A stretch of DNA of 64,000 bases from [Clostridium] clostridioforme AGR2157 (GTDB lineage Bacteria > Bacillota > Clostridia > Lachnospirales > Lachnospiraceae): assembly GCF_000424325.1 (NCBI RefSeq), contig NZ_AUJR01000009.1, positions 1 to 64,000 on the forward strand, read 5' to 3'. The translations under genes and the position numbers were made by a program. Below are positions 1 through 64,000 of the stretch, in pieces. The first letter of the stretch is position 1, and every line of letters begins with the position of its first letter. Below the pieces are notes generated by a model. The model did no database searches, was not told where the DNA came from, and saw nothing but the letters and a program-made list of their open reading frames with translations.

Positions 1-87
1 TGAAAGTCCGAGTAAACTATTGAACCGCGTAGTACCGAACGGTACGCTACGTGGTGTGGAAGGGGAGGTTAAAATCTCCCCTATCCG
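1..87 (+). mobile_element. 3' end of a group II intron (domains V and VI)
   Basis: Bases 22-56 fold into a 34-35 nt hairpin typical of group II intron domain V: ACCGCGTAG pairs with CTACGTGGT, and an inner TACC/GGTA stem is closed by GAAC. It is followed by a domain VI-like hairpin, AGGGGAG (61-67) with CTCCCCT (76-82). This arrangement is characteristic of bacterial group II intron 3' ends. The body of the intron and any reverse transcriptase gene lie outside the window. The exact 3' splice site is uncertain (about 84-87). A perfect palindrome, CCGATTTTAAAATCGG, follows at 85-100. Confidence 0.7.
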
Positions 88-143
88 ATTTTAAAATCGG
101 TTTATAACATCCCCCATTTATACAAAGAAAGGAAGAAATATTT

Positions 144-3100
144 ATGGAATCCAAACAGAAACAGCCCGGACTGTATGAACCACGTTTTGAGCACGATAAC
201 TGCGGCATCGGCGCCGTGGCCAATATAAAGGGCATCAGGAGCCACCACACAGTGGACCAGGCCCTTCATATAGTTGAAAATCTGGAACACAGGGCAGGAA
301 AGGACGCCGAGGGCAAGACAGGGGACGGAGTGGGAATCATGCTCCAGATTTCCCACGGATTTTTTAAGAAGGTGACAGAACCCCTGGGCTTTCAGCTAGG
401 AGGCGAGAGGGAGTATGGCGTGGGCATGTTCTTCTTCCCCCGGGATGAACTGATTCGCAGCCAGGCCATGAAGATGTTTGAGATCATTGTGCGCAAGGAG
501 GGCATGACCTTCCTGGGATGGAGGGTGGTCCCCACTGCCCCTGAGATTCTCGGCAAGAAGGCCGTGGACGTGATGCCCTATATTGCCCAGGGCTTTGTGG
601 GCAAACCCACCGGAATGAAGGCAGGACTGGATTTTGACAGAAAGCTATACATAGCCCGCCGCGTATTTGAGCAGAGCAACGAGGACACCTATGTGGTATC
701 CTTAAGCAGCAGGACTATTGTGTATAAAGGCATGTTTCTGGTGGGTGAGCTGAGGCTGTTTTTTTCAGATCTCCAGGATGAGGATTATAAGTCGGCCATT
801 GCCATTGTCCATTCCAGATTCAGCACCAACACCAATCCCAGCTGGATGCGGGCCCATCCCTACCGCTTCATTGTCCACAACGGTGAAATCAATACCATCC
901 GCGGCAATGTGGATAAGATGGTGGCCAGGGAGGAGAACATGGAATCCGAGTATTTCAGATACGACATGCACAAGGTGCTGCCCATCATAAACCAGGAAGG
1001 CTCTGATTCCGCCATGCTGGACAATGCCCTGGAATTTATGGTCATGAGCGGCATGGACCTGCCCCTGGCCGTCATGGTCACCATTCCCGCGCCCTGGGAA
1101 AATGACAAGTACATGGACAGCGAAATAAAGGATTTCTACCGCTATTACGCCACCATGATGGAGCCATGGGACGGACCTGCCTCCATCCTGTTCACGGACG
1201 GCGACGTGGTGGGGGCTGTGCTGGACAGAAACGGGCTGCGTCCCTCCCGGTACTACATAACAGAGGACGGCTGCATGATACTGGCCTCTGAGGTGGGCGC
1301 CATTGACATTGACCAGACAAAGGTGGTGAAAAAGGACCGTCTGCGTCCCGGCAAAATGCTGCTGGTGGATACAAAGCAGGGAAGGCTCATTGATGATGAT
1401 GAGCTTAAGCACTGCTATGCGTCCCGCAACCCATACGGGGAGTGGCTGGATTCCAACCTGTTCAATATAAAGGACCTTCCGGTGCCCAACAAAGGCATCC
1501 CCGCCATGAAGGACGAGGAGCGGCTGAGGCTACAGAAAACATACGGTTACACCTATGAACAGTATAAGACCATGATTCTTCCCATGGCCCTGAACGGTGC
1601 GGAGGCTGTGTCTGCCATGGGCGTGGACAGTCCCCTGGCTGTGCTGTCAAAGAAGCACCAGCCCCTGTTCAACTACTTTAAGCAGCTCTTTGCCCAGGTG
1701 ACCAATCCGCCCATTGACGCCATCCGCGAGGAAATCGTGACTTCCACAACGGTCTATGTGGGTGAGGAGGGCAACATACTGGAGGAGACAGCGGAAAACT
1801 GCAAAATCTTAAAAGTGGAGAATCCCATCCTGACAGAGACGGATTTGCTTAAAATTAAGAACATGAAGAAGCCCGGTTTCAAGGTGGAGGTGATTCCCAT
1901 TACCTACTACAAGAATACATCCCTTGAAAAGGCTATTGACCGCCTGTTCCTGGAGGTGGACCGGGCCCACAAGGACGGCGCCAATATTATCATACTCTCA
2001 GACCGGGATATTGATGAGAACCATGTGCCAATCCCGTCCCTGCTGGCTGTGTCGGCCCTGCAGCAGTACCTGGTAAGGACCAAGAAACGCACCGGCGTGG
2101 CCCTGATACTGGAAAGCGGTGAGCCCAGGGAGGTCCATCATTTTGCCACCCTGCTGGGGTACGGGGCCTGTGCCGTCAACCCCTATCTGGCCCACGAGTC
2201 CATCCGTTCCCTGATTGCCTCCGGCATGCTGGATAAGGACTATTACGCGGCTGTCTGCGACTATGATTTGGCTGTGCTCCACGGCATTGTGAAGATTGCC
2301 TCCAAGATGGGCATATCCACCATCCAATCCTACCAGGGCGCCCAGATTTTTGAGGCCATCGGCATTTCAAAGGATGTGGTGGATAAATATTTTACTGATA
2401 CGGTGAGCCGTGTGGGCGGCATTACATTAAAGGATATTGCAGGTGATGTGGATGCCCTTCACTCCGCTGCCTTTGATCCTCTGGGGCTGGACGTGGATTT
2501 GACCCTGGAAAGCGTTGGCAGCCACAAGTCCCGCTCCGGTGAGGAGGATCACCTTTATAATCCCCTGACCATCCACCTTCTTCAGGAGGCGGCCAGGACA
2601 GGTAATTATGACATCTTTAAACAATATACGGCCCAGGTGGACAGAGAAGATAAGATGTACCATCTGCGCTCCCTGATGGATTTTGACTTTCCTGAGGACG
2701 GAGGCATTCCCCTGGACCAGGTAGAGTCCGTGGAATCCATTGTCAGGCGGTTTAAGACAGGGGCTATGTCCTACGGCTCCATCTCCCAGGAGGCCCATGA
2801 ATGCCTGGCCATTGCCATGAACCGGATTCACGGTAAATCCAACACAGGGGAGGGCGGCGAGAGCCTGGACCGCCTGATTCCGGGACCTGCGGGGAACAAC
2901 CGCTGTTCCGCCATCAAGCAGGTGGCTTCCGGCCGTTTCGGAGTCACCAGCCGCTATCTGGTAAGCGCCCAGGAGATTCAGATAAAGATGGCCCAGGGCG
3001 CAAAGCCGGGGGAAGGCGGCCAGCTGCCCGGAGGCAAGGTTTATCCGTGGGTGGCAAAGACCAGACATTCCACCACAGGCGTCAGCCTTATCTCGCCTCC

Positions 3101-4685
3101 GCCCCATCATGACATCTATTCCATTGAGGACCTGGCCCAGCTCATATACGATTTAAAGAATTCCAATACCAGGGCCCGGATATCCGTCAAGCTGGTATCA
3201 GAGGCCGGGGTGGGCACCGTGGCCGCTGGCGTGGCCAAGGCCGGGGCCCAGGTAATCCTGATCTCCGCCTATGACGGAGGAACAGGGGCAGCCCCCAGGA
3301 ATTCCATTTACAATGCAGGGCTTCCATGGGAGCTGGGGGTGGCGGAGGCCCATCAGACCCTGATTATGAACGGGCTTCGCGACAAGGTGATTCTGGAGAC
3401 AGACGGAAAGCTTATGACCGGAAGGGACGTGGCAATGGCCTGTATGCTGGGAGCGGAGGAATTCGGCTTTGCCACTGCGCCGTTGGTGACCCTGGGCTGT
3501 GTTATGATGCGTGTATGCAACCTGGACACCTGTCCCATGGGCATTGCCACCCAGAACCCGGAGCTGAGAAAGCGTTTCAGAGGTAAACCGGAGTATGTGG
3601 TGAACTTTATGCAGTTTATAGCAGAAGAGCTGCGCGGGTACATGGCAAGGCTGGGGGTGCGCACCGTGGATGAGCTGGTGGGCCGCACGGACCTTTTAAA
3701 GAGGCGTGAGAACCTTCCCCTTGGCCGGGCCGGCCAGGTGGATTTAAGCAGGATACTGGATAACCCCTATGAAGGCCGGGATGTGGCAGGATACAGTGGG
3801 AAACAGGTCTTTGATTTCCACCTGGAGGACACCATGGATGAGCAGGTGCTTTTAAGAAAATTCAAAAGCGCCCTTGGAAGCGGCCAGAAAAAAAGCCTTC
3901 AGGTGGAGGTGTCCAATGTGAACCGCACCCTGGGGACCATATTCGGATCCGAGATAACCAGGAAATACCCGGAAGGGCTTTCTGATGATACGTTTACCGT
4001 CAGCTGCAATGGAAGCGGAGGACAGAGCTTTGGGGCATTTATCCCAAGGGGACTGACCCTGGAGCTGGCAGGAGATTCCAACGACTATTTCGGCAAGGGA
4101 CTTTCCGGCGGCAAGCTGGTGGTGTATCCCCCGAAAGGCGTGCTCTTTAAGGCTGAGGAGAATATCATAATCGGCAATGTGGCCCTATACGGAGCTACCA
4201 GCGGAAAGGCGTTTATAAACGGAATCGCGGGGGAGCGCTTCTGCGTCCGAAATTCAGGAGCAACCGCTGTGGTGGAGGGCGTGGGGGACCACGGCTGTGA
4301 ATACATGACAGGCGGCTGCGTGGTGGTGCTGGGAGCCACGGGCAAGAACTTCGGGGCCGGCATGAGCGGCGGCATCGCCTATGTGCTGGACGAGGACCGC
4401 AGCTTTTACAAGCGCCTCAATAAGGAACTGGTATCCTTTGAGGAAGTGACCAACAAATACGATGTACTGGAACTGAAAGGCCTGATTGAAGAACATGTGG
4501 CCTGCACCAACTCTCTGAAAGGCGGGCGGATCCTGGAGCATTTCAGTGAATACCTGCCCAAGTTCAAGAAGGTTGTTCCCCATGATTACCGGCGTATGAT
4601 GAATGCCATTGTGCAGATGGAGGAAAAGGGACTGAACAGCGAACAGGCGCAGATTGAGGCATTTTACGCCAATTTAAGAGGTTAA
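144..4685 (+). CDS. gltB: Glutamate synthase, large subunit
   Basis: This is the large subunit of glutamate synthase, which transfers the amide nitrogen of glutamine to 2-oxoglutarate to make two glutamates. At 1513 residues it has the usual full length. The N-terminal Ntn-type glutaminase begins at Cys20 (motif CGIGAV), so a 19-residue propeptide is expected to be removed. The FMN/synthase domain carries the 3Fe-4S cysteines at about 1119, 1125 and 1130 (CVMMRVCNLDTC), and a GXGXG-rich beta-helix forms the C-terminus. An AGGAAG ribosome site sits 8 bases before the ATG. gltD follows after 15 bases. No promoter is visible between the intron end and the gene, so transcription may enter through the intron. 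Confidence 0.97.
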   Translation: MESKQKQPGLYEPRFEHDNCGIGAVANIKGIRSHHTVDQALHIVENLEHRAGKDAEGKTGDGVGIMLQISHGFFKKVTEPLGFQLGGEREYGVGMFFFPRDELIRSQAMKMFEIIVRKEGMTFLGWRVVPTAPEILGKKAVDVMPYIAQGFVGKPTGMKAGLDFDRKLYIARRVFEQSNEDTYVVSLSSRTIVYKGMFLVGELRLFFSDLQDEDYKSAIAIVHSRFSTNTNPSWMRAHPYRFIVHNGEINTIRGNVDKMVAREENMESEYFRYDMHKVLPIINQEGSDSAMLDNALEFMVMSGMDLPLAVMVTIPAPWENDKYMDSEIKDFYRYYATMMEPWDGPASILFTDGDVVGAVLDRNGLRPSRYYITEDGCMILASEVGAIDIDQTKVVKKDRLRPGKMLLVDTKQGRLIDDDELKHCYASRNPYGEWLDSNLFNIKDLPVPNKGIPAMKDEERLRLQKTYGYTYEQYKTMILPMALNGAEAVSAMGVDSPLAVLSKKHQPLFNYFKQLFAQVTNPPIDAIREEIVTSTTVYVGEEGNILEETAENCKILKVENPILTETDLLKIKNMKKPGFKVEVIPITYYKNTSLEKAIDRLFLEVDRAHKDGANIIILSDRDIDENHVPIPSLLAVSALQQYLVRTKKRTGVALILESGEPREVHHFATLLGYGACAVNPYLAHESIRSLIASGMLDKDYYAAVCDYDLAVLHGIVKIASKMGISTIQSYQGAQIFEAIGISKDVVDKYFTDTVSRVGGITLKDIAGDVDALHSAAFDPLGLDVDLTLESVGSHKSRSGEEDHLYNPLTIHLLQEAARTGNYDIFKQYTAQVDREDKMYHLRSLMDFDFPEDGGIPLDQVESVESIVRRFKTGAMSYGSISQEAHECLAIAMNRIHGKSNTGEGGESLDRLIPGPAGNNRCSAIKQVASGRFGVTSRYLVSAQEIQIKMAQGAKPGEGGQLPGGKVYPWVAKTRHSTTGVSLISPPPHHDIYSIEDLAQLIYDLKNSNTRARISVKLVSEAGVGTVAAGVAKAGAQVILISAYDGGTGAAPRNSIYNAGLPWELGVAEAHQTLIMNGLRDKVILETDGKLMTGRDVAMACMLGAEEFGFATAPLVTLGCVMMRVCNLDTCPMGIATQNPELRKRFRGKPEYVVNFMQFIAEELRGYMARLGVRTVDELVGRTDLLKRRENLPLGRAGQVDLSRILDNPYEGRDVAGYSGKQVFDFHLEDTMDEQVLLRKFKSALGSGQKKSLQVEVSNVNRTLGTIFGSEITRKYPEGLSDDTFTVSCNGSGGQSFGAFIPRGLTLELAGDSNDYFGKGLSGGKLVVYPPKGVLFKAEENIIIGNVALYGATSGKAFINGIAGERFCVRNSGATAVVEGVGDHGCEYMTGGCVVVLGATGKNFGAGMSGGIAYVLDEDRSFYKRLNKELVSFEEVTNKYDVLELKGLIEEHVACTNSLKGGRILEHFSEYLPKFKKVVPHDYRRMMNAIVQMEEKGLNSEQAQIEAFYANLRG

Positions 4686-4700
4686 GGAGGCAGAACAATC

Positions 4701-6188
4701 ATGGGAAAAGCAACAGGATTCTTAGAATATGGGAGAGAAGTGGGAAGGGGTGAAGCTCCTGAGGAACGAATTAAAAACTGGAATGAGTTTCACACGCCCT
4801 TAAGCGAGGAGGAACAGAGACGCCAGGGGGCCAGGTGCATGGACTGCGGCGTGCCATTCTGCCAGTCAGGCATGATGATTGGCGGTATGGTCAGCGGATG
4901 CCCCCTGCACAACCTGGTGCCGGAATGGAACGACCTGGTGTATACCGGAAACTGGAAACAGGCATACAACCGGCTTAAGAAAACCAACAGCTTCCCGGAG
5001 TTCACCTCCAGGGTATGCCCGGCCCCCTGCGAGGCGGCCTGTACCTGCAGCCTGTACGGGTATGCAGTGACCGTGAAGGAAAATGAGAGGGCCATCATCG
5101 AAAAGGCATACGACAGCGGATATGCCCTCCCCAATCCGCCCTCCATCCGCACCGGCAAAAAGGTGGCAGTTATCGGATCCGGTCCCGCGGGCCTGGCTGC
5201 TGCGGACCAGTTGAACAAACGGGGGCACAGCGTCACTGTATTTGAACGGAATGACCGTGTGGGCGGACTGCTGATGTACGGCATACCCAACATGAAGCTG
5301 GAAAAATGGGTTATTGACCGCAAGGTGGATGTGATGAAGAAGGAAGGCGTCACCTTTGTGACGGGAGCGGACGTGGGCAGGAATTACCGGGTCAACAAAA
5401 TCAGGAAGGAATTTGACCGCATCATCCTGGCCTGCGGGGCCTCCAACCCAAGGGATATCGATGTGCCGGGCAGGGACAGTGCAGGCATATACTTTGCGTT
5501 GGATTTTCTGAAAGCCACCACCAAGAGCCTGCTGGATTCCGGGCTGGAGGACGGAAGTTTCATATCGGCAAAGGATAAGCATGTGCTGGTAATCGGAGGC
5601 GGGGACACTGGAAATGACTGTGTAGGCACATCCATCCGGCACGGCTGCGCCTCAGTCACCCAGTTAGAGATGATGCCCAAACCTCCCGTGGAGCGGGCGG
5701 AGAACAACACCTGGCCGGAATGGCCCAGAATCCTCAAGACAGATTACGGCCAGGAGGAGGCCATAAGCATATTCGGTTCAGACCCAAGGCAGTACCAGAC
5801 CACTGTGAAGGAATTCATAAAGGACGGGGAAGGCAAGGTATGCAAGGCCATAATCACAAACCTGGTTCCCAGGAAAGACGAGGAAACAGGCTGCACCGTC
5901 ATGGCAGCCGTAGAAGGAAGCGAGCGCGAAATCCCCGCCGACCTGGTACTCATAGCCGCCGGCTTCACAGGAACTCAAGCCTACGTAGCAGACGCCTTCG
6001 GCGTAGACCTGGACGCCAGGACAAATGTAGCCACAGAACACGGCGCCTACCGCACCAGCGCAGACCAGATATTTACAGCCGGCGACATGCACCGGGGCCA
6101 GTCACTGGTAGTATGGGCCATTCGCGAAGGCCGCGAAGCCGCCAAAGCCGTAGACAGGGATATGATGGGGTATACAAACCTGGCCTAG
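4701..6188 (+). CDS. gltD: Glutamate synthase, small subunit
   Basis: The small subunit (495 residues) supplies electrons from NAD(P)H to GltB. The N-terminal third has the cysteine clusters of the FAD-dependent GltD/DPD family (CMDCGVPFC near 42-50, CPAPCEAACTC near 105-115) that bind 4Fe-4S centres. A first Rossmann motif for FAD (GSGPAGLAAA) is near residue 155, and a second for the nicotinamide cofactor (GGGDTG) is near residue 297. It is preceded by AAGGAGG and is clearly in one operon with gltB. The last ~300 bases use codons with more GTA, ACA and ATA than the rest of the gene. Confidence 0.96.
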   Translation: MGKATGFLEYGREVGRGEAPEERIKNWNEFHTPLSEEEQRRQGARCMDCGVPFCQSGMMIGGMVSGCPLHNLVPEWNDLVYTGNWKQAYNRLKKTNSFPEFTSRVCPAPCEAACTCSLYGYAVTVKENERAIIEKAYDSGYALPNPPSIRTGKKVAVIGSGPAGLAAADQLNKRGHSVTVFERNDRVGGLLMYGIPNMKLEKWVIDRKVDVMKKEGVTFVTGADVGRNYRVNKIRKEFDRIILACGASNPRDIDVPGRDSAGIYFALDFLKATTKSLLDSGLEDGSFISAKDKHVLVIGGGDTGNDCVGTSIRHGCASVTQLEMMPKPPVERAENNTWPEWPRILKTDYGQEEAISIFGSDPRQYQTTVKEFIKDGEGKVCKAIITNLVPRKDEETGCTVMAAVEGSEREIPADLVLIAAGFTGTQAYVADAFGVDLDARTNVATEHGAYRTSADQIFTAGDMHRGQSLVVWAIREGREAAKAVDRDMMGYTNLA

Positions 6189-6201
6189 CTACAAGCAGTG
6201 C

Positions 6202-6267
6202 GCATAGGGACACGAAAGGCCGGGAAGGCAAGCTCGCTTACCTTCCCGGCCTTTCGTGTCCCTATGC
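6202..6267 (+). terminator. Long hairpin after gltD
   Basis: Two 32-base arms (6202-6233 and 6236-6267) are complementary with a single mismatch, separated by two bases. It lies 13 bases after the gltD stop, where a terminator is expected, but no T-tract follows. It may end transcription in a Rho-dependent or bidirectional way, or stabilise the mRNA 3' end. Confidence 0.6.
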
Positions 6268-6283
6268 ATACGGCGCCAGCCGT

Positions 6284-6435
6284 CCATCTTGAAGGAGCGC
6301 AGCGGATTCAAGATGGCAGCACTGCGGATTCAAGATGGCAGCACTGCGGACTCAAGATGGCAACGCAGCGGATTATCACCGCGAACTTAAGACAGCAACG
6401 CAGCGGACTCAATGATGGCAGCACTGCAAACTCAC
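6284..6435. repeat. Degenerate 22-bp direct repeats
   Basis: Five tandem units begin at 6302, 6324, 6346, 6368 and 6403. The core is GCGGATTCAAGATGG followed by CAGCACT or CAACGCA. The first two units are identical; the fourth has a 13-base expansion. The segment TTCAAGATGG (6307-6316) is also the reverse complement of 6284-6293, so the array can form a hairpin. No coding function is seen. Confidence 0.75.
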
Positions 6436-6479
6436 ATATTCCCCCGCCTCCCCACCTTCCCCCTGATTATTCCAACACA

Positions 6480-6662
6480 TTACGCCAAAGCCAATCCCCA
6501 CGCAATGGGATTAGCAAAACAGACGGCCAGATACCCCCAGCCGCTGACAGCCAGCCAGTCGCCAAGTCCCCGTCCCAGCAGTTCGCCCAAACCGGACAGC
6601 ACGGCATGAATGCTGTATCCCATCCCCTGCAGGGCATTCCTGAAAATCATCAAAGCCCCCAC
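6480..6662 (-). pseudogene. Remnant of a MATE-family efflux transporter (C-terminal part)
   Basis: The 60-residue reading frame contains FRNALQGMGYS, GELLGRGLG and CFANPIAWG, typical of the last membrane segments of MATE multidrug/Na+ antiporters. Full-length members are about 450 residues. Here only a short fragment remains and it stops early after GLALA. No upstream part in any frame restores the rest, so this is a decayed gene fragment. Identification is by family motif memory only. Confidence 0.6.
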
Positions 6663-6782
6663 CGTATTCCCAGGCGGACCCGGTCCATGCGGACTTATCC
6701 GGAACCACCCGAATCACCGAGATTCCGGACAGTAACCACCAGATGTTCAGCAGACCGCTAATCAGCTGGCTGGCCACAGTGG

Positions 6783-7016
6783 CAGTTTGCTTACAGTGAG
6801 GACGCCATAGCACGCCTGGTGGAGCAGGGGCTGGGAATATCCATTGTGGCGGAAACGCAGTCCCTGCCCCTTTACCGAATCGGGCTGGTACGCCCGGAGT
6901 GGCTTGATAAGGGAAGATTTATTTATCTCACATACCACAGGCTGAGATATCACGGGAAGGCGGCCAAGGAAATGATGGATTTCGTGCTGAAACGAAGTCC
7001 GCTGGATGAGATATAG
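6783..7016 (+). pseudogene. Remnant of a LysR-type regulator (C-terminal end)
   Basis: An open frame without a proper start reads YSEDAIARLVEQGLGISIV and then a 50-residue tail ending in a stop. This is the end of a LysR-type substrate-binding domain, where an aspartate or glutamate pair precedes the 'V(E/A)xGLGI(S/A)' strand. The N-terminal helix-turn-helix half is missing. It lies back to back with the MATE fragment, which suggests a deleted regulator-transporter pair. Confidence 0.65.
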
Positions 7017-7300
7017 TCGATATTCAGACACTATGAAAAAGAGGAAGAATATGTTAGAGTAAAGCAATCAGAACACCTCAGATTATCTCAGACTATATTA
7101 GAGCATCTCAGACAATATCAGTGCATATCGGACAATATCAGAGTATCTTGACCCTAACCTCCCCCTCCGCATACCAATCCTGCCAAACGCATTCCGCAGA
7201 AAACAGCAGCCGGAAAAACGCCGGAAAACCGTCCGTGCGCCACCAAAGAACCGCTAAAGACACTTCCTGATATTATCAGAAAAATCCACACAGTTTCTAT
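7017..7300. other. Non-coding stretch with short AT-rich repeats
   Basis: No gene is seen. Between about 7075 and 7150 the motif ATCTCAGA or ATATCAG/CGGAC recurs at roughly 10-16 base spacing (CTCAGATTATCTCAGAC, then GCATCTCAGACAATATCAG and further copies). The rest, up to the promoter at 7301, is featureless. Confidence 0.5.
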
Positions 7301-7329
7301 TTGACGTCAATAGTGAAAAACTGTATAAT
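7301..7329 (+). promoter_or_regulatory. Sigma-A promoter for the DUF5721-rpoD unit
   Basis: TTGACG (7301-7306) and TATAAT (7324-7329) are separated by exactly 17 bases. Transcription would start near 7336, about 43 bases before the DUF5721 start codon. Confidence 0.85.
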
Positions 7330-7378
7330 TGAGTAAGAATTTGGAAACCTGTGGTGTAACCCAGGTCAGGAGAACAAT

Positions 7379-7870
7379 ATGATTGCATTAAAAGCAGAGG
7401 ATGTGAAGACATTTACATCCAAACTTTTCCTGAAGGAAGATTTTGACAGCTTCCTGGTTAAGGAAGTGAACATTGTCACCTATAATAATTTTACCATCGA
7501 CGGACACATCAGGCAGGGATATTATACAGATGAGGAGCTGGAGGAGAACCGGATTGAGTCCTTTTCCTCCTGGAAGGTGCTCCGCCCCGTATGCTTTTCG
7601 CTGATTAAAGGAAAAAAGCTGCCGGGTAGCTTCCATATTGTCCTGCTGCTTCCTCCTTCGGACACAGAAAAATTCGCTTCCTCTTCCGGAAGCGGTATAA
7701 GCGGTGACCAGATACAGGGACTTTATCTGAATATCCGTTACGAAGACGGAGCATTATATTGTGTGACGGGAACTTCACTGAACTTTTTTACCATGGACAA
7801 GGCCTTGGAAAATGAGTGGGACAAGGCAGTGGCAAAGTTCATGCGTACCCATGAGATAGTATGTACCTAA
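7379..7870 (+). CDS. DUF5721 family protein
   Basis: This 163-residue cytoplasmic protein of unknown function matches DUF5721, a small family I associate with Lachnospiraceae and with the position next to rpoD. It has no signal peptide or membrane segment. It is rich in beta-strand-like stretches (IVTYNNFTIDGHI, SFHIVLLLP, GLYLNIRYEDGALYCVTG). A strong promoter lies 50 bases upstream and AGGAGA gives a good ribosome site. The gene ends 116 bases before rpoD with no clear terminator, so co-transcription with rpoD is likely. A function in transcription is not supported by anything in the sequence itself. Confidence 0.75.
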   Translation: MIALKAEDVKTFTSKLFLKEDFDSFLVKEVNIVTYNNFTIDGHIRQGYYTDEELEENRIESFSSWKVLRPVCFSLIKGKKLPGSFHIVLLLPPSDTEKFASSSGSGISGDQIQGLYLNIRYEDGALYCVTGTSLNFFTMDKALENEWDKAVAKFMRTHEIVCT

Positions 7871-7891
7871 CGTACCCGCAGACCGAATAAC

Positions 7892-7947
7892 GGTACTGTG
7901 CTGCGTAAGCCCCGCTGTTTAAAGAGGGATTTACGCAATGCAGTACC
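7892..7947 (+). promoter_or_regulatory. Hairpin in the rpoD 5' region
   Basis: GGTACTG...TGCGTAA (7892-7908) pairs with TTACGCA...CAGTACC (7931-7947): 16 pairs including two G-U, with one mismatch, and a 22-base loop. There is no T-run after it, so it is not a classical terminator. It lies 40 bases before the rpoD start and may act on mRNA stability or processing. Confidence 0.55.
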
Positions 7948-7986
7948 TATATTTAGTATGTCCCAGGAGAAGGGGGAGGATAACAT

Positions 7987-9207
7987 ATGGATAAAATGGA
8001 ATTGTCTAAGAGACTGGAGCAGCTGGTCAGTGAGTCGGCCGCCAAGGAAGGACGTCTGGAGATGACCCAGGTGCTGGACCGTTTCCGTGATGTTCAGATG
8101 ACGCCGGAGGAGATGGAGGATGTCTATCTGAAGCTGGAGCGCAAAGGTGTCCACATACAGGCGCCCGAGGAACTGGAAGAAGATTTGCCTGAGGGGGACT
8201 TTCTTTTAGACGATGATGCCGAGCTGGAACAGCCGTCCCTGGTGAAGGAAGATTTCCGCTGGGGAAGGGACCGCCTGGACCTGGATGAGATGCTGGACAG
8301 CGGCAGTATGGGTTCCGGCGGGGATGAGGAAGAGGAGGATTACGACGGATATGGTCAGGAGCGGCTTCTGGAAGGCGTGTCCACAGCAGACCCAATCCGT
8401 GAATACTTAAAAGAAATCGGTTCCATTGCACTGCTTACACCGGAAGAGGAATCAGACCTGGCAAGACGCAAGTCAGAAGGCGATGTGGAAGCGGGCCGCA
8501 GGCTGGTGGAGGCCAACCTGCGCCTGGTAGTCAGCATCGCCAAACGATATACCGGAAGGGGCATGAGTTTTCTGGACCTGGTTCAGGAGGGAAACCTGGG
8601 GCTTATGAAAGCAGTGGAGAAGTTTGACTATGCAAAAGGTTACCGGCTCAGCACCTATGCCACATGGTGGGTGAAGCAGTCCATTACCAGGTCCCTGGCG
8701 GACCAGTCCAGAACCATCCGGCTTCCGGTCCACATGGTGGAGGCGGTGAACAAAATCCGCCGTGCCCAGCGCAGCCTGTCCGTGAAGCTGGGACGGGAGC
8801 CGTCCATGGAGGAAGTGGCTGAGGAAGTGAACATGTCTGAGAAACGGGTGGCGGAGCTGATTCAGGCATCGGGTGATACCGTATCACTGGAAACCCCGGT
8901 AGGTGACGAGGAGGGATCCAATCTGGGAGATTTTGTGGCGGACGACGCCAATGCTTCCACAGAGGATAAAGCGGAGAGCTTTCTTTTGCGGGAGGAGATT
9001 GACAGCATGCTTCAGGGGCTGAATCCCAGGGAGCGTGAGGTCATCATTCTGCGTTTTGGCCTGGAGACCGGACATCCCCTGACCCTGGAGGAAGTGGGAA
9101 AACGGTTCAACGTAACCAGGGAGCGTATCCGCCAGATTGAGACAGCTGCTCTCAGAAAGCTTCGCAATCCCTCCAAAAGCAAGAAAATCAGGGATTTTCT
9201 CCCATAA
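7987..9207 (+). CDS. rpoD: RNA polymerase primary sigma factor SigA
   Basis: The housekeeping sigma-70 factor (406 residues) directs RNA polymerase to the TTGACA/TATAAT promoters found throughout this window. The N-terminus has the small acidic region 1.1 found in Gram-positive SigA, with an acid-rich linker at about 60-115. Region 2 follows, with the -10 recognition helix [12 protein letters not shown] near 223, then region 3, and the region 4.2 helix-turn-helix ([19 protein letters not shown]) near 365-383 for the -35. The ribosome site is GGGGGAGG. The usual upstream neighbour dnaG is not here; a DUF5721 gene takes its place. Confidence 0.97.
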
Positions 9208-9243
9208 AAAGGAATTCATTATAGCCCGTTGTATCCAGACGGG

Positions 9244-9270
9244 AAAATGGTGTAAAAAATGGTGTAAAAT
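9244..9270. repeat. Left copy of a repeat flanking the AT-rich block
   Basis: The sequence AATGGTGTAAAA followed by AATGGTGTAAAAT recurs at 16169-16193 with one or two bases fewer between the halves. It sits just after rpoD, where base composition changes from GC-rich to AT-rich. One frame reads NGVKNGVKL, which resembles tails of some tyrosine recombinases, but the match is too short to rely on. Confidence 0.5.
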
Positions 9271-9314
9271 TGAGCCTTGACATGATGATTGAAAATTGAA
9301 TATTTGTACAACTG

Positions 9315-9364
9315 AATAAGTCCATGAGTATGTAGCTGCATCGCATATTCACGGGCTTATTTTA
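9315..9364 (+). terminator. Terminator between rpoD and the sulfur operon
   Basis: Arms 9315-9332 and 9344-9361 pair over 18 positions with one mismatch and two G-U pairs, followed by TTT. It lies downstream of rpoD and of the leftward tcyP-like gene, and may serve rpoD. Confidence 0.6.
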
Positions 9365-9493
9365 GTGCGCCAAAAGCGTCACAGGGGCATTGTAGGGGAG
9401 CTCCGGTTTTGCGGCGTAAATCAAATCAAGCTTCTCCAGGGTAAAAGTACACTATTCCTATGTCTTTTTAATCACCTTCCATAACTCTTCATC

Positions 9494-10903
9494 TTATGAC
9501 CTTTTCTCCTGCTGATTCAGACTCATATCATTGTAAGCTGTCATATTCAAACTTTCCATATGTTTATCTACAACAAGCGCATTGGTCAGAGAACCCGTTA
9601 CATTGAGCATTGTTCTTGGCATGTCGATAATTGGGTCGATAGCCAGAATCGGACTTACCATTGCAAACTGTGCACCCATACCCACGCCAGACAGGCCTAC
9701 GGAAGCCGCCATAGTTGCAGTACCTGGAATACCTGCGATACCTAATGAACCGATGGTTACAACGAAGATTGTCATTACAATCATGGTAATATCGACTGGA
9801 GTTCCAGTTACGTTACATACATAGATAATCAACAGAGATGGAAAGATACCTGCACACCCTTGCATACCGGCAGTCGTGCCGAAACCAGCCACAAAGCTTG
9901 CCGTCCCTTGGTTTACCCCCAGTTTCTTAGTCAGAGTTTCAATCGTCATTGGAAGGCAGCCAACGCTAGAACGAGAGGTAAATGCCATTAACATTGTTGC
10001 GTAAGATTTCTTTACGTAAGTCATAGGATTCAAACCATTCACTGCCAGCAGGATTAGTTGGATTGTAAACTGCACGGCTGCTGCAACGTAAAGTGCGATG
10101 ATGAATTTACCAACCTCAAGGATAGAGGACAGACCTCTTTGAGCGATGGTATTTGCCAATAAAGCAATGACTGCCCATGGCATATAATCAAGAATCAGCA
10201 AAGCCATATTAATCATCGCTTTGTGAGCTGCATTAATCAGATGATACAATGGTTTTGCAGCCTCCTTGCTCTCATAATTTATCCACCAGATTGCTAGACC
10301 AAGAAAAGCAGAGAAAATAACAAGACCAATGATGTTGCTGTCTACCATAGCTCCAACAATATTTCCTGGAATTAGGTTCTTAATTGTGGTAGCTACAGGA
10401 GTGATTTCTTTTGCTGTTGCAGCACCTCCTTCAACTAAGGTGGCTCCCTTACCAACGCCAAACAGCATGCCAATCACAATGCCAGTTACAGAAGCAACCA
10501 AAACCATGCCCATAGTAATGATGATAGTATTCTTGACCAGTTGGCTCATGGCTTTACCCTGCTGCATGTTGATAATAACCTGCATGATTGAAATCATAAC
10601 AAGCGGAACTACAATCATCTTGATAAGGTTGATGTAACCGTTGCCGACCATTGCAAACCAAGTTGTTGTCTCTGCAACGAACGCAACATCCATTGGAGCA
10701 TCTGGAAAATTGGCAACAAACTGGATTGCCAGGCCTAATACCAAGCCAAGACCCGTGCCAACCATAACTACCACTGCAAAGTCCATATGTTTTTTGTGGT
10801 ATAAAACATGAATCAAATAGAATAGACCTACAAGAACTGCCAGAAAAACAATGGTCTTTATATCGCTTATCATTAAAAACTGCTTAAAAAATACGTTTTC
10901 CAT
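9494..10903 (-). CDS. tcyP: Sodium/dicarboxylate-family symporter, probably for L-cystine (TcyP type)
   Basis: This 469-residue membrane protein belongs to the DAACS family. It has about eight membrane segments plus the two re-entrant hairpins (region SSVGCLPMTIETL near 325, and the GCAGIFPS segment). The N-terminal layout with an early membrane helix, and the FGTTAGMQGCAG motif, match the TcyP/YhcL cystine branch better than glutamate or succinate carriers. The start at 10903 is chosen because AAAAGGAG lies 8 bases upstream; the in-frame ATG 48 bases earlier lacks such a site. It is the last gene of a leftward operon with a CoA-disulfide reductase and a C-S lyase, which supports cystine or a related sulfur compound as substrate. 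Substrate choice is an inference. Confidence 0.8.
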   Translation of the reverse strand: MENVFFKQFLMISDIKTIVFLAVLVGLFYLIHVLYHKKHMDFAVVVMVGTGLGLVLGLAIQFVANFPDAPMDVAFVAETTTWFAMVGNGYINLIKMIVVPLVMISIMQVIINMQQGKAMSQLVKNTIIITMGMVLVASVTGIVIGMLFGVGKGATLVEGGAATAKEITPVATTIKNLIPGNIVGAMVDSNIIGLVIFSAFLGLAIWWINYESKEAAKPLYHLINAAHKAMINMALLILDYMPWAVIALLANTIAQRGLSSILEVGKFIIALYVAAAVQFTIQLILLAVNGLNPMTYVKKSYATMLMAFTSRSSVGCLPMTIETLTKKLGVNQGTASFVAGFGTTAGMQGCAGIFPSLLIIYVCNVTGTPVDITMIVMTIFVVTIGSLGIAGIPGTATMAASVGLSGVGMGAQFAMVSPILAIDPIIDMPRTMLNVTGSLTNALVVDKHMESLNMTAYNDMSLNQQEKRS

Positions 10904-10994
10904 ACCCCTGACTCCTTTTCCTTCGTTTTTAATGTAATGTTCTGTACCCACACAGTTATTAGCAGTTACAGCTTCATCAACATAAATACAGCCA

Positions 10995-12692
10995 TTACAT
11001 AAAGTTATATTCTGTAAGTATTTTTTTCCGTCCAGTCGTTATATCTGTAAAGTATTCATAATAGCTTATTCCCAAAAACGATCCGGAAATATTGAAAATG
11101 TTGATAAAACCACAGCCCTTTAACGCCATAATAGCATTATAGCTTCTCTGGCTGGTCCTGCAATGTAAATATACGGGACGATTGTGTGGGATTTCAGAAG
11201 TCCTCTGCCTTATCTCTCCCAATGGGATGTTGACTGCACCAATAAGATGGCCTGCTTCAAATTCCTCATGGGTTCTTACATCAATGATACAGGCACCACT
11301 CTCTACTAGGTTTCTGACCTCACTTACATGTATCTGTTTGAAAACACCATGCAGAATGTTAAGACCTACCAGTGCAGCCAGATTTACTACATCTCTTGCC
11401 GTGCCAAACAAAGGGGAATAGCAAAGCTCCAATTCTTTTAAATCCTCCAGTGTACCGTTCATAGTAATCAAAGTGGCGATGACATCAATCCGTTTGTCCA
11501 CATTACCTTTTCCAATGGCCTGAGCGCCCAGGATTCTTCCAGTAGGCACTTCAAATACGAGCTTAAAATGGATAGGAGAACTATTTGGCATTAGTCCTAC
11601 TTTATCCATTGCAATGGTATAAACAGAATCGCAAGGTATATTATTCGCCTTTGCATTTTTTTCATTTAGTCCCGTGGCTGCTGCATTAAGTTCAAAAATT
11701 CTGACTGCACAGGAACCAATCACACCTTTATTAATCCCATGCATACCATACATGGCATCAGCAGCAGTCCTCGCCTGGCGCAAAGCTGGTCCTGCCAGAG
11801 GAAGCCTGACTGGCTTGTGTGTTAGGCCCTGGTACACCTCAATGGCATCTCCCACTGCATAAATATGTGGATCGCTGGTACGGAAATCTGGTGTAACCTT
11901 GATTGCGCCCGTTTCACCAATTTCCAGTCCGGCCTCTTTCGCAAGCGTAGTCTCAGGCAGTACTCCAATTGCAAGTACTACTACATCAGCCGGCAGTTCC
12001 CTCTCAGAGTTTAGGATTACCTTGTCTTCTGTGATAGCCTTTATACCATCTCTTAAAATTAATTTCACGTCATTATCACAGAGTTCCTTATGCAGGATTT
12101 GGCTCATATCATAATCAAAAGGATTCATAACCTGACCGGCTGCTTCTACTACAGAAACATTCTTTCCAGCCTTTTTAAGGTTCTCTGCCACTTCAAGACC
12201 AATAAAGCCTCCGCCAACTACAACCACATCGCAGATGTTCTCCCGGTTTAAATATCGATCTAGTTTAACAATATCGCTTACATTACGTACAGTGAATACG
12301 TGTGGAAGAGATACTCCTTTAATTAGCTTAGGGCAAATAGGGGCGGAACCAGGTGACAGAACCAATTCATCATAAGCCTCTTCATATTTCTGACCCGTGA
12401 TTCGATTGTTCACCTGAATCTTTCTGCGGACACGGTCTATACCGCACACCTCATTGTTGATTCGCACATCGATATTGTAAGAAGTCTTAAAGTCTTCCGG
12501 TGTCATCAGTGTGAGATTATCTTTATCCTCCACAGTTCTACTCAAATAGTAGGGAAGGGCACAGTTGGAGAAGGATACATGCTCTCCTTTCTCAAATATG
12601 GTAATGCACGCATCTGCATCCAGACGCCTAACTCTGGCTGCTACAGAGGCGCCACCAGCAACTCCCCCTACAACCAGCACACGTTTTCCCAT
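10995..12692 (-). CDS. cdr: CoA-disulfide reductase / NADH oxidase-like flavoprotein with C-terminal rhodanese domain
   Basis: This 565-residue flavoprotein has an FAD motif at the N-terminus (VVGGVAGGASVAARVRR) and a single redox cysteine, Cys44, in SFSNCALPYY, as in CoA-disulfide reductases. A second Rossmann motif (VVVGGGFIGLEVAENL) is near residue 155. The last ~100 residues are a rhodanese domain with active-site Cys511 in HCRTSQR. Fused reductase-rhodanese enzymes of this kind reduce CoA persulfides or polysulfides with NAD(P)H. The start at 12692 has AAAGGAAG 7 bases upstream; an earlier in-frame ATG at 12716 lacks one. The position between a cystine symporter and a C-S lyase suggests that it handles persulfide sulfur released from cystine. 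Confidence 0.88.
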   Translation of the reverse strand: MGKRVLVVGGVAGGASVAARVRRLDADACITIFEKGEHVSFSNCALPYYLSRTVEDKDNLTLMTPEDFKTSYNIDVRINNEVCGIDRVRRKIQVNNRITGQKYEEAYDELVLSPGSAPICPKLIKGVSLPHVFTVRNVSDIVKLDRYLNRENICDVVVVGGGFIGLEVAENLKKAGKNVSVVEAAGQVMNPFDYDMSQILHKELCDNDVKLILRDGIKAITEDKVILNSERELPADVVVLAIGVLPETTLAKEAGLEIGETGAIKVTPDFRTSDPHIYAVGDAIEVYQGLTHKPVRLPLAGPALRQARTAADAMYGMHGINKGVIGSCAVRIFELNAAATGLNEKNAKANNIPCDSVYTIAMDKVGLMPNSSPIHFKLVFEVPTGRILGAQAIGKGNVDKRIDVIATLITMNGTLEDLKELELCYSPLFGTARDVVNLAALVGLNILHGVFKQIHVSEVRNLVESGACIIDVRTHEEFEAGHLIGAVNIPLGEIRQRTSEIPHNRPVYLHCRTSQRSYNAIMALKGCGFINIFNISGSFLGISYYEYFTDITTGRKKILTEYNFM

Positions 12693-12755
12693 GTTTTCAC
12701 TTCCTTTACAATTCAATTATACTGTTGTTATTTCTATCAGATACGAAAATGGTAA

Positions 12756-13940
12756 TCATAGTGCTTTGATGTTTGTAACGATACTCTCCACAGCAGTCCT
12801 GATATTTTTTGTATCTGTTGCAAGGTTAATACGTATAAAACCATGTCCTGTAAAGCTGAACCATTCCCCCACATCACAAGCCAGACGGCATTTATTCTGG
12901 ATAAAGCTTGCTGTTTCTTTTTCAGGCACATAGCTGCGTAAATCAAGCCATGAAAGGTAAGTTCCCTCAAGAGGTGTCACCACAACATCAGGAAGCTCCT
13001 TGGCAAATTCCAGCTTCATATAGTTATAATTATGACAAATCAGTGATTTTACGTTTTCAAACCACTCTTCGCCATTACGAAATGCGGCTTCCATACCTGT
13101 AACTCCCAACAAGTTAACTTCCGGAGAGCCTATACTCTTTATATAGGCATCATAGGTTTCCATCAGCTTCCTGTCGTAAATAATCACATGAGAGTGAATT
13201 AAACCGGCTAAGTTGAAAGTTTTAGATCCGGAATTTAGGATAATCAGCATATCCCTATATTTTCCGCCCTTAACAATAGCTGAAGATATGAAAGGAATTT
13301 CTCCATATGTAAAATCCTGGTGAATCTCATCTGACACTACCAGCACTCCATGTCTGTGGCAGATATCTAACATAGCATTCAGTTCTTCTTCTGACCATAC
13401 GCGGCACACAGGGTTATGCGGTGAACACAGTATGAACATCTCTACATTGTTATCTGATATTTCTTTTTCGAACTTGTCAAGATTGAGGCTGTAATGGCCC
13501 TTGTTATTATCCAGGTCACATGTTACCAGCTTTCTTCCGGTGTTCAGTATTGCATCATAGAATGGATAATATACAGGAGGGCAGATTATTATGGATGCAT
13601 TTTCCTTAGTATATGCTCTTATTGCAGCATACAGTGAGCCTACCACGCCTGTGGCAAACCGTACATTTTCTTTGACCAAATCTATACCATGATGTTTCTT
13701 TTGCCATGCAAAAAATGCATCATAATAGGAATCTTCTACTTTACCATAGCCAAACACACCGTGTTCCACACGCTTTGTCAGTGCTTCACGGACTGCTGCC
13801 GGCGATTGAATCTCCATATCAGCGACCCATAACGGAAGCAAATCAGCATCTCCGAAGATTTCCTGCAGTGAGTCCCACTTTAAAGTGCCGGTGCCCCTTC
13901 GCTCAACACAATTTTCTCTACAGAACTTTTCAAAATCCAT
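12756..13940 (-). CDS. patB: PatB/MalY-type C-S lyase (PLP-dependent)
   Basis: This 394-residue fold-type I aminotransferase-like enzyme is of the MalY/PatB class, which cleaves the C-S bond of cystathionine, cystine or cysteine to give pyruvate, ammonia and a thiol or persulfide. The N-terminus has the family signature WVADMEIQSP, then SPHNPVCRVW, an SDEIHQDF segment with the PLP-ring aspartate, and the Schiff-base Lys240 in SGSKTFNLAG. The start at 13940 has AAAGGTGG 7 bases upstream. It is the first gene of the leftward operon, with a strong promoter 50-80 bases away. The substrate is not fixed by sequence; the neighbouring cystine-type symporter favours cystine. Confidence 0.88.
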   Translation of the reverse strand: MDFEKFCRENCVERRGTGTLKWDSLQEIFGDADLLPLWVADMEIQSPAAVREALTKRVEHGVFGYGKVEDSYYDAFFAWQKKHHGIDLVKENVRFATGVVGSLYAAIRAYTKENASIIICPPVYYPFYDAILNTGRKLVTCDLDNNKGHYSLNLDKFEKEISDNNVEMFILCSPHNPVCRVWSEEELNAMLDICHRHGVLVVSDEIHQDFTYGEIPFISSAIVKGGKYRDMLIILNSGSKTFNLAGLIHSHVIIYDRKLMETYDAYIKSIGSPEVNLLGVTGMEAAFRNGEEWFENVKSLICHNYNYMKLEFAKELPDVVVTPLEGTYLSWLDLRSYVPEKETASFIQNKCRLACDVGEWFSFTGHGFIRINLATDTKNIRTAVESIVTNIKAL

Positions 13941-13971
13941 CCAGATACCACCTTTCTGACACATATAATAT

Positions 13972-14019
13972 AGTTTCGAAACTGAACAATATTATATTAT
14001 ATATTGTGCTTATTGTCAA
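13972..14019 (-). promoter_or_regulatory. Promoter and likely operators of the patB-cdr-tcyP operon
   Basis: On the minus strand TTGACA (14019-14014) and TATAAT (13996-13991) are 17 bases apart, a near-perfect sigma-A promoter. The perfect palindrome AGTTTCGAAACT (13972-13983) overlaps the expected start point, and the near-palindrome CAATATTATATTATATATTG covers the -10. Either could bind the divergently encoded MarR protein; that is inferred from position. Confidence 0.75.
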
Positions 14020-14227
14020 TATATCAAGTTATAAAAGTTAATAATTAGCTGTTTTACACATAGAAAATCTAGTTTTGACTTAATATTGTTTTGTTAATTA
14101 ACTATTATAAGAGAATGGCTTGCATTGAACACCGTAAAATATCGTACAGGACTTTCTGATGCTTTTTCGTTCCTGTTTGGAACGGCAGTAGGATGGTCTA
14201 TCTTTCTGTCCCTCTCGGATACCGTAT

Positions 14228-14488
14228 GTGGCAAAAAGAGTATCCAAGCTAAAGCTTGCGGCATCGAAAGATCTGGTCTCCATTGTGGATGAATATCCCA
14301 ATCTGGATGTGAGCTGCAATGCAAGGTATGACTCTGTCATGTATGATCTTGCCCCTGAGCCAACAGGGAAAAGAGGAAGACCGGCAAAACATGGAAAACG
14401 TCTTTCACCAGAGGTCGATTTTACACTTTCCAACGAGAAGATTGGTAATTATTACTTGGGACACGCAGAGCTGTTTCAAATGCTTTGA
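14228..14488 (+). pseudogene. Transposase fragment
   Basis: An 86-residue frame with no good ribosome site contains LKLAASKDLVSIVD, a YDLAPEPTGKRGRPAKHGKRL stretch and LSNEKIGNYYLGH. A short 'TGKRGRPxKxGxxL' basic segment is common in the middle of DDE transposases of Clostridia. The rest of the transposase is missing on both sides, so this is a degraded insertion sequence. The family (IS701/IS4-like) is a guess. Confidence 0.55.
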
Positions 14489-14552
14489 AACGGCTTATTC
14501 AGCAACGGTTCAATTATTTATGAAAGTTGTAAAGTGGTGTTGTTTTAAAATC

Positions 14553-14581
14553 TTGCAACATAATTTTAAATATGATATTAT
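14553..14581 (+). promoter_or_regulatory. Promoter of the MarR gene
   Basis: TTGCAA (14553-14558) and TATTAT (14576-14581) are 17 bases apart, placing the start about 40 bases before the MarR start codon. Confidence 0.6.
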
Positions 14582-14629
14582 TGATAATGTCTTAAATAGT
14601 ATGAATATGTAAGAATAAAAGGAGTTTAT

Positions 14630-15106
14630 ATGACCCACTTTACAGACATTGACAATGCATACCGCAAGATAACCGCTAGGGCCAATATGCTGTATGAGTT
14701 TGTAATTTTATATCACAATTATATCTATGGAAAACACACCTATGAGGCTGAAAATTGCAATATGATGCAAATACACACTCTTACCTTTATTGATGATTGT
14801 CCCGGTATTACAGCTACCCAGTTATCTAAAATTTGGCACAAAAGCAAGAGTGCCATATCACAGACCATCAAAAAGCTAATCGAATCCGGATATGTAGAAA
14901 AGCGTTATATGGAAAACAATGAAAAAACGGCCCGTTTATATGTGACCGAAAAAGGAAAACGGCTTTCCAGTGTTCACAAAGCATATGATATCGCAGATAT
15001 TACACAAACTACAGCCTATCTTATCGAACAATGCAGCGAGGCTGATTTAGAGGCCTTTTATCGAATCGTTGAACAATACACCAAACTTCTCAAAGAGGAA
15101 CTGTAA
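14630..15106 (+). CDS. MarR-family transcriptional regulator
   Basis: This 158-residue protein has the winged helix-turn-helix of the MarR family at about residues 50-105: ITATQLSKIWHKSKSAISQ as recognition region, then the wing KRYMENNEKTARLYVTEKGK. Flanking helices should form the dimer. AAAAGGAG provides the ribosome site. It is transcribed away from the patB operon across a ~690-base spacer that holds a transposase remnant, so regulation of that operon is plausible but unproven. Cys43 lies near the start of the DNA-binding domain; whether it senses thiol or persulfide state cannot be read from sequence. Confidence 0.85.
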   Translation: MTHFTDIDNAYRKITARANMLYEFVILYHNYIYGKHTYEAENCNMMQIHTLTFIDDCPGITATQLSKIWHKSKSAISQTIKKLIESGYVEKRYMENNEKTARLYVTEKGKRLSSVHKAYDIADITQTTAYLIEQCSEADLEAFYRIVEQYTKLLKEEL

Positions 15107-15412
15107 CCTGGATTTGGAGTCCCCACCCCCATCTTTTTTATTTTAAGACGAATACAGTGCTTTTTCGAAACTGCGGAAAAAGTATAGGGATAAGTTCGGG
15201 AGATATCCGGTTGCCATAGTAATTGCATATTGTGTCAAAACTCGGCTTCTTATCTGGTAAATATTACTAACCCGTGAGTTTTGCGCTCTGTTTATAAGTG
15301 GTCATAAGTCGTCAAAACCTTGTAAATACGTTGTTTTTTGGAATCCAAATACATCTAAATAAGTCTAAGTAGTTTCATTTGACAACTACATCTAAAAATG
15401 GAGGTAATACTA
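15107..15412. other. AT-rich intergenic region
   Basis: No gene is seen. CAAAACTC (15236-15243) and GAGTTTTG (15276-15283) can pair around a long loop. TTTCGAAACTG at 15163-15173 repeats the core of the palindrome in the patB promoter. TACATCTAAA occurs twice (about 15349 and 15387). These may be traces of insertion or deletion. Confidence 0.4.
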
Positions 15413-15461
15413 TTGACGTACAGAATAATGTACGTTATAATATAAGTACAGAAAACTGTAC
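15413..15461 (+). promoter_or_regulatory. Promoter and paired operators of the toxin-antitoxin operon
   Basis: TTGACG (15413-15418) and TATAAT (15436-15441) are 17 bases apart. Two inverted repeats bracket the -10: ACGTAC-8 bases-GTACGT (15416-15435) and GTACAG-4 bases-CTGTAC (15446-15461). Both carry TGTAC/GTACA-type half sites, as expected for YefM-type autoregulation. Confidence 0.8.
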
Positions 15462-15474
15462 GGAGGTGAACGCT

Positions 15475-15741
15475 ATGTTGGCAGTGAATTATACAAATCT
15501 AAGAGATAATATGAAAACCTATATGGATAAAGTCACAGATGATTACGAAACCATGATTGTTACGAGGAAAGATAACAAGAATGTGGTGATGTTATCAGAG
15601 GAATCATATAATAATCTAATGGAAAACATTCATGTTATGGGAAATAAGGCAAATTACGATTGGTTGATGGAATCTAAAGCACAGTTGGACAGCGGGAAAA
15701 TAGCCATCCATAATCTTGAAGAGGTAAGTGCTGATGAATAA
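15475..15741 (+). CDS. yefM: Antitoxin of the Phd/YefM family
   Basis: This 88-residue antitoxin starts at ATG 15475, which has GGAGGTG 6 bases upstream. Upstream in-frame codons would overlap the promoter. The N-terminal Phd/YefM DNA-binding fold is visible (VNYTNLRDNMKTYMDKV, then VTRKDNKNVVMLSEESYN). The C-terminal helix, which normally wraps the toxin, follows. It overlaps the YoeB gene by 8 bases, the usual coupled arrangement. It should repress its own promoter, alone and in complex with YoeB. Confidence 0.92.
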   Translation: MLAVNYTNLRDNMKTYMDKVTDDYETMIVTRKDNKNVVMLSEESYNNLMENIHVMGNKANYDWLMESKAQLDSGKIAIHNLEEVSADE

Positions 15742-15997
15742 AGTCTTTACAGAAAATGGATGGAAGGATTATGTATATTGGCAGACCGAAGATCGTAAGA
15801 CTTTAAGAAAGATAAACCAATTGATTGAAGATATTTGCAGGAACGGAAATGAAGGAGTTGGAAAACCAGAGCCTTTAAGCGGAAATTTAGCAGGGTTTTG
15901 GAGCAGAAGAATAAATGATAAAGATAGGATTATCTATAAGATAGACGAAGAGAATGTTTATATATTGGCCTGTAGATACCATTATAGTGATAAATAA
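15734..15997 (+). CDS. yoeB: YoeB-type mRNA-cleaving toxin
   Basis: YoeB (87 residues) is a ribosome-dependent endoribonuclease that cuts mRNA in the A site. The start at 15734 is chosen because GAGGTAA precedes it and it overlaps the antitoxin stop. The family hallmarks are present: W (YWQTEDRKTLRKIN), the GKPEPLSG loop with the catalytic glutamate, RRINDKDRIIY with the catalytic arginine, and the C-terminal HYSDK carrying the catalytic His-Tyr pair. The toxin therefore looks intact. A terminator follows within 15 bases. Confidence 0.93.
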   Translation: MNKVFTENGWKDYVYWQTEDRKTLRKINQLIEDICRNGNEGVGKPEPLSGNLAGFWSRRINDKDRIIYKIDEENVYILACRYHYSDK

Positions 15998-16010
15998 TTG
16001 CCATTAATAT

Positions 16011-16054
16011 AGAAGGAACAGGTTTCCAACATGGAAATACGGTTCCTTCTTTTA
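16011..16054 (+). terminator. Terminator of yefM-yoeB
   Basis: AGAAGGAAC (16011-16019) pairs with GTTCCTTCT (16042-16050), with a further TTTCC/GGAAA inner stem, followed by TTT. Confidence 0.8.
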
Positions 16055-16168
16055 CTGTCTGTAGCATCAAATCAGTTCTATGCCTATAATGAAATTATTT
16101 TAAATGTAAATGGAGAGGTCTATGGAGGAGCGCAAGAAAAATGGACAAATTAAATGGCACAATTATGG

Positions 16169-16193
16169 AAATGGTGTAAAAGTGGTGTAAAAT
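16169..16193. repeat. Right copy of the repeat flanking the AT-rich block
   Basis: AAATGGTGTAAAA-GTGGTGTAAAAT matches 9244-9270 apart from a small length difference. It lies between the toxin-antitoxin terminator and the htpG control region. A short upstream frame from ATG 16123 ends in NGVKVV within the repeat; no gene can be claimed. The 16055-16168 interval is otherwise empty. Confidence 0.5.
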
Positions 16194-16263
16194 ATTTTAG
16201 TAGATTTTACGAACCTGGAAAATGTAGTAAATACAAGGAAATTTTGATTTAAAAACGAGATTA

Positions 16264-16290
16264 TTAGCACTCAACAAAAATGAGTGCTAG
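16264..16290 (+). promoter_or_regulatory. CIRCE operator (HrcA binding site)
   Basis: TTAGCACTC, nine spacer bases, then GAGTGCTAG: the CIRCE inverted repeat with one change in the last base. It lies directly upstream of the htpG promoter, so HrcA should repress htpG until heat or misfolding stress. Confidence 0.92.
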
Positions 16291-16297
16291 TTTTTTG

Positions 16298-16326
16298 TTG
16301 ACATTTTATTCGTCTCGTACTAAAAT
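16298..16326 (+). promoter_or_regulatory. Promoter of htpG
   Basis: TTGACA (16298-16303) and TAAAAT (16321-16326) with a 17-base spacer, just after CIRCE. Confidence 0.8.
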
Positions 16327-16394
16327 GTAGTTTGTGAGTAAACATTGCAAAACATGAAGAACTAATTATTATATAAGAAAGAGGCGGATAAAAG

Positions 16395-18416
16395 ATGGCA
16401 AAGAAAGGCAGTTTATCAATTACAAGCGAGAATATTTTCCCGGTAATCAAGAAATGGCTGTACTCTGACCATGACATTTTCTACAGGGAGCTGATCAGCA
16501 ACGGCAGCGATGCCATTACCAAACTTAAGAAGCTGGAACTCATGGGAGAGTATGAAAGACCGGAGGATTTGGAGTACAAAATCCAGGTGTCCGTGAATCC
16601 AAATGACAAGACCATCAAGATCACAGACAATGGACTTGGCATGACCGAGGACGAGATTGACAAGTACATTAACCAGATTGCATTCTCCGGCGTACAGGAT
16701 TTTATGGAGAAGTACAAGGACAAGGCCAATGAGGACCAGATTATCGGTCATTTCGGACTGGGCTTCTACTCTGCGTTCATGGTTGCCGACAAGGTATCCA
16801 TTGATTCTCTGTCCTACCAGAAGGATGCCAAGCCGGTCCACTGGGAATCAGAGGGCGGCATTGACTTTGAGATGGAGGAAGGAGATAAGGCTGAGGTGGG
16901 AACCACCATCACCTTATATCTGAACGAGGACAGCACCGAGTTCTGTAACGAGTACAGGGCAAGGGAAGTAATTGAGAAGTACTGTGCATTCATGCCTGTG
17001 AACATTTTCCTGGACAATGAGACAGCCGAGCCCCAGTATGAGACCATTGAGAAGGACGAGCTCACCGACAAGGATACAGTGGTGGAGACCGTCATCGAGC
17101 CAGCCAAAACCGAGGAGAAGGAAAAGGAAGACGGTACCAAGGAAATCGTGGAAATCGAGCCTTCCAGGGAAAAATATAAAATCAACAGGCGTCCGGTGGC
17201 CTTAAATGACACCAACCCTCTGTGGAACAGGCATCCCAACGAGTGCAGCGAGGAGGATTATAAGAGCTTCTACCGCAAGGTGTTCAGGGATTACAAGGAG
17301 CCGCTGTTCTGGATACACCTGAACATGGATTATCCATTTAATTTAAAGGGCATCCTGTACTTCCCGAAAATCAACATGGAGTACGACAGCCTGGAGGGAA
17401 CCATCAAGCTGTACAACAGCCAGGTGTTCATTGCGGATAACATCAAGGAAGTGATTCCTGAGTTCCTGATGCTTTTAAAGGGCGTCATTGACTGCCCGGA
17501 TCTGCCTCTTAACGTGTCCAGAAGTGCCCTTCAGAATGACGGCTTCGTGAAGAAGATATCTGATTACATCACGAAGAAGGTAGCAGACAAGCTGTCCGGC
17601 ATGTGCAAGACAGACAGGGAAAATTATGAGAAATACTGGGATGACATTGCACCCTTCATCAAGTTCGGCTATATCAAGGATGAGAAGTTTGCTGAGAAGA
17701 TGGGAGACTTCATCCTGTACAAGAACCTGGAGGGCAAATACCTGACTCTTCAGGACTGCCTGGATGAGAACAAGGAAAAGCATGAGAATACTATTTTCTA
17801 TGTGACCAATGAAAAGGAACAGAGCCAGTACATCAACATGTTTAAGGAAGAGGGAATTGACGCAGTCATCATGCCTGCCGCCATAGACAGCCCGTTTATC
17901 TCACATGTGGAGCAGAAGAAGGAAGGCCTCAAGTTCCTGCGCATTGATACGGACCTTAACGCCGCGTTCAAGGAAGATGTAAAGGAAGACGACGAGGAAT
18001 TCAAGAAAACATCCGAGGAGCTGACAGAAGCATTTAAGAAAGCCCTGAACAATGACAAGCTGGACATCAAGGTCGAGAAGATGAAGAATGCGGGCGTGGC
18101 TTCCATGATTACCGTATCCGAGGACACCCGCCGTATGCAGGATATGATGAAGATGTACAGCATGGGCGGCATGGACATGGGCATGTTCGGAGGAACAGGG
18201 GAGACACTGGTGCTCAACGCAAACCATCCTCTTGTGCAGTATGTGTTGGGACATAAGGAAGATGCCAATACATCCAAAATCTGCGAACAGCTGTATGACC
18301 TGGCAAGCTTAAGCCACGGCCCTCTGGCTCCGGAGCGCATGACGGCATTTGTAAGCCGCAGCAATGAAATCATGATGATTATGGCCGGCGAAAAAACAGA
18401 ATCCGAAAAAGCATAA
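16395..18416 (+). CDS. htpG: Hsp90 chaperone HtpG
   Basis: HtpG is the bacterial Hsp90 chaperone, an ATP-driven homodimer that helps fold and remodel client proteins. The N-terminal GHKL ATPase shows ELISNGSDAITKL (near 35), DNGLGM (near 78) and GHFGLGFYSAF (near 118). The middle domain follows after a charged linker at about 215-265 that is rich in E and K and longer than in E. coli. This makes the protein 673 residues against the usual ~625. The C-terminal dimerisation domain ends with a methionine-rich stretch (MYSMGGMDMGMFGG). GAGGCGG serves as ribosome site. Confidence 0.97.
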   Translation: MAKKGSLSITSENIFPVIKKWLYSDHDIFYRELISNGSDAITKLKKLELMGEYERPEDLEYKIQVSVNPNDKTIKITDNGLGMTEDEIDKYINQIAFSGVQDFMEKYKDKANEDQIIGHFGLGFYSAFMVADKVSIDSLSYQKDAKPVHWESEGGIDFEMEEGDKAEVGTTITLYLNEDSTEFCNEYRAREVIEKYCAFMPVNIFLDNETAEPQYETIEKDELTDKDTVVETVIEPAKTEEKEKEDGTKEIVEIEPSREKYKINRRPVALNDTNPLWNRHPNECSEEDYKSFYRKVFRDYKEPLFWIHLNMDYPFNLKGILYFPKINMEYDSLEGTIKLYNSQVFIADNIKEVIPEFLMLLKGVIDCPDLPLNVSRSALQNDGFVKKISDYITKKVADKLSGMCKTDRENYEKYWDDIAPFIKFGYIKDEKFAEKMGDFILYKNLEGKYLTLQDCLDENKEKHENTIFYVTNEKEQSQYINMFKEEGIDAVIMPAAIDSPFISHVEQKKEGLKFLRIDTDLNAAFKEDVKEDDEEFKKTSEELTEAFKKALNNDKLDIKVEKMKNAGVASMITVSEDTRRMQDMMKMYSMGGMDMGMFGGTGETLVLNANHPLVQYVLGHKEDANTSKICEQLYDLASLSHGPLAPERMTAFVSRSNEIMMIMAGEKTESEKA

Positions 18417-18451
18417 TAATCCTGCGGAACATATAAAAACGTAACACAAGA

Positions 18452-18492
18452 GACTGGTTTCAAGAGAGAGCTTTTGAAACCAGTCCCTTTTT
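18452..18492 (+). terminator. Terminator of htpG
   Basis: GACTGGTTTCAA (18452-18463) pairs perfectly with TTGAAACCAGTC (18474-18485), followed by CCTTTTT. Confidence 0.9.
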
Positions 18493-18562
18493 GCGTTGCA
18501 CGGGCATTCTAAATCGGTTATACTGGAAATATCTTATAGTATGAAGGAAGGAGAGGGGTTGT

Positions 18563-19975
18563 ATGAGAGGTAAACGTTTCATGGCAGTGCTGCTGAGTAC
18601 AGTACTGACAGCCGCAGGCGCGATGACAGCCTGGGCGCTTCCCACGGGGCTCAGTTCCATTGAGGGCAGCACGGTGAGAAGCAGCATGGCCGGATTTGAG
18701 GCCACATTTCCAGCCGGATATGAGGTGGGAAGATATGGAGGAAACCTGGGGTTAGACTATCTGTCCTATATGGAAGAGGATGGGGTGAAGATTGATTTCA
18801 CTGCCGCTGCCATTGACGAGGAGAATGAGAGCTTCCTTGCCATGGCCGGCATTGTGGCAGACCTGGAAGGTGAGAGCCTGGAGGGAGTAATGCAGGAGAT
18901 GCTGCAGCTGCTGGGCCAGGACGCATCCTATGGTTCCTATGTATCCATGGGGACAGCCGGCATAGCAGGAGTTTGTTATTACTCTGTTAAGATTAATTAC
19001 GGAGCCCTGATGGCACAGTATATGTCTGCCTGGATAGGCAGTTATGACATGACCCCGGAGGAGAGACAGGAGTATGACGCCTACATGGAGGAGCTGGCCA
19101 ACAGTATGTTCCTGGATGTCTACATGAGGGAGATTGGCGGAAACTGCTACATGCTGGTCCAGATCTATTCCGGTGACCAGGCATTAACGGCAGCCCTGCT
19201 CTTAAGCCGGATGCATCCATACGCAGGAGGCGGCTGGAACTACACGGAAGCAGGCGGCTGGCAATATCTCCACGGAGACGGCACCTACGGGACCAACGAA
19301 TGGGCACTGGACGAGAACGGCCTTACATACCGTCTGGACGGAAACGGCCAAATCATGTACAAAGCCTGGATTGAAGAAAACGGAAGATGGAAATACGTGG
19401 ATGAATTCGGCCACATGGTGACCAACCTGACCAAGACCATAGACGGCAGCCAATACACCTTTGACGCCCAGGGCTACATGGTAGAGGGAAGCGAGCGTCC
19501 GGCCGCAGCCTACGAGACCGGCACCATATCAGGAAAGACCTACAGCAACCGCTGGGCCAACCTGTTCATAAAGTTCCCCGAGGCAGCAGAACTGATGCTG
19601 GGCGACGGAAGCTACTACAGCTATCCCTTAGAGGCTGGCGAGAACATGTACTACTGGTACGACGGCGGAACCGGCTATCTGCTTACCATAGACTATACCG
19701 ATTCCACCCAGCAGCTGGACCGCTACCTGGAATGGCTCATCGAATATGCGGGCTACTACGATTACGCCGTTGACAGCACAGGCACAGTAAACATGGGCGG
19801 CTACGAATACAAGTACGTAAAGACCTCCGGCCAAAACAGCGACGGCACCACAGAACACGAGGACACCTACTTCCGCCAGATAGACGGCAAACTCATGGAA
19901 ATCTCCATCGAATACACCGGCGACCGCCAAGCCACCATAGACCAGATTCTATCAGCCATAGAGCAGGCGCACTAA
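18563..19975 (+). CDS. Secreted protein with cell-wall-binding repeats
   Basis: This 470-residue protein has a clear Sec signal peptide (positively charged start, hydrophobic core, cleavage after AWA near residue 25). Residues ~30-215 form a domain with no motif I recognise. Residues ~222-312 contain choline-binding/glucan-binding-type repeats: GGWQYLHGDGTYGTNEW, GLTYRLDGNGQIMYKAWIEENGRWKYVD and YTFDAQGYMVEG, shown here in part. The C-terminal part (~320-470) resembles the N-terminal one and is tyrosine-rich. It is probably bound to the cell wall outside the cell. The second half uses noticeably more C-ending codons than the first. The gene stands alone between two terminator/promoter regions. 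Confidence 0.75.
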   Translation: MRGKRFMAVLLSTVLTAAGAMTAWALPTGLSSIEGSTVRSSMAGFEATFPAGYEVGRYGGNLGLDYLSYMEEDGVKIDFTAAAIDEENESFLAMAGIVADLEGESLEGVMQEMLQLLGQDASYGSYVSMGTAGIAGVCYYSVKINYGALMAQYMSAWIGSYDMTPEERQEYDAYMEELANSMFLDVYMREIGGNCYMLVQIYSGDQALTAALLLSRMHPYAGGGWNYTEAGGWQYLHGDGTYGTNEWALDENGLTYRLDGNGQIMYKAWIEENGRWKYVDEFGHMVTNLTKTIDGSQYTFDAQGYMVEGSERPAAAYETGTISGKTYSNRWANLFIKFPEAAELMLGDGSYYSYPLEAGENMYYWYDGGTGYLLTIDYTDSTQQLDRYLEWLIEYAGYYDYAVDSTGTVNMGGYEYKYVKTSGQNSDGTTEHEDTYFRQIDGKLMEISIEYTGDRQATIDQILSAIEQAH

Positions 19976-20007
19976 AAAAACTCCATAAAACTGGAAACAC
20001 ATAAGCA

Positions 20008-20036
20008 TTGCATTTTACCATCCATACTGTTATAAT
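20008..20036 (+). promoter_or_regulatory. Promoter of degV-capA
   Basis: TTGCAT (20008-20013) and TATAAT (20031-20036) with 17 bases between. A small hairpin, CATGTG-AAAA-CACATG (20055-20070), lies in the leader before the GGAGG ribosome site. Confidence 0.75.
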
Positions 20037-20096
20037 AAGTAGTAATGAATACTACATGTGAAAACACATGGATAAGAAAAACCGGAGGACATAATT

Positions 20097-20957
20097 ATGA
20101 CCTATAAGATTATCGGGGATAGTTGTCTTGATTTAACAGAGGATATGAAGAAGGATCCCAGATTTCAGATGATACCGCTGACACTGCAGGTAGGCAGTGC
20201 CCAGGTGGCGGATGATGAGACATTTGACCAGAAACGGTTTATAGAGATGGTAAAGGCGTGCCCGGAGTGCCCAAAGACAGCGTGTCCGTCGCCGGAGACT
20301 TTTAAGGCTGCATTTGAGGAGGCGGAGGCGGAAGCAGTGTTTGTCATCACTCTGTCCAGCCACCTCAGCGGAAGCTATAATTCAGCGGCAGTGGCAAAGA
20401 AGCTGTATGAGGAGGAGATGGCGGAAAAGGGCATGGCGGAGCAGGCCAAGAAAGTGGCTGTCATTGACTCACTTTCCGCATCCTCAGGGGAGTTAAACAT
20501 TGCCCTCTTTATCCAGAACCTGTGCGATTCCGGACTGGAATTTGATGAGGTGGTGGAGAAGACCCTGACATACAGGGATGGCATGAATACTTACTTTGTT
20601 CTGGAGAGTCTGGATACACTCCGCAAGAACGGGCGTCTGTCAGGCCTGCAGGCATTTTTCGCCACAGCCCTTAACATCAAGCCTGTCATGGGAGCGGATA
20701 CAGGAACCATCATCAAGCTGGACCAGGCCAGGGGAATGAACAAGGCACTTCAGAGAATGTGTGACATTGCGGTAAAGGAAGTGGTGGACGCGGCCGGCAA
20801 GATTGCGGTTGTCTGCCATGTGAATAACCCTGAACGGGCTGAATACGTAAGGGATGAGCTGGCTAAGAGAGTGGGATTTAAGAAGATTGTGGTTACCAAC
20901 GCGGCAGGCGTGGCCACTGTATATGCCAATGACGGAGGGATTGTACTGGCAGTCTGA
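20097..20957 (+). CDS. DegV family fatty-acid-binding protein
   Basis: DegV/FakB-type proteins (286 residues here) bind one fatty acid and can present it to the FakA kinase for phospholipid synthesis. The family signs are the N-terminal DSCLDLTED, the conserved TACPSPETF and ITLSSHLSGSYNSA loops that bind the carboxylate, and the LDTLRKNGRLSGLQAF segment. GGAGG lies 8 bases upstream. Its stop overlaps a possible GTG/ATG of the next gene, so it is in one operon with capA. Whether it acts as FakB is not shown; no fakA is in the window. Confidence 0.88.
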   Translation: MTYKIIGDSCLDLTEDMKKDPRFQMIPLTLQVGSAQVADDETFDQKRFIEMVKACPECPKTACPSPETFKAAFEEAEAEAVFVITLSSHLSGSYNSAAVAKKLYEEEMAEKGMAEQAKKVAVIDSLSASSGELNIALFIQNLCDSGLEFDEVVEKTLTYRDGMNTYFVLESLDTLRKNGRLSGLQAFFATALNIKPVMGADTGTIIKLDQARGMNKALQRMCDIAVKEVVDAAGKIAVVCHVNNPERAEYVRDELAKRVGFKKIVVTNAAGVATVYANDGGIVLAV

Positions 20958-20977
20958 TGTCCGGCAGGAGAGGTTTT

Positions 20978-22327
20978 ATGAAGAGAACAGGATGTATTGT
21001 GGCAGCAGCCTTGTTATTAGGGCTGCTGCTGGCCGGTATTACAGGATATTTTATATGGCATTCAGGACAGGACAAATATGTCAGGGCTGAGATGGTAGGC
21101 GCCTCGGGAGGTGTCGGCATGGCCGGCGGGGAGGCGCCGGACCCGGAGGAAGCGGGCGGAGCAGGAACAAACGGAAAGGGACCACAAGGTGCCGGAATTG
21201 GTGAAAACGGACAGGGTGGTACCGGAACAGGCGGTATTACAAATCCGGACAGCGCCCAAGGCGCGGACGGTCCGGATGCAATGGATGGCGGCTTATCTGC
21301 CAATCCAAGTGACGCTAAAGAACAGGGCCACGGAACGGGAACAGCGGATGAGGACTCTCCCCTGCAATTTGTATTTGCAGGTGATATCCTCCTGTCTGAC
21401 CATGTGCTGAACGCATATCAGAAGGCAGGCAATATAGGCGGAGTGGTGGACAGCGGATTCCGCCAGGTGATTGACGGCGGCGACATCTTCATGGCAAATG
21501 AAGAATTCCCCTTCAGCCGCCGCGGAACAGCTGCTGCGGATAAGCAGTTTACCTTCCGGCTTCCCCCGGAAAAGGTATCCATGTTTCAGGAGCTGGGAAT
21601 AGATATCGTGACCCTGGCCAACAATCATGCCCTGGATTTCGGTACGGATGCCTTGGTGGATACATGCAGCACCCTGGATGATGCCGGAATCCTGCGGGTG
21701 GGAGCCGGAGCCAATCTGGAGGAAGCCAAAAAACCGGTATTCATGGAGGCAAAGGGCCGCAGGATTGGATTCCTGGGCGCTTCCAGGGTCATACCGGAGG
21801 GCTCCTGGAACGCCACTTCCAAAGGACCGGGCATGCTTACCACCTATGACCCGTCCCTGCTTTTGGAGGAAATAAGAAAGGCCAGGGAGGCCTGCGATTA
21901 CCTTGTGGTATATGTGCACTGGGGGATTGAACGTGACGAACGGCCCCAGGGGTACCAGAGGACCCTGGGGCAGCAGTATATAGACGCGGGAGCTGACCTT
22001 GTGGTAGGGAGCCATCCCCATGTGATGCAGGGGCTGGAGTATTACAAGGGGAAGCCCATTGTGTACAGCCTGGGTAATTTTGTGTTTGGCAGCAGTATAC
22101 CGAATACAGCCCTTCTGAAGGTGGAATGGGACGGGGAGGACGCGCTGCTGAGGCTGGTGCCGGGCACATCCTCAGGGGGATATACCAGGATGCTTACGGA
22201 CGAAGGAGAAAAGGCCGGTTTTTATCAGTATATCACATCCATTTCCTATGGCGTGACAGTTGGGGAGGATGGAATTGTGGTGCCGGGAGAGGAGAACGCG
22301 GCCGGGTTGGAGGAATCCGGGACATAA
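20978..22327 (+). CDS. CapA-family protein (PGA_cap metallophosphatase fold), membrane-anchored
   Basis: This 449-residue protein has an N-terminal membrane anchor (residues 2-27), then a ~90-residue Gly/Ala/Asp-rich linker that should span the wall, then a CapA/YwtB-type domain. Motifs of that family are FAGDILLSD near 137, ANEEFPFS, TLANNHALDFG near 213, YVHWGIERDE near 317 and GSHPHVMQG near 350. The histidines and aspartates are the predicted metal ligands. The start at 20978 is preferred over 20957 because GGAGAGG lies just before it. No capsule or poly-glutamate synthesis genes are nearby. The 3' end overlaps the convergent radical SAM gene by 82 bases. Confidence 0.82.
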   Translation: MKRTGCIVAAALLLGLLLAGITGYFIWHSGQDKYVRAEMVGASGGVGMAGGEAPDPEEAGGAGTNGKGPQGAGIGENGQGGTGTGGITNPDSAQGADGPDAMDGGLSANPSDAKEQGHGTGTADEDSPLQFVFAGDILLSDHVLNAYQKAGNIGGVVDSGFRQVIDGGDIFMANEEFPFSRRGTAAADKQFTFRLPPEKVSMFQELGIDIVTLANNHALDFGTDALVDTCSTLDDAGILRVGAGANLEEAKKPVFMEAKGRRIGFLGASRVIPEGSWNATSKGPGMLTTYDPSLLLEEIRKAREACDYLVVYVHWGIERDERPQGYQRTLGQQYIDAGADLVVGSHPHVMQGLEYYKGKPIVYSLGNFVFGSSIPNTALLKVEWDGEDALLRLVPGTSSGGYTRMLTDEGEKAGFYQYITSISYGVTVGEDGIVVPGEENAAGLEESGT

Positions 22328-23247
22328 CATTTTCCCTGCCAGGTATTTCTCTCCTTAAAACGGCGGTGGAGGGTGTTTAACACCAGCCGTTTGTTGCCGC
22401 TCCATATAGGGGCCAGAAGAAGGGATTTTGGACCGTCCCCTGTCAGGCGGTGAATGGTCAGTTCAGGGGGAAGGCATTCCACACAGTCTATGACAAAATC
22501 AATGTATTCCTCCATTGCGAACATGGGAAAGGGATTGGCCTGGCAGTAATCTGCCAGGCCGGTCCCTTTTAAAATGTGGAGAAGCTGGAGCTTGATTCCG
22601 TCTATGGGGCTTTGGGCCAGATAATTCACGGTTTCTGACATCATGTCCCGGGTCTCGCCGGGCAGGCCTAATATGACATGGACGATGACGGTCAGGCCGG
22701 CTGCCTTAAGGCGTCTGAGGGCGTCCTCAAACACCGGCAGTCCATAACCCCGGCGGATAAAGGCGGCGGTGGAATCATGGATGGTCTGGAGACCCAGCTC
22801 CACCCATACCGGTTTCACGCGGTTTAAATCCTTTAACAGGCCCACAACCTCAGGCTCCAGACAGTCCGGCCTGGTGCCGATGGACAGGGCGGCTATGGCG
22901 GGATGGGAGACTGCTTCCCCAAACAATTGCTTCAGATAGGGCAGGGGAGCGTACGTATTGGTGTAGGACTGGAAATAGGCAATATAAGAACCCTGTGTGC
23001 CGTCCGGCATCTTCCTCTTTACCTGTGCCATGGCCTGTTCTATCTGCTGTGAGACAGCCGTCTGCCTGGGAGCGGCAAAATCACCGGAGCCGCCTTGGCT
23101 GCAGAAGATACAGCCCCCTGTTCCCAGGGTGCCGTCCCGGTTGGGACAGGTCATGCCTCCGTCCAGTGACAGCTTATAGATTTTCCGGCCGAACTGCCGC
23201 CTCAGCTCATAGTCCAGGGAGTGATAGGGTTTTCCGTTCCATTCCAT
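22246..23247 (-). CDS. TIGR01212-family radical SAM protein (YhcC type)
   Basis: This 333-residue radical SAM enzyme is of the YhcC/TIGR01212 family, whose reaction is not established. The cluster cysteines are Cys34, Cys46 and Cys49 (CPNRDG...GGCIFC), with the wide first spacing usual for this family. Further signs are GTRPDCLEP, WVELGLQTIHD and HVILGLPGE. The typical family C-terminus (LHRRFKERNTWQGK) is followed by about 20 extra residues encoded within the 3' end of capA on the other strand, so the stop lies 82 bases inside the neighbouring gene. The ribosome site is weak (AGCAGG). Confidence 0.88.
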   Translation of the reverse strand: MEWNGKPYHSLDYELRRQFGRKIYKLSLDGGMTCPNRDGTLGTGGCIFCSQGGSGDFAAPRQTAVSQQIEQAMAQVKRKMPDGTQGSYIAYFQSYTNTYAPLPYLKQLFGEAVSHPAIAALSIGTRPDCLEPEVVGLLKDLNRVKPVWVELGLQTIHDSTAAFIRRGYGLPVFEDALRRLKAAGLTVIVHVILGLPGETRDMMSETVNYLAQSPIDGIKLQLLHILKGTGLADYCQANPFPMFAMEEYIDFVIDCVECLPPELTIHRLTGDGPKSLLLAPIWSGNKRLVLNTLHRRFKERNTWQGKCYVPDSSNPAAFSSPGTTIPSSPTVTP

Positions 23248-23422
23248 TGTGAATACCTGCTTTCTTATAGGATACTGTTTAAGAGATTATAACAGCAAAG
23301 CCTGTCCTGTGTCATCCCTATTTAAAAAACGTATAAAGACAGTAGAATATTGTATTGTTGTTTCTGCCCCTTGTGTGATAAACTGAATTCAGAAGTTTCA
23401 TAAAAGATAGGAGAGGTAAGTC

Positions 23423-24715
23423 ATGAAGGTAAACGAGACAGTAAAACTGCTGGAGAGCGACGGCGCCAGGACTCTTATGGCGCAGCTCTACGGGGAAGAC
23501 GGGGTAGAGGCCAATGTAAAGCGCTATGAGGATTTGCTGGCCGGGTATGAGAAGATGTTTGGCGGGGAAGGGGATGTGATGCTGTTCTCCTCACCTGGCA
23601 GAACGGAAATCAGCGGCAACCATACGGACCACAACCACGGCAAGGTACTGGCAGGCAGCATTAACCTGGACTGTGTGGGCGTGGCCGGAAAGAATGAATC
23701 CAATCAGGTACATATTGTCAGCGAGACATATAATCAGGATTTTACCATTGATCTGAACCATCTGGAACCCAGCGAGAAAAAAGCGGGAACCGTGGACCTG
23801 GTAAAGGGCCTTCTCCAGGGATTTAAGGATTCCGGCTACAGCTTGGGCGGATTCAACGCATATATCACCAGCAATGTCATAAGCGCGGCCGGGGTCAGCT
23901 CATCTGCCTCCTTTGAGATGCTGCTGTGCTCCATGCTCAACACATTTTTCAATGAAGGCCGTATCAGCACCGTGGCCTATGCCCATATCGGCAAGTTCGC
24001 CGAAAACAACTACTGGGACAAGGCGTCCGGCCTGCTGGACCAGATGGCATGTGCTGTGGGCGGTCTTATCACCATTGATTTCATGGAGCCGCTGGTACCT
24101 AAGGTGGAGAAGATTGACTTTGACTTTGGTTCCCAGGACCACAGCCTGATAATCGTACAGACCGGCAAGGGACACGCTGACTTAAGCGCGGATTATTCCT
24201 CTGTTCCCGCTGAGATGAAAAAGGTGGCCAGGTATTTTGGGAAAGAGGTATTGTCCCAGGTATCCGAGGAACAGGTGATAGACAACCTGGCAGAGGTACG
24301 GCAGTTTGCCGGGGACCGCTCCGTGCTGAGGGCACTGCATTTCTTTGAGGAGAATAAGAGGGTGGAGGCAGAGGTACTTGCCCTTAAGGAGAACCGTTTC
24401 CAGGATTTCTTAAACAATATAACGGCATCCGGCAATTCCTCCTGGAAATGGCTCCAGAACTGCTTTACCAACAGCAATTACCAGGAGCAGGGAATCACGG
24501 TTACCCTGGCGCTTACGGAGCTGTTCATAGCGGAAAAGCAGAAGGGGGCATGCAGGGTCCACGGAGGAGGCTTTGCCGGTGTTATCATGGCAGTGCTGCC
24601 CAATGAACTGGTGGACGAATTCATACGCTACATTGAAAAATGTACAGGAGAGGGAAGCGCCTACAGAATGAGCATCCGTCCATACGGAGCCATCTGCTTC
24701 AATGACCTGATTTAG
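23423..24715 (+). CDS. galK: Galactokinase-family GHMP kinase
   Basis: This 430-residue GHMP kinase carries the galactokinase signature GRTEISGNHTDHNHGKVL near residue 58, the glycine/serine ATP loop AAGVSSSASFEM near 154, and motif 3 CRVHGGGFAGVIMA near 377. These match GalK, which phosphorylates galactose at C1. It is some 40 residues longer than E. coli GalK, as in several Clostridia. The start has AGGAGAGG upstream. No galT or galE is adjacent, so another sugar substrate is possible. It is divergent from the radical SAM gene. Confidence 0.82.
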   Translation: MKVNETVKLLESDGARTLMAQLYGEDGVEANVKRYEDLLAGYEKMFGGEGDVMLFSSPGRTEISGNHTDHNHGKVLAGSINLDCVGVAGKNESNQVHIVSETYNQDFTIDLNHLEPSEKKAGTVDLVKGLLQGFKDSGYSLGGFNAYITSNVISAAGVSSSASFEMLLCSMLNTFFNEGRISTVAYAHIGKFAENNYWDKASGLLDQMACAVGGLITIDFMEPLVPKVEKIDFDFGSQDHSLIIVQTGKGHADLSADYSSVPAEMKKVARYFGKEVLSQVSEEQVIDNLAEVRQFAGDRSVLRALHFFEENKRVEAEVLALKENRFQDFLNNITASGNSSWKWLQNCFTNSNYQEQGITVTLALTELFIAEKQKGACRVHGGGFAGVIMAVLPNELVDEFIRYIEKCTGEGSAYRMSIRPYGAICFNDLI

Positions 24716-24813
24716 CCGTGTTCTGCTTTCTTTTCGACATAAAACGCCGTGATTTGCCGGGCTGACGCTTTCAGTTCCCGCGGATTCCTGTGGTAAGGCG
24801 GGGGGATTTGCGG

Positions 24814-24854
24814 TATAATGATGCCAGAGTGTGCAGGTTTCAGACACGCTCTGG
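24814..24854 (+). promoter_or_regulatory. Possible promoter and leader hairpin of the sirtuin gene
   Basis: TATAAT at 24814-24819 has only a poor -35 (TGGTAA). It is followed by a hairpin, CCAGAGTGTG (24824-24833) with CACGCTCTGG (24845-24854). No clear terminator for galK is visible between the genes. Confidence 0.4.
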
Positions 24855-24886
24855 ATCAATCAGAACAAGAGGAGGACTGAGCGGGT

Positions 24887-25648
24887 ATGATTGGCGAAAA
24901 AACATTGGAACTCCTGAAGAAGGTATTGGCAGACAGCAGTTATACGGTTGCCATCTGCGGTTCCGGGATGATGGAAGAGGGAGGTATTCTGGGACTTAAA
25001 CAGGAAGGACGGGCGTATGAGATTGAACAGAAATATTCGGAATCACCGGAGGAACTGTTTCATATTTCCTGTCTGTCCATAAGGCCGGAACGTTTCTATG
25101 AATTTTACCGTGAGGAGATACTGAAAAAGATTCCCAACATGACTCCGTCTGTCAGGGCGTTAGCCAGGATGGAGGAAGAGGACAAGCTTCAGTGTATTGT
25201 CACCACCAATATTTTCGATTTGCCGCAACAGGTGGGCTGCCGGAATGTGATTTACCTTCACGGAAGCATCTACAAGAACAGGTGTCCCCACTGCAGCCGC
25301 CTGTATTCCATGGAAGAAATCAGGGATTCCAGCCATGTTCCCCACTGTAAGAACTGCGGGACCATGATACGTCCCGGGACCTCTCTCTATGGGGAGATGG
25401 TGGACAGCAGCATCATGAGCCGTACCACGGAAGAGATAGCCAGGGCCGACGTGCTCCTGGTACTGGGAACCAGCCTGCGGTCAGAGGTTTACAGCAACTA
25501 CATACGGTATTTCCAGGGCAGGAAGATGGTAATTATCCACCGTATACCCAGGCCGCTGGATGAGAAAGCCGATATGGTCATATACGACCTTCCGCAGAAT
25601 GTCCTTCCCCTTCTGGTGGATGGAGGGGGGTTAGAGAGCCGGAAATGA
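24887..25648 (+). CDS. Divergent Sir2 (sirtuin) family protein
   Basis: This 253-residue Sir2-fold protein keeps the four zinc cysteines (CPHC near 141, CKNC near 160), the LHGS motif near 132 with the catalytic histidine, and LVLGTSLRSEVYSN near 197. Two NAD-binding motifs are altered. The usual GAGxSxxSGIPDFR reads GSGMMEEGGI near 25, and TQNIDxLH reads TTNIFDLP near 112. It may still bind NAD, but deacetylase activity is uncertain. Its neighbours are galactokinase and, convergently, the NAD-salvage gene pncB. GAGGA lies close to the ATG. Confidence 0.8.
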   Translation: MIGEKTLELLKKVLADSSYTVAICGSGMMEEGGILGLKQEGRAYEIEQKYSESPEELFHISCLSIRPERFYEFYREEILKKIPNMTPSVRALARMEEEDKLQCIVTTNIFDLPQQVGCRNVIYLHGSIYKNRCPHCSRLYSMEEIRDSSHVPHCKNCGTMIRPGTSLYGEMVDSSIMSRTTEEIARADVLLVLGTSLRSEVYSNYIRYFQGRKMVIIHRIPRPLDEKADMVIYDLPQNVLPLLVDGGGLESRK

Positions 25649-25694
25649 AACCGCGGGAACGTTAGCGGCGGAGTGGGAAGAGATTGGAAATCAG

Positions 25695-25722
25695 AAAAGG
25701 CCGGAGGCGGTTCCGGCCTTTT
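25695..25722. terminator. Bidirectional terminator between the sirtuin gene and pncB
   Basis: AAAAGGCCGGA (25695-25705) and TCCGGCCTTTT (25712-25722) pair perfectly and give a T-run on both strands, serving the two convergent genes. Confidence 0.9.
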
Positions 25723-25735
25723 ACACGTTCCTGCC

Positions 25736-27193
25736 TTATTTTCTGTGGAAGGAATCCAGAAGCTGGTTCTTTGTGTGCCACAGCTCATTGGACAGGTCCA
25801 CATGGACTGTGTGCGGGTTGATGAGACGCTTGGATTCATCCCACAGGGTATCCAGCTCTTTCCTGCAGTAGGCCTGGATATCCATTACCTTTGGCGACTG
25901 GTACACACACCTGCCTTCCAGGAAAATGGGAAGCATCAGTTCACGCATGGTATAGCTGTCAGGTGACAGCATGGTCTTTTTCCATGTCTCTAAGGGGTCG
26001 AAGAGAAGGAGGGAATTGCGGGTGTCGAATTCCTCGCCCACCAGACAAATCAGATCTGCTATGATTTTGCCGGTGGCTTTATCGTAAATCCTCTGTATGG
26101 TCTTGTTGCCTGGATTGGTGATTTTCTCGGCGTTTTCGGACAGCTTGATTTTAGGTACAAACTGGCCTGTGGCCCTGTCCATCACAGCAGCCAGTTTGTA
26201 TACGCCTCCGAAGGACGGGCAGTCCTTGGCTGTAATCAGGTTGGTGCCCACGCCCCAGGAATTGATGGTGGCTCCCTGCGTCTTCAGGGAGTTGATCAGG
26301 TTCTCGTCCAGGTCGTTGGAGGCGGAGATCACTGCGTCCGGAAATCCGGCCTCGTTTAACATCTTTTTGGCCTTTTTGGACAGGTAGGCCAAATCACCGC
26401 TGTCCAGACGGATGCCATAGAAGGTAAGAGGAATACCGGCTTCCCTCATCTCCTTAAATACCTGGATGGCGTTGGGGATGCCGGAGCCCAGGGTATCATA
26501 GGTATCCACCAGCAGGATGCAGGCGGAAGGATAGAGCTTTGCATAGGTGCGAAAGGCGGTCAGCTCGTCCGGAAAGCTCATAATCCAGCTGTGGGCATGG
26601 GTTCCCTTTACGGGGACATCGAACATTTTTCCGCAGAGCACATTGGAGGTGCCGATGCATCCGGCTATCATGGCTGCCCTTGCGCCGTAGGTGCCGGCGT
26701 CCGGTCCCTGGGCCCTGCGCAGTCCGAATTCCATTACGCCGTCGCCCTTGGCCGCATAGACGATGCGCTCCGTCTTGGTGGCAATGAGGCTCTGGTGATT
26801 GATGATGTTAAGCAGTGCTGTCTCGATGAGCTGGGCCTGCATAATGGGAGCAATGACCTTGACAAGAGGTTCCCTGGGAAAAACCACGGTTCCTTCTGGA
26901 ATGGCGTAGATATCGCCTGTAAAGCGGAATTCGTGGAGATAGCTCAGAAAGTCCTCCTCAAACATATCCAGACTTCTCAGGTATTCAATGTCACTGTCAT
27001 CAAAATGCAGGTCCTCAATGTACTCAATGACCTGCTGTAATCCTGCACAGATGGCAAAGCCGTTGCCATGGGGATTGGTCCTGTAAAACATGTCGAATAC
27101 AACGGTTTCGTTGGCGTCCTTTTCTTTGAAATATCCCTGCATCATGGTTAATTCATACAGGTCTGTGAGTAAGGTAAGATTTCTCTGCTCCAT
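25736..27193 (-). CDS. pncB: Nicotinate phosphoribosyltransferase
   Basis: This 485-residue enzyme joins nicotinate to PRPP to make nicotinate mononucleotide for NAD salvage. It is the longer Gram-positive form. Motifs seen include LLTDLYELTMMQGY at the N-terminus, the active-site histidine region (VKGTHAHSWIMSF near 215), the IRLDSGDLAYLSKKA phosphate-binding segment near 270 and SWGVGTNLI near 325. The start at 27193 has GGGAGG 8 bases upstream. It has its own promoter, divergent from the ileS T-box unit, and converges on the sirtuin gene. Confidence 0.95.
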   Translation of the reverse strand: MEQRNLTLLTDLYELTMMQGYFKEKDANETVVFDMFYRTNPHGNGFAICAGLQQVIEYIEDLHFDDSDIEYLRSLDMFEEDFLSYLHEFRFTGDIYAIPEGTVVFPREPLVKVIAPIMQAQLIETALLNIINHQSLIATKTERIVYAAKGDGVMEFGLRRAQGPDAGTYGARAAMIAGCIGTSNVLCGKMFDVPVKGTHAHSWIMSFPDELTAFRTYAKLYPSACILLVDTYDTLGSGIPNAIQVFKEMREAGIPLTFYGIRLDSGDLAYLSKKAKKMLNEAGFPDAVISASNDLDENLINSLKTQGATINSWGVGTNLITAKDCPSFGGVYKLAAVMDRATGQFVPKIKLSENAEKITNPGNKTIQRIYDKATGKIIADLICLVGEEFDTRNSLLLFDPLETWKKTMLSPDSYTMRELMLPIFLEGRCVYQSPKVMDIQAYCRKELDTLWDESKRLINPHTVHVDLSNELWHTKNQLLDSFHRK

Positions 27194-27283
27194 ATAGGTT
27201 CCTCCCTGGGCGCAGCCGGTGTTCTGTACGCAGGGTATGCGGTGCGGCAGGATTTTGACGGCTGTGCAGTAATATTGGTTAGT

Positions 27284-27311
27284 AGTATAACACATATTCT
27301 GGAAAAGGCAA
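27284..27311 (-). promoter_or_regulatory. Probable pncB promoter
   Basis: On the minus strand TTGCCT (27311-27306) and TATACT (27289-27284) with a 16-base spacer. Confidence 0.45.
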
Positions 27312-27380
27312 ACGGAATGATAAAAAAATATCAATCATAGGCGGTATAACTGCCAAAAAGAACTAAAATCAGATACACGG

Positions 27381-27409
27381 TTGACATTTTACGCATGCGT
27401 TATTATAAT
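27381..27409 (+). promoter_or_regulatory. Promoter of the ileS T-box transcript
   Basis: TTGACA (27381-27386) and TATAAT (27404-27409), 17 bases apart, with the palindrome ACGCATGCGT inside the spacer. Confidence 0.9.
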
Positions 27410-27415
27410 AAAGAA

Positions 27416-27673
27416 GTTAAATGAAAAAGGCTTAGATGGAGACAGTAGGCCTGCAGGAACGCTACAGAGAGCCGGAGATGGTGGAAACCGGTGCAAGTAA
27501 TGCAGAACTGAAAATCACTCCGGAGCTGTCCGGCTGAAGGGATGCGTCAGCAGCGCATGATAGGCTGGGACGCGTTTCCCGCGTTAAGGGAACTCATATG
27601 ATGGTATGCAGTAATAGGTGGTTAAACGAAGCGGCTTATGGCTTTCGTCCTGTTCGGGACGGAAGCCTTTTTT
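27416..27673 (+). promoter_or_regulatory. T-box leader, isoleucine specifier
   Basis: This is a tRNA-sensing transcription attenuator upstream of ileS. Stem I contains the conserved AGAGAGCCGG...GGTGGAAACCGG region, and the specifier loop reads GAAAATCACTCC with ATC (isoleucine) at 27514-27516. The T-box side carries AGGTGGTTAAACG (27616-27628) with the TGG that pairs with the tRNA acceptor end; it differs from the common GGTGGNACCGCG. The terminator is GGCTTTCGTCC (27640-27650) with GGGACGGAAGCC (27656-27667) plus six Ts. Uncharged tRNA-Ile should favour antitermination. Confidence 0.9.
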
Positions 27674-27749
27674 GCTTCATAGAAGGATATACAATCTTTT
27701 TCACATACCAGAATAGAAATCTATCATGAATGGAACGGAGGAAGACGCT

Positions 27750-30700
27750 ATGTATGACAAAGTCCCCACAGACCTTAAGTTTGTGGAACGGGAAAAAGAA
27801 GTGGAGAAGTTCTGGGAAGCAGAGCACATCTTTGAAAAGAGCATCAAGATGAGGGAGGGCTGTAAGCCCTATGTATTTTATGACGGACCGCCAACTGCCA
27901 ACGGCAAGCCTCATATCGGCCATGTGGAGACGCGTGTAATCAAGGACATGATTCCCAGATACCGGGCCATGAAGGGATATATGGTGCCGAGAAAGGCCGG
28001 ATGGGACACTCATGGCCTGCCTGTGGAGCTGGAAGTTGAGAAGAAGCTGGGACTGGACGGCAAGGAGCAGATTGAGCAGTACGGTCTGGAGCCGTTCATC
28101 AAGGAATGTAAGGAAAGCGTCTGGAAGTACAAGGGCATGTGGGAGGATTTCTCCAACACCGTTGGATTCTGGGCCGATATGGACAATCCCTATGTAACCT
28201 ATGACAACAGCTTTATCGAGTCCGAGTGGTGGGCTCTTAAGCAGATTTGGGACAAGGGCCTTTTGTACAAGGGCTTTAAGGTGGTTCCCTACTGTCCGCG
28301 CTGCGGCACCCCGCTGTCCTCCCATGAGGTGGCTCAGGGTTATAAGGATGTAAAGGAGCGTTCCGCCATTGCCCGCTTTAAGGCAAAGGGAGAAGATGCC
28401 TATATCCTGGCATGGACCACCACGCCGTGGACCCTTCCCAGCAACCTGGCCCTGTGTGTGAACCCCAAGGAAAACTATGTAAAGGTAAAGACAGGCGACG
28501 GCTATACCTACTATATCGCCCAGGCCCTGGCAGATACCGTGCTGGGCGGGGACTATGAGGTATTGGAGACTTACAAGGGCAAGGACCTGGAGTTCAAGGA
28601 ATATGAGCCCCTCTATGACTGCTCCGTGCCCCTGTGCGAGAAGCAGCACAAGAAAGCCTACTATGTGGTCTGCGCAGACTATGTAACACTGACAGACGGT
28701 ACCGGCATCGTACACATTGCCCCTGCGTTTGGTGAGGATGATGCCAATGTTGGCCGCAAGTACGACCTTCCCTTTGTGCAGCTGGTGGACGCCAAGGGCG
28801 ATATGACGGCGGAAACTCCTTTTGCAGGCACCTTTGTGAAGGATGCGGACCCCATGGTGTTAAAGGACCTTAAGTCCAGGGGACTGCTTTTCTCAGCTCC
28901 CAGCTTCGAGCACAGCTATCCTCACTGCTGGCGCTGCGGGACCCCTCTCATTTACTATGCAAGAGAGTCCTGGTTCATCAAGATGACTGCTGTGAAAGAT
29001 GACTTAATCCGCAACAACAATACCATTAACTGGGTTCCGGATTCCATCGGCAAGGGCCGCTTCGGTGACTGGCTGGAGAATATCCAGGACTGGGGTATTT
29101 CCAGAAACCGTTACTGGGGCACCCCGCTCAATATCTGGGAGTGTGAGTGCGGACACCAGCATTCCATCGGAAGCATTGAGGAATTAAAGAGCTTATCCGA
29201 CAACTGTCCCGATGAAATCGAGCTTCACCGTCCATATATTGACGCGGTAAGAATCAAGTGTCCCAAGTGCAAAAAGCCTATGAAACGTGTGCCTGAGGTG
29301 ATTGACTGCTGGTTTGATTCCGGCGCCATGCCCTTTGCACAGCACCATTACCCCTTTGAGAACAAGGAACTGTTCGAGTCACAGTTCCCGGCCCAGTTCA
29401 TCTCCGAGGCAGTGGACCAGACCAGAGGATGGTTCTATTCCCTCCTTGCGGAGTCTACCCTGCTGTTTAACAAGGCGCCTTATGAAAATGTAGTTGTCAT
29501 GGGCCTTGTGCTGGATGAGAACGGACAGAAGATGAGTAAGTCCAAGGGCAATGCGGTGGATCCCTTTGATACCCTGGCAGCCCACGGCGCAGACGCCATC
29601 CGCTGGTTCTTCTACACCTGCAGCGCGCCCTGGCTTCCAAAGCGCTATCAGGATAAGGCAGTGACCGAGGGACAGCGCAAGTTCATGGGTACTCTTTGGA
29701 ATACCTATGCATTCTGGGTGCTGTATGCCAATATTGACAATTTTGACCCCACCAGATATACACTGGAGTACGACAAGCTTCCGGTCATGGACCGCTGGAT
29801 GCTGTCCAAGATGAATTCCATGGTGAAAACAGTGGATAACAGCCTGATGAATTACCAGATTCCCGAGGCTGCCAGAGCCCTCCAGGAGTTTGTGGATGAC
29901 TTAAGCAACTGGTATGTGCGCAGAAGCCGTGAGCGCTTCTGGGCAAAGGGAATGGAGCAGGATAAGATTAATGCCTTCATGACCCTGTACACGGCCCTTG
30001 TGACTGTGGCAAAGGCGGCAGCTCCCATGATTCCGTTCATGACAGAGCAGATTTACCAGAATATCGTGAGAAAGGTGGATGGGGACGCACCTGAAAGCGT
30101 ACACCTGTGCGACTTCCCGGAGGTGAATGAGTCCTGGATTGATACTGAGCTGGAATCCGACATGGATGAAGTGCTGAAGGTGGTTGTCATGGGACGTGCG
30201 GCCAGGAATGCGGCCAACATCAAGAACCGCCAGCCCATTGCCCGGATGTATGTGAAGGCTGACCACGAGCTGTCTAGGTTCTACGTGCAGATTATCGAGG
30301 AAGAGCTGAATGTGAAGCAGGTGATCTTCTCCGACGATGTAAGGGAATTTACCTCCTATACCTTCAAGCCCCAGTTAAAGACAGTGGGACCAAAGTACGG
30401 CAAGCTGTTAAACCAGATTCGCCGGACCCTGACCGATATCGACGGCAGCGCCGCCATGGACACCCTGAATGAGAAGGGACAGCTTACCTTTGACGTTGAC
30501 GGCCAGGAAGTGGTGCTGACAAAGGACGACCTGCTGATCGATGTTTCCCAGAAGGACGGCTATGTGACAGAGGAAGACAACTATGTGACCGTTGTGCTGG
30601 ATACCAACCTGACTCCTGAACTGATTGAGGAGGGCTTCGTGAGAGAACTCATAAGCAAGATTCAGACCATGCGCAAGGAAGCCGGATTTGAGGTCATGGA

Positions 30701-30884
30701 CCACATCAGCGTATTCCAGGATGAAAATGACCGGATTGCCGGACTGATTAAGTCTCATGCGGACGAGATCAAAACAGAGGTCATGGCAGACCATATCAGC
30801 ATTGGAGCCATGTCCGGCTTTGTCAAAGAGTGGAACATTAACGGCGAAAATGTAATGCTCGGTGTTGAAAAGACCATGAAATAA
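27750..30884 (+). CDS. ileS: Isoleucyl-tRNA synthetase, type-2-like
   Basis: IleRS charges tRNA-Ile. At 1044 residues it is about 100 longer than the E. coli (type 1) enzyme. HIGH is at 55-58 and KMSKS at 594-598. Other signs are TTPWTLPSN and the editing domain motif GTGIVHIAPAFGEDD. The C-terminal region (LDTNLTPELIEEGFVRELI) is of the kind seen in type-2, eukaryote-like IleRS rather than the zinc-finger tail of type 1. The start at 27750 has GGAGGA 8 bases upstream and is preferred to an ATG 24 bases earlier. It is controlled by the T-box leader in front. Confidence 0.96.
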   Translation: MYDKVPTDLKFVEREKEVEKFWEAEHIFEKSIKMREGCKPYVFYDGPPTANGKPHIGHVETRVIKDMIPRYRAMKGYMVPRKAGWDTHGLPVELEVEKKLGLDGKEQIEQYGLEPFIKECKESVWKYKGMWEDFSNTVGFWADMDNPYVTYDNSFIESEWWALKQIWDKGLLYKGFKVVPYCPRCGTPLSSHEVAQGYKDVKERSAIARFKAKGEDAYILAWTTTPWTLPSNLALCVNPKENYVKVKTGDGYTYYIAQALADTVLGGDYEVLETYKGKDLEFKEYEPLYDCSVPLCEKQHKKAYYVVCADYVTLTDGTGIVHIAPAFGEDDANVGRKYDLPFVQLVDAKGDMTAETPFAGTFVKDADPMVLKDLKSRGLLFSAPSFEHSYPHCWRCGTPLIYYARESWFIKMTAVKDDLIRNNNTINWVPDSIGKGRFGDWLENIQDWGISRNRYWGTPLNIWECECGHQHSIGSIEELKSLSDNCPDEIELHRPYIDAVRIKCPKCKKPMKRVPEVIDCWFDSGAMPFAQHHYPFENKELFESQFPAQFISEAVDQTRGWFYSLLAESTLLFNKAPYENVVVMGLVLDENGQKMSKSKGNAVDPFDTLAAHGADAIRWFFYTCSAPWLPKRYQDKAVTEGQRKFMGTLWNTYAFWVLYANIDNFDPTRYTLEYDKLPVMDRWMLSKMNSMVKTVDNSLMNYQIPEAARALQEFVDDLSNWYVRRSRERFWAKGMEQDKINAFMTLYTALVTVAKAAAPMIPFMTEQIYQNIVRKVDGDAPESVHLCDFPEVNESWIDTELESDMDEVLKVVVMGRAARNAANIKNRQPIARMYVKADHELSRFYVQIIEEELNVKQVIFSDDVREFTSYTFKPQLKTVGPKYGKLLNQIRRTLTDIDGSAAMDTLNEKGQLTFDVDGQEVVLTKDDLLIDVSQKDGYVTEEDNYVTVVLDTNLTPELIEEGFVRELISKIQTMRKEAGFEVMDHISVFQDENDRIAGLIKSHADEIKTEVMADHISIGAMSGFVKEWNINGENVMLGVEKTMK

Positions 30885-31004
30885 TGGTAAGATTGTGAGG
30901 CGGGGCGCATCACCCCCACCCCCGCCACGCCTGATAATTTAGGAATGATTTACATATAATAGTTCTGTATAGAAGCGGAACTGAAAGCAGGAGGATAATG
31001 GCCG

Positions 31005-33458
31005 ATGAATAAAGGATTTGATAAGGAAACGTTCAAGCGCAGCGTGGTGGACAACGTAAAGAACATGTTCCGAAGGACCATTGATGAAGCGACTCCCCAT
31101 CAGGTATTCCAGGCAGTGGCCTATGCTGTAAAGGATGTCATCATTGACGAGTGGATTGCCACTCACAAGGAATATGAGAAAAAGGATGTTAAGACAGTAT
31201 ACTACCTGTCCATGGAGTTCCTCATGGGCCGTGCCCTGGGCAATAACATCATCAATATCTGCGCCAGGGATGAGATTAAGGAAACCCTGGATGAGATGGG
31301 CTTTGATTTAGATGTGATTGAGGATCAGGAGCCGGACGCAGCCCTGGGAAACGGAGGCCTGGGACGTCTGGCGGCCTGCTTCCTGGATTCGCTGGCAACC
31401 CTGGGTTATCCGGCATATGGCTGCGGCATCCGTTACCGCTACGGCATGTTCAAGCAGAAGATTGAGAACGGTTACCAGGTAGAGGTGCCGGATAACTGGT
31501 TGAAGGACGGCAACCCCTTTGAAATCCGCAGGCCGGAGTATGCAGCCGAGGTTAAGTTCGGGGGCTATGTGCGCATTGAGAACCAGGGCGGAGTGAACCA
31601 TTTCGTACAGGACGGATACCAGTCTGTCCGCGCGGTGCCCTACGACCTGCCGGTCATCGGATACGGCAATAATGTGGTGAATACCCTCCGTATCTGGGAC
31701 GCGGAACCCATCAACACCTTTAATCTGGATTCCTTTGACAGGGGAGACTACCAGAAGGCTGTGGAGCAGGAGAACCTGGCCAAGACCATTGTGGAGGTCC
31801 TTTACCCCAACGACAACCACTATGCGGGCAAGGAACTGCGTCTGAAGCAGCAGTATTTCTTTATCTCCGCCAGCGTACAGAGGGCGGTGAGAAAGTATAA
31901 AGAGAAGCACGATGACATCAGAAAATTCTATGAAAAGGTAGTGTTCCAGCTGAACGACACCCACCCAACGGTTGCCATCCCTGAATTGATGCGTATTCTT
32001 CTGGACGAGGAGGGACTCACATGGGATGAAGCGTGGGAGGTAACCACCAAGACCTGCGCTTATACAAACCACACCATCATGTCAGAGGCGCTGGAGAAGT
32101 GGCCCATCGAGCTGTTCTCACGGCTTCTGCCCAGAATCTACCAGATTGTGGAGGAAATCAACCGCAGGTTCCAGAACCAGATTCAGACCATGTATCCGGG
32201 CAACCAGGAGAAGCTGCGCAAAATGTCCATTATCTACGACGGCCAGGTGAAGATGGCTTACATGGCAATCGCAGCCAGCTTTTCCGTCAACGGCGTTGCA
32301 AGGCTTCACACGGAGATACTTAAGCACCAGGAGTTAAAGGACTTCTATGAGATGATGCCGGAGAAGTTCAACAACAAGACAAACGGCATAACCCAGAGAC
32401 GGTTTCTGCTTCACGGCAACCCGCTTCTGGCAGACTGGGTCACCTCCAAGATTGGCGATGAGTGGATTACCAACCTTCCCCACATTAAGAAGCTGGAACT
32501 CTTTGCAGAGGATGAGAAGTGCCAGTTTGAGTTTATGAACATCAAGTACCAGAATAAGCTGCGCCTCGCCAGGTACATCAAGGAGAATAACGGCATTGAC
32601 GTGGACCCGCGCTCCATTTTCGACGTGCAGGTCAAAAGGCTTCACGAATATAAGCGCCAGCTAATGAACATTCTCCATGTGATGTATCTGTACAACCAGC
32701 TGAAGGATAATCCTGATATGGATATGATTCCCAGGACCTTTATCTTCGGCGCAAAGGCAGCCGCAGGCTACAAGCGGGCTAAGCTGACCATCAAGCTCAT
32801 CAATTCCGTGGCAGATGTTATCAACAATGACAAGACCATTAACGGTAAGATTAAGGTGGTGTTCATTGAGGATTACCGCGTATCCAACGCGGAGCTCATA
32901 TTTGCGGCAGCCGATGTCAGCGAACAGATATCCACGGCCAGCAAGGAGGCGTCCGGTACCAGCAACATGAAGTTTATGCTCAACGGAGCCCTTACCCTGG
33001 GAACCATGGACGGAGCCAATGTGGAAATCGTGGAGGAAGTGGGCGCGGACAATGCCTTTATCTTCGGCATGTCCTCCGATGAGGTCATTAACTACGAGAA
33101 CAACGGCGGCTATTACCCAATGGATATCTTTAACAATGACCAGGAAATCCGCCGTGTGCTCATGCAGCTGATTAACGGCTACTATGCACCGGATAACCCA
33201 GAGCTGTTCAGGGATATCTATAACTCCCTCTTAAACACCAAGAGCAGCGACCGGGCTGATACCTACTTTATCCTCAAGGACTTCCGTTCCTATGCCGAGG
33301 CGCACCAGAGCGCGGATAAGGCTTACAGGGACCAGGCGTGGTGGGCTAAGGCAGCTATCCTTAACACGGCCAACTGCGGAAAGTTCACATCTGACCGTAC
33401 CATTGAGGAGTATGTGAAGGATATCTGGCATCTGAAGAAAGTGACCGTAGAATTATAA
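31005..33458 (+). CDS. glgP: Glycogen/maltodextrin phosphorylase
   Basis: This 817-residue alpha-glucan phosphorylase releases glucose-1-phosphate from glycogen or maltodextrin. The PLP-binding Lys656 lies in EASGTSNMKFMLNG. Also visible are GNGGLGRLAACFLDSLATL near 110, the NDTHPTVAIPEL loop, and KRLHEYKRQLMNI. The start at 31005 has AGGAGG 10 bases upstream. No other glycogen genes are adjacent. A TATAAT at 30955-30960 gives a possible promoter, but its -35 is poor. Confidence 0.95.
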   Translation: MNKGFDKETFKRSVVDNVKNMFRRTIDEATPHQVFQAVAYAVKDVIIDEWIATHKEYEKKDVKTVYYLSMEFLMGRALGNNIINICARDEIKETLDEMGFDLDVIEDQEPDAALGNGGLGRLAACFLDSLATLGYPAYGCGIRYRYGMFKQKIENGYQVEVPDNWLKDGNPFEIRRPEYAAEVKFGGYVRIENQGGVNHFVQDGYQSVRAVPYDLPVIGYGNNVVNTLRIWDAEPINTFNLDSFDRGDYQKAVEQENLAKTIVEVLYPNDNHYAGKELRLKQQYFFISASVQRAVRKYKEKHDDIRKFYEKVVFQLNDTHPTVAIPELMRILLDEEGLTWDEAWEVTTKTCAYTNHTIMSEALEKWPIELFSRLLPRIYQIVEEINRRFQNQIQTMYPGNQEKLRKMSIIYDGQVKMAYMAIAASFSVNGVARLHTEILKHQELKDFYEMMPEKFNNKTNGITQRRFLLHGNPLLADWVTSKIGDEWITNLPHIKKLELFAEDEKCQFEFMNIKYQNKLRLARYIKENNGIDVDPRSIFDVQVKRLHEYKRQLMNILHVMYLYNQLKDNPDMDMIPRTFIFGAKAAAGYKRAKLTIKLINSVADVINNDKTINGKIKVVFIEDYRVSNAELIFAAADVSEQISTASKEASGTSNMKFMLNGALTLGTMDGANVEIVEEVGADNAFIFGMSSDEVINYENNGGYYPMDIFNNDQEIRRVLMQLINGYYAPDNPELFRDIYNSLLNTKSSDRADTYFILKDFRSYAEAHQSADKAYRDQAWWAKAAILNTANCGKFTSDRTIEEYVKDIWHLKKVTVEL

Positions 33459-33464
33459 ATGCTT

Positions 33465-33504
33465 GCTCCGGCAATCCTGATTATTGGGGTGCCGGAGCTT
33501 TTTT
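33465..33504 (+). terminator. Terminator of glgP
   Basis: GCTCCGGCA (33465-33473) pairs with TGCCGGAGC (33490-33498), followed by six Ts. metF begins 30 bases later, so metF needs its own promoter or read-through. Confidence 0.88.
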
Positions 33505-33533
33505 GGATAACGCAGGAGGAAAGGGAAAGAAAA

Positions 33534-34391
33534 ATGAAAATACACGATATACTGGCAGAAGGAAAGCCCACCCTCTCCTTTGAGGTGTTTCCCCCAAAGA
33601 CAGAGGATGCATATGATTCCGTGGAAAAGGCGGCCGCAAAGATTGCAAAGTTAAAGCCCTCGTTTATGAGTGTTACATACGGGGCAGGAGGGGGAACCAG
33701 CGATTATACGGTTGGAATCGCCTCCGCCATCAAGGAGGAGTACGGAGTGACGCCTCTTGCCCATCTCACCTGTGTGTCATCCACCAGGGAAAAAGTGCAC
33801 CATGTACTGGGCGAGTTAAAGGAGCGCGGCATTGAAAATATACTGGCCCTGCGCGGGGATATCCCCCAGGATGGCAGTACGCCAAAGGAATACCACTATG
33901 CCTCTGAGCTGATACGGGAAATCAAGAAGGCAGGTGATTTCTGCATCGGGGCGGCATGTTACCCGGAAGGCCATGTGGAATCTGCCAACAAGTCCGTGGA
34001 CATGGATTACCTGAAGCAGAAGGTGGAGGCCGGATGCGATTTTGTCACCACCCAGATGTTTTTTGACAACAGCATCCTTTACAGTTACCTGTACCGCATC
34101 CGTGAAAAGGGAATCCAGGTGCCTGTGATTGCCGGTATCATGCCTGTGACCAACGCAAAGCAGATACGGCGGATTACCCAGATGTCGGGAACCTACCTGC
34201 CTACCAGGTTCATGTCCATTGTGGACCGGTTCGGGGACAATCCGGCGGCCATGAAGCAGGCCGGAATTGCCTATGCCACGGACCAGATCATTGACCTGAT
34301 TGCCAACGGGGTCAACGGCATCCATGTATATTCCATGAATAAGCCGGATGTTGCCATGAAGATAAAGGAAAACCTGTCGGAGATTTTATAG
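33534..34391 (+). CDS. metF: Methylenetetrahydrofolate reductase
   Basis: This 285-residue TIM-barrel enzyme reduces 5,10-methylene- to 5-methyl-tetrahydrofolate, the methyl donor for MetH. Signs are FEVFPPKTEDAYDS at the N-terminus with the catalytic glutamate, SVTYGAGGG, the HLTCVSSTRE segment, ALRGDIPQDG, and the PVIAGIMPVTN strand near 190. GAGGAAAGGG precedes the ATG. It opens a four-gene rightward cluster for one-carbon and methionine metabolism. Confidence 0.95.
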   Translation: MKIHDILAEGKPTLSFEVFPPKTEDAYDSVEKAAAKIAKLKPSFMSVTYGAGGGTSDYTVGIASAIKEEYGVTPLAHLTCVSSTREKVHHVLGELKERGIENILALRGDIPQDGSTPKEYHYASELIREIKKAGDFCIGAACYPEGHVESANKSVDMDYLKQKVEAGCDFVTTQMFFDNSILYSYLYRIREKGIQVPVIAGIMPVTNAKQIRRITQMSGTYLPTRFMSIVDRFGDNPAAMKQAGIAYATDQIIDLIANGVNGIHVYSMNKPDVAMKIKENLSEIL

Positions 34392-34420
34392 GGACGGATA
34401 CAGAACGGGAGAATGAACAT

Positions 34421-35071
34421 ATGGACATACATGACGTAGACAGGAGGGAGGTCCTCCGCTATCTGGGGTACAGGGGACAGGAGGCTGACGAGGCAGTGGC
34501 GGCCATGGTGGAGCAGTGCATGGCGGAATTATGGGAGGCTGCCACGCCCAGGCATCTGTACCGGGAATATCCCCTGGCATTGGGAGAGGATTACAGGATT
34601 GACGGAGGATGTTTCAAGGCCAGGAGCAGGAATTTGTGGGGGAATCTGAAGGACTGCGACCAGATTATCGTGTTTGCGGCCACCCTTGGCTGCGGGGCTG
34701 ACCATCTGATTCAGAAGTACAGCCGTCTCCAGATGAGCAGGGCCGTAGTCATGCAGGCAGCGGCAGCGGCCATGATTGAGGAGTACTGCGACCAGGTGTG
34801 TACCGTGATAAAGTCGGAATATGAAGCAAAAGGCCGTTATCTGCGCCCAAGGTTCAGCCCCGGTTACGGAGACTTTCCTCTGGAATGCCAGGGAATGCTT
34901 CTGGATGCCCTGGAGGCCGGAAAGCGCATCGGCATCAAGCTGACGGACAGTCTTCTCATGATGCCCTCCAAATCTGTTTCCGCGGTCATGGGAGCCAGCA
35001 TGAAACCTTACCGTTGTGACGTAAAAGGCTGTGAGGCCTGTGCCAAGACGGACTGCCCATACCGGAGGTAA
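34421..35071 (+). CDS. Stand-alone methionine synthase (MetH) activation-domain protein
   Basis: This 216-residue protein resembles the C-terminal reactivation domain of cobalamin-dependent methionine synthase, which binds SAM and re-methylates oxidised cobalamin. The family motif RPRFSPGYGDFPLECQ (near 143-158) is present. An additional C-terminal cysteine cluster (CDVKGCEACAKTDC near 199-212) could bind a metal or iron-sulfur centre and is not part of the E. coli domain. The MetH encoded two genes downstream lacks this domain, so the two probably work together. Confidence 0.88.
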   Translation: MDIHDVDRREVLRYLGYRGQEADEAVAAMVEQCMAELWEAATPRHLYREYPLALGEDYRIDGGCFKARSRNLWGNLKDCDQIIVFAATLGCGADHLIQKYSRLQMSRAVVMQAAAAAMIEEYCDQVCTVIKSEYEAKGRYLRPRFSPGYGDFPLECQGMLLDALEAGKRIGIKLTDSLLMMPSKSVSAVMGASMKPYRCDVKGCEACAKTDCPYRR

Positions 35072-35127
35072 CAGGGGAAAGCCTCTTAAGGCAGCGATAT
35101 AAAAAAAATAAAAAGGGGAATTATATT

Positions 35128-36162
35128 ATGATACGTTTTGACTGTGATTACAGCGAAGGCGCCCATGAGCGCATACTTAAGAAACTGGCTGAGACCAACC
35201 TGGAGCAGACACCCGGATACGGGGAGGACCATTACTGCACAGAGGCCGCGGGCATCATCCGCAGCCTCTGCGGACGGGAGGATGCAGCGGTTCATTTCCT
35301 GGTGGGAGGCACCCAGGCCAATATGACGGTCATTGCGTCTGCCCTACGTTCCCATCAGGGGGTGGTGGGTGCTTTCACGGCCCACATCAATGTACATGAG
35401 ACAGGCTCCATAGAGTCCACCGGCCACAAGGTGCTGGCCCTGCCCTCTGAGGACGGCAAGATTACGGCAGAGCAGGTGGAGGATCTGTACCAGGCCCATA
35501 TCCGGGACGAAAGCTTTGAGCACACGGTGCAGCCAAAGATGGTATACATCTCCAACCCCACGGAGCTGGGCACTATTTATACCAGGTCTGAGCTGGAGAA
35601 CCTGTATGGGGTGTGCAGAAAGTACGGACTGTACCTGTTTGTGGACGGCGCCCGTCTGGCATACGGCCTGGCGGCAGAGGGGAATGACCTGGACCTTAAG
35701 TCCCTGGCAGCTGCCTGTGACGTATTCTACATCGGCGGAACCAAGGCGGGGGCGCTTTTCGGGGAGGCCGTGGTCATATTGAACGACGAGCTGAAGGCGG
35801 ATTTCCGCTACCATATCAAGCAGCGGGGCGGTATGCTGGCCAAGGGACGCCTTCTGGGCATCCAGTTTGGAGAGCTTTTACGGGACGGCCTGTATTTTGA
35901 GCTGGGAGCCCACGCGGACAGGCTGGCAGACAAGATCCGCTGCGCCTGTGTCAAAAAGGGATATCCCTTCCTGGTGGAAAACACCACAAACCAGGTATTT
36001 CCCATCATGCCGGATTCCCTGCTGGAGTCGTGGAAGGATAAGTACAGTTACACCAACCAGGGAAGGGTGGATGAAAGCCATACGGCTATCCGCCTCTGCA
36101 CCAGCTGGATTACCAGCGGGGAACAGGTGGACATCCTGGTAAACGACATTTTGAACAGTTAA
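35128..36162 (+). CDS. ltaE: Threonine aldolase-type PLP enzyme
   Basis: This 344-residue PLP enzyme is of the threonine aldolase/beta-eliminating lyase group, which splits threonine (or allo-threonine) to glycine and acetaldehyde. Motifs include FLVGGTQANMTVI near 58, HINVHETGSIE near 90, LFVDGARLAYGLAA near 171, and the PLP lysine in YIGGTKAGALFGEA near 204. Position between the MetH activation protein and metH is notable. Glycine released here can feed one-carbon units into folate, which would suit the cluster. That link is an inference. Confidence 0.9.
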   Translation: MIRFDCDYSEGAHERILKKLAETNLEQTPGYGEDHYCTEAAGIIRSLCGREDAAVHFLVGGTQANMTVIASALRSHQGVVGAFTAHINVHETGSIESTGHKVLALPSEDGKITAEQVEDLYQAHIRDESFEHTVQPKMVYISNPTELGTIYTRSELENLYGVCRKYGLYLFVDGARLAYGLAAEGNDLDLKSLAAACDVFYIGGTKAGALFGEAVVILNDELKADFRYHIKQRGGMLAKGRLLGIQFGELLRDGLYFELGAHADRLADKIRCACVKKGYPFLVENTTNQVFPIMPDSLLESWKDKYSYTNQGRVDESHTAIRLCTSWITSGEQVDILVNDILNS

Positions 36163-36183
36163 GAGGACTTGCGGAGAATGACG

Positions 36184-38634
36184 ATGAGAATATTAGAAGA
36201 GATGAAGGTGCGCCGCCTGTTCTGCGACGGCGGAATGGGAAGCCTGCTCCAGGCCCGGGGCCTGAAACCGGGAGAGCTTCCGGAACGGTGGAACCTGACC
36301 CACCGGGATGTGCTTATATCCATACACCGGTCCTATCTGGAGGCCGGCGCGGACATCATGACAACCAATACATTTGGCGCCAACGGGCTTAAATTCAAGG
36401 ATGATCTGGAACCCATCGTGACAGCCGCGGTGGAGAACGCCAGGACCGCGGTTAAGGAGGCAGGACACGGATACGTGGCTCTGGACCTGGGCCCCACGGG
36501 ACGGCTGCTAAAGCCTCTGGGGGACCTGGAGTTCGAGGACGCGGTGAAGCTTTATAAAGAGGTGGTATCCATTGGCGCCAGGGCGGGAGCGGACCTGGTC
36601 CTGATTGAAACCATGAGCGACAGCTATGAGCTGAAGGCCGCGGTGCTGGCTGCCAGGGAGGCAGGATTCAGGCCGGATACAGGGGAACGCCTGCCTGTGT
36701 TCGCAACCGTCATATTTGATGAAAAGGGAAAGCTTCTGACCGGCGGAAACGTGGAGTCCACCGTGGCCCTGCTGGAGGGACTGAGGGTGGATGCCCTGGG
36801 AATCAACTGCGGCCTGGGGCCTGTGCAGATGAAGGGAATCCTGGAGGAAATCCTGAGGGTATCCTCCCTTCCCGTGCTGGTAAACCCCAATGCGGGCCTT
36901 CCAAGAAGCGAAAACGGAAAGACGGTGTACGATATAGACGCTGAGGGCTTTGCCCTTGTCATGGAGGAGATTGTGGCCATGGGCGCCGTGGTAGTGGGAG
37001 GGTGCTGCGGCACCACCCCGGAGCATATACGCCTGATGACACAGCGGTGTAAGGACATGCCTGTGGTGTGGCCGGAGAAAAAACACCGCACCGTGGTGTC
37101 CTCCTATGCAAAGGCAGTGACCGTTGGCAATAAGACAATCATCATCGGTGAGCGCATTAACCCCACCGGCAAGTCCAAATTCAAGCAGGCACTGCGGGAC
37201 CACAACCTGGAATATATCCTGAAGGAGGGCGTCAGCCAGCAGGACAACGGAGCGGATGTGCTGGATGTGAACGTGGGACTTCCTGAAATCCACGAGCCAT
37301 CCATGATGGAGGAGGCTGTAAGGGAGCTTCAGGCCATCATCGACCTTCCCCTTCAAATTGACACCTCGGACATGGAAGCCATGGAGCGCGCCATGCGTAT
37401 ATATAACGGAAAACCGCTGATAAACTCTGTCAACGGCAAGGAAGAGTCCATGACCCGCGTATTTCCGCTGATGGCAAAATACGGCGGAGTGGCAGTAGGT
37501 CTCTGCCTGGACGAGTCCGGCATTCCCGATACGGCAAAGGGACGTCTGGCCGTGGGAAGGAAAATCATAGATCGGGCAGCGGAGTACGGAATCGGACCGG
37601 AGGATATCATTCTGGACGGACTCTGCATGACGGTCAGTTCCGACAGCAAGGGGGCCCTTACCACCCTGGAAACGCTGCGGCGCATCCGGGACGAGCTGGG
37701 AGTGGGAACCGTGCTGGGGGTATCCAACATATCCTTCGGACTGCCCCAGAGGGAAATCATCAATGCCGCATTCTTTACCATGGCCATGGAATGCGGGCTG
37801 GGTGCAGCCATCATAAACCCCAACTCCGAGGCCATGATGCGGGCTTACTACAGCTTTAACGCGCTTATGGACCGGGATCCCCAGTGCGGCCAGTATATCA
37901 GTGTGTACAGCGGTCAGAGCGCGGGCCTGGGCCAGACCATCGGAAGGGGCGGCGGTCAGGACGGGACAAAGGCAGACTATCATTCCGGGTCAGGAGACGC
38001 TCAGGGAAAGGGGCCTGCCCTGTCGGCGGCCATTGAGAGAGGCCTGAAGGAAGCTGCCCACAACGCGGTGACCGCACTGTTAAAGGAGCGGGAACCGCTT
38101 GATATCATCAACAGCGAGATGATACCGGCCCTGGACCGTGTGGGAAAGGGGTTTGAGAAGGGCACCGTGTTCCTGCCCCAGCTTCTTATGAGCGCGGAGG
38201 CTGCCAAGGCCGCATTTGAGGTCATCAAGGCAGCTATGGATGGAAGCGGACAGGCCCGGGAAAAGAAAGGAACCATCATCCTGGCAACGGTGAAAGGTGA
38301 CATCCATGATATCGGCAAGAACATCGTGAAGGTTCTGCTGGAAAATTACAGTTATGAGGTCATCGACCTGGGCAGGGATGTCCCGCCGGAGGTTATCGTA
38401 AAGGAGGCCGTGGAGCGCCAGGTGGCCCTGGTGGGCCTGAGCGCCCTCATGACCACCACCGTGCCCGGCATGGAGGAAACCATCCGTCAGTTAAGGGCCG
38501 CGTCAACGACCGTAAAGGTGATGGTGGGAGGCGCTGTGCTGACAGAGGATTATGCCAGGACCATAGGCGCTGACGCCTATTGCAGGGATGCCATGGCATC
38601 TGTAAATTATGCGGAGCAGGTCTTCAGCGCTTAG
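36184..38634 (+). CDS. metH: Cobalamin-dependent methionine synthase without activation domain
   Basis: This 816-residue protein has the first three MetH modules. These are homocysteine methyltransferase (residues 1-~290, zinc cysteines Cys209, Cys274, Cys275 in GINCG and GGCCGTT), a pterin-binding domain (~310-570), and a cobalamin cap plus Rossmann domain with His708 in GDIHDIGKN as lower axial ligand. The fourth, SAM-binding domain of E. coli MetH is absent and is supplied by the separate gene at 34421. The start at 36184 is chosen because GGAG lies 7 bases upstream; ATG 36178 is also possible. A glycine-rich insert (SAGLGQTIGRGGGQ) follows the pterin domain at about 580. Confidence 0.94.
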   Translation: MRILEEMKVRRLFCDGGMGSLLQARGLKPGELPERWNLTHRDVLISIHRSYLEAGADIMTTNTFGANGLKFKDDLEPIVTAAVENARTAVKEAGHGYVALDLGPTGRLLKPLGDLEFEDAVKLYKEVVSIGARAGADLVLIETMSDSYELKAAVLAAREAGFRPDTGERLPVFATVIFDEKGKLLTGGNVESTVALLEGLRVDALGINCGLGPVQMKGILEEILRVSSLPVLVNPNAGLPRSENGKTVYDIDAEGFALVMEEIVAMGAVVVGGCCGTTPEHIRLMTQRCKDMPVVWPEKKHRTVVSSYAKAVTVGNKTIIIGERINPTGKSKFKQALRDHNLEYILKEGVSQQDNGADVLDVNVGLPEIHEPSMMEEAVRELQAIIDLPLQIDTSDMEAMERAMRIYNGKPLINSVNGKEESMTRVFPLMAKYGGVAVGLCLDESGIPDTAKGRLAVGRKIIDRAAEYGIGPEDIILDGLCMTVSSDSKGALTTLETLRRIRDELGVGTVLGVSNISFGLPQREIINAAFFTMAMECGLGAAIINPNSEAMMRAYYSFNALMDRDPQCGQYISVYSGQSAGLGQTIGRGGGQDGTKADYHSGSGDAQGKGPALSAAIERGLKEAAHNAVTALLKEREPLDIINSEMIPALDRVGKGFEKGTVFLPQLLMSAEAAKAAFEVIKAAMDGSGQAREKKGTIILATVKGDIHDIGKNIVKVLLENYSYEVIDLGRDVPPEVIVKEAVERQVALVGLSALMTTTVPGMEETIRQLRAASTTVKVMVGGAVLTEDYARTIGADAYCRDAMASVNYAEQVFSA

Positions 38635-38960
38635 AGCGCCATGAAGCTCCTCTGTTTTCATAGACTTATACGGGAATCCCCATCCACCTGAGCAACCATC
38701 TGCCCCAGCTGTTTCAGCTGACGGGTAATGTGGCAGACAGAGAATTTGTATGATGGCAAGCTCATCCGCCTTGTGGAAATGGTCCCCGGATGAGGGATAG
38801 GAAAATATTACCAAAGTCATGAAAAATCCGCAAAAAAGACAAAGATCGTAGTTTTTCCAATAACTCCCAGACACAGGGCCCCTAAAATGTGATAATATAG
38901 TTTTGTAACAAAAAAGAAACAGATTTGTAACATCTGTAATAAAGAAAGCGAGGACATACT
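38635..38960. other. Intergenic region, possible decayed gene
   Basis: No intact gene is seen. Short plus-strand frames (NHLPQLFQLTGNVADREF near 38690 and YDGKLIRLVEMVPG near 38748) would join after a one-base frameshift, which suggests a gene remnant I cannot identify. GATAATATAG near 38891 may be a -10 for the next gene. Confidence 0.35.
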
Positions 38961-39176
38961 ATGTTATCAGTTTCATCTATGGCACTTGCTGCAATGCTGG
39001 GCTCTGCATGCGGCACCAATATGGCAAATATAAATGACTGCAACGCAGCGCTTTACAATACGGGAAATTGTCCCCGGGCAGTACAGTACCAGAAGGGCGG
39101 ACAGGACCTGAATTCCATGCTGTCACAGATGGGTGTCAGCATGATGCCGGGAAATTCCCAGTGCGGTGCTAATTAA
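38961..39176 (+). CDS. Small protein of unknown function (71 residues)
   Basis: I do not recognise this protein. It starts with a short hydrophobic stretch (MLSVSSMALAAMLGSACG), then a polar, Asn/Gln/Met-rich tail with four cysteines in all (C17, C27, C37, C68). The N-terminus is too short and uncharged for a normal signal peptide. GAGGA lies 9 bases before the ATG, and a terminator follows about 75 bases after the stop. A gene with its own ribosome site and terminator is likely to be real. Its role is unknown. Confidence 0.65.
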   Translation: MLSVSSMALAAMLGSACGTNMANINDCNAALYNTGNCPRAVQYQKGGQDLNSMLSQMGVSMMPGNSQCGAN

Positions 39177-39249
39177 GCAAATACTTTGATTAAATACATC
39201 TGCTCCATATATCGATTCATTATCACATAATCATATTCCTCAAAAAATA

Positions 39250-39293
39250 AATCCCGGTGAAAGGCATGCCAGCCTGCCCTCCGGGATTATTTT
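39250..39293 (+). terminator. Terminator after the 71-residue gene
   Basis: AATCCCGG (39250-39257) pairs with CCGGGATT (39281-39288), with a further AGGC/GCCT inner pair, followed by ATTTTC. Confidence 0.8.
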
Positions 39294-39348
39294 CATGTCC
39301 GGGGCAATAATAAGCCGTATCCGGTCATAAATATATACAGAAAATTAA

Positions 39349-39377
39349 TTCACTTTTCCGGCTGCATGGGGTAGAAT
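39349..39377 (+). promoter_or_regulatory. Probable promoter of the DUF368 gene
   Basis: TTCACT (39349-39354) and TAGAAT (39372-39377) with a 17-base spacer. Confidence 0.45.
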
Positions 39378-39446
39378 ATCGTTACTGCTGTCCCGGAAGG
39401 GACGCGTGTGCAGTAAGGTCACAGAAGGTGAAAAGGAGTATATCCA

Positions 39447-40265
39447 ATGAATCGAGACAATATGAATATCATATTAAAAGGAATGTGGATTGGGGGGACC
39501 ATGACGGTTCCCGGAGTAAGCGGAGGTTCCATGGCCATGATTATGGGGGTCTATGACAGGCTTATTTCATCCATCAGCTCCTTTTTTAAGGAACCTGCAG
39601 GAAGCATGGCCTTCCTGCTCAAATTCGTCCTGGGGGCAGGAATTGGAATGGTGCTGTTTTCACGCTTCATCAGCTATCTGTTCACCACCAGGGCCGATGT
39701 GCCTCTCCGGTTTTTCTTCCTGGGAGCAGTGGCTGGAGGTGTTCCCATGATATACAGGGAAGCAGGCGTGAAAAAGCTGGACCTGGGGGCGGTTGCCTAC
39801 CCTGTCATAGGCATCCTGGGGGTGGTGCTCCTGGCCCTGATTCCCTCAGGGCTTTTTACACCGGACGGAAGTTTCGGGCCCGGTGCCCTGCTCCTTCAGC
39901 TGGCAGGTGGATTCATCATAGCGGTGGGGCTGGTCCTGCCCGGAATCAGCGTGTCACAGATGCTCTATATGCTGGGAATCTATGAGACCATCATAGGAAA
40001 CATCAGCTCCCTGAACATCCTTCCTCTGATACCGCTGGGAGCCGGCGTGCTGGGCGGCATCTTCCTGACCACCAAGGTGCTGGAGCGGCTGATGTCCCGC
40101 AATCCCCAGCCCACCTATCTGATAATCCTGGGATTCATGTTCGGTTCCCTGCCTGAACTTTTTCCCGGCATTCCCACAGGCGTGGACCTGGCGGCAAGTC
40201 TTGCAGCCGGGGCTGCCGGTTTCGGGGCCCTGTATATGATGACCATGAAAGAACAGAAGGCTTAA
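39447..40265 (+). CDS. DUF368 membrane protein (PopT-like)
   Basis: This 272-residue protein has about eight membrane segments. It carries the two related DUF368 repeats, GGTMTVPGVSGGSMAMIMGVYD near residue 12 (first part of motif) and GLVLPGISVSQMLYMLGIYE near 163, each with a PG-S core. DUF368 proteins were recently shown to move undecaprenyl phosphate back across the membrane (PopT), recycling the cell-wall lipid carrier. That role is assumed here from the family. AAAAGGAG precedes the ATG. It is transcribed alone and converges on a DegV gene. Confidence 0.85.
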   Translation: MNRDNMNIILKGMWIGGTMTVPGVSGGSMAMIMGVYDRLISSISSFFKEPAGSMAFLLKFVLGAGIGMVLFSRFISYLFTTRADVPLRFFFLGAVAGGVPMIYREAGVKKLDLGAVAYPVIGILGVVLLALIPSGLFTPDGSFGPGALLLQLAGGFIIAVGLVLPGISVSQMLYMLGIYETIIGNISSLNILPLIPLGAGVLGGIFLTTKVLERLMSRNPQPTYLIILGFMFGSLPELFPGIPTGVDLAASLAAGAAGFGALYMMTMKEQKA

Positions 40266-40271
40266 TGGGCC

Positions 40272-40306
40272 AGATCGTGTCAGAAAGCGATTTTCAGACA
40301 CGATCT
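40272..40306. terminator. Shared hairpin between the DUF368 and DegV genes
   Basis: AGATCGTGTC (40272-40281) and GACACGATCT (40297-40306) pair perfectly around a 15-base loop. The right arm includes the last two bases of the convergent DegV gene. There is no T-run. Confidence 0.6.
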
Positions 40307-41195
40307 ACACGGTCCTGTCATCTCCCCAGAAAACCAGGCATACGGTGCCGGGACCGGTATGGGACCCGATGACAGTGCCGATATCCACGATGAAAACCGT
40401 CCCATTTAATTGGGGGAAGGTTTCCTCCACCAGGCTGGCCACTGCCCCGGCATCCTCGGGACAGGAGGATTGGGACAGAAAGCATTTGCCGTCATAGGCA
40501 GTGCCCTGTTCTGCGTGAGCCTTCATCCGCTCCACCATTTCCCGGATAACACGTTTCTTGCCCCGGTACTTGTCGCGGGGAATCAGTTTGCCCTCCACAT
40601 TCACATTCATCAGGGGACATATGTTGAGCATGCTGCCAAAGAAGGCAGCTGAGGCAGAGATACGTCCTCCCCGTCTTAAATGGGTCAAATCAGAGGTGAA
40701 GAACCAATGATGGACCCTTTTTTTGTTCTCCTCAATCCAGGAAACAAGTTCTTCGTATTCCGCACCTGCCTGCATCTTCTCCCAGGCCGTGTCCACCAGA
40801 AGTCCGTAGCCCGCGGAGGCGCAGCAGGAGTCAATGACGGCAATCCGCCGGTCCGGATAACGCTCCAGCATCTCATCCCTGGCAATGACCGCCGAATTAT
40901 AGGTGCCGGATATGCCGGAGGAGAGGGTCATGTGGATGATATCCTTTCCTTCTTTTAATATGGGCTCAAACATGGCTTCGTATTGTTCCGGGTTCACCTG
41001 GGACGTGGTGGGCATGGCGCCCTGCCTGATGTTCTCGTAAAAATCCTCAATGGGAATGGACTTTCCAAGGTCGTCGTCGTATTCCATGCCGTTCATCCGG
41101 AAATGAAAGCAGGAGTAGGGGATGCCTCTCTCCGTCAGATAAGACGCCGGCAGATCGGCTGTGGAACAGCAGGTAATCATATAGGAATTCGTCAT
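40305..41195 (-). CDS. DegV family fatty-acid-binding protein (second copy)
   Basis: This 296-residue DegV/FakB-like protein is only moderately similar to the one at 20097. The fatty-acid site motifs are PTTSQVNPEQYEA and TLSSGISGTYNSA, followed by DLTHLRRGGRISASAAFFGS. A second family member is common in Clostridia, and the different pockets may favour different acyl chains. AAAGGAG lies 7 bases before the start. It is a single gene facing the DUF368 gene. Confidence 0.88.
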   Translation of the reverse strand: MTNSYMITCCSTADLPASYLTERGIPYSCFHFRMNGMEYDDDLGKSIPIEDFYENIRQGAMPTTSQVNPEQYEAMFEPILKEGKDIIHMTLSSGISGTYNSAVIARDEMLERYPDRRIAVIDSCCASAGYGLLVDTAWEKMQAGAEYEELVSWIEENKKRVHHWFFTSDLTHLRRGGRISASAAFFGSMLNICPLMNVNVEGKLIPRDKYRGKKRVIREMVERMKAHAEQGTAYDGKCFLSQSSCPEDAGAVASLVEETFPQLNGTVFIVDIGTVIGSHTGPGTVCLVFWGDDRTV

Positions 41196-41363
41196 GGTTT
41201 TCTCCTTTTAAAATGGAAAAATTTAGCTGTCTTGTGTTGAAAAAAGTATAGCATGCCAGGGGGGCGGTGTCAAATGCAGTGGAAAAACAGATGGAACTGT
41301 GCTATGATGTAGGTTGTGTTAAGACGGATTTGCGTATATCCATGGAAAGGAATGGTAACTATA

Positions 41364-42041
41364 ATGTATAAATGCTGTATATTCGACCTGGACGGGACCC
41401 TTGTGAATTCTATCTATGCCATCCAGAAGTCTGTGAATGATACCCTGTGTTATTGGAACATGCGTGAAATCAGCGTGGAGGAGAGCCGGCTCTATGTGGG
41501 GGACGGTTATAAGAAGTTACTGGAGCGGTCCCTTATTGCCTGCGGGGACAAGGAGCTGACCCATTATGAGGAGGCAGTGGAGCGGTATCAGGATATTTTC
41601 CGGGAATGCTGCATGTACCGTGTGGAGGCATACGAGGGAATCAGGGAGCTTCTGGAGTTTTTAAAGTCACAGGGCATTTTCATTGCCGTGCTGTCCAACA
41701 AGCCCCATCCCAGGACCCTGGACAATGTGGAGGGCGTGTTTGGAAAGGGCTATTTTGACCTGGTCTACGGCGAGAGGGAGGATAAGGGAATCAAGAAAAA
41801 GCCCTGCCCTGACGGCGTATGGGCCATAGCGGAGGAACTGAGACTTTCAAAGAGTGAGATCCTCTATCTGGGGGATACCAACACGGACATGGAGACCGGG
41901 AACAATGCAAAGGTGGATACAGTGGGCGTGACCTGGGGGTTTCGGACCAGGGAAGAGCTTATGTCCTTCCATCCGGCGCTTATTGCGGACCATCCGTCCC
42001 AGGTTGTTCAGTATATAAAGGATGTGAATGGAATTGAGTGA
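41364..42041 (+). CDS. HAD-family phosphatase (phosphoglycolate phosphatase-like)
   Basis: This 225-residue HAD hydrolase has the nucleophile motif DLDGTLVNS at residues 8-16, motif II in VLSNKPHP near 112, and motif IV YLGDTNTDMETG near 171. The cap is a small helical subclass I domain, as in Gph/YqaB-type phosphatases. The start at 41364 is chosen because it begins right at the HAD strand, although AAGGA is 12 bases away. Its end overlaps the znuA start by 14 bases, so it is translated with the metal transporter. The substrate is unknown. Confidence 0.82.
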   Translation: MYKCCIFDLDGTLVNSIYAIQKSVNDTLCYWNMREISVEESRLYVGDGYKKLLERSLIACGDKELTHYEEAVERYQDIFRECCMYRVEAYEGIRELLEFLKSQGIFIAVLSNKPHPRTLDNVEGVFGKGYFDLVYGEREDKGIKKKPCPDGVWAIAEELRLSKSEILYLGDTNTDMETGNNAKVDTVGVTWGFRTREELMSFHPALIADHPSQVVQYIKDVNGIE

Positions 42042-43104
42042 TAGGATGCCCTTAAGATACAGGGGGATTATGTGGCTCATGGCCGTGCTTGGCGCCGTGG
42101 TCATGGTCATAAGTATATGGGGATGCGCTGCCGGACAGAGACCGCCTGAATCAGGAAAGACACCTGCCGTTAGCCAGGAGGGCAAGGATGACCGCCTCCT
42201 CGTGGTGACCACCATCTTTCCCTACTATGATTTTGTGCGTCAGATTGCGGGGGACCGGGTGAAGCTTAAACTGGTGGTGCCCGCGGGCATGGACAGCCAT
42301 TCCTTTGAACCTACGCCCGCTGATATGATCGCCATGCAGGAGGCCGATGTGCTGATCTGCAACGGCGGCGAGATGGAGCAGTGGGTGGAGGAGGTGCTGG
42401 GCTCCCTGGACACCAGCCACATGAAGGTTTTGACCATGATGGACTATGTGGATGTGGTGGAGGAGGAGCATGTGGAAGGCATGGAGGAAGAACGCCACCA
42501 TGAGGACGGCTATGAGAAGGATGGTCATGAGAAGGACGGCCAAGAGGAGGAAGAGGACGGCCATGAGATGCACATTGAATACGATGAGCATATATGGACC
42601 TCACCGGTCAATGCCCAGGCCATCGTAAAAATCATAAGCCAGGCCCTGGCGGAGGCGGCCCCCCGGGAGGAAAGCCGCTTTGAGGCTAATACCCGGGAAT
42701 ACCTGAAGGAGCTTAAGGACCTGGACAGCCAGTTCAGACAGGTGGTAAACCAGGGGCGCCTCCACATGATTGTGGTGGCGGACAAGTTTCCCTTCCGCTA
42801 TTTCGCGGATGAGTACGGCCTTTCCTACCGCGCTGCCTTTTCCGGGTGCAGCGGGGACACGGAGCCCAGCGCCAGGACCATTGCCTATCTGATAGACAAG
42901 GTAAAGAAGGACCGGATTCCGGCCGTCTATTACCTGGAACTTTCCAGCCACAGGACAGCGGAAATCATTCAGGAGGAAACAGGGGCAGCGCCTCTTCTTC
43001 TCCATTCCTGCCACAACGTGACCAGGAAGCAGTTCGACGAGGGCGTCACCTATCTCCGGCTCATGAGACAGAATGCGGAGAACCTGCGGTATGGGCTGGA
43101 ATGA
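42028..43104 (+). CDS. znuA: Zinc/manganese ABC transporter, substrate-binding lipoprotein
   Basis: This 358-residue cluster A-I binding protein has a lipoprotein signal ending at Cys33 (SIWGC). The first ligand histidine is in AGMDSHSFEPTP near 88. An acidic/His-rich loop at about 145-180 (HHEDGYEKDGHEKD in part) is typical of ZnuA/AdcA zinc carriers. The EHIWTSP segment and the later DKFPFRYFADEYGL and YLELSS segments complete the fold. The start at 42028 has AAGG 6 bases upstream and overlaps the HAD gene. It is followed by the ATPase and permease. Confidence 0.92.
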   Translation: MELSDRMPLRYRGIMWLMAVLGAVVMVISIWGCAAGQRPPESGKTPAVSQEGKDDRLLVVTTIFPYYDFVRQIAGDRVKLKLVVPAGMDSHSFEPTPADMIAMQEADVLICNGGEMEQWVEEVLGSLDTSHMKVLTMMDYVDVVEEEHVEGMEEERHHEDGYEKDGHEKDGQEEEEDGHEMHIEYDEHIWTSPVNAQAIVKIISQALAEAAPREESRFEANTREYLKELKDLDSQFRQVVNQGRLHMIVVADKFPFRYFADEYGLSYRAAFSGCSGDTEPSARTIAYLIDKVKKDRIPAVYYLELSSHRTAEIIQEETGAAPLLLHSCHNVTRKQFDEGVTYLRLMRQNAENLRYGLE

Positions 43105-43140
43105 CCTGAGCCGGAATAACCAATGTAAAAGAGGTAAAAT

Positions 43141-43917
43141 ATGTCACCATTAATTCAATGCCAGCATGTGGATTTCGGATATGATAAACAGGATGCTGTA
43201 ATCGATGTAAATATGGAAGTGGACCCGGGGGATTATCTGTGTATCGTGGGTGAGAACGGCTCCGGCAAGAGTACTCTGATGAAGGGGCTTTTGGGCTTAA
43301 TCAAGCCTACGGGCGGGAAGCTTGTAACGGCGGAGGAGCTAAAGAGGACCGGTATCGGCTACCTGCCCCAGCAGACAGCCGCCCAGAAGGATTTTCCCGC
43401 CACTGTCTCAGAGGTGGTCTTAAGCGGCTGCTTAAACCGCAGGGGAATGCTTCCATTTTATTCTAAGAAAGAAAAAGAGATTGCGGACAGGAACATGGAG
43501 AAGCTGGGGATTACACCCCTCAGAAAGCAGTGCTACCGGGAGCTGTCCGGCGGACAGCAGCAGCGGGTGCTCATAGCCAGGGCTCTGTGCGCAACAAGCT
43601 CCCTGCTGATACTGGACGAGCCCATCACGGGGTTAGATCCCACGGCCATCCAGGAGTTTTACGCCATGATCCGGAGGCTGAACCGGGAGGATAAGGTGGC
43701 CATCCTCATGGTGTCCCATGACCTGAGAAACGCGGTGGAGGAGGCCAATAAGATACTCCACCTGCAAAAGCGGGTCCTGTTCTACGGGCCTGCCCATGAC
43801 TATATGAACAGCCAGGCAGCCGGCCATTTCTTTCATGAGAAGGAGCAGGGCAGATGCAAGCCGACAGCCGGATGCCACGCGGTGAAGCTGCACATGCACA
43901 AGGAGGAGAAATCATGA
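43141..43917 (+). CDS. znuC: Zinc/manganese ABC transporter, ATP-binding protein
   Basis: This 258-residue ABC ATPase has Walker A GENGSGKST near 39, the Q-loop, signature LSGGQQQRV near 138 and Walker B SLLILDEP near 158. The C-terminus has a short tail rich in His and Cys (HAVKLHMHKEE), which may bind metal. The gene ends with an ATGA overlap with the permease gene, so their translation is coupled. It is energised from the cytoplasm and pairs with ZnuB. Confidence 0.93.
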   Translation: MSPLIQCQHVDFGYDKQDAVIDVNMEVDPGDYLCIVGENGSGKSTLMKGLLGLIKPTGGKLVTAEELKRTGIGYLPQQTAAQKDFPATVSEVVLSGCLNRRGMLPFYSKKEKEIADRNMEKLGITPLRKQCYRELSGGQQQRVLIARALCATSSLLILDEPITGLDPTAIQEFYAMIRRLNREDKVAILMVSHDLRNAVEEANKILHLQKRVLFYGPAHDYMNSQAAGHFFHEKEQGRCKPTAGCHAVKLHMHKEEKS

Positions 43918-44735
43918 ATCTGATACGTGAAATGCTTTCCTATCCGTTTCTGGTGAGGGCTCTTGCGGGCGGCATGATGGTATCCCTGTGCGCCTCCCTG
44001 CTGGGTGTGAGCCTGGTGCTCAGACGGTACAGCATGATTGGGGACGGATTGTCCCATGTGTCCTTTGGAGCCCTGTCCATTGCCCTGGCCATGGGCTGGT
44101 CCCCTCTTAAGATATCCATTCCCGTGGTGGTACTGGCCGCTTTTTTCCTGCTTCGGATTACGGAGAACAGCCGGATTAAAAGCGATGCGGCCATTGCCCT
44201 CATATCAGCCAGCGCCCTGGCGTTAGGCATCATTGTCACCTCACTGACCACGGGCATGACCACGGATGTGAGCAGCTATATGTTCGGAAGCATCCTGGCC
44301 ATGAGCAGGGAGGATGTACGGCTCAGCGTGGTGCTGTCCCTGGTGGTGCTGGGATTGTTTGTGATATGCTACAACCGCATATTTGCGGTGACCTTTGACG
44401 AGAATTTTGCCAAGGCAACAGGGGTCAATGTGGGCCGCTACAATATCATCATAGCCGTTCTCACGGCAGTGACCATTGTACTGGGAATGAGGATGATGGG
44501 GGCCATGCTCATCTCCAGCCTTGTGATATTTCCCTGCCTTTCCTCCATGCGGGTATTCAAAAGCTTCGGAGGCGTCATGGTGTCCTCAGGCATCCTGTCC
44601 CTGGCCTGCTTTTTCGCGGGCATGGTGGCATCCTACCAGTTTTCCATACCGGCCGGGGCCAGCGTGGTGGTGGTGAATCTGTGCGCCTTCCTGCTGTTTA
44701 TGGCGTGGCAGTCCCTGGGCCGCCTGAGAGGCTGA
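43914..44735 (+). CDS. znuB: Zinc/manganese ABC transporter, permease
   Basis: This 273-residue ABC-3 family permease has about eight membrane segments. The start at 43914 is chosen because AAGGAGGAG precedes it and the ATG overlaps the znuC stop. The segment SMIGDGLSHVSFGA near 40 is a family signature, as is GAMLISSLVIFPCLSS near 200. With znuA and znuC it forms a complete importer. A terminator follows at 44741. Confidence 0.93.
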   Translation: MNLIREMLSYPFLVRALAGGMMVSLCASLLGVSLVLRRYSMIGDGLSHVSFGALSIALAMGWSPLKISIPVVVLAAFFLLRITENSRIKSDAAIALISASALALGIIVTSLTTGMTTDVSSYMFGSILAMSREDVRLSVVLSLVVLGLFVICYNRIFAVTFDENFAKATGVNVGRYNIIIAVLTAVTIVLGMRMMGAMLISSLVIFPCLSSMRVFKSFGGVMVSSGILSLACFFAGMVASYQFSIPAGASVVVVNLCAFLLFMAWQSLGRLRG

Positions 44736-44740
44736 TGCCT

Positions 44741-44771
44741 CCGGCCGGCTGTTTTACCGGCCGGTTATTTC
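44741..44771 (+). terminator. Terminator of the znu operon
   Basis: CCGGCCGG (44741-44748) and CCGGCCGG (44757-44764) form an 8-bp GC-only stem with an 8-base loop, then TTATTT. Confidence 0.8.
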
Positions 44772-44871
44772 CTGTTTTGCAGTAGACAGTCCGGGGCTAA
44801 AGTGCTAAAATGCTCTTTATGCGGAGCGATTCGCCGTAAAAATAACTTGTGGGATTTAAAATGAGGGGAAC

Positions 44872-46245
44872 ATGAATGAGAAGTTGTTTGGAAAAAAACC
44901 AAAACATTACCGATTAAAAAAACATATATCACAGACCCAGTTCATTGCCTATGGATTTTTCCTGATCATCATGACAGGAACCCTGCTTCTGATGCTTCCC
45001 ATTGCCAGCAGGGACGGTCAGAGCGAGCCCTTCCTCAACTGCCTGTTCACGGCCACCAGCGCTTCCTGTGTGACGGGGCTGGTGGTGGCGGATACCTGGA
45101 CCCAGTGGAGCCTGTTCGGCCAGATGGTGCTGCTGGTGCTGATTCAGCTGGGCGGTCTGGGATTTATCAGCATCGGCATTTTCCTGTCCATTGTGCTGAG
45201 AAGGAAAATCGGGCTTAAGGAGCGGGGGCTTATGCAGGAAAGCGTCAACACCCTGCAGATTGGCGGCATGGTGAAGCTGGCCAAGAAAATCATCATCGGC
45301 ACAGCTGTTTTTGAGGGGGCAGGTGCTGTCATACTGTCCTGCCGGTTTATTCCGGAGTACGGTCTGGTCCACGGTATCTGGTATGGAATATTTCATTCTG
45401 TCTCAGCCTTCTGTAACGCGGGCTTTGACCTGATGGGACATACCAGCCAGTATATTTCCCTTTGCAATTACGAGGGGGACTGGGTGGTCATAGGAACCAT
45501 ATCCTTCCTGATTATCACGGGCGGCATCGGATTCATTGTCTGGGATGATTTGTCCAGGAAGAAACTGGATTTCCGCCACTACATGCTTCACACCAAAATC
45601 GTGCTGGTTACAACGGCGGTTCTTCTGATCACAAGCACCATACTCTTTTACCTGATGGAGCGCAATAATATACTGGTGGGACTGAATGGTTCCGAGACAT
45701 TCCTGGCCTGTTTCTTCAGCGCTGTCACTCCCAGGACAGCGGGATTCAACAATGTAGACACAGCGGCCCTGACAGACGGGAGCAAGTTCCTGTCAGCCAT
45801 CCTCATGTTCATCGGAGGAAGCCCGGGCTCCACGGCCGGCGGTATCAAGACCAGCACCCTGGCAGTGCTTCTGCTTTACGTCCATTCCAATATCCGCCAG
45901 ACATATGGGGTGGAGATATTCGGGAGAAGGCTGGAGGACGAGTCCATCAGGCAGTCGGCCTGTATCCTGACCATCAACCTGGGGCTGATGCTGGCAGCCA
46001 CCATAGCCATTATGGTGTCCCAGAACCTGCCCATGTCCGATGTATTCTTTGAGACGTGTTCAGCTATTGGCACCTCAGGAATGAGCACGGGAGTTACCAG
46101 AAGCCTGAATTCATTTTCGCGGATTGTTATTATACTGCTTATGTACTGCGGACGAATCGGAAGCTTGTCCTTTGCCCTGGCATTTACCAGGTCCAACCGC
46201 AAGCCCCATGTGCAGCTGCCGGCAGAGCGGATTACCATAGGATAG
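44872..46245 (+). CDS. ktrB: Potassium uptake protein, TrkH/KtrB family
   Basis: This 457-residue membrane subunit of a Ktr-type K+ (Na+-coupled) channel has four M1-pore-M2 repeats. The selectivity-filter stretches are visible: SASCVTGL near 63, SAFCNAGFD near 183, TPRTAGFN near 286 and CSAIGTSGMSTG near 399, each with the conserved central glycine. The ribosome site is GAGGGG. It pairs with KtrA 15 bases downstream. KtrAB takes up potassium for turgor and pH control. Confidence 0.94.
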   Translation: MNEKLFGKKPKHYRLKKHISQTQFIAYGFFLIIMTGTLLLMLPIASRDGQSEPFLNCLFTATSASCVTGLVVADTWTQWSLFGQMVLLVLIQLGGLGFISIGIFLSIVLRRKIGLKERGLMQESVNTLQIGGMVKLAKKIIIGTAVFEGAGAVILSCRFIPEYGLVHGIWYGIFHSVSAFCNAGFDLMGHTSQYISLCNYEGDWVVIGTISFLIITGGIGFIVWDDLSRKKLDFRHYMLHTKIVLVTTAVLLITSTILFYLMERNNILVGLNGSETFLACFFSAVTPRTAGFNNVDTAALTDGSKFLSAILMFIGGSPGSTAGGIKTSTLAVLLLYVHSNIRQTYGVEIFGRRLEDESIRQSACILTINLGLMLAATIAIMVSQNLPMSDVFFETCSAIGTSGMSTGVTRSLNSFSRIVIILLMYCGRIGSLSFALAFTRSNRKPHVQLPAERITIG

Positions 46246-46260
46246 AGAGGGGTATTAGAG

Positions 46261-46926
46261 ATGAAATCAATACTTGTTATCGGAATCGGAAGGTTTGGCC
46301 AGCACCTGTGTGAGAACCTGGCCAAGCATGACAACCAAATCATGGCAGTGGACATATCGGAGGAGAAGCTGGAGCCCGTCCTTCCTTATGTGGTCAGCGC
46401 CAAGATTGGAGACTGTACCAACGAGGCAGTGCTTAAGAGCCTGGGAATCGGCAACTTCGATATCTGTTTTATCTGCATTGGAAATAATTTCCAGAACAGT
46501 CTGGAGGTTACCAGTCTGATTAAGGAGATAGGGGCAAAGTACGTTGTCAGCAAGGCGAACCGCAATATTCACGCCAGGCTGCTGTTAAAGAACGGGGCGG
46601 ACGAGGTGGTTTATCCGGACCGGGACGTGGCCGAGAAGGTGGCGGTGCGTTACAGCGCCAACAATGTGTTTGACTATACGGAGCTGGCAGACGGCATATC
46701 CATCTATGAAATCAAACCCCTTCCCCAGTGGGTGGGAAAGAGCATAAAGGATTCCGATATCCGCCGTCTGTACGGCATATCGGTCATTGCGGTGAAGAAT
46801 CCGGACGGACACATGAGGTTCATGCCCGGCGCCGACCACGTCATAGCAGGGGATACCCACCTGATGGTGATTGGAAAACAGGAGGATGCGGAGAAAATCG
46901 TAAAGCATCTCACTAAGAATGTATAA
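46261..46926 (+). CDS. ktrA: Potassium uptake regulatory subunit, TrkA/KtrA family
   Basis: This 221-residue cytoplasmic RCK protein forms an octameric ring under KtrB and gates it in response to ATP/ADP or NAD(H). The N-terminal Rossmann domain has VIGIGRFGQHLCENLAKHD near 6-24 and the acidic ribose-binding residue in AVDI. The C-terminal RCK_C domain follows from ~140. The C-terminal domain is a known c-di-AMP sensor in other Firmicutes. GAGAGGGG precedes the ATG. Confidence 0.94.
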   Translation: MKSILVIGIGRFGQHLCENLAKHDNQIMAVDISEEKLEPVLPYVVSAKIGDCTNEAVLKSLGIGNFDICFICIGNNFQNSLEVTSLIKEIGAKYVVSKANRNIHARLLLKNGADEVVYPDRDVAEKVAVRYSANNVFDYTELADGISIYEIKPLPQWVGKSIKDSDIRRLYGISVIAVKNPDGHMRFMPGADHVIAGDTHLMVIGKQEDAEKIVKHLTKNV

Positions 46927-47088
46927 GAAGGATGACACCATATGTCTTGACTTTATCCAGTGAATGTGCCACAATATTCAATTGACAGGCTTTACAACCA
47001 GGGCTTTGTCAGGACGGGGCGGCGGATGGTTTTGCTTGCTTTAGGGACTGGCAGGGCTTCGGATATTGAGAAAGAGGGAAAGAATAAA

Positions 47089-48210
47089 ATGACAAAGATT
47101 GATATTATCTCCGGATTCCTGGGAGCGGGCAAGACCACGTTCATTAAGAAGCTCCTGGAGGAGGCCATTGCCGGAGAACAGGTTGTCCTGATTGAGAATG
47201 AGTTTGGCGAGATTGGAATTGACGGCGGTTTCCTGAAGGATTCAGGCATTGAAATCCGGGAGATGAATTCAGGCTGCATCTGCTGCTCCCTGGTAGGTGA
47301 TTTCGGCACATCCCTGGCTGAAGTGCTGACACAATACAAACCGGAGCGTATCATCATCGAGCCATCCGGCGTGGGCAAGCTGTCAGATGTGATGAAGGCA
47401 GTCATTGACGTATCGGCTGACATGGATGTGGAGCTAAACAGCGCTGTGACCATTGTGGATGCGGCAAAATGCAAGATGTACATGAAGAATTTCGGAGAGT
47501 TCTTCAATAACCAGATAGAGAATGCGGGAACCATCGTACTGAGCCGTACGGATATTACCGATGCTTCTAAGATACAGAAGGATGTGGACATGATTCGGGA
47601 GAAGAACGCCAATGCTGTCATCATCACCACTCCTTTGGACCAGCTTGGTGGAAGCCAGCTTCTGGAAATTATTGAGAAGAAGGATACCATGCTGGATGAT
47701 TTGCTGGCAGAGGTGCGGGAGAGCCGTCTTGACCACGACCATGACCATGGCGAGGAGAGCCACGACCATCACCACCATGACCACGACGGGGAATGCTGCG
47801 GGCACCATGACCATGACCACGGTGAGGAATGCCACGACCATCACCACCACGACCACGGTGAGGAATGCCATGACCATCATCACGATGGCTGCGGTCATGA
47901 CCATCACGACCATCACCATCATCATGCGGACGAGGTGTTTACCAGCTGGGGAATGGAAACCATTGTTCCGGTGACCCGTGAACAGCTGGAGGATGTCCTG
48001 AAACGTCTTTCCTCCACCAGGGAGTTTGGAAATGTGTTAAGGGCCAAGGGGATGCTCCCCACAGAGAATCCTGGCGAGTGGCTGTATTTTGATCTGGTGC
48101 CGGAACAGTATGAAATCCGCCAGGGCAGGCCGGATTATACAGGCAAGGTATGCGTGATTGGCGCCAGCCTGAAAGAGGAAGAGCTGAACAGCGTATTCGG
48201 CAGAGGCTGA
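47089..48210 (+). CDS. COG0523 (CobW/ZNG1-like) GTPase with His-rich metal loop
   Basis: This 373-residue G3E-family GTPase is of the COG0523 group of metallochaperones. Walker A GFLGAGKT is at 9-16, the metal-binding CICC motif at 63-66, and a guanine specificity segment (SRTDITD) near 157. Residues ~213-281 form a histidine/aspartate-rich stretch with more than 30 histidines, able to hold several metal ions. The CobW C-terminal domain follows. The start at 47089 has GAGGG upstream. Its place close to znuABC points to zinc, but nickel or cobalt cannot be excluded. It is probably co-transcribed with the next gene. Confidence 0.9.
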   Translation: MTKIDIISGFLGAGKTTFIKKLLEEAIAGEQVVLIENEFGEIGIDGGFLKDSGIEIREMNSGCICCSLVGDFGTSLAEVLTQYKPERIIIEPSGVGKLSDVMKAVIDVSADMDVELNSAVTIVDAAKCKMYMKNFGEFFNNQIENAGTIVLSRTDITDASKIQKDVDMIREKNANAVIITTPLDQLGGSQLLEIIEKKDTMLDDLLAEVRESRLDHDHDHGEESHDHHHHDHDGECCGHHDHDHGEECHDHHHHDHGEECHDHHHDGCGHDHHDHHHHHADEVFTSWGMETIVPVTREQLEDVLKRLSSTREFGNVLRAKGMLPTENPGEWLYFDLVPEQYEIRQGRPDYTGKVCVIGASLKEEELNSVFGRG

Positions 48211-48230
48211 TTGGATAAGGGGAAACAGAC

Positions 48231-49187
48231 ATGGCTTATGAGATAGAAGACGATATCATGCCCTTGTTTTTAATCAATGGTTTCCTGGAGGCCGGTAAGA
48301 CCCAGTTTCTGGATTTTACCATGCAGCAGGACTATTTTAAAACAGAGGGAAAGACCCTCCTCATTGTGTGTGAGGAAGGTGATACGGAATATGACGAGAA
48401 AAAGTTAAAGAAGAATAAGACGGCAGTGGTGTTTGTGGATGACATGGAGAAGCTGACCCCCCAGTATCTCAATGAACTGGAGGTCATCTATCAGCCGGAA
48501 CGTGTGCTGATGGAGTGGAACGGCATGTGGAACCAGGATGATTTAAAGCTGCCGGATGACTGGACCATTTATCAGCAGATTACCATTATTGACGGTTCTA
48601 CCTTTGAGCTCTACGTGCAGAACATGAAGCCGCTTCTGGGGGCCATGCTGCGGGGCTCGGAGCTGGTCATCATGAACCGGTGCGACGGAATTCCGGACGA
48701 CAAGCTGACCGCGTACCGCAGGACCATACGGGCCATAAGCCGGGAAAGCGAGATTGTCCTGGAGGACAAGGAGGGGGAAATTGAACAGGCTACCCTGGAA
48801 GAGGACCTCCCCTATGATCTTGGCGCGGATGTAATTGAAATTAAGCCCGAGGATTACGGTATTTGGTATATTGACTGCATGGACCAGCCGGAGCGCTATA
48901 AGGACAAGGTGGTGGAATTCACTGCCATGGTTCTTAAGTCTCCTAAATTCCCCAAGGGCCAGTTTGTGCCTGGCCGCATGGCCATGACATGCTGTGAGGC
49001 GGACATGACGTTTCTGGGCTTCATGTGCAAATGGCCCGGAGCGGAGGATTACAAGACAAAGCAGTGGGTAAAGGTCCGGGCAAAGATAGGCATTGAATAC
49101 CAGAAGGATTATCACGGTGAAGGGCCTGTCCTTTATGCCGAACATGTGGAACGGGCAGAAGAGATAAAGGATGTTGTGCAGTTTTAG
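48231..49187 (+). CDS. G3E-like GTPase fused to a YcgQ/DUF1980-like domain
   Basis: This 318-residue protein begins like a COG0523 GTPase (P-loop GFLEAGKT at 17-24) but lacks the CxCC metal motif and has VCEEGDTEYD there. The specificity segment may be MNRCDGIPD near 143. Residues ~215-318 resemble the C-terminal soluble domain of YcgQ (DUF1980/TIGR03943): VEFTAMVLKSPKFPKGQFVPGR (shown here in part), MTCCEADMTFLGFMCKWPG and WVKVRAKIGIEY. YcgQ and its partner YcgR are linked to metal homeostasis in Bacillus. The two parts in one chain join two metal-related families. It starts 20 bases after the preceding GTPase gene. Confidence 0.75.
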   Translation: MAYEIEDDIMPLFLINGFLEAGKTQFLDFTMQQDYFKTEGKTLLIVCEEGDTEYDEKKLKKNKTAVVFVDDMEKLTPQYLNELEVIYQPERVLMEWNGMWNQDDLKLPDDWTIYQQITIIDGSTFELYVQNMKPLLGAMLRGSELVIMNRCDGIPDDKLTAYRRTIRAISRESEIVLEDKEGEIEQATLEEDLPYDLGADVIEIKPEDYGIWYIDCMDQPERYKDKVVEFTAMVLKSPKFPKGQFVPGRMAMTCCEADMTFLGFMCKWPGAEDYKTKQWVKVRAKIGIEYQKDYHGEGPVLYAEHVERAEEIKDVVQF

Positions 49188-49231
49188 GAAAAATAATTTA
49201 CAGTTTTGGGACTGGCCTTAGCGGCATTGAG

Positions 49232-49288
49232 AAACAGCAGCGGAACGCGGAATCCTGTATGGGAGGGATGCGGTCGGCTGCTGTTTTT
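49232..49288 (+). terminator. Terminator after the GTPase pair
   Basis: AAACAGCAGC (49232-49241) pairs with GCTGCTGTTT (49277-49286), with Ts at 49284-49288. The stretch 49289-49398 holds only AT-rich, loosely repeated sequence (ATTCCATATC-like, three copies). Confidence 0.8.
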
Positions 49289-49398
49289 AGTATTACATCC
49301 CATTCCATATCGGCTTCCACATGCAATTAATTCCATATCCGATTTTATATCGAATTCCAAACCGGCTAAAACCGGCTAGAAACCGCAGGACATTTATC

Positions 49399-49445
49399 TT
49401 GCAAAATCCGGGAAAGTCCATTACAATATAGAGAAAGGGCTTTCA
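49399..49445 (+). promoter_or_regulatory. Promoter and autoregulatory operator of the LacI-type gene
   Basis: TTGCAA (49399-49404) and TACAAT (49422-49427) are 17 bases apart. AGAAAGGGCTTTCA (49432-49445) lies at the expected start point and resembles the operator at 50908. Confidence 0.65.
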
Positions 49446-49512
49446 CAAAAAAATCTGAAGCAGAATAAGGGATGAAAGCGCAGGCGTGTTAAGGAATAAA
49501 AGGGGTGAAGGG

Positions 49513-50511
49513 ATGAATATTTATGACATTGCAGCCGAGGCAGGGACTTCCATTTCCACGGTTTCACGGGTGCTCAACAATAAGGGGAATGTGAATCCCA
49601 AGATAAGGGACAGGGTGGAGGCGGTTCTTAAAAAGTATGACTATAAGCCCAGCGCCATAGCCAGGGGCATGGTCTCCAAGACCATGAAGAATATTGCCAT
49701 CCTGACGGTGGATGTGCGGGTGACGCATTATGCCAGGATGATATATGTGATTGAACAGGAGTTCAGCAATCTGGGATACAATGTTTCCGTGTGCAATACA
49801 GGCGGTTCCATACAGGAGTGCGACCGGTATTTTGAGATACTGTCAGAGAAGCAGACGGACGGAATCGTACTCATTGGCTCTGTATTCAATGAACTGATAA
49901 AATATCCTGAGATTACAGCCAAGATAAAGGATACGCCGGTAGTCATTGCCAACGGACAGGTGAAGCTGCCTGATTTTTATTCGGTTCTAGTGGATGATAC
50001 AAAGGCAATCCGCATGGCTTCGGATTATATGTTTGACCATGGGCGCATGGATTTGTTCTATGTCTTTGACATTGCCACGGACAGCGGCAGGGCAAAACGG
50101 CAGGGATTTTTAGAGGCCATGAAGCTGAGGGATGTGCCTGACGGAAACGACCGGGTGGTGATTGTGGACGAAAGCAGTTTAGAGGGCGGAAGGGATGCTG
50201 CCAGAAAGATTCTCTCCACCGGCAGGCCTGTCAACGGGGTGATATGTGGTGAGGACATCACAGCCATCGGCCTCATGAAGGAATTTAAGGAAAGAGGATA
50301 CCGGGTGCCGGAGGATATAGCCGTTATTGGCTGTAATAATTCGCCGGATTCCAGGATATGCGAACCTGAGCTGGCTACCCTGGACAACAAGCCGGAGCTT
50401 TTGGGCGGAATGTGCGCTTCCCTTCTCAGGGACAGGATGGAAGGAAAGGAGTCAGCCACAAGCGTGGCCATCCAGCCGGAGCTGGTGGTGCGAGGTTCCG
50501 CGTCATTTTGA
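49513..50511 (+). CDS. LacI-family transcriptional regulator
   Basis: This 332-residue repressor has the LacI helix-turn-helix at residues 1-25 (NIYDIAAEAGTSISTVSRVLNN in part) with the hinge helix at about 46-56 (PSAIARGMVSK), followed by a periplasmic-binding-protein-like sensor domain. The start at 49513 sits at the usual LacI N-terminus with GGTGAAGGG before it. It probably represses its own promoter and the downstream dehydrogenase-permease-HyuA operon, since near-identical palindromes occur at both. The inducer is unknown but is likely the transported compound or a product of it. Confidence 0.92.
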   Translation: MNIYDIAAEAGTSISTVSRVLNNKGNVNPKIRDRVEAVLKKYDYKPSAIARGMVSKTMKNIAILTVDVRVTHYARMIYVIEQEFSNLGYNVSVCNTGGSIQECDRYFEILSEKQTDGIVLIGSVFNELIKYPEITAKIKDTPVVIANGQVKLPDFYSVLVDDTKAIRMASDYMFDHGRMDLFYVFDIATDSGRAKRQGFLEAMKLRDVPDGNDRVVIVDESSLEGGRDAARKILSTGRPVNGVICGEDITAIGLMKEFKERGYRVPEDIAVIGCNNSPDSRICEPELATLDNKPELLGGMCASLLRDRMEGKESATSVAIQPELVVRGSASF

Positions 50512-50687
50512 AAGATTGGATAAGCCGGTGCTGCATTGTGACGGTTCCCGTGGATATCAGGCTCCCTGTCTGCATATATCCACGTAGCATACAGCCGATT
50601 GTGCTATGAGCTGAGGCTTGCAAGGGGGTATATCTGCTTATGCAATTGCCCATATAACACTGTACAGGGCTCGGCATAACAGTATAT

Positions 50688-50777
50688 AGAAAAGTGCTTT
50701 TTTAATTTGGAGTTGGTAGAAACAAAGAAATTTTGTGCCAACTCCTTTTTATTTTGCGAAAATAGGAAAACGCTTTT
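50688..50777. promoter_or_regulatory. Two upstream operator-like sites
   Basis: AGAAAAGTGCTTTTTT (50688-50703) and GAAAACGCTTTT (50766-50777) resemble the main operator at 50908. They could allow looping by a LacI tetramer or bind a CcpA-like protein. The terminator at 50709 lies between them. The rest of 50512-50957 holds one more hairpin (CGTGGATAT 50549-50557 with ATATCCACG 50576-50584) and no gene. Confidence 0.5.
50709..50750 (+). terminator. Terminator of the LacI-type gene
   Basis: GGAGTTGG (50709-50716) pairs with CCAACTCC (50738-50745), followed by TTTTT. Confidence 0.85.
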
Positions 50778-50870
50778 TTGAAACATAGAGAAACACAATT
50801 ATAATGCACAAAAAACTGATAAAAAAATAGTGAATTTTACATGAAAACAAAGAGAAAACACACTTGTATA

Positions 50871-50921
50871 TTGACATAAATCTCATTAATGCTATAATGG
50901 TGTCATTAGAAAGCGCTTTCT
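50871..50921 (+). promoter_or_regulatory. Promoter and operator of the dehydrogenase-permease-HyuA operon
   Basis: TTGACA (50871-50876) and TATAAT (50893-50898) have a 16-base spacer. The perfect palindrome AGAAAGCGCTTTCT (50908-50921) covers the expected start point, where a LacI-type repressor would block transcription. A further half site, GAGAAAGCT, follows at 50928-50936. Confidence 0.85.
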
Positions 50922-50957
50922 CGAATAGAGAAAGCTAACATAAAAGGAGAGAGAGCC

Positions 50958-51965
50958 ATGAGAGTGCAGTATGAGGATTTGTTAAAGAAGTTTCAGGGGA
51001 TTTTGGAGAGCAGAGGTTTTTCGGGAAAGCATGCAAAGGACGCGGCCACCGTATTTGCAAACAACAGCCTGGACGGCGTATATTCCCACGGTGTGAACCG
51101 CTTCCCCAGGGTGGTGGAATATCTGGATAAGGGAGAAATTGATTCCGGAGCCATTGCATCCTGTGAATCCTCCATGGGAGCCATTGAGCGATGGAACGGC
51201 CACAGAGGATTCGGCCCCCTCAATGCAAAGCTGGCCATGGACCGGGCTGTGGAACTGGCAAAGGAGTACGGAGTGGGAGTGGTGGCCCTTGGAAATAATA
51301 ACCACTGGATGCGCGGCGGCAGCTACGGCTGGCAGGCAGCGGACAAGGGATGCATCGGTATCTGCTGGTCCAACACCATGCCCAACATGCCTGCCTGGGG
51401 CGGCAAGGACAGAAAAATCGGAAACAATCCATTTATCATGTCCATTCCCAGAAGCAGCGGGAAACACGCCGTCATTGACTGCGCTGTATCCCAGTTCTCT
51501 TACGGAAAGATTGAGGAGGCAAAGCTGAAGGGACAGCAGCTTCCGGTTCCCGGCGGCTATGATACGGAGGGCAACCTGACCACTGACCCGGCTGAGATTG
51601 AGAAGACATGGAGGGTGCTTCCCATGGGATACTGGAAGGGCAGCGGCATCTCCATTGCGCTGGACCTGATAGCAACTGTTCTGACAAACGGCAATTCCGT
51701 GAGCAGGATTGGCACCTTTGGAGACGAGGTGGGCCTGAGCCAGATTATGATAGCCATTGACCCCTTAAGATTCAACACACCGGAGGAAACGGACTCCATA
51801 GTGGATGAAATCCTGTCAGACATCAAGTCCTCAGAGCCAATCAGAGAGGGCGGGGAGGTATATTATCCGGGAGAACTGGAACTCATCACCAGGGAAAACA
51901 ATACAAGGGACGGAATTCCGGTCATTGACGAGGTATGGGAAACGCTTAACAGCCTTGAGCGCTAA
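50958..51965 (+). CDS. YiaK-like malate/lactate dehydrogenase-family oxidoreductase
   Basis: This 335-residue NAD(P)H-dependent enzyme is of the Ldh_2 family. It is close to YiaK (2,3-diketo-L-gulonate reductase): the segments YSHGVNRFPR near 39, NHWMRGGSYGWQAADKGCIG (in part) near 115, QLPVPGGYDTEGNLT near 195 and LPMGYWKGSG near 220 are almost the same in both. His41 in SHG is the likely catalytic histidine. GGAGAGAG precedes the ATG. It is the first gene of a LacI-controlled operon with a permease and a hydantoinase-like protein, which is unlike the E. coli yia operon, so the substrate may differ. Confidence 0.85.
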   Translation: MRVQYEDLLKKFQGILESRGFSGKHAKDAATVFANNSLDGVYSHGVNRFPRVVEYLDKGEIDSGAIASCESSMGAIERWNGHRGFGPLNAKLAMDRAVELAKEYGVGVVALGNNNHWMRGGSYGWQAADKGCIGICWSNTMPNMPAWGGKDRKIGNNPFIMSIPRSSGKHAVIDCAVSQFSYGKIEEAKLKGQQLPVPGGYDTEGNLTTDPAEIEKTWRVLPMGYWKGSGISIALDLIATVLTNGNSVSRIGTFGDEVGLSQIMIAIDPLRFNTPEETDSIVDEILSDIKSSEPIREGGEVYYPGELELITRENNTRDGIPVIDEVWETLNSLER

Positions 51966-52007
51966 AGCGCAAAGTTAAAAGAGCAATATAGAGGGGAGAT
52001 TTAACTC

Positions 52008-53351
52008 ATGGAATATATCATAGGAATACTGATTTTGGCATCGTTCTTTGGCCTGGCCGTCTATGCGGCCAGGGGCGGCAACCTGATGATGGGAATGCTG
52101 ATTATGGCCATTCTCTGGACCATCCTTCCCATGACCGGCAACCTTCTGGCGTCCAATCCTGATTTTATCGCGGCAAATGGCGACAGTATCCGGAACACAT
52201 GGATACAGGCATTTTCCAAGGTGTTCCAGAGCGGCCCGGAGGGCTGGGGCTCAGTGCTTGTGAATGTGGTGTTTGGCGCGTGGTTCGGGCGGGTGCTGTT
52301 AGAAACAGGCATCGCAGCCACCCTTATCCGCAAGACCACGGAGCTGGGCGGCGACAAGCCGGCCATCACCTGCATTCTCTTATGCATTGTTACGGCTGCC
52401 ATATTTTCCTCCCTGTTTGGGGCGGGCGCAGTGGTGGCCATCGGCGTTATCATCCTTCCCATATTCATGTCCCTGGGAATTCCCAAGGTGCTGTCCGTTG
52501 TATCCTTCATGCTGAGCATCGGCGCGGGCATGTTTTTGAACCCGGTACTCTTCGGACAGTACACCGCATTCTTTCTGGATGGGGACGGCAAGGTTTTGTA
52601 CCCCTATGAGCAGTATGTGAAATGGGGCGGCATTGCGCTGGCAGTACAGCTGGTATTTACCATCATCCTGATTCTGTTCTGCATGAGGAAGAAATCGGTT
52701 CATTCCTGGGCAGCCAGAAGACCGGTCCGGCGTAAACTGGATTTTGCTCCCACGCCGTCCCTGCTGACACCCTTCATCCCTGTGTTTCTTCTGATTGTAT
52801 TCAAGGTTCCCATTATCATGGGCTTCCTGATCGGCGGCTTCTATGCGCTGTTTGTATGCGGAAAACTGAAAAGCTTCCGGGCTGCCTGCAGGACCTTTAA
52901 CAAGGACTTCTTTGACGGCGTGGTGGACACGGCTCCCCTGGTAGGGTACCTGCTGGTGGTCCCCATGTTCAACAAGGCGGCGGAGCTGTGCATCCCCTAT
53001 TTCAATGCGCTGCTGGGTAATATCATTCCACACAGCACCTTGTTTATCACCGTTATCTTCTGTGTGCTGGCGCCGCTTGGAATGTTCAGGGGCCCCTTCA
53101 CCCTTTACGGCTGCGGCGCGGCCACCCTGGGCATTTTAAAGGGTGTCGGCTTTGAGGTGGCCTTCCTGGCTCCCCTGATGATTGCCGCCACCACGGTTAT
53201 GAACGTGTCCTGCTGCATCACCCAGTCATGGATTGTATGGGGCATTAGCTACGCAAAGGTATCTACCAAGGAATTCTTAAAGATGAGCGTGGTGTGCGGC
53301 TGGATTATCTGCTGCATCCTGCAGGTTATTACATTTATCATGTTTGGTTAA
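52008..53351 (+). CDS. Organic-acid permease of the GntP/CitMHS-like type
   Basis: This 447-residue membrane protein has about 11-12 hydrophobic segments. The first half contains FGAWFGRVLLETGIAATLIRK (in part) followed by IFSSLFGAGAVVAIGVIILP, a paired re-entrant pattern seen in ion-transporter superfamily carriers for gluconate, citrate and related acids. I cannot place it in one family with certainty. AGGGGAG lies before the ATG. It lies between the YiaK-like reductase and the HyuA-like gene and probably imports their substrate. Confidence 0.7.
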   Translation: MEYIIGILILASFFGLAVYAARGGNLMMGMLIMAILWTILPMTGNLLASNPDFIAANGDSIRNTWIQAFSKVFQSGPEGWGSVLVNVVFGAWFGRVLLETGIAATLIRKTTELGGDKPAITCILLCIVTAAIFSSLFGAGAVVAIGVIILPIFMSLGIPKVLSVVSFMLSIGAGMFLNPVLFGQYTAFFLDGDGKVLYPYEQYVKWGGIALAVQLVFTIILILFCMRKKSVHSWAARRPVRRKLDFAPTPSLLTPFIPVFLLIVFKVPIIMGFLIGGFYALFVCGKLKSFRAACRTFNKDFFDGVVDTAPLVGYLLVVPMFNKAAELCIPYFNALLGNIIPHSTLFITVIFCVLAPLGMFRGPFTLYGCGAATLGILKGVGFEVAFLAPLMIAATTVMNVSCCITQSWIVWGISYAKVSTKEFLKMSVVCGWIICCILQVITFIMFG

Positions 53352-53367
53352 CGGGAGGAGAAAAAAC

Positions 53368-55497
53368 ATGGGAAACAGACTGGTGAGAATGGGAATCGAC
53401 GTTGGAGGAACCCATACAAAGGCGGTTGCGATTGACAACGCCACACATGAAATCATAGGAAAATCTTCTGTCAAGACCACACACGATGACAGATACGGCG
53501 TGGCGGCCGGCGTGGTGAAGGCATTCCAGAACTGCTTAAGGGAAAATGATATTGCCCCTGAGGATGTTATTTTTGTGGCCCACAGCACCACCCAGGCCAC
53601 CAATGCCCTGATAGAAGGCGATGTGGCCTGCGTGGGCGTGCTGGGCATGGGGCCCGGGGGAATGGAAGGCTTCCTGGCAAAGCATCAGACCCGCCTTAAG
53701 GATATCGATCTGGGATCCGGCAGAAGCATCAAGATAAAGAACCGCTATCTGAGTGACAGTGAAGAGGACGAGGATACGGTCAGGAAGGCGGTAAAGGAGC
53801 TTAAGGCGGAGGGCGCTCAGGTGCTGGTGGCGTCAGACGCTTACGGGGTGGACGACATTGCCGGGGAACAGTTTGTGTTTGAGATTGCCCACGATGAGAT
53901 GGGCATGGAGACAACCGTTGCCTCGGACATTACCAAGCTCTACGGCCTGACCAGACGGACCAGGACAGCGGCCATCAACGCCAGTATCCTGCCAAAGATG
54001 CTGAACACGGCCAATTCCACAGAGGAGAGTGTCAGGAAGGCCGGCGTGGAGGTGCCTCTCATGATTATGCGCGGAGACGGCGGAGTCATGGAAATCAATG
54101 AGATGAAGAAGCGGCCGGTACTGACCATGCTTTCCGGCCCGGCTGCCAGCGTCATGGGCTCTCTCATGTACTTAAGGGCGTCCAACGGCGTGTACTTTGA
54201 GGTGGGAGGCACCACCACCAATATCGGTGTTATCAAGAACGGACGCCCTGCCATTGATTACTCTGTTGTGGGCGGGCACAGGACATATATCAGTTCCCTG
54301 GATGTGCGGGTGCTGGGCGTTGCAGGCGGAAGCATGATTCGGGTGAACAAGAGCGGCGTCCACGATGTAGGCCCCCGTTCCGCCCATATTGCGGGGTTGG
54401 ATTACGCCGTATTTACGGATGAGGATGAAATCGTGGAGCCCCAGATGGAGTTCTTCTCTCCAAAGGAGGGGGACCCGGAGGATTACGTGGCCATCCGCTT
54501 AAAGAGCGGCAAGCGCATCACCATCACCAACAGCTGCGCGGCCAATGTGCTGGACCTGGTGACCCCAAAGGACTTTTCCTACGGAAATGTGAATGCGGCC
54601 AGGAAGGCCATGCAGCCCATTGCCGATTACCTGCACACCACGGTGGAGGATGTGGCTGCCCAGATTCTCACCAGGGCCTATGAGAAGATCGAGCCCATTA
54701 TCATGGAGCTGGCTGACAAGTACCGCCTGGAGCACGACCAGATATCCCTTGTGGGCGTGGGCGGCGGCGCCACATCCCTGATTGGGTTCTGCGCCAATAA
54801 GATGAATATTAAGTACAGCGTGCCTGAGAATGCAGAGGTCATTTCCTCCATCGGTGTGGCCCTGGCCATGGTCCGCGATGTGGTGGAGCGGGTGGTTCCC
54901 AATCCCACGCCTGAGGATATAAGGAGCATTAAGCGGGAGGCTGTGGACAAGGCAGTGGAGAGCGGCGCTGCGCCCGGTTCCGTGGAGGTCCACATTGAGA
55001 TTGACCCGCAGACCTCCAAACTCACTGCCATTGCCCTGGGTTCCACGGAGGTCAAGACAACGGACCTTCTTAAGGAATGTACCGAGGAGGAGGCCAGGAA
55101 CCTGGCGGCAGAGGATTTAAGGGCGAAGCCGGGAGAACTGAACCTGGTGGGCCAGACGCCTAACTTCTATGTCTATAATATGGACAGCAGTTGCCGCAAG
55201 CCTTTGCGTATTCTGGATAAGAAGGGATTTATCAAGGTACAGAGGACGGACGGGGAAGTAGTCCTTGCCAAGGCATCCTCCTACCGGAGCATTGTTTCCA
55301 GGATGTGGGAGGAAATGGCCATCTTCAAGGCGGATGCCATCCTGCGGCCCGACTACTATCTGTGCGTGGGAGCCAGAGTCATGGACTTTAACGGCACAGG
55401 CGAGCTGGAGCAGATTCTCATGCTGATGGATGTGGAAATGCAGATGGTGGACCCGTCGGAAGATATTGTGATTGTCGGAGCGAAGAATCAGTTGTAG
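53368..55497 (+). CDS. Hydantoinase/oxoprolinase (HyuA) family protein
   Basis: This 709-residue protein belongs to the ATP-dependent hydantoinase/5-oxoprolinase A family. The N-terminus has the actin-like phosphate loop GIDVGGTHTKAVAID, then STTQATNALIEGD near 70, LSGPAASVMG near 255 and the FEVGGTTTNIGVI loop near 280. Members open lactam or hydantoin rings or act as carboxylase subunits, normally with a HyuB partner. No hyuB is present, so this may be a self-contained form. The C-terminal ~150 residues are not familiar to me. The start at 53368 has GGGAGGAG upstream. It closes the operon. Confidence 0.85.
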   Translation: MGNRLVRMGIDVGGTHTKAVAIDNATHEIIGKSSVKTTHDDRYGVAAGVVKAFQNCLRENDIAPEDVIFVAHSTTQATNALIEGDVACVGVLGMGPGGMEGFLAKHQTRLKDIDLGSGRSIKIKNRYLSDSEEDEDTVRKAVKELKAEGAQVLVASDAYGVDDIAGEQFVFEIAHDEMGMETTVASDITKLYGLTRRTRTAAINASILPKMLNTANSTEESVRKAGVEVPLMIMRGDGGVMEINEMKKRPVLTMLSGPAASVMGSLMYLRASNGVYFEVGGTTTNIGVIKNGRPAIDYSVVGGHRTYISSLDVRVLGVAGGSMIRVNKSGVHDVGPRSAHIAGLDYAVFTDEDEIVEPQMEFFSPKEGDPEDYVAIRLKSGKRITITNSCAANVLDLVTPKDFSYGNVNAARKAMQPIADYLHTTVEDVAAQILTRAYEKIEPIIMELADKYRLEHDQISLVGVGGGATSLIGFCANKMNIKYSVPENAEVISSIGVALAMVRDVVERVVPNPTPEDIRSIKREAVDKAVESGAAPGSVEVHIEIDPQTSKLTAIALGSTEVKTTDLLKECTEEEARNLAAEDLRAKPGELNLVGQTPNFYVYNMDSSCRKPLRILDKKGFIKVQRTDGEVVLAKASSYRSIVSRMWEEMAIFKADAILRPDYYLCVGARVMDFNGTGELEQILMLMDVEMQMVDPSEDIVIVGAKNQL

Positions 55498-55817
55498 AAT
55501 AGAAGAGGACAGGCACAGAGGAGGTATCTGGGTGAAGAGAGAGGACGGAAGAAAGCTGTTGCAAGCTGGCATACGGCTCCAGGGCAGCAGAGTGCGGGCG
55601 GAATGAGGCAGAGCTGCTTTTAAGGGGGACAAATGTCTGGGATATTGCCGCCGGATGGGCCTTAAGGTTTCCACGCCCTGGGTGCCGGTGGGCGGAGGCC
55701 ATGTGATTTTCGTCATCTTGAGCCTCATTGCTTCCCTCTGTCATATCCGGCTGTGCCAGTGCATATGTACCTATTACCGGTACGGCGTTGACACGGGATA
55801 GGGCGGAGGGATTTTTT
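55498..55817. other. Intergenic region without a clear gene
   Basis: No intact gene or strong terminator is seen. A short frame from GTG 55531 (VKREDGRKLLQAGIRLQG) with a GGAGG-like site upstream stops after about 24 codons. It may be a remnant. GGAGG just before 55818 belongs to the next gene. Confidence 0.4.
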
Positions 55818-56684
55818 ATGGGATATGGATTGGCACTGGCAGGCGGCGGAACCAGGGGAGCGGCCCATGTGGGGGTGTTTAAAGCCCTTGTGGAGGCGGG
55901 ACTGCGCCCTGATGCAGTGGCCGGAGCCAGTGCTGGGGGAATTGTGGCAGGACTTATTGCCTCCGGAATGCCCGTGTCCCAAATGGAGCAGGCAGTGCTT
56001 CACCTTGAGAAACATGGAGGTGATTATCTGGATCCGGATTACAGCGGCCTGCTGGCATTCATGCCCCAGCTGCTGGCGGGAAAGGGCGTAAGCCTGTCCG
56101 GCCTTATTAAGGGAGATAAGCTGCTGGACTATTTTTTTCAGCTGACCGGCCGGAAGCATATGGATGAGACTGTGCTTACGCTGGTCATACCGGCAGTGGA
56201 CCTGGTCAGCGGAAATACCATCTGCTTTACAAACAGCGACCAGGTACGGGAGATGGAGCATGTGACATGGGAGTGGAACGGATATCTGTGTGAAGCCATG
56301 ATGGCCGGAGCCGGTGTGCCCGCCATATTCGCTCCCAGGAAGATGGGGCGGTATCTTCTGGTGGACGGAGGCGTCACGGATATACTGCCGGTAAATCTTT
56401 TGCAGGCGGCCGGTATCAGGGATGTGCTGGCGGTGGACATCGGAGGGGACTACGAAGCCCCTTCGGACCGTTCCGTCATGGAGGTGGCTTCCCACTCCTT
56501 TTCCATCATGAGCAGCCGCCTGAAGGAGTGCGCTTCCACAGGGGAGGTGCTGCTGCTGAAGCCGCCCTTAAGTCCCAAGGCAGGTCTTCTGACCTTTGAA
56601 CAGATGGGAGGATGTATGGAACGGGGCTATGAGTACACCAGGAAAATGCTTCCGCAGATACGCAAAGCCCTTAATTGGATGTAA
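55818..56684 (+). CDS. Patatin-like phospholipase (RssA-type)
   Basis: This 288-residue patatin-domain acyl hydrolase has the glycine-rich oxyanion motif GGGTRGAAHVG at 9-19, the nucleophile elbow GASAGG with Ser near 42, and the catalytic aspartate in VDGGVTD near 183. There is no signal peptide, so it acts in the cytoplasm or at the inner membrane face on lipids. The start at 55818 has GGAGG 7 bases upstream. The true substrate is unknown. It is a single gene followed by a hairpin. Confidence 0.9.
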   Translation: MGYGLALAGGGTRGAAHVGVFKALVEAGLRPDAVAGASAGGIVAGLIASGMPVSQMEQAVLHLEKHGGDYLDPDYSGLLAFMPQLLAGKGVSLSGLIKGDKLLDYFFQLTGRKHMDETVLTLVIPAVDLVSGNTICFTNSDQVREMEHVTWEWNGYLCEAMMAGAGVPAIFAPRKMGRYLLVDGGVTDILPVNLLQAAGIRDVLAVDIGGDYEAPSDRSVMEVASHSFSIMSSRLKECASTGEVLLLKPPLSPKAGLLTFEQMGGCMERGYEYTRKMLPQIRKALNWM

Positions 56685-56752
56685 AATTGTGTGAAAATAG
56701 CTGTTTTAATCTGCTGCATGTCTGGCAAATTCATGAAAAAAGCAGGACCGTA

Positions 56753-56786
56753 CCGTGAAAATCACTTCATTCCGGCATTTTCACGG
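56753..56786 (+). terminator. Hairpin after the patatin gene
   Basis: CCGTGAAAAT (56753-56762) pairs perfectly with ATTTTCACGG (56777-56786). No T-run follows. Confidence 0.6.
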
Positions 56787-56828
56787 GAACCGGCCCTAAA
56801 ATTAGGATAAAAATCTATAGAGCCTCCA

Positions 56829-56857
56829 TTGACACTAACTTTTATATCTGTTATAGT
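56829..56857 (+). promoter_or_regulatory. Promoter of the DEAD-box helicase gene
   Basis: TTGACA (56829-56834) and TATAGT (56852-56857) with a 17-base spacer. Transcription would start near 56865, about 295 bases before the helicase start codon. Confidence 0.75.
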
Positions 56858-56873
56858 TAATAATCGTACGAAG

Positions 56874-56921
56874 CGAGAGGATGAAAGGCCCGAGACGTGC
56901 CTGTTTATCCCTCGTTTTTTT
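56874..56921 (+). promoter_or_regulatory. Terminator-like hairpin in the helicase leader
   Basis: CGAG-A-GGAT (56874-56882) pairs with ATCCCTCG (56907-56914), leaving one bulged base, and is followed by seven Ts. It lies about 10 bases after the predicted start of transcription and could stop most transcripts early, making this an attenuator. Confidence 0.6.
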
Positions 56922-57159
56922 GTTCGCGTGGAGGACTTCGTTTCACGAAGAAACTAATAAATTGCGGTGCATGGTATGACTTATGCGTAGCCGGCGGTAT
57001 CTGGCCGGGGGCTTTGGAAGGCCTGCTTAAGGGTCCGGGGGGAATGTCCTGGAAAAGGCAGACGGATGCGTGGCAGCGGAGTCAGGGGATATGCACAAGG
57101 CGGCCTGCCGGAGGCTCTATTATATGGGACGGCAGAGGAAGAAAGGATATGAACTTTAT
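56922..57159. other. Remainder of the helicase 5' leader
   Basis: Open reading frames cross this stretch, but none has a convincing ribosome site or recognisable product. I treat it as untranslated leader. In-frame start codons at 57070 (GTG) and 57124 (ATG) would only lengthen the helicase N-terminus with unrelated residues. Confidence 0.45.
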
Positions 57160-58869
57160 ATGGAGACAGTTAAGTTTGACGAGTTACAATTAGACGAACG
57201 GATTATCCGAGCCATCACAGAGATGGGATTTGAGGAGGCATCACCCATTCAGGCTCAGGCCATTCCGGTAGCCATGGAAGGCCGGGACATGATTGGCCAG
57301 GCACAGACCGGAACAGGCAAGACAGCCGCCTTCGGTCTGCCTCTTCTTCAGAAGGTGGACCCGAAGGTGAAGAAGCTTCAGGCCATCGTGCTGCTTCCTA
57401 CCAGGGAGCTGGCCATCCAGGTGGCGGAGGAGATGCGCCGTTTTGCAAAGTTCATACACGGTGTGAAGGTGCTGCCTATATACGGCGGCCAGGATATCGT
57501 AAAGCAGATCCGTTCCTTAAAGGACGGAACACAGATCATCGTGGGAACCCCGGGCCGTGTCATGGACCATATGAGAAGGAAGACAATAAAGGCTGACCAT
57601 GTTCTCACTGTAGTGCTGGATGAAGCGGATGAGATGCTGAACATGGGATTCCTGGAGGATATGGAGACTATCTTAAGTCAGCTGCCTCAGGAGCGTCAGA
57701 CCCTGATGTTCTCAGCCACCATGCCCCAGGCCATTGCGGAGATTGCCAGGAAGTTCCAGAAGGACCCGGTGACGGTCCGCGTGATTAAGAAGGAGCTGAC
57801 CGTGCCTAAGGTGACCCAGTATTATTATGAGGTTAAGCCGAAGAACAAGGTGGAGGTTATGAGCCGTCTGCTGGATATGTATGCGCCGAAGCTTTCCATT
57901 GTGTTCTGCAATACAAAGCGTCAGGTGGATGACCTGGTGCAGGAGCTCCAGGGAAGAGGCTATTTCGCGGAAGGCCTTCATGGGGATTTAAAGCAGGTCC
58001 AGCGTGACCGTGTCATGGACAGCTTCCGCAATGGCCGCACCGACATTCTGGTTGCCACGGATGTGGCTGCGAGAGGCATAGATGTAGGGGATGTGGAAGC
58101 GGTGTTCAACTATGACATCCCCCAGGATGACGAGTACTACGTGCACCGTATCGGCCGTACCGGCAGAGCGGGAAGGGAAGGAAAGGCATTCAGCCTTGTT
58201 ATGGGCAAGGAGGTCTATAAGCTCAGGGACATCCAGCGTTACTGCAAGACTAAAATCATTCCCCAGGCCATTCCGTCTTTAAATGATATCACGGATATCA
58301 AGGTGGAGAAGATTCTGGACCAGGTGCAGGAAGTGTTAAATGACACAGACCTGACCAAAATGGTGAACATCATTGAGAAGAAGCTTATGGAGGAGGATTA
58401 TACCTCCATGGATTTGGCCGCGGCCCTTCTCAAGATGAGCATGGGAGACGAGAGCGAAGACATTATCGACAGCTTTGAGACAGCCCGTTCTCTCGATGAA
58501 CTGGACAGCTTTGGACGGGGAAGCAGCCGCGGCAGAGGCCGTGAGCGCAGCTCCTACGGAAACCGCCGCAAGGGAGCGACGGACCGCGCTGCTGTGGATT
58601 ACGTGCTGGGCGAAGGGGATGAGAAGATGGCAAGACTGTTCATCAACATCGGCAAGGCCCAGAGAATCACCCCGGGAGACATTCTGGGAGCAGTTGCCGG
58701 AGAATCAGGAATTCCGGGGCGCATGGTGGGAAGCATTGACATGTATGACGGATATACCTTCGTGGATGTGCCGGGACGCTATGCCGATGATGTGCTGAAG
58801 GCAATGACCCATGCCAAGATTAAGGGAAAGAATATTCACGTGGAAAAAGCCAATACTAACAGAAGATAA
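57160..58869 (+). CDS. cshA: DEAD-box RNA helicase (CshA/DeaD type)
   Basis: This 569-residue ATP-dependent RNA helicase unwinds RNA in ribosome assembly, cold adaptation and mRNA turnover. The motifs are AQTGTGKTAA near 46 (Walker A), PTREL, VLDEADEML near 150 (the DEAD box), SATMPQA (motif III), ARGIDVGDVEAV and HRIGRTGRAG (motif VI). After an Arg/Gly/Ser-rich linker (GRGSSRGRGRERSS near 452) comes a C-terminal DbpA-type RNA-binding domain (~490-569). The start at 57160 gives the usual N-terminus, although its ribosome site (AAAGGA) is rather far. A long leader precedes it. Confidence 0.93.
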   Translation: METVKFDELQLDERIIRAITEMGFEEASPIQAQAIPVAMEGRDMIGQAQTGTGKTAAFGLPLLQKVDPKVKKLQAIVLLPTRELAIQVAEEMRRFAKFIHGVKVLPIYGGQDIVKQIRSLKDGTQIIVGTPGRVMDHMRRKTIKADHVLTVVLDEADEMLNMGFLEDMETILSQLPQERQTLMFSATMPQAIAEIARKFQKDPVTVRVIKKELTVPKVTQYYYEVKPKNKVEVMSRLLDMYAPKLSIVFCNTKRQVDDLVQELQGRGYFAEGLHGDLKQVQRDRVMDSFRNGRTDILVATDVAARGIDVGDVEAVFNYDIPQDDEYYVHRIGRTGRAGREGKAFSLVMGKEVYKLRDIQRYCKTKIIPQAIPSLNDITDIKVEKILDQVQEVLNDTDLTKMVNIIEKKLMEEDYTSMDLAAALLKMSMGDESEDIIDSFETARSLDELDSFGRGSSRGRGRERSSYGNRRKGATDRAAVDYVLGEGDEKMARLFINIGKAQRITPGDILGAVAGESGIPGRMVGSIDMYDGYTFVDVPGRYADDVLKAMTHAKIKGKNIHVEKANTNRR

Positions 58870-58872
58870 GAG

Positions 58873-58936
58873 CGGGTCTTACAGACCCGTATGCTCACAG
58901 CCCGGCAGGACTTCTATCTGCCGGGCTGTGCCTGTA
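58873..58936 (+). terminator. Two tandem hairpins after the helicase gene
   Basis: CGGGTC/GACCCG (58873-58878 with 58884-58889) is followed by CACAGCCCGGCAG (58896-58908) pairing perfectly with CTGCCGGGCTGTG (58918-58930). The sequence after it is CCTGTATTT. Confidence 0.75.
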
Positions 58937-58960
58937 TTTACATTTTTCCGGAGGTGTGAT

Positions 58961-59740
58961 ATGGTGAAGGTCAACAGGAAGGAGGCTGAGCCAATGAAGG
59001 AAGGATATGTGGACAACAGTTTTGCCTCCCTTTATTATAAGGAAATGGGGCAGGGGATGCCTCTCATCATGCTCCACGGCAATGGTGAGAGCCACGAGAT
59101 ATTTGCCAGGCTGTCAGAGCTTATGAGCCGGTATTACAGGGTGATTCTCATGGACAGCAGGGGCCATGGGTCCTCTCTTATGAGGGGAGATGCTGCCAGG
59201 GGAGATCTGACCATCCCGGATATGGCGGCGGATGTAGTCCAGGTCATGGAATTCCTCCATGTGCCCAGGGCAGTGATACTGGGATTCAGCGACGGGGCAA
59301 ACGTGGCCCTGGAGACAGCCAGCTGTTATCCGGGACGTGTGTCCGCCGTGGTGGCAGTCAGCGGAAATGCCCTGCCAAGAGGCATGAGCACTGCCTCGCT
59401 GATGGAGGTGAAATTAAAATACGCCCTGTGGCACGGTCTGGAGAAGATACCGCTGCCGCGGGGCGTCAGGGATAAGGCGGTGAAAAGCCGCCAGCTGTTC
59501 GGCCTTATGGCCAGATGGCCCAGGCTGGACAAGGAGAAGCTGTCCTGTATCCAGGCGCCTGTCCTGATTCTTACGGGCCGCCGGGATATGATCCGCCCCC
59601 GCCACTCCCTGTGGATGGGGGAACAGATTCCCGATTCAAAGGTGGTGTTTGTCAAGGGAGCGGACCATTTTACCCTTCTTAAGAAGGAAAAGGCATATGG
59701 GGCCCATATCATGGCCTGGCTCAGGGAGCGGGGGCTTTAA
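58961..59740 (+). CDS. Alpha/beta-fold hydrolase
   Basis: This 259-residue alpha/beta hydrolase has the oxyanion segment MLHGNGESHEIF near 41, the DSRGHGSS turn, the nucleophile Ser110 in GFSDGAN, the aspartate in LTGRRDMIRP near 207 and the catalytic histidine in GADHFTLL near 236. All three residues of the triad are present, so it should be active. The substrate is unknown. The start at 58961 has GGAGGTG 5 bases upstream. It is 30 bases from the helicase terminator and faces the DUF362 gene. Confidence 0.88.
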   Translation: MVKVNRKEAEPMKEGYVDNSFASLYYKEMGQGMPLIMLHGNGESHEIFARLSELMSRYYRVILMDSRGHGSSLMRGDAARGDLTIPDMAADVVQVMEFLHVPRAVILGFSDGANVALETASCYPGRVSAVVAVSGNALPRGMSTASLMEVKLKYALWHGLEKIPLPRGVRDKAVKSRQLFGLMARWPRLDKEKLSCIQAPVLILTGRRDMIRPRHSLWMGEQIPDSKVVFVKGADHFTLLKKEKAYGAHIMAWLRERGL

Positions 59741-59781
59741 GGGAACGGGATTCTGAGGCGCGGTCGGAAAACAGGCCCGGC

Positions 59782-61164
59782 CTATTTCCATTGATTGCTC
59801 AAAAAGTCTACGATATCCGCTGCCTTAGGCGGACAGCCGCCCATAGTTTTGGCGAAGCAGGAGGTACATTGGCCCACGCCGATGGCGCCCTCCTGTCCCT
59901 TGTAGCCCTGGCCGATGCATACAGGAGGCAGGCCCTTCCTCAGATATCCCATATCGTTCAGACGGTCCAGGGCGTATATAAGGGAGCCGTAGCAGGCGCT
60001 GCACGCATCTTCCGGTGCCGTGTAGGCAGCCAGGTGCTGTACGCGCCTGGTCATGCGGAATTTGCTGTCGGCCTCCGTTTGATTGCTCAAAAAGTCTACG
60101 ATATCCGCTGCCTTAGGCGGACAGCCGCCCATAGTTTTGGCGAAGCAGGAGGTACATTGGCCCACGCCGATGGCGCCCTCCTGTCCCTTGTAGCCCTGGC
60201 CGATGCATACAGGAGGCAGGCCCTTCCTCAGATATCCCATATCGTTCAGACGGTCCAGGGCGTATATAAGGGAGCCGTAGCAGGCGCTGCACGCATCTTC
60301 CGGTGCCGTGTAGGCAGCCAGGTGCTGTACGCGCCTGGTCATGCGGAATTTGCTGTCGGCCTCCGTTGCCTTGTTCAGATAAATCATGTTGGCGCGGGCC
60401 GTGTCCGTGCTTCCCACACCCAGGTTCCTGGCCATGGTTATGTATGGCACGTCGTCCACTGAGTAACCCATGCAGTCACATACGAAGGCATCGCAGAGCA
60501 CCGGGTCTTTAAAGCCCAGCACACGGTTCATGACCACGGGATTGCCTCCCTCCTCAAAATCCAAATCACCGCAGATATTGTCCACCAGGATGAAGTCATT
60601 GCGGGCAATGGTATTTAGGTGGGCAATGGGCTTGTGAAGCCCCAGGGTGTGGAAGCGGCGTTTTTCCGAGTTGGGAATCACGCCCTTGTTGTTTTTCAGG
60701 GCGCAGGTCACAGTGGTCTGGCAGTGGCCCTTCAGCACAGGCATGTTAATCATGTAATCCACCGCAGCTGCCTTGTCGCACAGCTTAATTTTCATTCCTC
60801 CGGCATCGTATTCCTTCCAGGTATCACGCTGCAGGTCCACGAAGGGGACGCCATATCGCCTGCACACCTGATGGTATCCTGCGGCCTGGAAGGCGTCTTC
60901 CGTGTGGTCGCCAACCCAGGAACCCTCCATGATTGTGATGTTTTGAAAGCCGTGTTCCTGGAGGTATTCTATGACACCTGCCAGCAGCTCACCGTGGGTG
61001 GTGGCTCCGCTGGAGGGCGCCTTGGCAGTCACCAGATTGGGCTTTAATGCCACCTTTTTATTTAAATCACCGATGTCTGCCGCCACGCCGGCCTGTTCCA
61101 GGACCCGCTTGGCCATGTTCTTGTAATCGGTTCCGTGTATGATGATGATATCATTCTTTTCCAT
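59782..61164 (-). CDS. DUF362 iron-sulfur protein with a duplicated C-terminal segment
   Basis: This 460-residue protein belongs to DUF362, a family of uncharacterised proteins often containing iron-sulfur sites. Residues ~1-265 cover the DUF362 domain (LKPNLVTAKAPSSGATTHGE near 42 in part, VLKGHCQTTVTCALKNNKG near 152). A 96-residue C-terminal unit then occurs twice, without any amino-acid change. Each carries a CSACYGSL pair and GQCTSCFAKTMGGCPPKA, giving six cysteines per copy. Without the duplication the protein would be 364 residues. The start has AGGAAAGG upstream. No partner gene is adjacent. Confidence 0.88.
   Translation of the reverse strand: MEKNDIIIIHGTDYKNMAKRVLEQAGVAADIGDLNKKVALKPNLVTAKAPSSGATTHGELLAGVIEYLQEHGFQNITIMEGSWVGDHTEDAFQAAGYHQVCRRYGVPFVDLQRDTWKEYDAGGMKIKLCDKAAAVDYMINMPVLKGHCQTTVTCALKNNKGVIPNSEKRRFHTLGLHKPIAHLNTIARNDFILVDNICGDLDFEEGGNPVVMNRVLGFKDPVLCDAFVCDCMGYSVDDVPYITMARNLGVGSTDTARANMIYLNKATEADSKFRMTRRVQHLAAYTAPEDACSACYGSLIYALDRLNDMGYLRKGLPPVCIGQGYKGQEGAIGVGQCTSCFAKTMGGCPPKAADIVDFLSNQTEADSKFRMTRRVQHLAAYTAPEDACSACYGSLIYALDRLNDMGYLRKGLPPVCIGQGYKGQEGAIGVGQCTSCFAKTMGGCPPKAADIVDFLSNQWK
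59791..60366. repeat. Perfect 288-bp tandem duplication
   Basis: Bases 59791-60078 are identical to 60079-60366 over all 288 positions; base 60079 on the right is also matched by 60367. The unit is a multiple of three (96 codons), so the reading frame of the DUF362 gene is kept. No direct repeat longer than one base is seen at the borders. Confidence 0.98.
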
Positions 61165-61380
61165 ATATGAGTTTTCCTTTCCTGTCCTTTGCGTATTTAT
61201 TTCCCATTATAACCGTATAATATTATTTTGTGAATACTCCATGCCGCTTTCTTTTGAAGGCTTTTTGGGGACGCTGTTCTGCCTGTCGGGATTGATTGAC
61301 GGGCAGTGGAAAAAAGAGTATGATATTCCTGAAGCATGGTCCGGAGGGAAAACGCGGGCCGGTGAAAAGGAGTGTTTGAT

Positions 61381-61848
61381 ATGGTTAAGACAAATGTGAT
61401 GCGTCTGTTGGACGCGGCTAATATAGCGTATGAAACAGGTACCTATGAAGTGGATGAAAACGACCTATCCGGCAGCCACGCCGCTGACCTTATGGGGGTG
61501 GACCACGACCGGATGTATAAGACCCTGGTGCTGAAGGGAGAGAAAAAGGGATATCTGGTGTGCTGCATTCCTGTGGATGAGGAGCTGGACCTTAAGAAGG
61601 CTGCCAGGGCTGCGGGGGAGAAAAAGGTGGAGATGATTCATGTAAAGGATATGCTGGGAATCACCGGCTACATCCGCGGCGGGTGTTCCCCCATCGGCAT
61701 GAAGAAGCATTTCCCTACTTATATAGAAGAAATGGCTCAGCTTTACGACACCGTCATGGTCAGCGCGGGACAGAGAGGCGTACAGGTCACCCTGTCCCCG
61801 GAGGATTTGAGAAGCTATGTGGAGGGGCGGTTTGTTTCCCTTGTTTAA
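61381..61848 (+). CDS. ybaK: Cys-tRNA(Pro)/Cys-tRNA(Cys) deacylase, YbaK type
   Basis: This 155-residue YbaK/EbsC-family protein removes cysteine wrongly attached to tRNA-Pro by prolyl-tRNA synthetase. Signs are the catalytic lysine in RMYKTLVLKG near 46, the LVCCIPVDEELDLKKAARA segment near 60 (in part) and the GYIRGGCSPIGMKK loop near 97. The start at 61381 has AAAGGAG 8 bases upstream. It is a single gene before the nucleoside pair. Promoter sequences between 61165 and 61380 are not clear. Confidence 0.92.
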   Translation: MVKTNVMRLLDAANIAYETGTYEVDENDLSGSHAADLMGVDHDRMYKTLVLKGEKKGYLVCCIPVDEELDLKKAARAAGEKKVEMIHVKDMLGITGYIRGGCSPIGMKKHFPTYIEEMAQLYDTVMVSAGQRGVQVTLSPEDLRSYVEGRFVSLV

Positions 61849-61949
61849 GCGCTTGTCTTATATTATAATGGAAAGAGAATATCCGGCCAGGGACCGGACC
61901 GCCGGAAGCGTCCGGGGGTCCGGCTGGTCCGGGCAGAAGGAGGGGTAAT

Positions 61950-62366
61950 TTGAAGAGAGAAACATTGATACAGACAGCCCTGGACGGTCTTGGGCGCTCC
62001 TATGCACCTTATTCCCATTTTCATGTATCGGCAGCCCTGCTTTGCAGGGATGGGAAGGTGTACACAGGCAACAACATTGAGAATGCAGCCTACAGTCCCG
62101 GCATCTGCGCGGAGCGGTGCGCCTTTGCAAAGGCAGTGAGCGAGGGCGAGAGGGAATTTGAGGCCATTGTCGTATGCGGAGGCCCCGGCGGAAAGGCCGG
62201 GGATTACTGTCCGCCCTGCGGCGTGTGCCGGCAGGTCATGCGGGAGTTCTGTAATCCGGATTCATTTTGCATTATTCTGGCTAAAAGCGTGGAGGAATAC
62301 AGGGAATATACCCTTGCCCAGCTGCTTCCGGAGAGCTTTGGACCGGACCATTTGGGAGGTGCGTGA
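61950..62366 (+). CDS. cdd: Cytidine deaminase
   Basis: This 138-residue homotetrameric zinc enzyme converts cytidine to uridine. The zinc ligands and catalytic glutamate appear in GICAERCAF near 52 (C-A-E) and PPCGVCRQVM near 89. The substrate segment YTGNNIENAAYSPG near 34 is present. It starts at TTG (61950) with AAGGAGGGG upstream. It ends one base before the nucleoside phosphorylase gene, so the two act in sequence: cytidine is deaminated and uridine then split. Confidence 0.95.
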   Translation: MKRETLIQTALDGLGRSYAPYSHFHVSAALLCRDGKVYTGNNIENAAYSPGICAERCAFAKAVSEGEREFEAIVVCGGPGGKAGDYCPPCGVCRQVMREFCNPDSFCIILAKSVEEYREYTLAQLLPESFGPDHLGGA

Positions 62367-62367
62367 T

Positions 62368-63711
62368 ATGAGAATGTATGACCTGATCGAAAAGAAGAAG
62401 CGGGGCAGCTCCCTTTCCACGGAGGAGATTGCCTATATGGTGCGTGGATTTGTGGCCGGAGATATTCCCGATTATCAGATGTCGGCCATGCTGATGGCCA
62501 TTTATTTTAGGGGCATGGATGACCGGGAGATAACAGACCTGACCCTGGAGATGGCGCATTCCGGGGACATGGTGGATTTGTCGCCTATTGAGGGAATCAA
62601 GGCGGATAAACACAGCACCGGCGGCGTGGGGGATAAGACAACCCTGGTGACAGGCCCCATTGTGGCTGCCTGCGGCGTCAAGGTGGCCAAGATGAGCGGA
62701 CGGGGCCTGGGGCACACCGGCGGGACCGTGGATAAGCTGGAGAGCATTCCCGGGTTTAAGACTGCCATACCAAGGGAAGAATTCTTCCGCATTGTCAATG
62801 AAAACGGCCTGGCCCTTATCGGCCAGTCAGGCAACATGGTTCCGGCGGATAAAAAGCTTTATGCCCTGAGGGATGTGACGGCCACCGTGGACAGCATTCC
62901 CCTTATCGCCTCATCCATCATGAGCAAAAAACTGGCGGCCGGAAGCGACTGCATTGTCCTGGATGTAAAGACGGGAAGCGGCGCCTTCATGAAATCCCTG
63001 GAGGATTCCATCAGCCTGGCCCGGGAGATGGTTTCCATCGGAACCTTGGCCGGACGGCGCTGCTGTGCCCTCATAACCAATATGGACGTACCCCTGGGCC
63101 ATGCCATTGGTAATTCCCTGGAGATGGAGGAAGCCATTGAGACCCTGAGGGGCCATGGACCAGAGGATTTGACCTGTGTATCCCTGGAACTGGCTGCAAA
63201 TATGCTTCACATGGCAGGTAAGGGGGATATGGAGCAGTGCAGGAAGCTTGCCGAGGGCGCCATGGAGGATGGAAGCGCCCTTAAGTGCCTTAAATCCATG
63301 GTTGAGAGCCAGGGCGGGGATGGCCGTTACGTGGAGAATCCGGGGCTTTTTGCAAAGGCACCCCTGAGCCGGGAGGTGAAGACTCCTGAGGCAGGCTTCA
63401 TCACCCATATGGATACAGAGGGAATCGGAGTGGCATCCGTGATGCTGGGAGCGGGCAGGAGTAAGAAGGAGGATACCATTGATTACAGCGCAGGCATCCT
63501 TCTGAGGAAAAAGTATGGGGACCGTGTGGAAGCAGGAGAGACCATGGCAGTCCTTTACGCCTCTCATGAGGAATTTTTTGAACCGGCAATGGAAAAATTC
63601 CTGGCCTCCTGCACCCTGGGAAAACAGAAGACGGAACCGGAGCCCCTTATATTTGCAAGGATTTCTGACGCAGGTGTGGAAAGAGGGACCATTGAGGAAA
63701 AAATTTCATAA
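62368..63711 (+). CDS. pdp: Pyrimidine-nucleoside phosphorylase
   Basis: This 447-residue dimeric enzyme splits uridine, thymidine or deoxyuridine with phosphate. The family signature SGRGLGHTGGTVDKLESI (near 110) and the phosphate/base-binding segments KHSTGGVGDKTTL near 81 and DVKTGSGAFMK near 199 are visible. The start at 62368 has GGGAGGTG upstream. It is translationally close to cdd and belongs to pyrimidine salvage. Confidence 0.95.
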   Translation: MRMYDLIEKKKRGSSLSTEEIAYMVRGFVAGDIPDYQMSAMLMAIYFRGMDDREITDLTLEMAHSGDMVDLSPIEGIKADKHSTGGVGDKTTLVTGPIVAACGVKVAKMSGRGLGHTGGTVDKLESIPGFKTAIPREEFFRIVNENGLALIGQSGNMVPADKKLYALRDVTATVDSIPLIASSIMSKKLAAGSDCIVLDVKTGSGAFMKSLEDSISLAREMVSIGTLAGRRCCALITNMDVPLGHAIGNSLEMEEAIETLRGHGPEDLTCVSLELAANMLHMAGKGDMEQCRKLAEGAMEDGSALKCLKSMVESQGGDGRYVENPGLFAKAPLSREVKTPEAGFITHMDTEGIGVASVMLGAGRSKKEDTIDYSAGILLRKKYGDRVEAGETMAVLYASHEEFFEPAMEKFLASCTLGKQKTEPEPLIFARISDAGVERGTIEEKIS

Positions 63712-63729
63712 ATGTTCAGAAAAATCAAC

Positions 63730-63758
63730 TTGAAAAACCCAAGTCTTTGGGGTATAAT
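63730..63758 (+). promoter_or_regulatory. Promoter of the 6S RNA gene
   Basis: TTGAAA (63730-63735) and TATAAT (63753-63758) with a 17-base spacer. Confidence 0.8.
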
Positions 63759-63764
63759 AACACC

Positions 63765-63996
63765 AGATAAAAGAAGTGGAACTGTAATTTCCTGGGGTGT
63801 TCGATACTCTTACCAATTTTGAACCTACATTAGACAAAAGGGATTCCAATATTTTTAAGCGGATGTCAGGCCTCCATCGAGTGGAAGGCAGATGTTTAAG
63901 TGAGGTTGCCCACCTAGCATTGCTAGGCGTCAATAAGTAAGAGACGGCATTCTGGGGTTACACATGATAAAAGCAGCGGTTACCCCGCTGCTTTAC
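63765..63996 (+). ncRNA. ssrS: 6S RNA
   Basis: The transcript is predicted from the promoter to the terminator at 63970. Its core starts with AATTTCCTGGGGTGTTCG (63786-63803) and closes with GACGGCATTCTGGGG (63943-63957), the pattern of 5' and 3' ends seen in 6S RNAs such as that of E. coli. CTCTTAC (63807-63813) pairs with GTAAGAG (63937-63943). A large middle bulge (around TTTTGAACC, 63817-63825) would mimic an open promoter. 6S RNA binds the SigA holoenzyme and lowers its activity in stationary phase. Confidence 0.75.
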
Positions 63997-63998
63997 TT
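63970..63998 (+). terminator. Terminator of the 6S RNA gene
   Basis: AAAGCAGCGG (63970-63979) pairs with CCGCTGCTTT (63985-63994). Confidence 0.8.
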
Positions 63999-64000
63999 CG

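Follow-up and report, generated by a model that had tools for sequence, protein, structure and literature searches.

An exact in-frame tandem duplication of a C-terminal domain in a DUF362 gene from the draft genome of a gut bacterium

The window considered here, a stretch of 64,000 nucleotides, comes from the draft genome of a gut bacterium (4,943,165 bases in 133 contigs), and contains at 59782–61164, on the minus strand, an open reading frame of 460 codons plus stop. The product of this frame matches the Pfam family DUF362 (PF04015) over residues 38–230 (3.8e-51; 174.4 bits against a curated cut-off of 24), the match covering the whole of the profile (1–200 of 200). Comparison of the window with itself shows 59791–60078 and 60079–60366 to be adjacent direct copies of 288 bp at 100% identity, and the claim of the initial annotation that an exact in-frame 288-bp tandem duplication lies inside a DUF362 gene therefore stands: all 288 bases agree and, 288 being 3 × 96, the frame is kept throughout the 460-residue protein. 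In reading order the first unit (60079–60366, minus strand; 96 codons) provides residues 267–362 and the second (59791–60078, minus strand) the identical residues 363–458, after which the native last two codons, Trp-Lys (residues 459–460), and the stop occur once only (59782–59790, minus strand); several orthologues have similar ends. The self-match extends over 289 bp, exceeding the 288-bp period by the single base at 60367, and the novel junction between the copies falls at 60078/60079. When the whole of this genome was searched with the 288-bp unit, matches were found solely at the two tandem positions, which lie well within a contig of 122,326 bases. Since the profile match is to residues 38–230, the 96-residue unit is located beyond it, in the C-terminal part of the protein, and a Pfam search with the unit alone (E up to 0.01) matched no family.

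Some other features of the window and genome may be recorded at this point. A 416-residue open reading frame at 46960–48210, which looks like a CobW-type metal-chaperone GTPase, includes a section (47732–47887) encoding imperfect His/Asp-rich repeats with periods of 36 bp and 72 bp, and past the end of a 495-residue frame at 4701–6188, presumably resembling a glutamate synthase small subunit, there are two short tandem arrays, at 6302–6374 (22 bp × 3.3) and 7085–7148 (20 bp × 3.2). The genome has two more DUF362 genes (G000:C10:26991–27800 and C31:62948–63595), in which the C-terminal unit is absent at E up to 0.001.

In structural terms, the boundaries of the unit can be considered using the predicted model of a single-copy orthologue, L003 (mean pLDDT 86.0, pTM 0.76), where residues 268–275 have pLDDT below 50 and the C-terminal domain extends from a helix at 277–283 to another at 352–362. 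The stretch 266–276 is poorly conserved (2 of 353 eleven-residue windows, itself included, are as low or lower), and the 5′ breakpoint, at residue 267, falls inside it, one residue ahead of the low-pLDDT segment; the other end of the repeat is two residues short of the native C-terminus. As modelled, the unit is a clean module consisting of the linker and the entire C-terminal domain, such that residues 1–362 would be intact with a second linker and domain added, it being borne in mind that this fit between breakpoints and domain boundary was spotted post hoc. For the doubled protein the predicted model has pLDDT 80.3 and pTM 0.63, and the second copy reproduces the order of helices and strands of the first, save that the last strand is reduced to two residues. 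Confidence in the second copy is lower (block-mean pLDDT 53–75), in part because the alignment is nearly empty there, just 3 of its 54 rows having any residue in this region, and those no more than two each.

The number of units in related genes is the observation that bears most directly on the doubling. Scanning named genomes yielded 385 orthologous loci, from which the best 80 were kept; in each of these 80 there is exactly one match to the unit, and their reading frames range from 362 to 382 residues, with 51 of the 80 at 363–365, in good agreement with the length of about 364 predicted in the initial annotation. The one unit present throughout the 80 loci kept is at odds with orthologues that all carry two diverged copies. 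Within the genus, the gene is found in 11 of 16 other genomes, with one unit in ten of them and, in the eleventh (G014), a contig end that cuts the gene before the unit is reached; six of the ten single-unit genes have an identical counterpart among the 80 loci, so that four are new. The five other genomes, three of which are 97–99% complete, gave no match to the DUF362 gene, implying that it is dispensable in the genus and hence that an altered protein could be tolerated.

Searching the family with the unit gave matches in 51 of 299 genomes (the present one included), two full copies being found in the present genome only; one further genome (G217) has two partial, overlapping pieces of the unit (12–67 and 52–94), which we would read as a single unit carrying an insertion. 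Likewise the 21-mer spanning the junction (60070–60090) occurs, with up to two mismatches allowed, in just one of 397 family genomes, namely this one. As these family samples mostly comprise one genome per genus (one other member of the genus is among the rows listed), they tell us little about close kin; more generally, the comparison covers one strain of the species, and records very near to the present genome may be missing from the locus scan. Among the genomes searched the duplication nonetheless appears specific to this one, a conclusion that is supported by the comparison with orthologues that the initial annotation proposed. In one genus member the DUF362 gene is split between two overlapping frames (G009:C4:47603–48684; loci L092 and L095), as a result of either gene decay or a fault in assembly. 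The surroundings of the gene vary: within flanks of up to 3 kb (shorter for some loci), the tRNA-editing and cytidine deaminase neighbours recur in only 5 of the 80 loci (L003–L006 and L028) and a hydrolase neighbour in 6, so that the neighbourhood gives no lead as to function.

As regards age, the lowest dS among the relatives compared is that of L084 (0.254 over the gene), and between the exact unit and L084 there are 20 differences in 288 bases. The initial annotation had offered a very recent event as one reading of the identity of the copies, but identity by itself does not establish this, as zero differences still permit an age of up to about 15–18% of that nearest-relative split (a 95% upper bound of roughly 0.15–0.18, from a simple Poisson calculation). 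Judged on these sequences, the duplication most likely postdates the split from L084.

At its borders the repeat has, as originally described, a homology of 1 bp; the accompanying suggestion that so short a match is unusual is not borne out, given that a match of 1 bp or more is found for 47% of random breakpoint pairs at a spacing of 288 bp. If imperfect homology is considered, the best identity over 8 bases is 6, which 601 of 4000 random pairs also attain, and predicted folding of single-stranded DNA for the three border stretches (z of −1.75, −2.10 and 0.30) gives nothing decisive. For the present repeat, the origin would most likely be a join of the template-switch kind, with end joining as the alternative. 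In E. coli, junctions of 1–4 bp for three deletions and of 3–30 bp for embedded inverted duplications are reported in one study, where template switching is proposed (PMC3161906).

Taken together, it seems fairly likely, with an appreciable margin of doubt, that the tandem duplication is genuine and specific to its lineage, this strain or species having acquired it from a single-copy DUF362 gene through a join at 1 bp of homology. The ancestor would have had the single-copy gene, and the join, made by template switching or by slippage that involved hardly any pairing, would by chance have started in the variable linker and ended two residues ahead of the native C-terminus with the frame kept; the first 362 original residues would thereby be retained and a second linker and C-terminal domain appended. 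The doubled gene would then be present in living cells and its protein would presumably still work, the extra domain being near-neutral and liable to be lost if the copies recombine. Instability is a general feature of tandem duplications. For P. aeruginosa it is reported that shorter duplications are lost more slowly, the rate being about 1e-4 per generation for one of 2.6 kb (PMC12607827). By extrapolation, a 288-bp repeat could last for many generations without selection.

The principal alternative, less likely but far from negligible, is that the repeat arose during assembly, through a loop in a short-read graph or unmerged overlapping contig ends, the cells themselves having one copy or some other number. 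This would fit with copies that are identical at 288 of 288 bases, with border homology no greater than chance and with a junction seen in no other genome searched, and it gains from the state of the draft, whose 133 contigs contain neither a 16S nor a 23S match, where G002 has four of each and G004 five. In the profile searches only a fraction of the candidates from this genome was scored (26 of 94, 21 of 96 and 10 of 75), and among 14 control genomes a match was obtained in 9 (16S) and 10 (23S), making the absence from the draft a soft one. An exact search for a 16S string, which we take to be the universal primer site, found none in the present genome, four in G002, five in G004 and none in G003 or G011, the last two having no 16S matches though 23S matches are present; sequence left out of the records searched could likewise account for missing matches. 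The likeliest explanation is a short-read draft that has lost its multi-copy repeats, in which case it is itself uncertain how many times an exact repeat of 288 bp occurs, the number depending on the assembly. On the other side of the argument, the assembler seems to have had no habit of duplicating: in the window and 20 sampled stretches (464 kb including 4 kb shared, about 9% of the genome) there was no exact self-match of at least 40 bp, at periods of 30–4999, besides this repeat, one further row (in L098) being the tail of the DUF362 repeat itself; the repeat is accordingly more than a chance match. Moreover the repeat lies far inside its contig, a join made at random would preserve the frame in one case out of three and rarely land on a domain boundary, and a loop in an assembly graph would normally need real junction reads.

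A functional reading of the doubling turns largely on the cysteines. The unit has six, as the initial annotation stated, but only four of them (C292, C295, C337 and C348) are invariant in all 60 aligned orthologues (rows chosen by the analyst from the 80 loci), C320 being present in 30 of the 60 and C340 in 36. Four cysteines in the N-terminal part (C129, C154, C198 and C224) are invariant in the same alignment, so that a site could be shared between the domains. It is plausible on the basis of this conservation that the protein has a candidate metal or iron-sulfur site, one that might require both domains; the earlier proposal that the second copy adds a second iron-sulfur site is not supported by this pattern, since a site could span the domains. 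No iron-sulfur domain family was matched in the Pfam search of the protein. The NCBIfam search gave three matches, all under their own cut-offs, and of these PRK01045.1-3 (the iron-sulfur enzyme 4-hydroxy-3-methylbut-2-enyl diphosphate reductase) is at E 0.17 over residues 5–79, outside the unit.

It is improbable that the duplication is an adaptive gain, with the extra C-terminal domain serving as a second site for a cofactor or partner and kept by selection. The duplicated piece is in frame and comprises a whole domain with its linker, and each unit brings four invariant cysteines, all of which would suit such a role; yet the doubling is in no other genome among those searched, there is zero divergence between the copies, no iron-sulfur domain family was matched, and with four more invariant cysteines N-terminal a further C-terminal domain might not by itself complete a site. 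An equally slight chance attaches to the fuller proposition that the added domain is folded, binds a cofactor or partner of its own and is maintained by selection, in which case a protein would have been caught at the very start of acquiring a repeated domain, with a copy number reversible by recombination. Gene conversion acts between tandem copies, and an old duplication homogenised in this way would leave copies that are adjacent and identical, as here, but this is the most improbable account of all: a single copy is present in L084 (dS 0.254) and in the remaining loci that extend as far as the unit, and with the nearest relative in that state the event is most simply placed after the split, leaving conversion unneeded. 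The preferred reading is that of a duplication that is probably real and near-neutral, most likely an ordinary and fairly young one in a dispensable gene.

Should it be real, the repeat captures a domain duplication that has yet to diverge, with ends at a linker and near the C-terminus and in a gene that is expendable in relatives, and would be a handy test case for asking if events of this kind become fixed, are neutral or soon vanish. Equally, an exact repeat in a draft that has no detectable rRNA genes calls for a check of the reads before any function is attributed to it. No mention of this duplication was found among the papers listed on tandem duplications or DUF362, the term DUF362 occurring in just 9 of the papers covered and most subscription journals lying outside that search; a search of viral contigs for a relative gave one stretch that fitted a pattern and none that was confirmed.

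Comparison with known systems can be made at three levels. The N-terminal domain of the predicted model has a structural match to the LarA-like fold of the lactate/malate racemases (LarA superfamily; Lar_N, PF09861), with 6–16% identity among the first 12 matches listed, but since these matches span mainly residues 10–270 the C-terminal domain that is doubled here is barely covered, and no claim of a new fold is made for it. A Pfam search of the protein (E up to 1) listed DUF362 alone and gave no Lar_N match; the Lar_N matches of this genome are on C5, C2 and C13, away from the doubled gene, and a sequence search of solved structures yielded nothing convincing (one hit, E 0.076, in a first search and none in a second). 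Across the genus genomes (G000–G016), LarC (PF01969) accompanies the DUF362 gene in 12 of 12 and occurs in 3 of the 5 that lack the gene, a co-occurrence that amounts to a weak lead towards the nickel-pincer cofactor. A link of the gene to that cofactor by this route was judged too weak to retain, and Lar_N proteins occur in 17 of 17 of these genomes; as the present genome has Lar_N proteins besides LarC, the presence of LarC is uninformative as to the cofactor of the DUF362 protein.

Relative to the Lachnospiraceae DUF362 orthologues of about 364 residues, the single-copy form of the protein aligns over its full length (95.9–96.7% identity to its nearest relatives, L003, L004 and L084), and the difference is that here the 96 residues preceding the last two are present twice. 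Among repeats within genes, a parallel is offered by phage EfV12-phi1, whose tail fibre gene has repeats of 1.8 kb that are likewise in-frame direct copies within one gene (PMC6365445). The DUF362 repeat is known from one genome's assembly and has no sign of selection, whereas those of the phage are reported from four parallel coevolution lines, backed by coverage, PCR and long reads (PMC6365445).
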